From: Flavobacteriales bacterium
GTDB taxonomy: Bacteria; Bacteroidota; Bacteroidia; NORP154
Reading direction: 5' to 3'
Length of the DNA stretch: 35,375 nucleotides
NCBI GenBank assembly: GCA_012966015.1
Contig: DTRI01000131.1
Location: 1-35,375, forward strand
Position numbers and translations under genes: made by a program. The stretch's first letter is position 1; each line of letters starts with the position of its first letter. Of this stretch, positions 1 to 35,375 are shown one piece after another. The notes beneath the pieces are model-generated. The model was not told where the DNA came from. It ran no database searches and was given only the letters and a program-made list of their open reading frames with translations.

Positions 1-248
1 TTGGATGGAGTACTTTTTCCTCTCCCACGAAGGTCAGCTACGAAAACGTCATAACCTTGTTGTGCCAGATAGGGAGCCAGTCCTTTGCCAGATGATGAAT
101 AGAATATTTTCCCATTTTCAATGGAGCCGTGAACCATAAATATGGGCTGCCCACCTGCATTGCTATAGAATCGCTTTAAATGAAGCGTATCGGTATTGTT
201 TACGGGAATGAAAATAGACTCTGACTGAATATTTCCTTGGGAATCCAT
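1..248 (-). CDS. alpha/beta hydrolase, N-terminal fragment (runs off window)
   Basis: My own minus-strand translation from ATG at 248: MDSQGNIQSESIFIPVNNTDTLHLKRFYSNAGGQPIFMVHGSIENGKIFYSSSGKGLAPYLAQQGYDVFVADLRGRGKST; MVHG oxyanion-type and DLRGRG motifs. Confidence 0.8.
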   Translation of the reverse strand, partial: MDSQGNIQSESIFIPVNNTDTLHLKRFYSNAGGQPIFMVHGSIENGKIFYSSSGKGLAPYLAQQGYDVFVADLRGRGKSTPS

Positions 249-249
249 C

Positions 250-1500
250 TTAGCTGATGGTAGAGAAAAGCCTTCTCCAGCGAATTTTTGAGAACCAAGA
301 CTTGGCTTGATCAATAGAAAACCAGATAAACACCGCCTTCCCAACGATATGATCCTCGGGGACAAATCCCCAAAACCGTGAATCAGCTGAATTGTCTCTA
401 TTGTCGCCCATCATAAAGTAGTAGTCCATGTTAAACGTGTACGACTCTTGCTCTATACCGTTAATCAGGATCTTACCTTCTGTTACCGCTAGCTCATTTC
501 CTTCGTATACCGTGATTATCCTTTTATACAGGGCGATATTACTCACATTCAGCTCAACGCTTTTTCCCTTTTGAGGAATTGTAATTGGCCCAAAATTATC
601 CTTGTTAAATTTGAAATTGGAATCCGCTGGGAAAATATAGGAGGCATAACTATTTTCCGAATCACAGATCGGCTTTACATCTTGCACATTCGAAAAGGTG
701 TTCAGCTTCTTCATATTCTCAGCGGTGAGAGAAAATCTGTAGTCTCCCTGATTGGATACCAGCCCACCCTCTGTCACATCCATTTTCTCCAGCACTCTTG
801 GATTTAGGGTGTTTCCATCTGTTTTCACATGGTATGAATACTGCATTTCCGCTGGCATCTCAGCTTCTTCACCGTTAATATGCAGGGTTTTATTAATCAC
901 AGTCAGCTCATCACCCGGAATTCCTACGCAGCGTTTGATATAGTTTTCTCTTTTGTCTACCGGCCTGAAATCCTCCATTGGATAATTGAAAACAACCACA
1001 TCATTATTCTGTATTTTACCAAATCCAGGTATTCTGAAGTAGGGCAAATTGATCCACTCAAGGTAGGATTGGGTGCTCTCCGTAAGTGGTAGGGTATGAT
1101 GGGCGAATGGAAAAGAAAGTGGAGTGTTGGGTATTCGTGGCCCATAGCTTACCTTGCTTACGAATAAGAAATCACCTACCAGCAATGATTTTTCCATGGA
1201 AGGGGTAGGAATGGTGAACGCCTCTATAAAGAACATTCGGATCAGGGTTGCCGCAACTACAGCAAATACAATAGCATCTATCCACTCTCGGGCTGCACCT
1301 TTTTTCTTTGCCCCTTCTGTTTTGAATGAGGTTATAATCAACAAGTACCCCAAGGTTTCACCTATAAAGAATAGAACTACAGCAGTGGTCGTACCCATCG
1401 TAGAAAATGCCAGTGGGAAAAAACAAATCAACGCTAAAAAGAAGGTCGTGATTATCATCGCCCTGATTCTCTTATTCAATGCTTTAAACTTTTCTATCAT
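250..1500 (-). CDS. lepB: signal peptidase I (Bacteroidota-type, with large insertion)
   Basis: IPTPSMEKSLLVGDFLFVSK (catalytic Ser), YIKRCVGIPGD (catalytic Lys), YYFMMGDNRDNSADSRFWGFVPEDHIVGKA. Confidence 0.96.
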   Translation of the reverse strand: MIEKFKALNKRIRAMIITTFFLALICFFPLAFSTMGTTTAVVLFFIGETLGYLLIITSFKTEGAKKKGAAREWIDAIVFAVVAATLIRMFFIEAFTIPTPSMEKSLLVGDFLFVSKVSYGPRIPNTPLSFPFAHHTLPLTESTQSYLEWINLPYFRIPGFGKIQNNDVVVFNYPMEDFRPVDKRENYIKRCVGIPGDELTVINKTLHINGEEAEMPAEMQYSYHVKTDGNTLNPRVLEKMDVTEGGLVSNQGDYRFSLTAENMKKLNTFSNVQDVKPICDSENSYASYIFPADSNFKFNKDNFGPITIPQKGKSVELNVSNIALYKRIITVYEGNELAVTEGKILINGIEQESYTFNMDYYFMMGDNRDNSADSRFWGFVPEDHIVGKAVFIWFSIDQAKSWFSKIRWRRLFSTIS

Positions 1501-1509
1501 TTTATTCTG

Positions 1510-2220
1510 TTAATTTTCCAATAAATCATCCATGGTGAAAACACCTTTTTTACCGGGTAGCCATTCGGCGGCCACTACCGCACCAATTGCAAAGCCGGCC
1601 CGCCCTTTCGCAGTATGTTTAAGTTCTATATTATCAACACTCGAATCATAGGATACACTATGAGTTCCGGGTACATTGCCTTCTCTGTGAGAAATAATAG
1701 AGATCGATCCATCCTCTGATGTTTCCTTATTTTCCCATTTAGATTTGCTGCTCAGGTTTTTGATAAGCCCTTCCGCCAGTGTAATTGCCGTTCCACTTGG
1801 TGAGTCGAGCTTTTCCGTGTGGTGTGTTTCCTCTATGCTGACATTATATGATGTGTGAGGATTCATCAATCGTGCAAGCTTTTCATTCGCATTGAACATA
1901 ATGTTAACACCCAGGCTAAAATTGGAAGCATAGAATAAAGCTCCTTGGGTATGGATACACAGGTCTTTTACTTCTTCAAAATTTTTCATCCATCCCGTCG
2001 TACCTACAATTATTGGGAGCTTAACGCTCAAGCATGCTTTAATATTATTCACTGCACTATTTGGGACGCTAAAATCTATTGCTGCATCTATATTTGAGAG
2101 ATCTGCATTGTCGATCGTGTTTGCAGAATCGAGTCTTAACCCAATTGTGTGATCTCTGGAAGTTGCAATTGCTTCTATTTCTTTCCCCATCTTTCCGTAT
2201 CCTATCAAAGCAATGTTCAT
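1510..2220 (-). CDS. dapB: 4-hydroxy-tetrahydrodipicolinate reductase
   Basis: N-terminal GYGKMG nucleotide-binding motif; VGTTGW; EETHHTEKLDSPSGTA signature. Confidence 0.96.
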   Translation of the reverse strand: MNIALIGYGKMGKEIEAIATSRDHTIGLRLDSANTIDNADLSNIDAAIDFSVPNSAVNNIKACLSVKLPIIVGTTGWMKNFEEVKDLCIHTQGALFYASNFSLGVNIMFNANEKLARLMNPHTSYNVSIEETHHTEKLDSPSGTAITLAEGLIKNLSSKSKWENKETSEDGSISIISHREGNVPGTHSVSYDSSVDNIELKHTAKGRAGFAIGAVVAAEWLPGKKGVFTMDDLLEN

Positions 2221-2267
2221 GGGGTTGGCTATAGCGGGTGGGTGGTGTATGTAAAAATCGCGTAAAA

Positions 2268-2885
2268 TTACAATTTTAACGACAACCTGCCTCCTATATA
2301 TGGATCGGCTGAATGGCTGGTCCAGTGATACTCCGGTTGAAAGTTAAGTGAGAGGTCATCACTAATGTCATAGGTAAAGAAATGTGCATCCACTGCCGCG
2401 TCAATAATATTTAGAAGATAAAGCACACCTGTGAAAATAATAGAGAGATCTCTTCGCCTGTGGTACAATTCTTTGAAGTACTCTAGCTGTGCTTCACTGT
2501 ATTTCGTCTCTCCGTTGATGAGCTGATCGTCAAATATGTCTATTGTACTGCTGTCCAGATCAGCCCTGAGAATATAGGCTGTCCTGAATGTATTGTACTT
2601 TTTGTTGTTTTCGACTACCGAGTAGGTCAGCCCGGCCAGTCCAGCATAGATGATAGGAATCTTCCAGTATTTCTTGTTGTACGCCTGACCCAGACCGGGC
2701 AATAAAGCCGACATAAGAGATGCCGCTTTTGTAGAGTGTGATTTTGAAGTATCTGAGTCGTTTCCCTTCAAAGTCTTGTCTGTAATGTGTTTCACTGTGC
2801 TGCCTTCTTGCAGCGTGTCTACGCGTTGCGCTCCAGCGTAATGAGCAAACGCAATGAGAATAAATAATAAAGGCAAGATTTTCAA
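2268..2885 (-). CDS. DUF5683 domain-containing protein
   Basis: MSALLPGLGQAYNKKYWKIPIIYAG motif and position between parB and dapB, as commonly seen in Bacteroidota. Confidence 0.85.
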   Translation of the reverse strand: MKILPLLFILIAFAHYAGAQRVDTLQEGSTVKHITDKTLKGNDSDTSKSHSTKAASLMSALLPGLGQAYNKKYWKIPIIYAGLAGLTYSVVENNKKYNTFRTAYILRADLDSSTIDIFDDQLINGETKYSEAQLEYFKELYHRRRDLSIIFTGVLYLLNIIDAAVDAHFFTYDISDDLSLNFQPEYHWTSHSADPYIGGRLSLKL

Positions 2886-2905
2886 GGAAGCTGTTTGTAA
2901 TCTAG

Positions 2906-3817
2906 TTAGTCTATATCCAGCACATCCAAAATTCTGGTCAGGTCCTCTTCGGAGCTGTATGGAATAACGATCTTTCCCTTTTTGTTATTGTATCCGGATA
3001 CAACCACTTCTGTATCAAAATGGGTGGATAGTCTGTAATTAAGCTTTTTGTGTTCATTTGAAAGCATGTGAGGGGCTTGCTTTTCGATACTTCCCTCTTT
3101 TCTGTCTATAGACCTCACCAGCTCCTCAACCTGACGTACGGAAAGTCCATTCTTTACAGTTTTCTTGTAAATTCCCAGCTGCACGCTCTCATCTTCGATG
3201 TTTATAATGGCACGTGCATGGCCCATCTGAATTAGCTGGTCTCTCAAGCCGATTTGTACTTCAGAAGGCAGTTTTAGCAATCTCAGGTAATTACTAATGG
3301 TGGCCCTGTTTTTTCCCACTTTTTCGCTGAGCTCATCTTGTGAGAGACCTACTTCTTCTGTTAGTCTCTTGAAACTTATAGATATTTCAATAGGATTAAG
3401 CTGTTCTCGCTGTATATTTTCAACCAGTGCCATCTCCAGCATTTGCTGATCATTGGCAATTCGTATGTAGCACGGAACTTCTGCGAGTCCAGCCAGCTTA
3501 CACGCCTTGAGCCTTCTTTCACCAGAAATAATCTGGTATTTTTCGTAACCCATTTTTCTTACCGTGATGGGTTGGATGAGATTGTGCTCTTTGATTGAGT
3601 TAGCGAGGTCATTCAAGGCTTCAGCATCAAACTTCGTTCTGGGCTGGAAGGGATTAGCGTCAATACTGCTGAGCGGTAAATTGGCGATTGATCCCACCAC
3701 CTTATCTGCATGAGCCACTCCAGAAGTATCAACTTCCGGTTTGCTGGTAACATCTGTATCGTAATTTTCGAGCAGAGCGCTGAGTCCCTTTCCTAGTGCA
3801 TTTCTTTTCGCTGCCAT
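2906..3817 (-). CDS. parB: ParB/RepB/Spo0J family chromosome partitioning protein
   Basis: NPFQPRTKFD, ISGERRLKACKLAGL, ENIQREQLNPIE, HTH LSEKVGKNRATISNYLRLL. Confidence 0.97.
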   Translation of the reverse strand: MAAKRNALGKGLSALLENYDTDVTSKPEVDTSGVAHADKVVGSIANLPLSSIDANPFQPRTKFDAEALNDLANSIKEHNLIQPITVRKMGYEKYQIISGERRLKACKLAGLAEVPCYIRIANDQQMLEMALVENIQREQLNPIEISISFKRLTEEVGLSQDELSEKVGKNRATISNYLRLLKLPSEVQIGLRDQLIQMGHARAIINIEDESVQLGIYKKTVKNGLSVRQVEELVRSIDRKEGSIEKQAPHMLSNEHKKLNYRLSTHFDTEVVVSGYNNKKGKIVIPYSSEEDLTRILDVLDID

Positions 3818-4815
3818 TTGTTTTTCCGCTTGTTGGTTGTTGTTCTATTGGTTGTGAGGCCTTCCTTTAACCTGGTATTAGCAATATCAAAATATCCTTT
3901 GTCCAGTTCATAGCCGATAAATTTTCTATTGCAATTGGTTGCCGCTACACCCGTACTCCCACTTCCCATGAAGGGATCTAGAATAGTCTGTTCGCCAAAG
4001 CTCACTAACTTTACCAGGTGTTCCATCAACTCTACAGGTTTAAGAGTCGGGTGGTGATTAAATTTGTCTTTACCTTGCCTCACTTTTGGAACGAGAAAGA
4101 ATTTGTCATATCCATCTTCAAACTTCTGTGTTCTGATGATATTGGAAGGTACCCTGCCTTTTGGATGCGGGTTGTGCCCAACTTTAGATTCACCCTTTTC
4201 ATAAGGGATTCTAGATTCTTCAATGTTCAGGGCACCTGTTCCATATTTGATCATGTTTTGTGCCACAGACAAACCATCTTCTAAAGGTTTCTGTATCATA
4301 ATAATGGGTTCATACGCCGGCTTTAATGACAGTCCGGCCCCTTTGAACCGCTGACCTAGCTTGGAAGTCGGCTCATATCTGAATTTTATGCCGGCTGACT
4401 TGTAACTATTCGCTCCTCCTTTTTTGTAACCCTGCACGTATTGATATACGCCAGCCATTTGACTTTCTGCTCCCAGCTCCTTGTCGATATCAATTGCCAG
4501 ATTACGACTCTTGGGCATACCGTTCAGGAAGGACCAAAACAGTACGTCTTTGATCATTAGGCCGCTGTCCTCTAAATGAACCATTATCCGGTGCATCAGC
4601 TTAATAGAGGTGAACACAAGTCCAAATCCCCCGGGCTTGAGTACTGAGAGGGTATCCTTCCAAATTTGGCTGTCTGGAAGGTTTTTATCCCAATGGTTAT
4701 TCTGAAATGAAATACCGTAGGGTGGGTCGGTTATCAAAGCATCAATTGAGTCATTCTTGACGTCCTTCAACCCATAACAACTGCTGTTGCGAATAATATG
4801 TGTGTCTTTACCCAT
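3793..4815 (-). CDS. site-specific DNA methyltransferase (N4/N6 amino-MTase, motif order IV then I = beta class)
   Basis: DALITDPPYGISFQNNHWDK ... TILDPFMGSGSTGVAA; phage/ICE-type GTGALNIEESRI and GRVPSNII segments. Confidence 0.93.
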   Translation of the reverse strand: MGKDTHIIRNSSCYGLKDVKNDSIDALITDPPYGISFQNNHWDKNLPDSQIWKDTLSVLKPGGFGLVFTSIKLMHRIMVHLEDSGLMIKDVLFWSFLNGMPKSRNLAIDIDKELGAESQMAGVYQYVQGYKKGGANSYKSAGIKFRYEPTSKLGQRFKGAGLSLKPAYEPIIMIQKPLEDGLSVAQNMIKYGTGALNIEESRIPYEKGESKVGHNPHPKGRVPSNIIRTQKFEDGYDKFFLVPKVRQGKDKFNHHPTLKPVELMEHLVKLVSFGEQTILDPFMGSGSTGVAATNCNRKFIGYELDKGYFDIANTRLKEGLTTNRTTTNKRKNKWQRKEMH

Positions 4816-4913
4816 GCCTATAAAGGTCAGGATTTTTTGTTAGAAATAAAATGGTAAAGAATAATGGTGAAAATGTTCTTGCGTTTAGCCTATTTGTATT
4901 AGCCGGCCGCTAA

Positions 4914-6113
4914 CTAATTACCTGTCGCGTCGGTTTTGATAAGATAAACGTTTTTTGTCTTCTCCAATTTTTCACCTTCAGGTTGTGAGATAACTGTAGA
5001 TCCTCCAATTACAAAACCACCATCATCAGTCTGATCAACGGAATTTCCGTAGTCATCAGAATCATCCCCAAATGTACTGGTCCACTTCACATTTCCATTT
5101 TCATCAGTGCGGATCAGGTAAGCGTCTATCCCTCGTCCGAAACTATTGCTGTATCCTGCAACTACAAAACCACCGTCATGAGTTTGTTGTACGCTCATGC
5201 CATAATCGTCGGTTTTTCCGCCAAAGGTCTTGGTCCACATTTGATTTCCATCTTTGTCAGCACGGACCAGGTAAACATCAACACCTCCAGCACCAAAACT
5301 TTCCGTATACCCGGTTATAATATAACCCCCGTCAGCGGTTTGCGCTACACAGTTACCCTCTTCACTACCGGTGCCGCCAAAAGTTTGCATCCACATCTTC
5401 TTTCCCTTTATATCCGATCGAATTAGATATACATCGTAATCGCCAGCTCCGAAGCTATTGGTTCTGCCAGTAATAATAAATCCGCCGTCTGAGGTTTCCT
5501 GAACCGAATTACCTTGTTCAATACCGCTGCCACCATAAACCTTGGTCCAGGCAGTGTCTCCATTTTGTTTTACTTTTAAGATATAGGCATTCACGGTACC
5601 CTTTCCAAAACTGTAAGTTTCACCCGCAATAATGTAACCTCCATCTTTGGTTTCCCATACTGAATTACCTTGGTCTAACCCGATACCTCCATAGGTTCTT
5701 GTCCAAAGTGTATCCCCTGTGCTTTTTGTTTTTATCAGGTAAACATCAGTCTTGCCGGCGCCGCGGGAATTTGTGTATCCTGTGATGATGAAACCTCCGT
5801 CTGCTGTTTCGCGTATTGAAAGCCCTTCCTCGCTCCCTCTTCCCCCGTATTGCTTGGTCCATAGTGTTTTACCAATGGCGTCTGACTTAACAAGGTAGGC
5901 TTGCACGCCTCCGCCTCCAAAGCTGACGGTTCTGCCGACAACAACATAGCCGCCATCTTTTGTTTGTTGCACTGCATTTCCCCGATTGTAAAAATCTGTT
6001 TCGCCAATTGACTTTTTAAAAGAGGCTTGGCCGTAGAGATTGGGAGATAAAATTGTGATTGCACAGAGAAGTGCAATCCTTATTCTTCTCTGGTGCAAGG
6101 CTAAATTATACAT
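4914..6113 (-). CDS. secreted repeat protein, predicted seven-bladed beta-propeller
   Basis: Signal peptide-like N-terminus plus seven ~50-aa repeats GG(F/Y)IITGYTNSFGAGxxDVYLIKTDxxGxxxWTKTFGGxxxDxGNSVQxTxD. Confidence 0.85.
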   Translation of the reverse strand: MYNLALHQRRIRIALLCAITILSPNLYGQASFKKSIGETDFYNRGNAVQQTKDGGYVVVGRTVSFGGGGVQAYLVKSDAIGKTLWTKQYGGRGSEEGLSIRETADGGFIITGYTNSRGAGKTDVYLIKTKSTGDTLWTRTYGGIGLDQGNSVWETKDGGYIIAGETYSFGKGTVNAYILKVKQNGDTAWTKVYGGSGIEQGNSVQETSDGGFIITGRTNSFGAGDYDVYLIRSDIKGKKMWMQTFGGTGSEEGNCVAQTADGGYIITGYTESFGAGGVDVYLVRADKDGNQMWTKTFGGKTDDYGMSVQQTHDGGFVVAGYSNSFGRGIDAYLIRTDENGNVKWTSTFGDDSDDYGNSVDQTDDGGFVIGGSTVISQPEGEKLEKTKNVYLIKTDATGN

Positions 6114-6153
6114 TGGGTAACTGATTTTTTAGACAGACCCAATATTAACTATT

Positions 6154-6960
6154 TTAAATCACATCAGCAACGTTTTCTTCCTGCAGCGTTTTGGCTTTTT
6201 CGTTGCGCTGTATCAGCTCTCTTGCAAGGTTTAAATAATTGATCGCTCCCTTGCTGCTTGCATCGTGCATAATGATGGTCTGCCCAAAACTTGGGGCTTC
6301 ACCCAATCTAGTATTTCTTTGAATGATCGTATTGAATACCATGTGCTGGAAGTGCGTTTTGACCTGTTCTACAATCTGATTAGATAGCCGTAATCTGCTA
6401 TCATACATGGTAAGCAGGAACCCTTCAATTTCTAAATCTGGATTCTGCCTGGATTGAATGATCTTGATGGTATTCAGCAATTTGCCTAATCCTTCAAGTG
6501 CAAAATACTCACACTGAACCGGTACTATTACGGAGTCTGCTGCTGTTAATGAATTGATAGTAATAAGCCCTAATGAAGGAGAGCAATCAATGATGATGTA
6601 ATCGTATTTGCCTCTAACTTTAGCGAGCGTTTCTTTCATCTTGTGCTCTCTGTTGGCAAGATTTATCATTTCAATTTCCGCTCCCACCAGATCAATATGT
6701 GCAGGGATGATGTCTAAGTTCGGCGTTTCAGATTTTAAGATTACATCATTGGGGTCCAAATGGTTGATGATGCACTCGTAGATGCTCGTTTTGATATTCT
6801 TTGGCTCAAAACCCAATCCGGAAGTGGAATTGGCTTGCGGGTCAGCGTCAACCAGTAAAGTCTTGTATTCCAATACCGCCAGGCTGGCCGCAAGATTGAT
6901 AGAAGTGGTTGTTTTGCCAACTCCTCCCTTTTGATTTGCAATTGCTATTGTTTTGCTCAT
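6154..6960 (-). CDS. parA: ParA family ATPase
   Basis: ANQKGGVGKTTTSINLAASLA deviant Walker A; VDADPQANSTSGLG; IIDCSPSLGLITINSL. Confidence 0.97.
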   Translation of the reverse strand: MSKTIAIANQKGGVGKTTTSINLAASLAVLEYKTLLVDADPQANSTSGLGFEPKNIKTSIYECIINHLDPNDVILKSETPNLDIIPAHIDLVGAEIEMINLANREHKMKETLAKVRGKYDYIIIDCSPSLGLITINSLTAADSVIVPVQCEYFALEGLGKLLNTIKIIQSRQNPDLEIEGFLLTMYDSRLRLSNQIVEQVKTHFQHMVFNTIIQRNTRLGEAPSFGQTIIMHDASSKGAINYLNLARELIQRNEKAKTLQEENVADVI

Positions 6961-6967
6961 GTGTGTT

Positions 6968-7648
6968 TTACAGATCTATGGATTCTCCAATATTAATAAT
7001 ACTTAACTGCTTACCCTTATCGGTAAACTCCTTTTTAGCGCGGTCTTTGTCTATAACGATGTAGCCAAATGTATCGTAGTGCATGGCTATGATATTATCG
7101 CATTTTATAAAGTCGGCTGCAATTACGGCATCGCTTATTCCCATGGTAAAATTGTCTCCAATAGGTAAGAACGCAAAATTGATGTCTTCGTAATCTCCCA
7201 ACAGTTTCATGTCATAAGTTAGTGCCGTGTCTCCAGCATAATAAAAACTGACGCCATCGCTTTTTACAACAAAGCCGCCTGGGTTTCCGCCATACGTTCC
7301 ATCCGGTAATACACTCGAGTGAACCGCATTCACATATTTTACTGTACCAAAGTCAAAGGACCATTCCCCGCCGTGATTCATTGGATGCCCGTTATCCACA
7401 CCTTGTGCGCCAAACCACGTCACAATTTCAAAATTGGAAACGATGGTAGCGCCAGTTCTCTTGGCAATGCTTACTGCATCTGCCACGTGATCTTCATGCC
7501 CATGTGATATGAAAATGAAGTCGGCAGGTATTGAATCAACGGTCACGTCTTTTGCCAACTCGTTGGGAGAAATGAACGGATCAAACAGAAGGTTTTTCCC
7601 GCCCGCCACTATGCCAAAAGTAGAATGCCCGTAGTAAGTAATCCTCAT
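6968..7648 (-). CDS. MBL-fold metal-dependent hydrolase (UPF0173/UlaG-like)
   Basis: FISHGHEDHVADAV metal-binding motif; YYAGDTALT; IAMHYDTF. Confidence 0.93.
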   Translation of the reverse strand: MRITYYGHSTFGIVAGGKNLLFDPFISPNELAKDVTVDSIPADFIFISHGHEDHVADAVSIAKRTGATIVSNFEIVTWFGAQGVDNGHPMNHGGEWSFDFGTVKYVNAVHSSVLPDGTYGGNPGGFVVKSDGVSFYYAGDTALTYDMKLLGDYEDINFAFLPIGDNFTMGISDAVIAADFIKCDNIIAMHYDTFGYIVIDKDRAKKEFTDKGKQLSIINIGESIDL

Positions 7649-7870
7649 TGTAATCTGGTGAAGCTAAGAAAGCTATATTTAAAATGCTTTCTTTTGAACG
7701 CGACTAAAATTAGTGTTTCTAGTGTTGGGGAACACTCAGGAGGCCAATAAACTTTTAAACATTTTCGTGTTAATATGAACGTTTGGTACGAGATCGTTCG
7801 TCGCTCATAATTTTCAAACTTTGTATGTCCAACTGCGAGCGGTTCTGTGCCAAAGCTAAATACATGAAAA

Positions 7871-8284
7871 ATGATTGAAGAAATATTAAATCAAATAGAA
7901 CCTATATATCTGATACAATTTTTGATTACTCTATTTCTTGCCGTGCTTTTTTTACACTCAGGAATTGATAAAGTGGTGGACTGGAAAGGGAATTTGGTAT
8001 GGCTTAAGGAGCATTTTAGCAAATCGATTTTGAAACATATAGTACCGATTATGTTGGCAATAGTTACTGTGTTAGAGCTAATTGCTGGAGTTCTCTGCCT
8101 GGTCGGTGGAATTATTGTCGCCGCCACAGGCTACGGAGCTATTGCATTTATCGGAGTGTTTTTTGCCACCGTTAACATACTGCTGCTGTTTTTTGGGCAA
8201 AGACTCGCCAAGGATTATGAAGGAGCCGCGGTACTTGCAGGCTACTTCCTACTCTGTATATTTGGGCTATACTTCCTGCGGTAG
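7871..8284 (+). CDS. DoxX-like small membrane protein
   Basis: Four hydrophobic segments; FLHSGIDKVVDWKGNLVWLKEHF; terminal GYFLLCIFGLYFLR. Confidence 0.75.
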   Translation: MIEEILNQIEPIYLIQFLITLFLAVLFLHSGIDKVVDWKGNLVWLKEHFSKSILKHIVPIMLAIVTVLELIAGVLCLVGGIIVAATGYGAIAFIGVFFATVNILLLFFGQRLAKDYEGAAVLAGYFLLCIFGLYFLR

Positions 8285-8328
8285 CCAAATTCAGCGGCTG
8301 CTCCTTAGGTATTGGTATTGTATTGTGC

Positions 8329-9186
8329 TTATTGCGACTTATTTTCTTCTTCTGAAGACGCTGAATCCTGCTCTTCTTCCTTTGCCGCAGCAGCTTCTGC
8401 AGCATCAATGGTGGCAGCATCTTCTGAATTTTGCTCCGGTTCCTTTCCCAGGTCTTCGAAATTCAAGTCCGTGAATTTATTAGCTCCTTCAGTACTACTA
8501 TCCGTAACCGCTTCTTCTGTATTACCTTCTGATGCTTCAGCAGCTTCAGTCGTTTGTGTTTCAGCTACTAAAGGTTCTTCAGTTGCTTCAGTTGCTTCTG
8601 GTACTTCAGTTGCTTCAGTTGCTTCAGTTGTTTCAGTTGCTTCAGTTGTTTCTGGTGCTTCAGTTGTTTCTGGTGCTTCAGTTGTTTCTGGTGCTTCAGT
8701 TGTTTCTGGTGCTTCAGTTGTTTCTGGTGTGCTTACTGGTTCAGCAGCAGGCGTGGTATCCACCTTGGTTTCCACTGTTGCCGAATCTGCAGCTTTCTGG
8801 TCACTGGATGCATCCGCAGTGGCAGCTTCAGCATTGTTCTCCGTTGCTGATTCTGTTGTAGGAGGCCTTTTCTTTTCATAGCTATCACCCGCATTGTGAT
8901 GAGAACGGATGGGAACCTCTCCCTTTTCTTTAATAATGAATTCCATAACCTCTGATAGCCTATCAGAAAATTTTTCAAAATCCTCCTTATATAAGAAGAG
9001 CCGATGCTTTTCATATCGAAATGTACCGTCATCATTGTAACGCTTGGTACTTTCGGTAAGGGTTAGGTAGTAATCATCCGCTTTCGTAGCTTTAACATCA
9101 AAGAAATAAGTTCTTTTTCCAGCTCTTACATACCTTGAAAAGATATCATCTCTCTGTATTTTTTTGTCCGCTATATCTTCCATCAT
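8329..9186 (-). CDS. DUF3276 (PUR-alpha-like nucleic-acid-binding) protein with long acidic repeat tail
   Basis: N-terminal DIFSRYVRAGKRTYFFDVKATKADDYYLTLTESTKRYNDDGTFRYEKHRLFLYKEDFEKF; C-terminal (TEAPET)n acidic tail. Confidence 0.88.
   Translation of the reverse strand: MMEDIADKKIQRDDIFSRYVRAGKRTYFFDVKATKADDYYLTLTESTKRYNDDGTFRYEKHRLFLYKEDFEKFSDRLSEVMEFIIKEKGEVPIRSHHNAGDSYEKKRPPTTESATENNAEAATADASSDQKAADSATVETKVDTTPAAEPVSTPETTEAPETTEAPETTEAPETTEAPETTEATETTEATEATEVPEATEATEEPLVAETQTTEAAEASEGNTEEAVTDSSTEGANKFTDLNFEDLGKEPEQNSEDAATIDAAEAAAAKEEEQDSASSEEENKSQ
8576..8728. repeat. tandem repeat: 17 nonamers, ending in five perfect 18-bp copies (gcttcagttgtttctggt, 8639-8728)
   Basis: Counted directly from sequence; encodes TEAPET/TEA repeats on the minus strand. 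Confidence 0.95.
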
Positions 9187-9292
9187 TTCCTGCTTTATAA
9201 GCCATTTTACCAGTTTTCTGGTTTTCGGTTAACTAGTGAATTTGTTCAGCTTAATAAGTTAATAACCTCGATTAATGCGCATTCTAGGCATA

Positions 9293-9324
9293 CAAATATA
9301 ATAAAATAAACGTTAAGGTTCAAC
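9293..9324 (-). promoter_or_regulatory. Bacteroidota-type promoter (TTG-N20-TATATTTG) for the DUF3276 gene
   Basis: Minus strand reads TTG AACCTTAACGTTTATTTTAT TATATTTG, about 107 nt upstream of start 9186. Confidence 0.6.
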
Positions 9325-9354
9325 AGGACAGCAACAGGGGATTAATGATGAAAA

Positions 9355-11163
9355 TTACTGAGAAAGTGGTTGCTCCTCGAGCAATTGTTTTTGGTATAAT
9401 TCATAGTACAAACCACGTAGCTCCATCAACTCTAGATGAGATCCCTGCTCTTTGATGGCTCCCTGGTCCAACACTATAATATTATTCGCATTTTTAACAG
9501 AAGAAACTCGATGGCTAACAATGATGCTTGTTCTGTCTTTCATCACCTCGTTGAGGTTATTCAGAATGGCCTCCTCAGTTTCTGTATCTACAGCCGACAA
9601 ACAATCGTCAAAAATCAGGATTAACGGCTCTTTTATAATAGCCCTGGCGATGGCTACCCGTTGTTTTTGCCCTCCGGATAGCGTTATGCCTCGTTCGCCT
9701 ACTACGGTTTCCAATCCCTTTGAAAATTCTTCTATGTCTCTTAATATCACTGCTTTTCTCGCCGCTTCCTGAATATCGCTCATTTTGCTGTTGACGTTTC
9801 CAAAGGCAATGTTGTTTGCAATTGTATCAGAAAATAGAAATACATCTTGCGGCACATAACCAATAATCTTGCGAATTTTTCCCGGTGCAATGCCAGTGAT
9901 ATCCTCACCATCCAGCTCAATCGTACCTGTATCAGGATTGTACAGTCGGCAGATAAGATTAACAAGTGTAGATTTTCCGGACCCTGTTTTACCTAAAACA
10001 GCGAGTGAATTCCCCTTTGGGATTTTAAATGTTACATTGTTAAGTGCCACAATTCCAGAGTCTTTATAGGTGAAGCTCACGTTCTCAAAAGCAATTCCAT
10101 CACGAATAACCATTTCTTCTTGATCAGAATCCATCTTATACTGCTCTGTTTGTTCATTGAGAAACTCATTTATTCTGGTTTGAGAAGCTGCTGCACGTTG
10201 AACCAAAGAAGTTACCCATCCCAATGATGCGACTGGCCATGTGAGCATATTCACGTAAATGATGAATTCTGCAATGTTACCATTGGTGATATTACCTGCA
10301 ATCACTTCAATTCCACCGAAATAAACGGTTAACAGTGTACTCAGGCCTATAAGTAAGATCATGAACGGGTGAAACAAAGCGTTTACCTTAACCAAAGCCA
10401 GTGACTTGTCTTTATATTGGTTGCATTCTTCTCTAAAGTTTTGGATAGAACTATTCTCACGGTTATATGCTTTGATCACTCTAATACCAGAAAATGCCTC
10501 CTGTGTAAAAATGGAAAGGATTGAAAGCTGATGCTGAACAGATTCACTTTTCCTGTTTATTACATTGCTTACAAAGTAAATGGTGAATGAAAGAATAGGC
10601 AAAGGTGTGAGCACGTATAAGGTTAGCTTGGGATTTACGCTTATCATGGTAGAGATAACAAGAATAAACAGTACCACCAGGTTAATGGTGTACATGATAG
10701 CCGGGCCTAAATACATCCGTACACGGCTTACGTCTTCGCTTATGCGATTCATCAGGTCACCAGTGTTGTTTCTCTTATAAAAGTTATTGTTCAGAGTCTG
10801 GTATTTCTCATATACTTCGCCTTTTAAATCAAATTCAATATAACGAGATACGACAATAACAGTTTGGCGCATGAGAAACGTGAATATACCTTTAAGCAGA
10901 GCGAAAATCAGCACCAGAGCGCCAAAAAACAGTAGCTTGTCAGCGAGATCCTGGTTAGCAATAAATTGATTCAGGAAATCTGTGAAGAAGTATGTTTTTG
11001 CTGCAGCTTGTTCGCTTCTGCCAGCTACTTCGTCAAAAGCCTCCCTGATTACCTGGGCAGGATATATAGCAAAGAGGTTGGAAAGAACAATAAATACCGT
11101 ACCCAGTGCAAGCCGGACCTTGTATTTAAGTAAGTACTTATTCAGGTATGTTAAGGAATTCAC
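9355..11163 (-). CDS. ABC transporter, fused permease/ATP-binding (exporter, MdlB/MsbA-like)
   Basis: Six-TM N-terminal domain; Walker A VLGKTGSGKSTLVN; LSGGQKQRVAIARAI; ILIFDDCLSAVD. Confidence 0.96.
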   Translation of the reverse strand: MNSLTYLNKYLLKYKVRLALGTVFIVLSNLFAIYPAQVIREAFDEVAGRSEQAAAKTYFFTDFLNQFIANQDLADKLLFFGALVLIFALLKGIFTFLMRQTVIVVSRYIEFDLKGEVYEKYQTLNNNFYKRNNTGDLMNRISEDVSRVRMYLGPAIMYTINLVVLFILVISTMISVNPKLTLYVLTPLPILSFTIYFVSNVINRKSESVQHQLSILSIFTQEAFSGIRVIKAYNRENSSIQNFREECNQYKDKSLALVKVNALFHPFMILLIGLSTLLTVYFGGIEVIAGNITNGNIAEFIIYVNMLTWPVASLGWVTSLVQRAAASQTRINEFLNEQTEQYKMDSDQEEMVIRDGIAFENVSFTYKDSGIVALNNVTFKIPKGNSLAVLGKTGSGKSTLVNLICRLYNPDTGTIELDGEDITGIAPGKIRKIIGYVPQDVFLFSDTIANNIAFGNVNSKMSDIQEAARKAVILRDIEEFSKGLETVVGERGITLSGGQKQRVAIARAIIKEPLILIFDDCLSAVDTETEEAILNNLNEVMKDRTSIIVSHRVSSVKNANNIIVLDQGAIKEQGSHLELMELRGLYYELYQKQLLEEQPLSQ

Positions 11164-11177
11164 ATCAGTATTTTCGG

Positions 11178-11209
11178 CAAAGATACTAGTGTAGTGTATA
11201 AGTTAGCAA
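11178..11209 (-). promoter_or_regulatory. Promoter (TTG-N21-TATCTTTG) for the ABC exporter gene
   Basis: Plus strand caaagata (11178-11185) and caa (11207-11209); 14 nt between the -7 box and the GTG start at 11163. Confidence 0.55.
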
Positions 11210-11359
11210 TAAAATGACAGGCGGAATTAAGTCGTTGAACAGGTCAATAGGATGAATTAGTGTTCAAGCGCCATGGTGTTTAAGTTAAAGTTGCTATTCA
11301 AACACCTTAAAATCTTGGCACTTTAACGTATATCTTGAACAACACCAGTATTATTTCAT

Positions 11360-11367
11360 TAATTTTG
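11360..11367 (+). promoter_or_regulatory. -7 element TAATTTTG upstream of nusB
   Basis: TAATTTTG 24 nt upstream of ATG 11392; candidate -33 TTG at 11335-11337 (22-nt spacer, slightly long). Confidence 0.45.
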
Positions 11368-11391
11368 CCGCATAATCTGATCGTTCTTTAT

Positions 11392-12327
11392 ATGTTTAGC
11401 AGGAGGCAGTTGAGGATAAGGGTAATGCAAGCGCTTTATGCGTTTCTTTCACAAGGAGGAGGAAAGCCCCGGGAAGGTGTAAGGGAATTATTGAAGAGCA
11501 TTGACAAGGCTTTCGAGTTATATTGTTTCTTGTTGCTACTGCTCAAAGAGACTTACCAGTATGCATTACTAGATCGTGATTTGGGACTTGCTAAAAACAT
11601 TCCCACTGAGGAAGATCAAAACCCCAATAATAGATTTATCGAAAACGAAGCGCTGAAGGCACTGGCCACCCACAAGCCTTTGGATACCCTGTGCAATAAA
11701 TTGGGTTTGATATGGAATCCGGAAGATGAACTTCCCAAAAAGATATTTATTGAATTTAAAAAGAGTGAGCAATACAATGCCTACCTGAAGTCTGAAACGA
11801 CATCCATCCATGAAGATGTTGAGATCGCTGTTACGCTCTTTCGGAGCTTTTTGGTTCCCCATGAACTCGTTCTGCAAATTGTGGACGAAAGATCTGTGTA
11901 TTGGGAGAGCGGGGTGGAGAGCATGACCCCAATTGTAGTTGGAACAATCAAGTCACTCAAGAATTCGAATTGGAAGCTACACGCAAAAAAAATAGATAAA
12001 GATGATGAGGACTTTATTAAAATGCTATTCGAAACTACGTTGCAAAATAATGAGGAGTACGCGAAATATATTGGCGATAAATCTAAGAATTGGGAAACCG
12101 ACCGAATTGCGTCTATGGACATACTCCTCATGAAAATGGCCATCTCCGAGATTTTGAATTTCTCCGATATTCCAACCAAAGTCTCTCTGAATGAGTATAT
12201 AGAACTTTCAAAACAGTTCAGCGCACCTCAAAGCAAGTCATTCATTAATGGCATTCTGGATAAGATTGTTTCAGATTTGAATAAGAAGAAGAAGATAAAG
12301 AAAACGGGTAAGGGTTTGCGGGTGTGA
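11392..12327 (+). CDS. nusB: transcription antitermination factor NusB (long Bacteroidota form)
   Basis: MFSRRQLRIRVMQALYAF N-terminus; C-terminal NWETDRIASMDILLMKMAISEILNFSDIPTKVSLNEYIELSKQFSAPQSKSFINGILDKI. ORF track start 11335 is upstream of the -7 box, so ATG 11392 is preferred. Confidence 0.94.
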   Translation: MFSRRQLRIRVMQALYAFLSQGGGKPREGVRELLKSIDKAFELYCFLLLLLKETYQYALLDRDLGLAKNIPTEEDQNPNNRFIENEALKALATHKPLDTLCNKLGLIWNPEDELPKKIFIEFKKSEQYNAYLKSETTSIHEDVEIAVTLFRSFLVPHELVLQIVDERSVYWESGVESMTPIVVGTIKSLKNSNWKLHAKKIDKDDEDFIKMLFETTLQNNEEYAKYIGDKSKNWETDRIASMDILLMKMAISEILNFSDIPTKVSLNEYIELSKQFSAPQSKSFINGILDKIVSDLNKKKKIKKTGKGLRV

Positions 12328-12358
12328 TGTCCGGTAAGTCAACGTGGCAAAACTCAGC

Positions 12359-13969
12359 TCACTTTCTAACAATCCTGCTCTTAAAAAAGAGGTAAAGAGG
12401 GAACATCATCATTGCCACTACGGAATAGATTGCTACCTCAAATACTGGCTCTTTTCCTGTTACGTTTTCTGCATAAGGACCAATGAAATTCACAATAAAG
12501 AGGTAGATAATAAATGTGGTGAAAAATAACAGTGTACGGGATATGTTGTATGGTAAAGTCGCCCGGGTGAATATAAAAACGAAAGCAAAAAACAGAAGTA
12601 TACAGGCCAAAACACCTATTTCTCCTAAAAATCGGAATCTGTGTTCACTTTTTTCTTTCTTTACCTTCTCAGCCTCTGTATTCTCCTTCCTAATCCTCTC
12701 TTGATTTTCAAAATTGCATTTTGTTTCTAAGCGACTCAAGGCTTTCTCCATTTCTTCTTTAGCCAGGGTTTTATTTATTGTGGATTGTAGCAAGTTGTAT
12801 TTATTTACCAGTTTGTAATCACCAATGTTGGTGCTAACATCTGCAAGTGCTTTATAAGCAATTTTCATATTCACATTATGTCCTGATTCTTCAGCAAGAG
12901 CCAATCCTTTATTAATGTATTTAACTGCATCTTCAAATTTATTCAGTGCGTGATAAACATGACCAATATTTAAGTACGCGTCCATAATTTCATCAGTATT
13001 CACACTTTCGCTGCTCATGTCCAAGCTGCTAAAATAATTTTCTAGTGCGGCTGAATAATCGCTGTTTGCCTGCTCAGTTTTTCCATTCTCCCGCGACAGA
13101 TTGCCCATGCTATAATGCAGAAGCCCAATATAATTGTACAAACGGACTAAGCCATATTTATCTCCTATTTCATTACTGATTTTTAAACTTTCTGAAAATA
13201 TCTTAGCTGCAGTTGAGTAAGCCAGGTTCGTTTGTGCAGTATCTCCGTTCTCCTGTAATGCAGAGCCTTTCTTCAAATAAACAGTTCCGATACCATTGTT
13301 GCATGATATATAGCCTCGCTTAGCATCTAGGATGCACTGCCGCCTAATCTCTGGGGATACTGAACTTTTCTCATTATCGATTAGCTCAAGCAATTCACTT
13401 TCAGTGCTTCTGCTCCTAAAGAGATAATCGTGTGCCTCCCGGTACTCGCCGTGTTCTTCATAGAACAAGCCCATTTCATAATAGGTTTTGGCAATTTGCT
13501 GCATAGCTTCCCATAGCCTGCCAGGATCATCATCGTGCTTATATATTTTTAATAATTCTTTCTTGACGCCAAGGCTTTTATTTAAATAAACAAGCGTCTT
13601 ACTATAGTCTCCCAAGCTTCTGAAAAGAAACTTCAGATTGTCATATGCGGCAGAAATTCCTTCCTTGAACCTTAGCTCTTCAGCGAGCTTTAATCCTCGA
13701 TCCGCATATATTTTGGCTTGAAGCGGCTCCCTCTCAACATATGCCCGCGATAATTTATTGAGGATAATGACCTTATCAATATTTTCTTTTCCTACTTCTT
13801 CATCTAATCTGGTTAAAGAGTCAATACTGGCAGCAATAATTTGCAAATGATTCTCTAGAGAATCATTTGTTTTGGTATGCTCAATGCTCGCTTCTGACTC
13901 CATCGTATCAGACCAGCTGATATTAATTAGCAGCAGTAAACTGATTGTTAGGAGTGCTCTTTTTTTCAT
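12359..13969 (-). CDS. tetratricopeptide repeat protein with coiled coil and C-terminal transmembrane segments
   Basis: TPR-like helices (AYLNIGHVYHALNKFEDAVKYINKGLALAEE); basic coiled coil; several C-terminal hydrophobic helices. Confidence 0.8.
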   Translation of the reverse strand: MKKRALLTISLLLLINISWSDTMESEASIEHTKTNDSLENHLQIIAASIDSLTRLDEEVGKENIDKVIILNKLSRAYVEREPLQAKIYADRGLKLAEELRFKEGISAAYDNLKFLFRSLGDYSKTLVYLNKSLGVKKELLKIYKHDDDPGRLWEAMQQIAKTYYEMGLFYEEHGEYREAHDYLFRSRSTESELLELIDNEKSSVSPEIRRQCILDAKRGYISCNNGIGTVYLKKGSALQENGDTAQTNLAYSTAAKIFSESLKISNEIGDKYGLVRLYNYIGLLHYSMGNLSRENGKTEQANSDYSAALENYFSSLDMSSESVNTDEIMDAYLNIGHVYHALNKFEDAVKYINKGLALAEESGHNVNMKIAYKALADVSTNIGDYKLVNKYNLLQSTINKTLAKEEMEKALSRLETKCNFENQERIRKENTEAEKVKKEKSEHRFRFLGEIGVLACILLFFAFVFIFTRATLPYNISRTLLFFTTFIIYLFIVNFIGPYAENVTGKEPVFEVAIYSVVAMMMFPLYLFFKSRIVRK

Positions 13970-14244
13970 TATTCAATAGTTACAGGGTGGTATAATATGC
14001 TAATTGAAGCTATGTCGCTGGCCCTGCCATGCATGCTCCTGCTCCGAAGCTTCAGCCCAAACATAAAGCAGGCAAACCGTAATAAATATACAAATTCCCG
14101 CCTTATCTGCCAGCCGGTCGGATACTTCTGCATAAAAACGGTTATGGCTAATTGGATGGCTATATGCACTTATTGTGCTTACGCGCCCTACATCCCCGTC
14201 CCATGTAAACATAAATAAATTTGTTCTGTAACCTCAGTTAATGA

Positions 14245-14252
14245 TATCTTTG
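14245..14252 (+). promoter_or_regulatory. -7 element TATCTTTG with -33 TTTG at 14220-14223 (N21) for the DUF1573 gene
   Basis: TTTG-N21-TATCTTTG, ends 5 nt before the GTG start. Confidence 0.6.
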
Positions 14253-14257
14253 CATCC

Positions 14258-14728
14258 GTGAAAAATAACGCATACCTATTATTGGCAACAACTCTCTTTC
14301 TAATGAGCTGCAGTACCGGCTCGGAGAGTGAAATTGGAACTGGGATTTCCACAGATGTTGTGTTGAATCCTGCCACAGCGTCTGAATCTGGATCAGAAGT
14401 TACTTTACCCAAAATGGTATTTGATAATATAGAATACGATTTTGGAGAGATAGCGCAGGGGGAAAAGGTGGTGCATGCGTTTAAATTTAAAAACGAGGGC
14501 GAAAACACACTGATAATTTCGGATGTTTCAGCCAAGTGTGGATGCACCGTAACGGAATGGCCCAAGATACCTATTGAACCGGGAGCTTCCAGCGAAATTG
14601 AAGTGGTTTTTTCAAGCGAAGGGAAGACGGGACATCAGGTAAAAGTAATTACGGTTATTACTAATTCGATGCCCAACACAACTGTTTTGAAAATTTCTGG
14701 AGACGTACTCACTCCGACAATTGACTAA
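14258..14728 (+). CDS. DUF1573 domain-containing lipoprotein
   Basis: Lipoprotein-like N-terminus FLMSCSTG; FDFGEIAQGEKVVHAFKFKNEGENTLIISDVSAKCGCT motif. Confidence 0.92.
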   Translation: MKNNAYLLLATTLFLMSCSTGSESEIGTGISTDVVLNPATASESGSEVTLPKMVFDNIEYDFGEIAQGEKVVHAFKFKNEGENTLIISDVSAKCGCTVTEWPKIPIEPGASSEIEVVFSSEGKTGHQVKVITVITNSMPNTTVLKISGDVLTPTID

Positions 14729-14761
14729 TTTTTAATTTATCCATTTATAATTTTTTATTCT

Positions 14762-15073
14762 ATGTACAACTTAATACTAATGGAGGCGCCTCAAGGAGAA
14801 TCCAATCCAATGGGGACATTTATTATGCTTGGGTTGATTATGATCGTCTTTTATTTGTTCATGATACGCCCACAAATGAAGAAGAGCAAGGATCAAAAGA
14901 AATTCAGGGAAGGAATCAAGAAAGGGGAAAAGATCGTGACTATTGGAGGGATACACGGAAAGATTGCAGAGATCAAGGACGCAACAGTTCTTATAGATGT
15001 GGAAGGCGGGAACAGGCTAAAAATTGAAAAGTCTGCTATTTCGCTGGAATCATCGGCGACTTTAAACAAGTAG
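14762..15073 (+). CDS. yajC: preprotein translocase subunit YajC
   Basis: YLFMIRPQMKKSKDQKKFREGIKKGEKIVTIGGIHGKIAEI. Confidence 0.96.
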   Translation: MYNLILMEAPQGESNPMGTFIMLGLIMIVFYLFMIRPQMKKSKDQKKFREGIKKGEKIVTIGGIHGKIAEIKDATVLIDVEGGNRLKIEKSAISLESSATLNK

Positions 15074-15178
15074 TAAATTACGCTAATTAGATCAATTAAT
15101 ATCCACAGTGGGTTTACAGCGGCAAATCAAATTTTCCGGTCTTTGATCGGTACTGATTTAGTTATCTAACATCATATT

Positions 15179-15769
15179 ATGCTCAAAGTAGGAATTACCG
15201 GAGGCATTGGAAGTGGAAAGACAACCGTAGCAAAGGTGTTTTCTACCTTGGGTATAGCTGTATATAATGCTGATGAACGCGCCAGATCAATAACGGCTAC
15301 GGATCCGGAAGTAAGAGAGAAAATCGTCACATTATTCGGCGCGGAAGTATTCAATGTAAAGAATGCGTTGAACAGAGCAAAGCTTGCTGAGGTGGTATTC
15401 AGTGATGCAGAAGCATTAGAGAAACTAAACGCAATTGTACATCCTCGGGTCCGCATAGATTTTGGCAAATGGATAGCTGAACAAACATCGGAGTACATTA
15501 TTAAAGAAGCTGCCATATTAATTGAAAATGGTACCCACAAAGAACTGGATGCACTCATTTTGGTAACGGCAGATAAGGAGGAGAGAATAGAAAGGGTGAT
15601 GAAACGCGATGGCGTTAATCGAGAATTGGTTGTTCAGCGAATGAACAATCAAATGGATGACAAAGACAAACAAGAATTTGCTACCTATACAATAGACAAC
15701 GATGACAATCAGCTGGTAATACAGCAGGTATTGGAGATTCATGAAGATCTTATCAGCAAAGCAGGTTAG
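15179..15769 (+). CDS. coaE: dephospho-CoA kinase
   Basis: KVGITGGIGSGKTTVAKVF P-loop; YNADERAR; HPRVRIDF. Confidence 0.96.
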   Translation: MLKVGITGGIGSGKTTVAKVFSTLGIAVYNADERARSITATDPEVREKIVTLFGAEVFNVKNALNRAKLAEVVFSDAEALEKLNAIVHPRVRIDFGKWIAEQTSEYIIKEAAILIENGTHKELDALILVTADKEERIERVMKRDGVNRELVVQRMNNQMDDKDKQEFATYTIDNDDNQLVIQQVLEIHEDLISKAG

Positions 15770-17258
15770 GGCTGTAGATGCCTACACCATCGATCGGGAG
15801 CCCATCGCGTCAATTGATTTGATGGAGCGAGCCTCTATGGCTTGTTTTAAATGGTTGATAGAGAAATATGCTAAGGACCGGCCATTTATTATTTTTTGCG
15901 GGCTGGGAAATAATGGTGGTGATGGCCTGGCCATTGCCCGTCTGCTATCTGAGAAGGGCTATAAAGTTGAAGTGCACATTGTTAGGTACAGCGATGTGCA
16001 ATCAAAAGACTTTCAAACCAATTTGGCAAGGCTGAAAAAGCTGAAATCGGTTTCAATTATCTACAACGATGAGGAGCATATGTGGGATGGTATTCTCATA
16101 CCTGCAGAATCCATAATTATAGATGCCATATTTGGTTCAGGTTTAAGCAGGCCGGTAAGCGGATTTCCAAGAGAGCTCATCAACACCATCAATCATTGCA
16201 CCGTGGATGTGGTGGCTATTGATATACCATCTGGAATGTTCATAGAACAGAATGACAGGAAGCTCCATAAAAACATGGTTCACGCTACCTGGACACTTTC
16301 TTTGCAACTTCCTAAACTGGCTTATATGTTTGCAGACAATGCAGCTATAGTCGGAAACTGGGTATTAATTCCCATAGGGCTTCATGAGGCTGGCATTAAT
16401 GCGCAGAAATCAGATTATCAATTTATTACCACAAGTGACGCTGCCTCTTTAATGCGTACTCGTGATAAGTTCGATCACAAGGGTAAGTTTGGCCATTCTC
16501 TCATGATTGCAGGGAGCAAGGGTATGATGGGAGCTGCAACACTGGCTACCAAGGCCTGTTTAAGAGCTGGTTCAGGACTGGTCACAGCTCTTGTCCCATC
16601 AATAGGATATGGGATCATACAAACCGCTGTGCCTGAGAGTATGGCGCTGGCCGATGTCGACACAGATTGTGTTACAAGAATCCCCAAACTGGATAAATAT
16701 TCGTCTATTGCCATTGGTCCGGGGATAGGCGATAACCAGAAGACAGAGCGGGCTTTGAAGCATTTAATTCAAAATACCGGAGTTCCTCTGGTAATTGATG
16801 CAGACGCAATTAATATAATGGCCAGAAATAAAACCTGGATTTCCTTTGTTCCTGCCAACAGTATTTACACGCCCCATCCCGGTGAGTTTGCCCGCCTTAT
16901 TGATTGGAATGAAACCGGATATGATCTATTGAAAGCACAAATGGACTTCTCAAAAAAGCACGGCGTGTACGTGGTGCTGAAGGGTATGCACACCTCTATC
17001 AGCTGCCCGAATGGCATCTGCTATTTTAATTCAACGGGCAATCCAGGAATGGCTACAGGTGGAAGTGGAGACGTGCTTACTGGGATCATTGCCGGGCTCC
17101 TTGCTCAGCAATACGGTCCGAGGGATGCCTGTATTTTAGGGACTTACTTGCATGGTATTGCCGGTGATTTGGCTGCCGATCAGAAGGGGCAACATTCGTT
17201 AATCGCCTCAGATATTATTGAATTTCTGGGAGCCGCGTTTAAATCCACTTATTCGTAG
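15741..17258 (+). CDS. nnrD: bifunctional NAD(P)H-hydrate epimerase / ADP-dependent NAD(P)H-hydrate dehydratase
   Basis: N-terminal epimerase (MKILSAKQVRAVDAYTI, GLGNNGGDGLAIARLL); C-terminal dehydratase (HKGKFGHSLMIAGSKGMMGAATLA, NPGMATGGSGDVLTGIIAGLLAQ); overlaps coaE by 29 nt. Confidence 0.95.
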   Translation: MKILSAKQVRAVDAYTIDREPIASIDLMERASMACFKWLIEKYAKDRPFIIFCGLGNNGGDGLAIARLLSEKGYKVEVHIVRYSDVQSKDFQTNLARLKKLKSVSIIYNDEEHMWDGILIPAESIIIDAIFGSGLSRPVSGFPRELINTINHCTVDVVAIDIPSGMFIEQNDRKLHKNMVHATWTLSLQLPKLAYMFADNAAIVGNWVLIPIGLHEAGINAQKSDYQFITTSDAASLMRTRDKFDHKGKFGHSLMIAGSKGMMGAATLATKACLRAGSGLVTALVPSIGYGIIQTAVPESMALADVDTDCVTRIPKLDKYSSIAIGPGIGDNQKTERALKHLIQNTGVPLVIDADAINIMARNKTWISFVPANSIYTPHPGEFARLIDWNETGYDLLKAQMDFSKKHGVYVVLKGMHTSISCPNGICYFNSTGNPGMATGGSGDVLTGIIAGLLAQQYGPRDACILGTYLHGIAGDLAADQKGQHSLIASDIIEFLGAAFKSTYS

Positions 17259-17264
17259 ATAGAT

Positions 17265-18092
17265 ATGCTGTACTGCTATAGCAACGGGCACATTATTCCT
17301 TCAGCAGAGGCAACCGTTCACATCAGCGATTTGGGCTTGGTTAGATCCTATGCCGTCTTTGATTTTTTCAGGACTTATGGCGGGAAGCCTTTTCGCATGC
17401 CTGATTATCTGGCGAGATTTAGAAATAGTGCTGCGAACCTGAGACTGCCTTTCAATTTGAGTGATGAAGAATTGTTGAATATCATTAATGTGTTAATGAC
17501 AAAGAGTGAATTGAAGGAGGCTGGGATCAAAATGATACTGACCGGAGGTGAGAGTAAGGACACTATGACCATTGAGAAGCCAAACTTCTTCGTGCAAGTT
17601 ATGGAGCTGTCGGAGCTGTCTGAAGATCATTACACGGAAGGCGTCAAGCTCATAACTTCTGATTTTCAACGTGAGATTCCGGTGGTCAAGTCTACCCATT
17701 ATTTGAATGCCATTAAGCTTCAGCCATTGAAGGAGAAGCACGGTGCCTATGATGTTTTGTACTGCTTTAAGGGAAAGGTTTTGGAGGTTCCGCGCAATAA
17801 CTTCTTTCTGATTAAAAATGACACCCTCATAACGCCAAAAGACGATGTGCTCCTGGGAATTACCAGAAAGGTTACCCTCGAGCTGGCGCAGGATCATTTT
17901 AAGGTAGAGGAGAGGGAAGTAGTGGTTGACGAATTGCAGGAGGCAGATGAAGCCTTCGTAACCGGAACCACAAGGCGAATGGTGCCCGTAGTTCAAATAG
18001 ACGATTACTCAATTGGAGAGGGAAGGGTAGGAGAGGGCACCAAGAAATTGATCGGATTGTTTGATCAGTATATTGGCGAAGTGAGCATTTAA
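17265..18092 (+). CDS. aminotransferase class IV (branched-chain/D-amino-acid/ADC-lyase-like)
   Basis: HISDLGLVRSYAVFDFFRTYGGKPFRMPDYLARF; KSTHYLNAI; EVPRNNFFLIKNDTLITP. Confidence 0.9.
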   Translation: MLYCYSNGHIIPSAEATVHISDLGLVRSYAVFDFFRTYGGKPFRMPDYLARFRNSAANLRLPFNLSDEELLNIINVLMTKSELKEAGIKMILTGGESKDTMTIEKPNFFVQVMELSELSEDHYTEGVKLITSDFQREIPVVKSTHYLNAIKLQPLKEKHGAYDVLYCFKGKVLEVPRNNFFLIKNDTLITPKDDVLLGITRKVTLELAQDHFKVEEREVVVDELQEADEAFVTGTTRRMVPVVQIDDYSIGEGRVGEGTKKLIGLFDQYIGEVSI

Positions 18093-18277
18093 TAAAGTCA
18101 TTGAGCTATCCAATTTAAGCTGGTGTACTGATTTCAGGATTTGCGCCTGCCGCTACATCAGTCGCAATACAATGGCCTTACCATCGGCTCACTATTGAAT
18201 TACCACATCATAGTGAAGGAAAAGGAAAAGCTATAAGAGAAAGAAAAGTAAACTTACCTGTAAATCAGGATTGCATT

Positions 18278-19558
18278 CTAGTAAGCGCTCACCTTTTCAG
18301 GCATAAGCATCTGCTTTCTATCCGGGCCTATGGAAACCATTGTAACGGGCACGCCGAGCTCTGCCTCAAGGTAGGCGATATAATCGGCCAATTCAGTGGG
18401 TACATCCTCCATCGATTTTACCTCCGATAAATCCGTGTTCCATCCTTTCATCTCCTTATATACAGGAGTGAGGTCCTCAATCAGCTCGTAAGGAAAATAG
18501 TCGATTTCTTCACCGTGATAATTGTAATGTGTACATACATTGATGGTCTCAAATTCATTGAGTACATCTGCCTTGGTCATGATCAGATTCGTAACGCCGT
18601 TGATCATCACTGCATACTTCAACGCCGGAAGATCTATCCATCCACAGCGCCTGGGCCTTCCTGTAGTTGCGCCAAATTCATTGCCGGCTTCCTGCATCTT
18701 CTTTCCATTCTCATCTTTTAGCTCTGTTGGGAAAGGCCCGCTGCCAACCCTGGTACAATAGGCTTTGAATATTCCAATTACCTCACCTGTTTGATTGGGC
18801 GCAATCCCGAGTCCTATGCAGGCACCGGCGCAAACTGTGTTGGAAGAAGTAACATATGGATAGGATCCAAAGTCTATGTCGAGAAGTGTACCCTGTGCTC
18901 CTTCCGCAAGTATGGATTTGTTTGCTTTAATGGCGTCATTTATGAAATGCTCGCTATCTATTAAGTCTAAGCTCCTGATCGTTTCTATGGCCTCCATCCA
19001 CTCCAATTCTGCTTCAGACAGATCATAATCAAAATTATAATACTTTAAAATCAGCGCATGCTTCTTGACCAGAAACGCATACTTTTTCTTAAAATCAGGG
19101 CTAATGATGTCACCTACACGCAAACCATTTCTTCCTGTTTTGTCCATATATGTCGGGCCAATTCCCTTTAGGGTAGAGCCAATTTTTTCCTTTCCTTTAG
19201 CTCTTTCGGAAGCCTGATCCAGCAGCCTATGGGTAGGAAGAATGAGATGTGCCTTCTTTGAAATTTTGAGCTTTAACTTCAAGTCAATACCCAATTCATT
19301 CAGCTCCTTAATTTCTCTTTTGAATATAACGGGATCAATGACCACGCCATTACCAATAATATTAAGGCATCCTTCATTGAAGATCCCGGAGGGAATGGTA
19401 TGAGTAACATGCTTTATATCATCAAAAACCAGGGTATGCCCTGCATTGGGGCCTCCTTGAAACCGTGCTATGATATCATATTTGGGTGTGAGTACATCAA
19501 CAATCTTGCCCTTGCCTTCATCTCCCCATTGAAGACCCAGCAGTACGTCTACAGCCAT
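18278..19558 (-). CDS. purA: adenylosuccinate synthase
   Basis: VLLGLQWGDEGKGKIVDVL; GGPNAGHT; GIGPTYMDKTGRNGLRVGD; LAEGAQGTLLDIDFGSYPYVTSSNT. Confidence 0.98.
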   Translation of the reverse strand: MAVDVLLGLQWGDEGKGKIVDVLTPKYDIIARFQGGPNAGHTLVFDDIKHVTHTIPSGIFNEGCLNIIGNGVVIDPVIFKREIKELNELGIDLKLKLKISKKAHLILPTHRLLDQASERAKGKEKIGSTLKGIGPTYMDKTGRNGLRVGDIISPDFKKKYAFLVKKHALILKYYNFDYDLSEAELEWMEAIETIRSLDLIDSEHFINDAIKANKSILAEGAQGTLLDIDFGSYPYVTSSNTVCAGACIGLGIAPNQTGEVIGIFKAYCTRVGSGPFPTELKDENGKKMQEAGNEFGATTGRPRRCGWIDLPALKYAVMINGVTNLIMTKADVLNEFETINVCTHYNYHGEEIDYFPYELIEDLTPVYKEMKGWNTDLSEVKSMEDVPTELADYIAYLEAELGVPVTMVSIGPDRKQMLMPEKVSAY

Positions 19559-19911
19559 GACTCTTCTTTGTTGAACATCCCTACCGCTTCCTCCTGGTTG
19601 TCGGCAATAGCAAAAACGGTATTTAATTTCGTAATTACGATGAGTTTGCTGATCTTTTCTGACAATCCCGTTATGACAGTTTCACCGCCGGCATTGCGAG
19701 ATTTAGTGAGGATGTTAATGAGGATGTTCAGGCCATTGCTATTCATATGGTCCAGCTCACTAAGGTCCACTACGAAGTAAATGAAGCTATCAACGATGTG
19801 CTCGTCGATGTCGTTTAAAAGCTCTGTAGTCTGGTTCTCAGCGATGAGATTGCCAATGAGCTTAACAACAGTGTGCTTCTTTTTCTTGTCTAGTGTGTAG
19901 TTGAATTCCAC
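19549..19911 (-). CDS. STAS domain protein (anti-sigma factor antagonist-like)
   Basis: VVDLSELDHMNSNGLNILINILTKSRNAGGETVITGLSEKISKLI; conserved Ser region. Confidence 0.88.
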   Translation of the reverse strand: MEFNYTLDKKKKHTVVKLIGNLIAENQTTELLNDIDEHIVDSFIYFVVDLSELDHMNSNGLNILINILTKSRNAGGETVITGLSEKISKLIVITKLNTVFAIADNQEEAVGMFNKEESWL

Positions 19912-19965
19912 GAATCAAAAATAGAATAACTTATTTCTTTACAGTACTTTTTTCGACAAAAATTA

Positions 19966-20427
19966 TCAGTCCTTCTTAACCAAATGTTCACAGGTCTTTT
20001 TCTCTCTTAATAACGCGCAATTCCCATAAAAATTTAGTGAGTGGTGAGTAATATGAAAATTGAGCATGCTTGCCGTTGTAGATTGAATATGTTGGATTCT
20101 GGGATCGCAAAACTCAAACACCTTATCGCAATCCAAACAGATCATGTGGTCATGCTGCATAAACTCGTAAGACTTTTCGAACTGAGCTATGTTTTTACCA
20201 AATTGATGTCGCTTTAGAAGATTGCAGTCCAACAATAATTCGATGGTGTTGTATATTGTTGCTCGGCTAATCCTATGCTCCTTCTTTTTCATGTCAGCTA
20301 ATAGAGAATCGACATTAAAATGACTTGTCAGCTCATAAATCTCCTTTAAAACCGCCATTCTCTCTGGAGTTTTCCTGAGCGATTTGGCTTCGAGATATTC
20401 AGCAAATATTTCTTCGACGGGTTTCAT
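19966..20427 (-). CDS. Fur family transcriptional regulator
   Basis: RKTPERMAVLKEIYELTSHFNVDSLLADMKKKEHRISRATIYNTIELLLDCNLL; QHDHMICLDCDKVFEF. Confidence 0.93.
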   Translation of the reverse strand: MKPVEEIFAEYLEAKSLRKTPERMAVLKEIYELTSHFNVDSLLADMKKKEHRISRATIYNTIELLLDCNLLKRHQFGKNIAQFEKSYEFMQHDHMICLDCDKVFEFCDPRIQHIQSTTASMLNFHITHHSLNFYGNCALLREKKTCEHLVKKD

Positions 20428-20622
20428 ATAAACTTTAACGAAATGAACTTTTCAATTCGAAGTTAAGGATAGATGACGTTAAAAGTCCATGATTTAAATA
20501 CAAGGTTAAAAGTAGAAAGTATCTGGTTGCTATCCTTCTGCTTTATACTTTTTAACGGTATTTGTTTTCCGGTCAATAATCTTGAATTGTCAATCCTCGA
20601 TCTTATTGTTTCCCCTGTAGTT

Positions 20623-22818
20623 TTAATGAATTCTCTCAACAGTTTGTACGCCTCTCACTTTTTTCAAGTCTCTGGTGAGATTTGTTAGGTGCTTGGTATC
20701 CTGTACATATACCATAATCGTGCCTTCAAATACGCCATCATCAGAGCTAAATCCAATGGATCGCATGTTGACATTCAAGTCTTTAGAAATAGTTTTGGTA
20801 ATATTATTCACCACGCCTACTTCGTCAATGCCAGTGAGCTTTATCCCCGCAAGGAAGGCTAACATTTCCTGGCTGGTCCAACGTGCCTTAACAATTCGAT
20901 ATGCGTAATTAGACATAAGTGATATGGCATTCGGACAGTTGATGCGGTGTATTTTAATTCCTTCGCCAATGGTAATGAACCCAAATACGTCATCACCAGG
21001 AATCGGATTGCAGCACTGGGAGAGTTTGTAATCAATTTTCTGCAGCTCCTCACCAATTACAAGCGTATCAGATTTGCCCCTGGTTTTAAGCACTAATTCT
21101 TCAAGCGTATTTTTCCTTGCTCTTTTCTGTGGAGTTTTCTTGATTGTTCCTTTTTCCAGGGTAAAAGTCTTTAACTTCTTTAAATCCAAATTTCCCTGAG
21201 CAACGCGATAAAACAACTCCTGACTGCTAGTTACGGTGTAAAATTTCAGCAATTCATTGATGTTCTCTTTAGTAAAGTGAATCTTGGCATGCTTCATCTT
21301 GCGCTCCAGAATCTCCTTACCTTCTCTTGCTGCAATACGTTCCTCGGCTTTTAGTGCGGCTTTAATTTTAGATTTTGCCCTGCCGGTAATAACATACTTT
21401 AACCTGTCCTCCTTTGGCGTTTGCTTGTTGGAAGTGATAATCTCAACTTGATCACCACTTTTAAGTTGATGGCTGAGAGGTACTAGTTTGCGGTTTACTT
21501 TAGTGCCGATACACTTATTCCCCACTTCAGAGTGAATTTCATACGCAAAATCCAATGCTGTTGCCCCTAGCGGCAGTGTCTTTAATTCTCCTTTCGGTGT
21601 GAAGACAAAAATTTCATCAGCAAATAAATTCAATCTAAAGTCATCCATAAAATCGAGCGCATCCGGCTCTGGATTCTCTAGAAGTTCTCTTATTTTTTTG
21701 ATCCACTCATCCAAAGCGCTCTCTGAAGATGATTCCTTGTACTTCCAATGTGCTGCGTAACCCTTTTCAGCGATCTCATCCATTCTGCTGGTTCTTATCT
21801 GAACTTCTACCCATTTGCCCTTGGGGCCCATTACCGTGGTGTGCAGCGACTCGTACCCGTTTGCTTTGGGTGTGGATATCCAATCCCTAAGGCGATCTGG
21901 ATTTGGACGATAGAAATCGGTTACAATAGAATAAACTCTCCAGCAATCGGCTTTTTCCTGTTCTGAATCCGAATCAACAATAATTCTAATGGCAAATAGG
22001 TCGTACACCTCTTCGAAGTCCACCTCCTTGTCTTTCATCTTGGTCCATATAGAATACACCGATTTTGATCTCCCTTTGACCTTAAAGTTTAACTTTTGTT
22101 CACCAAGTGCAGAGCGGATGGGCACCGTGAATCGAGAAATGAACTTGGCCCTTTCAGGTTTTGTATCCACCAGTTTCTTGCGAATAGATTTATAGGCTAC
22201 CTTTTCCGTGTATTTAAGCCCTAGATCTTCGAGCTCAGATTTGATAGAATAAAGTCCGAGCCGATGGGCCAGGGGAGCATAGAGGTACAGCGTTTCAGAT
22301 GAAATTTTCAGCTGCTTCTCCCGCACCATAACATCCATCGTTCGCATGTTGTGTAAGCGATCTGCAAGTTTTATAAGAATAACCCTAACGTCATCTGAAA
22401 GGGTGAGCAGCATTTTTCTGAAATTCTCTGCCTGCAAAGAGGCCGTTTGGTCAAATACACCAGATATTTTGGTTAGGCCATCTATAATAGTGGCAATTTT
22501 TTTGCCGAACATGCTTTCAATTTCTTCCAGCGTGATATCTGTATCTTCAACCACATCGTGCAGCAGTGCACAGACTACAGAAGTGGTTCCAAGACCGATC
22601 TCTCCAGCAGCGATTCTGGCTACTGCAATTGGGTGATAAATGTATGGCTCGCCAGATTTGCGGCGCATGTCCTTATGCGCTTCCACAGCGATGTCAAAAG
22701 CCTTGCGTATAAGCTTTTTCTGAATTTGGGTAAGTTTGCGACGGTTGCAATCTCGCAAAAGTCCTCTGTAGCGCCTGATTATCTCCTGCTTCTCTAATTC
22801 TACGGTTGACTTGGCCAT
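20623..22818 (-). CDS. relA: bifunctional RelA/SpoT (p)ppGpp synthetase/hydrolase
   Basis: HD domain HPIAVARI..LLHDVVEDT; synthetase DLFAIRIIV..DWISTPKANGYESLHTTV; TGS and ACT domains. Track start 22830 is TTG; ATG 22818 preferred. Confidence 0.96.
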   Translation of the reverse strand: MAKSTVELEKQEIIRRYRGLLRDCNRRKLTQIQKKLIRKAFDIAVEAHKDMRRKSGEPYIYHPIAVARIAAGEIGLGTTSVVCALLHDVVEDTDITLEEIESMFGKKIATIIDGLTKISGVFDQTASLQAENFRKMLLTLSDDVRVILIKLADRLHNMRTMDVMVREKQLKISSETLYLYAPLAHRLGLYSIKSELEDLGLKYTEKVAYKSIRKKLVDTKPERAKFISRFTVPIRSALGEQKLNFKVKGRSKSVYSIWTKMKDKEVDFEEVYDLFAIRIIVDSDSEQEKADCWRVYSIVTDFYRPNPDRLRDWISTPKANGYESLHTTVMGPKGKWVEVQIRTSRMDEIAEKGYAAHWKYKESSSESALDEWIKKIRELLENPEPDALDFMDDFRLNLFADEIFVFTPKGELKTLPLGATALDFAYEIHSEVGNKCIGTKVNRKLVPLSHQLKSGDQVEIITSNKQTPKEDRLKYVITGRAKSKIKAALKAEERIAAREGKEILERKMKHAKIHFTKENINELLKFYTVTSSQELFYRVAQGNLDLKKLKTFTLEKGTIKKTPQKRARKNTLEELVLKTRGKSDTLVIGEELQKIDYKLSQCCNPIPGDDVFGFITIGEGIKIHRINCPNAISLMSNYAYRIVKARWTSQEMLAFLAGIKLTGIDEVGVVNNITKTISKDLNVNMRSIGFSSDDGVFEGTIMVYVQDTKHLTNLTRDLKKVRGVQTVERIH

Positions 22819-22980
22819 CAGTCTATTCAAAAATTATAGCGAGTTCAGTATAAGGACAAGTTTCGTATTTCGTAAATAACCAGTCGAATTATTTTCCTTC
22901 TTCCGAATTCAGGTTAAAGTTAAGAAAATCAATTCTTTAAGGGATAACCCAATCGTGTGAACACAATAAAATCTGTGAAT

Positions 22981-24255
22981 TTATCGAGCGGGAAGTACTT
23001 TAGTAGATACTTCTCCAAAACCTATCCTGATTCCATTCTTTTCAGCGTGGCCCTTCATGATAACTGTGTCGCCATCCTGTATGAATTTTCTTTCGCTACC
23101 GTCGTTCATTGATATAGGATTGGTTCCTTTCCAGCTTAATTCCAGCATAGAGCCGTACGACCCTTTGTCTGATCCACTAATGGTACCAGAGCCGTATAGG
23201 TCTCCTATGCGAACATTGCAGCCATTGATGGTTTGATGCGCTAATTGCTGAGCCATATTCCAATACATGTACTTGAAGTTGGACTCACATACCCGCACTG
23301 GTTCTGAATTGTCCGGTTGAATGAATACCTCCAGATTTATATCATAATTTTTATCTCCATCATATTGCAGGTAAGGTAGCACAGGAGGGTCTTGCGTTGG
23401 CCCACTCACGCGAAAGGGCTCCAAAGCATCCATCAACACCACCCATGGAGAGGCAGAGGAGGCGAAGCTCTTTGCCAGAAATGGCCCCAACGGAACGTAT
23501 TCCCACTTTTGAATGTCGCGGGCCGACCAGTCGTTGAATAATACCATTCCAAAGATGTGATCTTCAGCTTCAGCTGTACTTACCGGTGTTCCCAACTCAT
23601 TTTCTTTCCCCAGGATAAATGCCATTTCCAATTCGAAATCCAGTAAGCGCGTTGGTCCAAAGGAGGGAGCTTCAGCATCATCTGCTTTCGTCTGGCCCTT
23701 GGGCCTTTCAATATCGATGCCAGAGCTAATTATGGATGAGGCCCGGCCGTGATAACCAACAGGAATGTGCTTCCAGTTGGGCAGCAATGCATTTTCAGGA
23801 TCCCTGAACATGGTTCCTACATTCGTGGCATGCTCAATACTGGAGTAGAAGTCTGTGTAGTCTCCAACACGTACTGGCATGTGCATTGAAACCTCATTCT
23901 TCGGTATTAATACATCCTTTATGTGGTCCTCGTTTGACTGAAGCTCCTGATTGGATTTATTAAGTAGTTCGGAAATTCTCTCCCTGAATGCTCTCCACAC
24001 AGGTTGTCCAAGAGAGATGAAACGGTTCAAATGTTGACTGCTGAACACGGAATTGTCTATTTCGAGTGCACTTAGGTATCCTAAGGAGGCCAATTCACGC
24101 ACATCCAGGACATAATCGCCTATTGCAACACCTACAGACACGCTCTCATCCCGCCTGGAAAAGATGCCCATGGGAAGATTTTGTATGGGGAAATCGCTTT
24201 CGGGGCTAACGAGTACCCAGCTACTTAGAGAAGAGTCATTTGCTGCAATAGTCAT
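22981..24255 (-). CDS. fahA: fumarylacetoacetase
   Basis: VRVGDYTDFYSSIEHATNVGTMFRDPENALLPNWKHIPVGYHGRASS; NDWSARDIQKWEYVPLGPFLAKSFASSASPWVV. Confidence 0.97.
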   Translation of the reverse strand: MTIAANDSSLSSWVLVSPESDFPIQNLPMGIFSRRDESVSVGVAIGDYVLDVRELASLGYLSALEIDNSVFSSQHLNRFISLGQPVWRAFRERISELLNKSNQELQSNEDHIKDVLIPKNEVSMHMPVRVGDYTDFYSSIEHATNVGTMFRDPENALLPNWKHIPVGYHGRASSIISSGIDIERPKGQTKADDAEAPSFGPTRLLDFELEMAFILGKENELGTPVSTAEAEDHIFGMVLFNDWSARDIQKWEYVPLGPFLAKSFASSASPWVVLMDALEPFRVSGPTQDPPVLPYLQYDGDKNYDINLEVFIQPDNSEPVRVCESNFKYMYWNMAQQLAHQTINGCNVRIGDLYGSGTISGSDKGSYGSMLELSWKGTNPISMNDGSERKFIQDGDTVIMKGHAEKNGIRIGFGEVSTKVLPAR

Positions 24256-24273
24256 ATTGGTACAATGTTGTAA

Positions 24274-25554
24274 TTACCACTCTTCGGAGTACAGCGGAAA
24301 TTCGGTCATGAGTTCATTCACTTTCTTTCCCACGGCTTCTATAATGCTCTCATTTTCATGATCTACAAGAATTTCGTCAATCATGTTAACGATATCCACC
24401 ATGTGATTTTCTTTTAGCCCGCGCGTGGTTACTGCGGGTGTGCCAATTCTTATTCCTGAAGTAACAAAGGGCGATTGATCATCAAAAGGGACCATGTTCT
24501 TGTTCAATGTTATCTCTGCCTTTACCAGCGCCTCTTCGGCCTGTTTGCCTGTAAGTCCCTTGGATCTCATATCTATGAGCATACAGTGATTATCCGTTCC
24601 CTTCGATATGATGTCATAACCCTTTTCCAAAAATGAGTCAGCCATTGCCTGGGCATTGCTTATCACTTGCTTGCAATAGGTGGTGTACCCGTCAGTCAAT
24701 GCTTCTCCAAAGGCAATTGCCTTGGCGGCTATTACATGCTCTAAGGGCCCGCCCTGTGTTCCGGGAAATACGCCAGAATCCAGAATAGCAGACATCATTC
24801 TAATCTTGCCTTTTGGAGTTGTCAACCCCCAGGGATTTTCAAAATTCTCTCCCATCATGATCATGCCTCCCCTTGGGCCCCGTAGGGTTTTGTGCGTGGT
24901 AGTGGTGATGATATGGCAGTGGGGTAGTGGGTCGTTCAAAAGTTTTGTGGCTATGAGGCCCGCAGGGTGCGCGATATCAGCCATTAGCAGGCATCCAACT
25001 TTATCGGCAATTTCCCGCATTCTGGCATAGTCCCAATCTCTCGAGTATGCAGATGCACCAGCAACAATCAGTTTTGGTTGTTCGCTTACAGCAGTTTTCT
25101 CCATGATATCATAATCGATCCTGCCGGTTTCCTTTTGCACATCGTAGAAAACAGGGTTATAGAGCTTACCGGAAAAATTAACTGTAGAGCCATGGGTAAG
25201 GTGGCCACCGTGAGATAGATTAAACCCCAATAGTTTGTCACCCGGCTTTAGAACTGCAAGCATCACTGCTGCATTGGCCTGGGCTCCGGAATGCGGTTGA
25301 ACATTTACCCATTCCGCTCCAAAAAGTTCCTTGGCGCGATCGATGGCGAGCTGTTCAATTTCATCAACTACTTCGCAACCACCGTAGTATCTTTTTCCCG
25401 GCAATCCTTCCGCATACTTATTGGTTAGGCAGGTTCCCATAGCCCTTATCACCTGATCACTTGCAAAGTTTTCAGAAGCGATAAGTTCAATGCCTTTCTC
25501 TTGTCGTTCCAGCTCTTTTTCAATAAGGCCAAATACAGTTTTTTCCTTTTCCAT
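24274..25554 (-). CDS. glyA: serine hydroxymethyltransferase
   Basis: [55 protein letters not shown]. Confidence 0.98.
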
Positions 25555-25603
25555 TGATAAATAATAGACAATTTAATATGGAAGCAAATGTAAGAACTTA
25601 GTT

Positions 25604-26074
25604 CTATGAATTGGAGCTTTTCGCAAGCTTAAATGCTGGAATCAGCGCCATTAGCGGAATGGGCGATGTAAGAAACCCCATGGCAAAACGGGAAAGACGA
25701 TATCCTTCTTTTGGAAAGCCAATAAGGCTGCCTCCCATGTACAATATAAATGAAATGCATATAACCCCAACAAAGAGGTAGATGGTGTACATAATGTACT
25801 TTTCCCTCTTAAATATTAGATGGAGAACTGAAATGGTAGCCAGAAAATAAAGAATGGTTGACAATATGGTCATGCCCCATTTTAACCACATAAGATCATC
25901 ATAATTCCATGAAAGAAGCATAGAGAGCTTATCCGACATTAATGATAATTCAGTTTTGTAGTATAGATAGTGCAGATGATGGTTTACATTTTCGAACAGG
26001 AATTGTTCGACATAACCCAGCATTATAATAAAGAGAACAGCTGTTCCTAGAAATATTTCTTTGACTTTGGTCAT
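25604..26074 (-). CDS. polytopic membrane protein, probable exosortase-associated protein
   Basis: Four hydrophobic segments; start lies 29 bp after the exosortase stop, same strand; resembles the small membrane partner usually encoded next to Bacteroidota exosortases. Confidence 0.65.
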   Translation of the reverse strand: MTKVKEIFLGTAVLFIIMLGYVEQFLFENVNHHLHYLYYKTELSLMSDKLSMLLSWNYDDLMWLKWGMTILSTILYFLATISVLHLIFKREKYIMYTIYLFVGVICISFILYMGGSLIGFPKEGYRLSRFAMGFLTSPIPLMALIPAFKLAKSSNS

Positions 26075-26103
26075 TAATGGTATAATCTGAAGAGATGAAC
26101 CAT

Positions 26104-26670
26104 CTATTCCTTGGATTGTGACACAGCTCCAAATTTATTCACCCAAATTACCCAGAGAAGGAAAATATAAGCGTACACCGTTATGGTGAAGGTATAATGG
26201 TGATTAAAATCCAACAGCTCTGGGGCGTGGTTAGCGAGAAGACACAAAGCCACAATTCTTACCACATTAATTAAATGCACTGTAACCAAGCCTAATGGAA
26301 TGTACCATAGCTTTTTTGAGATGGGGCCAGGATAGGCGAGGATAAATCCAGCGAACAAAGCAAGCAGTGGAAGTCCGGCACAACTATCTGCAATAAATAC
26401 CCCATGAGATCCATCAATTCCCAATGTGCGAACGTTTTCGTCGAGAAATACAATTGGGATTAAGCCATAGCCAAGCAGTGATAAAATTGATTCGCAGAAC
26501 CATGTGAGGTTGCTAACCAATAACAGCTCAATTGTCTGGTTAGGGTGAATCCAAAATTGGTAAACCGTTTCCCAGGAAATGTAAAGGATTGCGCTGGTTA
26601 GGATAAACCTGAAAAGCTGCCTGTTTATCTTAATTCCCCTGATAGTAAATGACGCTTCCGTTTCCGTCAT
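26104..26670 (-). CDS. exosortase/archaeosortase family protein
   Basis: Multi-TM protein with the expected Cys/Arg/His triad: FIADSCAGLPLLALFAGFILAYPG, HLINVVRIVALCLL, DFNHHYTFTITVYAYIF. Confidence 0.9.
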   Translation of the reverse strand: MTETEASFTIRGIKINRQLFRFILTSAILYISWETVYQFWIHPNQTIELLLVSNLTWFCESILSLLGYGLIPIVFLDENVRTLGIDGSHGVFIADSCAGLPLLALFAGFILAYPGPISKKLWYIPLGLVTVHLINVVRIVALCLLANHAPELLDFNHHYTFTITVYAYIFLLWVIWVNKFGAVSQSKE

Positions 26671-26679
26671 GAAAGGGAT

Positions 26680-26910
26680 TTATTTTTCTTTTTTGAAGGA
26701 GCCAAGCGCTTTTTTGCCTCCATAAGCTAGGCCTGCGGCCAACAGGAAACCGATGCCACCGTCAATAGGAATACAAGGAGGTGGCCAGCATGGAGGATCG
26801 CCACCGCCACCGGGAGGCCCGGGAGGCCCAGCCGCTTGCACTTCCATGGAGCAAATGGCTAAAATAATTACCGCGAATGGGATAATAAGTTTAAGGGTGA
26901 CTCTTCTCAT
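26680..26910 (-). CDS. 76-aa exosortase substrate-like protein with PIDGG-TM-basic C-terminal sorting signal (PID-CTERM-like)
   Basis: MRRVTLKLIIPFAVIILAICSMEVQA-AGPPGPPGGGGDPPCWPPPCI-PIDGGIGFLLAAGLAYGGKKALGSFKKEK; 9 bp before the exosortase ATG. Track start 26928 is TTG; ATG 26910 preferred. Confidence 0.88.
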   Translation of the reverse strand: MRRVTLKLIIPFAVIILAICSMEVQAAGPPGPPGGGGDPPCWPPPCIPIDGGIGFLLAAGLAYGGKKALGSFKKEK

Positions 26911-26944
26911 ATCAAAAAACTTGCGCAAAGCTATACAATTTGTG

Positions 26945-29900
26945 CTAATAGATTACCTTTTCTGTGAGGCTGTTGTTTTTTGACGCTACCTTAATGAAAT
27001 AGATTCCTGTTTTTTCATTGGTAAGATTGACCCGGATGCGTTCATCTCTCACTTTCACCTCGTTGCGATTTATAACTTCTTGTCCTATTATATTAAATAC
27101 CGAAATTTTAATGGAAGTTACTTCTTTAAATCCGAAATCTATATAAATAATTCCATCTGATTGAACAATGTGAATAAGGTCTTCAAATGATTTAACCTCC
27201 TCAATTGCAATTGGAGGTGAATCCATTACGACAATAATTTGGTTAGCTGTAGCTGAGCAACCATTGCTGTCGAAAGCACTGAGTACAACTGTATAAGTTC
27301 CCACCGACAGGTACGCATGCCAAACGTCATTGGCAAATGCAGAGTCTCCATCACCAAAATCCCAGGTGTATGAAATTGCATTGGCAGAGCTATTATAAAA
27401 CTGAACGGTTGCTCCCGATGTTAGATAAGTTGTATCCATATCAACGGTAAATCCTGCACTAACTTGTATTGGATCTATTAATGTTGAATTTGCACTTTGC
27501 ATACAATTATTGGCATCTGTAATAGCGACGTCATAATTCCCATCGCCTACATTACTCAGATCTTCAGTAGTGGCTCCGTTTGACCATGCGTAAGTATAAG
27601 GTTGAGTTCCTCCAGTAACCATTAAATCAATGGAACCATCGCTGCCTCCGAAACATGAAGGATCCTGTATCTGAATTATGCTAGAGGCCAGTACCGTTGG
27701 CTCTGAAATGGTCACTGTATCCATTACAGTGGAGCAATACCCACTTGAGTTTGTGACTATTACCGTATAAGTATCCGGGCTGAGTCCTGCAGCTGTGTCA
27801 GCAGAATTTACATTCAACATGTTTCTAACTGTATCTCCATTAGAATTGAGCCATAGATAACTCCATGGTCCAGTTCCCTGGGCGGTAGCTACAACCATTC
27901 CATCACTCGCTCCATTACAAGTTATGTCAGTTGTCTGCTTGCCAAGCTCCTTGCCCACATGCAAGATGAAGCGAGGAGACAAAGCTGTGTCAGGTGTCAT
28001 AGTAAATGTGTAAGAAGGTGTTGTTCTTAGATCTGTAAATATGTTCGTTAACGTATCTTCCAGAACAACACATACGCTATTAGGTATAGTGGACAACCCA
28101 TCGATGGATATCGTATAGCTGGCAGGTGCACCTGGCCATGTCCAATCAATTTTAACTGGAATGTCAAATTCTTGGGTAAATTCCGGTAAAAAGTTCTGAT
28201 TAACATCGATTAAATCTGAAGTTAAGCTTGAAAAGCTATGCGCTAGATAGTTGAAGCTATACATATTCAATGCTTCAATCTGAGCATCGTAGCTTTCATT
28301 GGCACCCGGGTAGAAGTAGAATTCTGTGAAATCGGAAACTCCATTACCGTCAAGCGTTAATTTGAAACCTGGGGGATTTTGACCGACTTTATAAAAAGTA
28401 CTTCCACCATCAATTTTATCAGCTTCTTCTACCACTACAGCACCTGCTGCCCCATCAGCGTGTACAAACATTCCCTGCATAGATGGTATAATATCATTGT
28501 CTGCAAGTAAAGCCCTGTTTAAATTTATAAACCCACCAACTCCTCCAAGATCCGGATCATAGAGGTATGCGATTCCTGTAACGCCACCAGTGGAGGCCGC
28601 CTCATCCCAGGAAATAGCTGACGGGAATGGATTACCTATCAAACTCCAGCCGTCATCCGGATCACCAGCGCTGGGTGTTTGCGTGCAAGTAATAGATTGA
28701 GTTCCTTTGATCAAAGATCCCGTTAGCGATGTAGTAATTGACGTAGAAGCACAGGGTGGAAGACAGGTGCCAACATACATAAAATATCCTCTAATTCCTG
28801 TTCCGGAAGGAAGGACATCTGACAAATTCACTCCCACAGGCCCTGGGTCATCGTTGGCTGAATACCCATTGGAATTCGCACCACCTACCGTTTCATCATA
28901 AGTATACACGGTGGTATAATGGGGTGAGGTATGTACACCCCCTCCAACGCATGCCATTTGAATTTGTGAATTCCAGGAACCCACTGTTGGCGTTGATCCA
29001 CCAACCGGGCTTGCCAAAATTCTCCACTCAACCGTTGAAGAAATAAGTCTTTCAATGGTGAAATTACCTGAGATATCCCCTGTTCCTTTAACCTCACCAA
29101 TTCCCGCCGTTCCACTGGCAGTTGAAAGCAGGGTCAAGGTCTGAGCGCCTAACGTAAGTGTCCCGCCTTTCAGCGTAAGCGTACCGGTAGGTGATATATC
29201 AATTCCCTTGGTTAGGCTAACACCACCCGAGCTGTTGTTAATTGTTAGGTTGTTGAATGTATTAAGACCACTTCCACCAATGGTTTGCGCTGTGCTACCA
29301 GTCATTGCCAGCGTATCCGTTCCTTGGGTAAAGGTCCCGGAGTTGTTGAAGTCGCCTCCGCAATTTAGTGTGAACCCTCCGGTATTCAACGTTCCTGTAG
29401 TAATGGTCACATTACCCATTGTCGTTACTTTAGCGCCCATCGTAACTCCTGATCCGGAATTGTTGATTGTTACATGGTTAAATGTAAAGTCAGGGCCGGC
29501 ATTTAGCGTTTGTGCGCCAGTGCCATTTAAATTAAGCGTGTTTCCCGCTCCGCTTTCATATCTCCCAACCGTATTTAGTACCATGTTTCCACCTAAATTC
29601 AAGGTGCTCGCTCCCCCGTCATTCATAAATATGGCGGCGGCAAAGTTATTTGTACCATGGTTCATATCAATATTCCCGGCAACGCTTAATACGCCTGTGC
29701 CATTAACGGTTATTTGCGCTTTTCCCGTGCCGTCACCCGAACCATTCAGTTCAATATCATTGGCAACACTGAGTGCGCTGGCTGTATTGACCTCAACCTT
29801 AACATCACCAAAGCCATCACCACCATTCAGAGAAACTGAGCTGCATGAGTCTGAAATGGTACGTACTGTAACTGTGTGTGATGCCGCAATTATTACGCTA

Positions 29901-32900
29901 TCTCCGCTTCCGGGAGCTGTGCCACCAACCCAGGTGACTCCCAAATCCCAGAATCCCGAAATTGCACTGGTATAGGTACCTCCCAATACAATTGGTAAAC
30001 TGGAGGTGTCATTCGGACATAAACCAGAGGTTACAACAACCCTTATAGTGTCAGAGCCCGGAGCACCTCCCCAGGTAATGGATATTGTTGTATCACAGCA
30101 GGCACCCGTTATGGTACCTAAATTCGGGACTGGGTCTAGTATCCAATTATATAAATATCCAGCATTGTTTAAGACCGTATATGTTTTCGTATTACCAATG
30201 ATAGGATTCGCTTCCCCTATAATTGCAGAGGTAGGAAACGCGTTTACGACTACATTTAATGTTGTTGTATCGCCGGTGGACCCGCATTGTGTTGTTTCTA
30301 CAACTTTGACTCTGCCATTAGCTGTTCCAGGAGTGTCCCAGTCCACTGTAAGGGTACGGGTTCCCTGCCCGTTAAAAATAGTTCCGCCCGTTACCACCCA
30401 AACGTAAGTTGAATTGAGTGTCGGGCAGGTGTACACATCCTGGTCTCCAGTACATACAGTAGCTGGCCCAGTAATTACAGAAACAGGCGTAGCACATACA
30501 TTTCCGAATCCAAATTGGCCCAGTCCACTCATGACTGTTCTCTTTGCAGTAGGGGCAACGGCAGCTGCGTGCGTTCCATCAAATGTCCAGGGGCTAACAG
30601 CATTTGCTCTCTTCATTAAATGAGTGGAATCTACATGCACCGTATGTTCCACAAATCCGGTGCCGTTCAAATCCAGGTTATAGGTCGTGGCAACAAGTCC
30701 ATTGCCTGCAGCTAAATCCCAAAAGCCATCATTAAATGCATCAAAAACGCTGTCGAGTGCCGCGTCCTCAATTGGAAGTCCCGTATTTCCGGGATCCGTT
30801 CCGAAAAATTCTGCAGTAACTGTACCTCCGGTCAGGGCCCCAAAATTGATCGTTGCCGTATTTAAGTTGGTGGCGGTGCCAACAGGAAATATAAAATTGA
30901 TTCCCGTTGAGGTTGCTAGAATTCTCCTCTCAAAATTTCCTATCACCGTGCCAGAAGTATATGACAGCGTTCCTTCAGTTGGTGTATTTGTTCCGAGTTG
31001 TAATGCATTTACCCCCGTACTGATGTTTGCAGATGTCATGGTCAGCGTGTTATTAACTCTTACATCGTTATTCAAGGTTATTAATCCACTGCCAGTCGTG
31101 GTAAAGTTATTAAATGTCTCACCTGAGCTATTTGTTATTGCTTTGGCGCCTGCTCCGGTAAAATCAACTGTTCCAATATTTGGCGTAAATGAACCACTGT
31201 TTATCCAGTTTCCCGCGAGATCTATATTGAAACCGGTACCGGCATCCAATATTGAATTGGCACTAATGGTCAGATCGCCGAGAATTGCAATACTGGCACC
31301 CAGGGTTTTTGTAGAAGAGGAACTCGCTTCCATTTTAAGATGACCATATGTCATTGTACCAGCTACAGTTTGAGCTGAATTTAAATTGTATTCAACGGTA
31401 CTGGTTGCGCCAAGAATATCTGTAAAACCAGCTGGATAAGTAGCAGTACTGACCCTAAAAGTGGCTCCGTTGTCCACTTGTAAATTATCGCTGCTAGACT
31501 CATTCATAGCAAAGGTGCCATTGTCAAATATTCCGGATTGCACAATGATATTGCCTGTTACATTGGCATCAGTAACTGCTCCACCTAGCGTAACACCCGA
31601 TCCGGAATTGGCAAAAGTTACATGATTTAGAACAATTGACGATCCTATATCCAGGGTTTGCGCAACGCTGCCATTCATAACCAGCGTATTGTTAGTAGAG
31701 CTCGAAAAAGTTCCCAGTGTATTGAGGTTAAGGTCGCCCCCTAAATTTAAAGTGCTCTCGCCCCCGTCATTCATGCTAATGCTGGCGCCGACTGCATTAG
31801 ACGACTCTTTGAAATTCAGATCACTTCCTATAGTCAGCGTTCCCGTTCCATTAACAGTGATATTCGCACTGGCGGCTCCGCCAGCTCCCACCAGGGTAAC
31901 CTTGCCCCCAACGGTAAGTGTGCTCGCTGTATTAATTATTACACGTGCATTTCCACCTCCCGCTGTTAAGGACAGTGTTGAACAAACATCTGTTCCAGAA
32001 GTGACTGTTACAGTGTGTGAGCTTAAAATGGACACGCTGTCAGTACTTGTAGGTGGTGTTGATGGCGGTCCAACCCATGTATTCACATTATTCCAATCCC
32101 CCGAAGTTGCACTCACATAAGTTGAATTGAGATCAATACGCAACTTAGCTGTCTCAGAAGCGCACACTCCAGCGATAACAGTTACCTGAACCGTATCGAA
32201 ACCAGGAACAGCCAACCAATTTATTGATACCGTAGAGTCGCAACAAAATCCTCCAACAGTTCCCAGGCCTTCGGTTAAGCTAAAAGTATATTGGTAGCCT
32301 GTATTATTGGGTACTGTATAAATTTCTGTTGTACTTATAAATGGTGCGACATCACCCGTGATTGACGAAAATGGGAAGGTGTGTACATCTACATTAAGCG
32401 TAACCTGAGGACCAGTTATGCCACAGTAATTTGTTTCAGTAACTTTTACATTTCTACTAGGACCCCCTAAACCGCCTGGGGCCGCATCCCAATCAACAAC
32501 CAGGGTGTTTGTGCCTTGGCCGCTATTAATTGTTCCTCCATTTACTACCCAAACGATGGTAGATGTAGTGGCAGTAATTGTATAGGTTTCCTGTGAGCCA
32601 GCACAAACAGAATCCTCGCCAGCTATAACGGGATTTGGCGTAGGGCATAAATTACCCAAGCCAAATTGGGATAAGCCGCTCATGCCGGTTCTTTTAACCA
32701 AAGGGGGAGTTCCTGTTGCATGCGTCCCATCAAAAGTCCATGGGCTCACTGCGCTTGTTCGTTTCATGAGATGAGTAGAATCCTGGTGAATTGTATGCTC
32801 AACAAAACCTGTTGCTGTCAAATCCAAACTGTATCCACTTGCTACCAGCCCGTCGCCTGCAGCCAGCTCCCAAAATCCCTCGTCGAATGCGTCATAAACA

Positions 32901-34678
32901 GTGTCTCCAGCGGAATCTTCTAGCGGTAACCCGTTATTTCCCGGGTCCGTTCCCGTAAAATCAGCGGTTATGGAACCTCCTGTCAAAGCATCGAAATTAA
33001 TTGTGGCGGTGTTCAAATTGCTGGCTGTACCCACGGGAAATACAAAGTTAAATCCGGTTGAGAATATTCTTCTGTTGAATTGGCCGATGATTGTGCCCGA
33101 TATATAGGTTAAAGTTCCTTCAGTAGGCGTACTCGTTCCAAGTTGAAGTGAATTGGAACCAGTACTTATATTTGCCGACACCATGTTCAAGATATTTTCA
33201 ACGCGAACGCTGTTGTTCAATGTGATAAGTCCGCTTCCGGTAGTGGTCATATTATTAAATGTCTCGCCTCCTGCTTTAGTAATAGACTTGGTGGCGGCTC
33301 CGGTAAAGTCTACAGTGCCACTGTTATGAACAAATGCTCCCGTATTGAGCCAGTTACCTAGCACATTGATGGTCTCACTGGCAGGTCCGGCCAACGTACC
33401 TGAAATAGTGATATTGTTGAAGGAGCTTGTCGCTGAACCTGAAATGACACTGGTGCCATTGAAGTCCACAGTTCCTCCATTGTCAGCAAATGTGCCACTG
33501 TTAATCCAGTTTCCAGCAACGTTCATTGTTGAGCTACTGCCTGTCAAAGTGGAGGAACCCACTATAGAAATATTGTTAAATGAGGTAGTCGCAGATCCTC
33601 CTATTGTGGTTGCACCATCAAAAAATACGGTAGCTGCGCGAGCGTTGAACGTTTGGTTGTTGGTCCAATTTCCGGCAAGGTTGATGTTAAAGTCATTGGC
33701 TACATCAGCATCCAGGGTAGTTAAAGTAGAAATGGTGAGAATACCATTCACGTCGATGTTCTCTGCCAACGTTTTTGTAGAGCCTCCGGAAACAGTTAGA
33801 TTTGATAGTGGCTGAGTGGTAAGATTGCTGTTGGAGGGCTGGCTAACAGTCTGGTTTCCTCCACTGTATTCAACAGTAGATCCGGCCGTTAATGAGTCTT
33901 CAAACCCGGAGGGCCAAGCTGAGGTTCCAGATAAGAGAAACGTACCCGCAGCCGCAATGTACAGGCTGTCTGGGTCAGTTGTTGCCATGGCAAATCCGCC
34001 ATTATCAAAGTTTCCAGATTGAACGGAAATATTTCCGGTTACATTCGCCTCAGTAATTGCATTTGCTAAGGTTACACCTGAACCACTGTTGTTTAGCGTA
34101 ATATGCTCGTATTCCATAAGTGTACCTATATTCAAGGTTTGGGCACCGGAGCCATTGAAATTAATAATGCTTGCTGTACCAGTATTGGTCAGTTTCCCTG
34201 CAGGGTTTTGTATAATGGAACCTCCAATATTTAGTGTACTTGCCCCGCTGAACATCTGGACAATGGCTGTATTCCCATCGGTAGCATTTAGCGTGATGTT
34301 CCCGGTAATGTTAGCCGTGGCAGTTCCATTAAAGAATAAAAATGTATTGGACAAACCCACGCCATCACCTGTTAAACTTACATCGCCGTTTACCGTTAAG
34401 ACCACTGCAGTCGAAATGTCAATTCGGGTATTAGAACCACCACTAGGCGCATCAAGTGTTAAGGAAGCACAAGTTTTATTTGCATCCACGGTAAGCGTTA
34501 TGCCATCGGCAACAATAATGTGATCCCCTGCCGCTGGTTGACAGGTACAATCCCAGGTGGCATCATCTGTCCAGTCGCCGGAATTTTCGGCAGTTATGGT
34601 TGCGGCATTTGCGTTATTAACTAGCGTAAAAAACGCAATTCCTGCGAGTAGCGATTTAAATAGGCAGTTGTTTTTCAT
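26945..34678 (-). CDS. giant multidomain T9SS-secreted surface protein (SprB repeats, PKD domain, T9SS type A sorting domain)
   Basis: Signal peptide MKNNCLFKSLLAGIAFFTLVNNANA; Gly/Asn/Thr-rich beta repeats; DITCNGASDG.. and DPSCFGGSDGSIDLMVTGGTQPYTYAWSNGATTEDLSNV SprB repeats; ISYTWDFGDGDSAF PKD; C-terminal IKISVFNIIGQEVIN...GIYFIKVASKNNSLTEKVIY. Confidence 0.92.
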   Translation of the reverse strand: MKNNCLFKSLLAGIAFFTLVNNANAATITAENSGDWTDDATWDCTCQPAAGDHIIVADGITLTVDANKTCASLTLDAPSGGSNTRIDISTAVVLTVNGDVSLTGDGVGLSNTFLFFNGTATANITGNITLNATDGNTAIVQMFSGASTLNIGGSIIQNPAGKLTNTGTASIINFNGSGAQTLNIGTLMEYEHITLNNSGSGVTLANAITEANVTGNISVQSGNFDNGGFAMATTDPDSLYIAAAGTFLLSGTSAWPSGFEDSLTAGSTVEYSGGNQTVSQPSNSNLTTQPLSNLTVSGGSTKTLAENIDVNGILTISTLTTLDADVANDFNINLAGNWTNNQTFNARAATVFFDGATTIGGSATTSFNNISIVGSSTLTGSSSTMNVAGNWINSGTFADNGGTVDFNGTSVISGSATSSFNNITISGTLAGPASETINVLGNWLNTGAFVHNSGTVDFTGAATKSITKAGGETFNNMTTTGSGLITLNNSVRVENILNMVSANISTGSNSLQLGTSTPTEGTLTYISGTIIGQFNRRIFSTGFNFVFPVGTASNLNTATINFDALTGGSITADFTGTDPGNNGLPLEDSAGDTVYDAFDEGFWELAAGDGLVASGYSLDLTATGFVEHTIHQDSTHLMKRTSAVSPWTFDGTHATGTPPLVKRTGMSGLSQFGLGNLCPTPNPVIAGEDSVCAGSQETYTITATTSTIVWVVNGGTINSGQGTNTLVVDWDAAPGGLGGPSRNVKVTETNYCGITGPQVTLNVDVHTFPFSSITGDVAPFISTTEIYTVPNNTGYQYTFSLTEGLGTVGGFCCDSTVSINWLAVPGFDTVQVTVIAGVCASETAKLRIDLNSTYVSATSGDWNNVNTWVGPPSTPPTSTDSVSILSSHTVTVTSGTDVCSTLSLTAGGGNARVIINTASTLTVGGKVTLVGAGGAASANITVNGTGTLTIGSDLNFKESSNAVGASISMNDGGESTLNLGGDLNLNTLGTFSSSTNNTLVMNGSVAQTLDIGSSIVLNHVTFANSGSGVTLGGAVTDANVTGNIIVQSGIFDNGTFAMNESSSDNLQVDNGATFRVSTATYPAGFTDILGATSTVEYNLNSAQTVAGTMTYGHLKMEASSSSTKTLGASIAILGDLTISANSILDAGTGFNIDLAGNWINSGSFTPNIGTVDFTGAGAKAITNSSGETFNNFTTTGSGLITLNNDVRVNNTLTMTSANISTGVNALQLGTNTPTEGTLSYTSGTVIGNFERRILATSTGINFIFPVGTATNLNTATINFGALTGGTVTAEFFGTDPGNTGLPIEDAALDSVFDAFNDGFWDLAAGNGLVATTYNLDLNGTGFVEHTVHVDSTHLMKRANAVSPWTFDGTHAAAVAPTAKRTVMSGLGQFGFGNVCATPVSVITGPATVCTGDQDVYTCPTLNSTYVWVVTGGTIFNGQGTRTLTVDWDTPGTANGRVKVVETTQCGSTGDTTTLNVVVNAFPTSAIIGEANPIIGNTKTYTVLNNAGYLYNWILDPVPNLGTITGACCDTTISITWGGAPGSDTIRVVVTSGLCPNDTSSLPIVLGGTYTSAISGFWDLGVTWVGGTAPGSGDSVIIAASHTVTVRTISDSCSSVSLNGGDGFGDVKVEVNTASALSVANDIELNGSGDGTGKAQITVNGTGVLSVAGNIDMNHGTNNFAAAIFMNDGGASTLNLGGNMVLNTVGRYESGAGNTLNLNGTGAQTLNAGPDFTFNHVTINNSGSGVTMGAKVTTMGNVTITTGTLNTGGFTLNCGGDFNNSGTFTQGTDTLAMTGSTAQTIGGSGLNTFNNLTINNSSGGVSLTKGIDISPTGTLTLKGGTLTLGAQTLTLLSTASGTAGIGEVKGTGDISGNFTIERLISSTVEWRILASPVGGSTPTVGSWNSQIQMACVGGGVHTSPHYTTVYTYDETVGGANSNGYSANDDPGPVGVNLSDVLPSGTGIRGYFMYVGTCLPPCASTSITTSLTGSLIKGTQSITCTQTPSAGDPDDGWSLIGNPFPSAISWDEAASTGGVTGIAYLYDPDLGGVGGFINLNRALLADNDIIPSMQGMFVHADGAAGAVVVEEADKIDGGSTFYKVGQNPPGFKLTLDGNGVSDFTEFYFYPGANESYDAQIEALNMYSFNYLAHSFSSLTSDLIDVNQNFLPEFTQEFDIPVKIDWTWPGAPASYTISIDGLSTIPNSVCVVLEDTLTNIFTDLRTTPSYTFTMTPDTALSPRFILHVGKELGKQTTDITCNGASDGMVVATAQGTGPWSYLWLNSNGDTVRNMLNVNSADTAAGLSPDTYTVIVTNSSGYCSTVMDTVTISEPTVLASSIIQIQDPSCFGGSDGSIDLMVTGGTQPYTYAWSNGATTEDLSNVGDGNYDVAITDANNCMQSANSTLIDPIQVSAGFTVDMDTTYLTSGATVQFYNSSANAISYTWDFGDGDSAFANDVWHAYLSVGTYTVVLSAFDSNGCSATANQIIVVMDSPPIAIEEVKSFEDLIHIVQSDGIIYIDFGFKEVTSIKISVFNIIGQEVINRNEVKVRDERIRVNLTNEKTGIYFIKVASKNNSLTEKVIY
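29450..33330 (-). repeat. ~2.15-kb in-frame tandem repeat (about 1.8 copies) within the giant surface protein gene
   Basis: Matched landmarks are offset 2145-2151 nt: ccttcagt(t/a)gg 33117 vs 30972; ccgaa(g/a)ttgcact 32101 vs 29956; tccggaatt 31601 vs 29453; gc(g/a)tcaaaaac-like 32889 vs 30738. Confidence 0.85.
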
Positions 34679-35114
34679 AGTCTTCAATGTATTAAATAGA
34701 GGATTTAAATAATCCTTCAATCAGAGTCAATAATAATTTTTGTTGCTTGATAAGGTGTGCTTAATTTCCATATTTATAATTGATAGTGTCTTAACTGCAG
34801 TGAAAAGTTACATTTATCCGGCAAAAAATCAAAATAACAATTCGTCGGTCCGTTCGTTTTTCAAAGACGCCAAATATCGGAGAAAGTTGCTTGAAAATCA
34901 AGTCTCTGTTGCGATAAGTAGGAATTAAAGCACTATTGTCGACCAATCACACTAAATTAAGCAATCTTTTCTGATAAAATACCCAAGAAAACTGGACTTT
35001 TGGATTAATATCCGAACCTGCCAAAATTATATTTGAGCCTGAACTTGTAGAATAACGATGAAGCTAGATTGAAAATCCTGGCTGCTAGAGAGAGAAAACT
35101 GTAGACATTACATT

Positions 35115-35153
35115 AGTTGCTTTAACCGCAATTGACTTGCGGTTAAAGCAACT
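35115..35153. terminator. 17-bp perfect stem, 5-nt loop hairpin; candidate terminator / 3' mRNA stabiliser
   Basis: AGTTGCTTTAACCGCAA-TTGAC-TTGCGGTTAAAGCAACT, 6 bp past the stop (35160) of the upstream minus-strand gene; no strong T tract on the minus side. Confidence 0.6.
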
Positions 35154-35159
35154 TAGGGC

Positions 35160-35375
35160 TTAGTACATAATCTTTTGCGTAAAACTGGATTCGTTAGTAC
35201 TAATTCTAATGAAATAAATTCCATCGGCGTTATCTTCAAGTTTTATTGGAATTCGGTTGCTGGAAACCCGATACTCCTGATCAGTGATAACCTTCTGGCC
35301 AAGAGAGTTCAGCACTGAGATTTTAACCAGCGTCAGCTGACTGAAAGTGAAATCCACGAAAGTGCTTTTATCGTA
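35160..35375 (-). CDS. C-terminal fragment of a second T9SS type A sorting-domain protein (runs off window)
   Basis: YDKSTFVDFTFSQLTLVKISVLNSLGQKVITDQEYRVSSNRIPIKLEDNADGIYFIRISTNESSFTQKIMY, open to window edge. Confidence 0.88.
   Translation of the reverse strand, partial: YDKSTFVDFTFSQLTLVKISVLNSLGQKVITDQEYRVSSNRIPIKLEDNADGIYFIRISTNESSFTQKIMY

Follow-up and report, generated by a model that had tools for sequence, protein, structure and literature searches.

A 76-aa protein encoded beside exosortase X (XrtX) in the genome of an uncultured Flavobacteriales bacterium is probably a dedicated peptide precursor of this enzyme, which would cut it and transfer the peptide for a linker or anchor role at the cell surface. 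The PID-CTERM family to which it belongs has already been named, so the gene is not new as a family; it is a member that makes an unusual variant of exosortase system by its dedicated pairing and the conservation of its passenger. Across the bacterial class such a gene is mostly paired one-to-one with xrtX, often beside surface-sugar genes; this points to the peptide alone, and to no larger protein, as the product that XrtX brings to the cell surface.

The small PID-CTERM gene

The window (the whole stretch of 35,375 nucleotides analysed) contained the small gene on the minus strand at 26680..26910, stop included, with the start codon ATG at 26910. An alternative in-frame TTG six codons upstream would give a product of 82 aa; ATG was preferred, as it appears to be the better start for a signal peptide. 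The 76-aa product is composed of MRRVTLKLIIPFAVIILAICSMEVQA, AGPPGPPGGGGDPPCWPPPCI, PIDGG, IGFLLAAGLAYGG and KKALGSFKKEK in this order. Residues 1-26 (26833..26910) form a predicted Sec-type signal peptide with a basic start, a hydrophobic core and Ala at the cleavage site, as read likewise in relatives; both this and the membrane segment were assigned by reading the sequence. The 21-residue passenger (26770..26832) carries a Cys pair, CWPPPC (26773..26790), and is followed by PIDGG (26755..26769), the presumed exosortase recognition or cleavage region. Then come the hydrophobic stretch (26716..26754) and the basic tail KKALGSFKKEK (26683..26715), so that sequence and alignment together give the tripartite C-terminal signal of motif, hydrophobic stretch and basic tail. 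The hydrophobic stretch has only about 13 residues between PIDGG and the first Lys pair, in homologs as well; for a segment that crosses the whole membrane this seems short.

An earlier note on this DNA had read the same architecture (signal peptide, passenger of about 21 residues, PIDGG, hydrophobic segment and basic tail) without naming the strand, and every named element is present. The name PID-CTERM, which it had given for such tails, was confirmed by the PID_CTERM model (NF046080), covering residues 48-68 with 35.9 bits against a cut-off of 26 (E 4.6e-9). A lipoprotein was considered and rejected: the Cys of the signal peptide (C20) varies among relatives, and the homologs end in Ala-type sites without a conserved lipobox Cys.

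A box of the Bacteroidota -7 type, TAGCTTTG, was located at 26926..26933 on the minus strand, 15 nt before the ATG. The pattern TAnnTTTG was detected in 32 of 65 regions upstream of small-gene homologs, versus 5.7 +/- 2.2 in shuffles, and mostly lies 14-24 nt ahead of the ATG. This suggests transcription of the small gene from a promoter of its own. Considering the PID_CTERM match, the class-wide conservation beside XrtX and the enrichment of this upstream box, the small ORF is not a chance reading frame.

Pairing with exosortase X

The xrtX gene (26104..26670, minus strand, 188 aa) starts 9 bp downstream of the small gene and was identified by NF046081 (188.8 bits, cut-off 170). Exosortases are expected to use Cys, Arg and His as catalytic residues; C97, R138 and H157 (window numbering) are invariant across 21 aligned XrtX sequences. 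The AlphaFold model is helical and confident (mean pLDDT 89). Foldseek against the PDB gave no match at E <= 0.001, thus no solved relative of XrtX was found. With the cognate exosortase adjacent and the PID-CTERM tail matched, the earlier proposal of an exosortase substrate gene held, processing being predicted. Next to xrtX lies a gene for an XrtX-associated membrane protein (25604..26074, minus strand, 156 aa), which scored 61.4 bits with NF046082, under the cut-off of 75, and whose position downstream of XrtX is kept in 59 of the 78 loci in which the XrtX reading frame is clean.

The earlier note had taken a missing small ORF next to homologous exosortases as grounds for refutation, but the ORF proved to be conserved there. 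Among 80 XrtX loci obtained from a scan of GTDB genomes, the small gene was directly upstream in 70, ending from 20 bp inside to 235 bp before the XrtX match, and elsewhere in the locus in three more. In a survey of 396 genomes of the class with completeness of at least 90%, PID_CTERM was present in 179 and XrtX-type matches in 230. Leaving out the window genome, 173 genomes contained both, five PID only, 56 Xrt only and 162 neither, giving an odds ratio of 100 that is not corrected for phylogeny. XrtX over its cut-off was found in 106 genomes, of which 99 also had PID and 88 of these exactly one copy. Of the seven genomes that seemed to lack PID, two were inspected, and both encode a CWPPPC or CGGPFPPC peptide below the model threshold.

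Among the PID matches listed for the 396 genomes, all but one fell in frames shorter than 200 aa. The exception, of 995 aa, was rejected as a long PID-CTERM protein, being a membrane protein with a degenerate tail. From the single-copy counts and the short frames, PID-CTERM/XrtX is mostly a system of one enzyme and one tiny substrate, and their dedicated pairing has good support. Up to five PID copies occur in some genomes. In multi-copy genomes, several contigs (G454:C7, G454:C18, G458:C23 and G450:C17) start right at a PID-CTERM tail, as though assembly had been interrupted by the repeats; MAG copy numbers may therefore be too low. The genome of the window also gave a weak second exosortase-like match (G000:C40:3994-4371; 28 bits to the XrtX model, frame of 351 aa), possibly another exosortase class.

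Variation and selection in the passenger

Two Cys were found in the passengers of 63 of the 70 adjacent homologs (CWPPPC in 39, CGGPFPPC in nine, CIPPPC in four, and rarer variants), and the second Cys always stands one or two residues before the motif, which reads PIDGG in 51 of the 70. The pair is absent in seven, five from Hymenobacter and two others, so not every XrtX system requires it. The earlier note had proposed aligning such small ORFs for a conserved Cys pair, PIDGG and GPP segment; the first two were retained to the extent given, but the GPP segment was not. Outside the family it is replaced by APPPPPGG, QPGGG, GMGMGPP and similar stretches, and what persists across relatives is the Cys pair with Pro between, adjoining PIDGG. 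The description of the passenger as collagen-like was accordingly dropped, as there are only two GPP triplets, no Pfam match, and a segment that changes in relatives. At f11 loci (L208, L209, L218 and others) acidic passengers such as QPGFDDDV-DT and QPGSGGGGFDDEPQDV replace the Pro/Cys type while the P[IVL]DGG tail is kept; the genomes of these lineages have several similar, not always identical, copies.

The genome of the window (G000) contains one more PID-CTERM gene, on another contig, whose passenger is identical residue for residue. Over the 21 passenger codons of the two copies pS is 0.57 and pN is 0; their signal peptides are unrelated (pN 0.78), with free divergence up to the cleavage site, and so are the tails after the Lys pair. 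The passenger paralogs of two related genomes, G005 and G006, gave pS 0.78 and 0.75 with pN 0, and between paralogs in the three genomes the signal peptides have pN 0.6-0.8; this analysis comprises few sites and few genomes. The signal peptides of the second copies are closer to each other across genomes (pN 0.37-0.44) than to those of the copies beside xrtX (0.60-0.85). The duplication thus seems to predate the split of G000, G005 and G006. Within each genome both copies share one variant, CWPPPCI in G000 and CWPAPCV in G005 and G006, and synonymous sites in these three genomes showed no signs of gene conversion between the passenger copies.

Copies that share a passenger but have diverged synonymous sites were also found within G127 (two of three copies), G174 (two), G176 (three), G135 and G218 (at least three), which have quite different peptides. 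We rejected the idea that passengers are always identical within a genome, since they differ in G032, G141, G249, G010, G063 and several f11 genomes; identity is therefore a strong constraint and not a rule. The passenger is under strong purifying selection, and pN of 0 at high pS makes a mere spacer unlikely. Together with the Cys pair, this makes the passenger the conserved, product-like part, in line with the delivered peptide that the earlier note had proposed.

Conservation might also mean that the passenger belongs to the signal which the enzyme recognises, and not to the product. Another explanation is that the small protein is an accessory subunit of XrtX (an activator, gatekeeper or membrane adaptor) that is never released and whose passenger contacts the enzyme. 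The tight 1:1 linkage with 9-bp spacing to xrtX would fit such a subunit, as would the location of the most conserved residues, from the Cys pair to PIDGG, next to the membrane. However, the N-terminal Gly/Pro half is as invariant between paralogs as the Cys loop, second copies lie far from xrtX in operons with an ECF sigma factor, genomes may contain up to five copies, and lineages with unrelated passengers still retain the PIDGG tail and an exosortase. We consider the accessory subunit unlikely.

A second locus with an ECF sigma factor

The second PID copy (L001/L062, G000:C274, about 15550-17300) follows genes for an ECF sigma factor (58.8 bits versus 42.9 for TIGR02937) and for a protein of 292 aa in which a single TM segment is apparent and to which domain-model search assigned no family. 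The same order of sigma factor, 292-aa protein and PID was found in G005 and G006, and the first two genes in G004, where the contig ends. The operon occurred in four of 295 genomes, all in the family of the window organism. From this arrangement we infer a regulatory link between the sigma operon and the PID peptide.

Such an operon raises the question of a signal: the peptide might be a diffusible or surface-displayed pheromone or identity tag that is read by a partner, with the sigma factor and the single-TM protein making or sensing it. The operon in G000, G005 and G006 would suit this, and so would passengers that differ strongly between lineages and yet have the same variant in both copies of a genome without gene-conversion signs at synonymous sites. 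But among the 295 genomes the operon was found in one family only, no receptor candidate was found, and within-genome identity fails in G032, G141, G249, G063 and several f11 genomes, so that we regard a signalling role as quite improbable.

Gene neighbourhood

Upstream of the small gene, and ending 34 bp from it, is a gene for a T9SS cargo protein of 2591 aa (26945..34720, minus strand), in which domain matches revealed SprB repeats, PKD and a type A sorting tail. Of the 78 clean XrtX loci, 31 have a T9SS cargo protein encoded directly upstream in the same orientation. With most of this other upstream cargo the window protein shares about 22-39% identity across several hundred residues. One specific family for these proteins was considered and rejected, because the matched region also resembles common T9SS cargo; therefore we claim only the position. 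Further upstream, a second T9SS-type tail is cut by the contig end (35160-35375, minus strand).

A Wzc-type polysaccharide tyrosine kinase was found near 43 of the 78 XrtX loci, nearly always divergent, and the cluster that it heads includes an UpxY antiterminator, an ABC-2 exporter, an epimerase and an amidotransferase. Nearly half of the loci were without an adjacent Wzc, some of the MAG contigs being short. In the window no polysaccharide genes were visible upstream of the small gene, where the contig ends, and the Wzc cluster of relatives, if present in this genome, would be beyond that end. On the other side glyA, for a serine hydroxymethyltransferase (24274..25554, minus strand, named by eye), is a conserved downstream neighbour, with homologs downstream of XrtX in 37 of the 78 loci; it is not part of the proposed mechanism. 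Elsewhere in the window, at 8329-9186 on the minus strand, a frame encodes a protein whose short N-terminal domain leads into a tail of Thr/Glu/Ala/Pro repeats (ETTEAPETTEAPETT...), and the opposite strand has long mirrored ORFs.

Proposed mechanism

The small protein would be exported by Sec and lose residues 1-26 to signal peptidase, while its C-terminal hydrophobic and basic tail would retain it in the inner membrane. XrtX, as a membrane Cys protease or transpeptidase, would then cleave at or near PIDGG and transfer the Pro/Gly peptide of about 21-25 residues to an acceptor, lipid or polysaccharide. Cleavage and transfer by XrtX are proposed by analogy, from the knowledge on archaeosortase A and its lipid-linked substrates. 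The peptide would move with the surface polysaccharide or glycolipid and serve there as an anchor or a linker of the matrix. Its Cys pair might crosslink or staple it, and the two Cys may form a disulfide, as the earlier note had supposed; the large T9SS cargo protein from the gene immediately upstream might bind it. The loci without an adjacent Wzc, the lack of visible polysaccharide genes in the window and the passengers that have no Cys pair weigh against this mechanism.

A polysaccharide acceptor with a matrix role is suggested by the gene context, and we would put it slightly short of an even chance; the link of the XrtX peptide to surface polysaccharide comes from the gene neighbourhood and from phenotypes of related systems, none of which is an XrtX test. 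Tentatively, and with more doubt, XrtX might be an enzyme for peptide conjugation that has, in most genomes, no other task than to place one lineage-specific, Cys-paired Pro/Gly peptide onto a surface glycan or lipid. If so, the XrtX "sorting" system would be a machine for a peptide-modified surface polymer, with a sequence constant per cell and free between lineages. Ordinary exosortase sorting, with PID-CTERM as a tag of general use and the small gene as a minimal or decaying case of it, is very improbable: NCBI annotates PID_CTERM as a sorting domain and PEP-CTERM systems as a rule handle a large variety of proteins (PMC1569441), but essentially no long PID-CTERM proteins exist among the matches listed for the 396 genomes, and passenger pN of 0 at high pS is the opposite of decay.

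Comparison with known systems

Exosortases have been known since 2006, and to our knowledge their products and acceptors are largely undefined to date. One enzyme with one substrate of about 21 residues is the simplest possible case, in which a single peptide analysed by mass spectrometry could give the product, the cut site and the acceptor. If the dedicated precursor proposed here is true, a "sorting tag" may serve the making of a peptide rather than the sorting of a protein. Our search of openly accessible literature found no paper on PID-CTERM, XrtX or CWPPPC.

The NCBIfam models for PID-CTERM, XrtX and the associated protein (NF046080, NF046081 and NF046082) describe the tag and the enzyme; peptide and exosortase of the window are over their cut-offs, the associated protein is under its own, and the gene order is as in relatives. 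New here are the conservation of the Cys pair in the passenger, the mostly one-to-one dosage, the own promoter box and the T9SS/Wzc context.

The closest experimentally studied exosortase is XrtF of Flavobacterium johnsoniae (TIGR04128), with which the window XrtX scored 86 bits against a cut-off of 90. Both have a membrane partner. In F. johnsoniae, biofilm and the colonisation of surfaces and sand depend on both xrtF and its partner gene, and the study that showed this named the substrates as an open question (PMC10936215). Directly upstream of XrtF-like genes the PID peptide was absent in the three loci examined. Further precedents come from related systems: the PEP-CTERM protein PepA shifts polysaccharide (EPS) from soluble to cell-bound (PMC9850573), cyanoexosortase B influences the adhesion of polysaccharide to cells (PMC12188702), and archaeosortase A substrates become lipid-anchored (PMC7157517).

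MYXO-CTERM resembles the present peptide in having Cys in a motif adjoining the C-terminal membrane tag. However, it has a single invariant Cys that is proposed to be lipidated, and myxosortase is an unrelated CPBP protease with dozens of clients per genome (PMC11980579). The PEP-CTERM/XrtA (EpsH) system shares with PID-CTERM/XrtX the signal peptide, short motif, hydrophobic segment, basic tail, partner exosortase and exopolysaccharide neighbourhood. The small protein is not a PEP-CTERM/XrtA member, as its motif is PIDGG, PID_CTERM is its sole match and XrtX is the top exosortase model for its partner. PEP-CTERM systems are many-to-one, the median genome having eight diverse proteins (PMC1569441), whereas PID/XrtX has mostly one tiny substrate.
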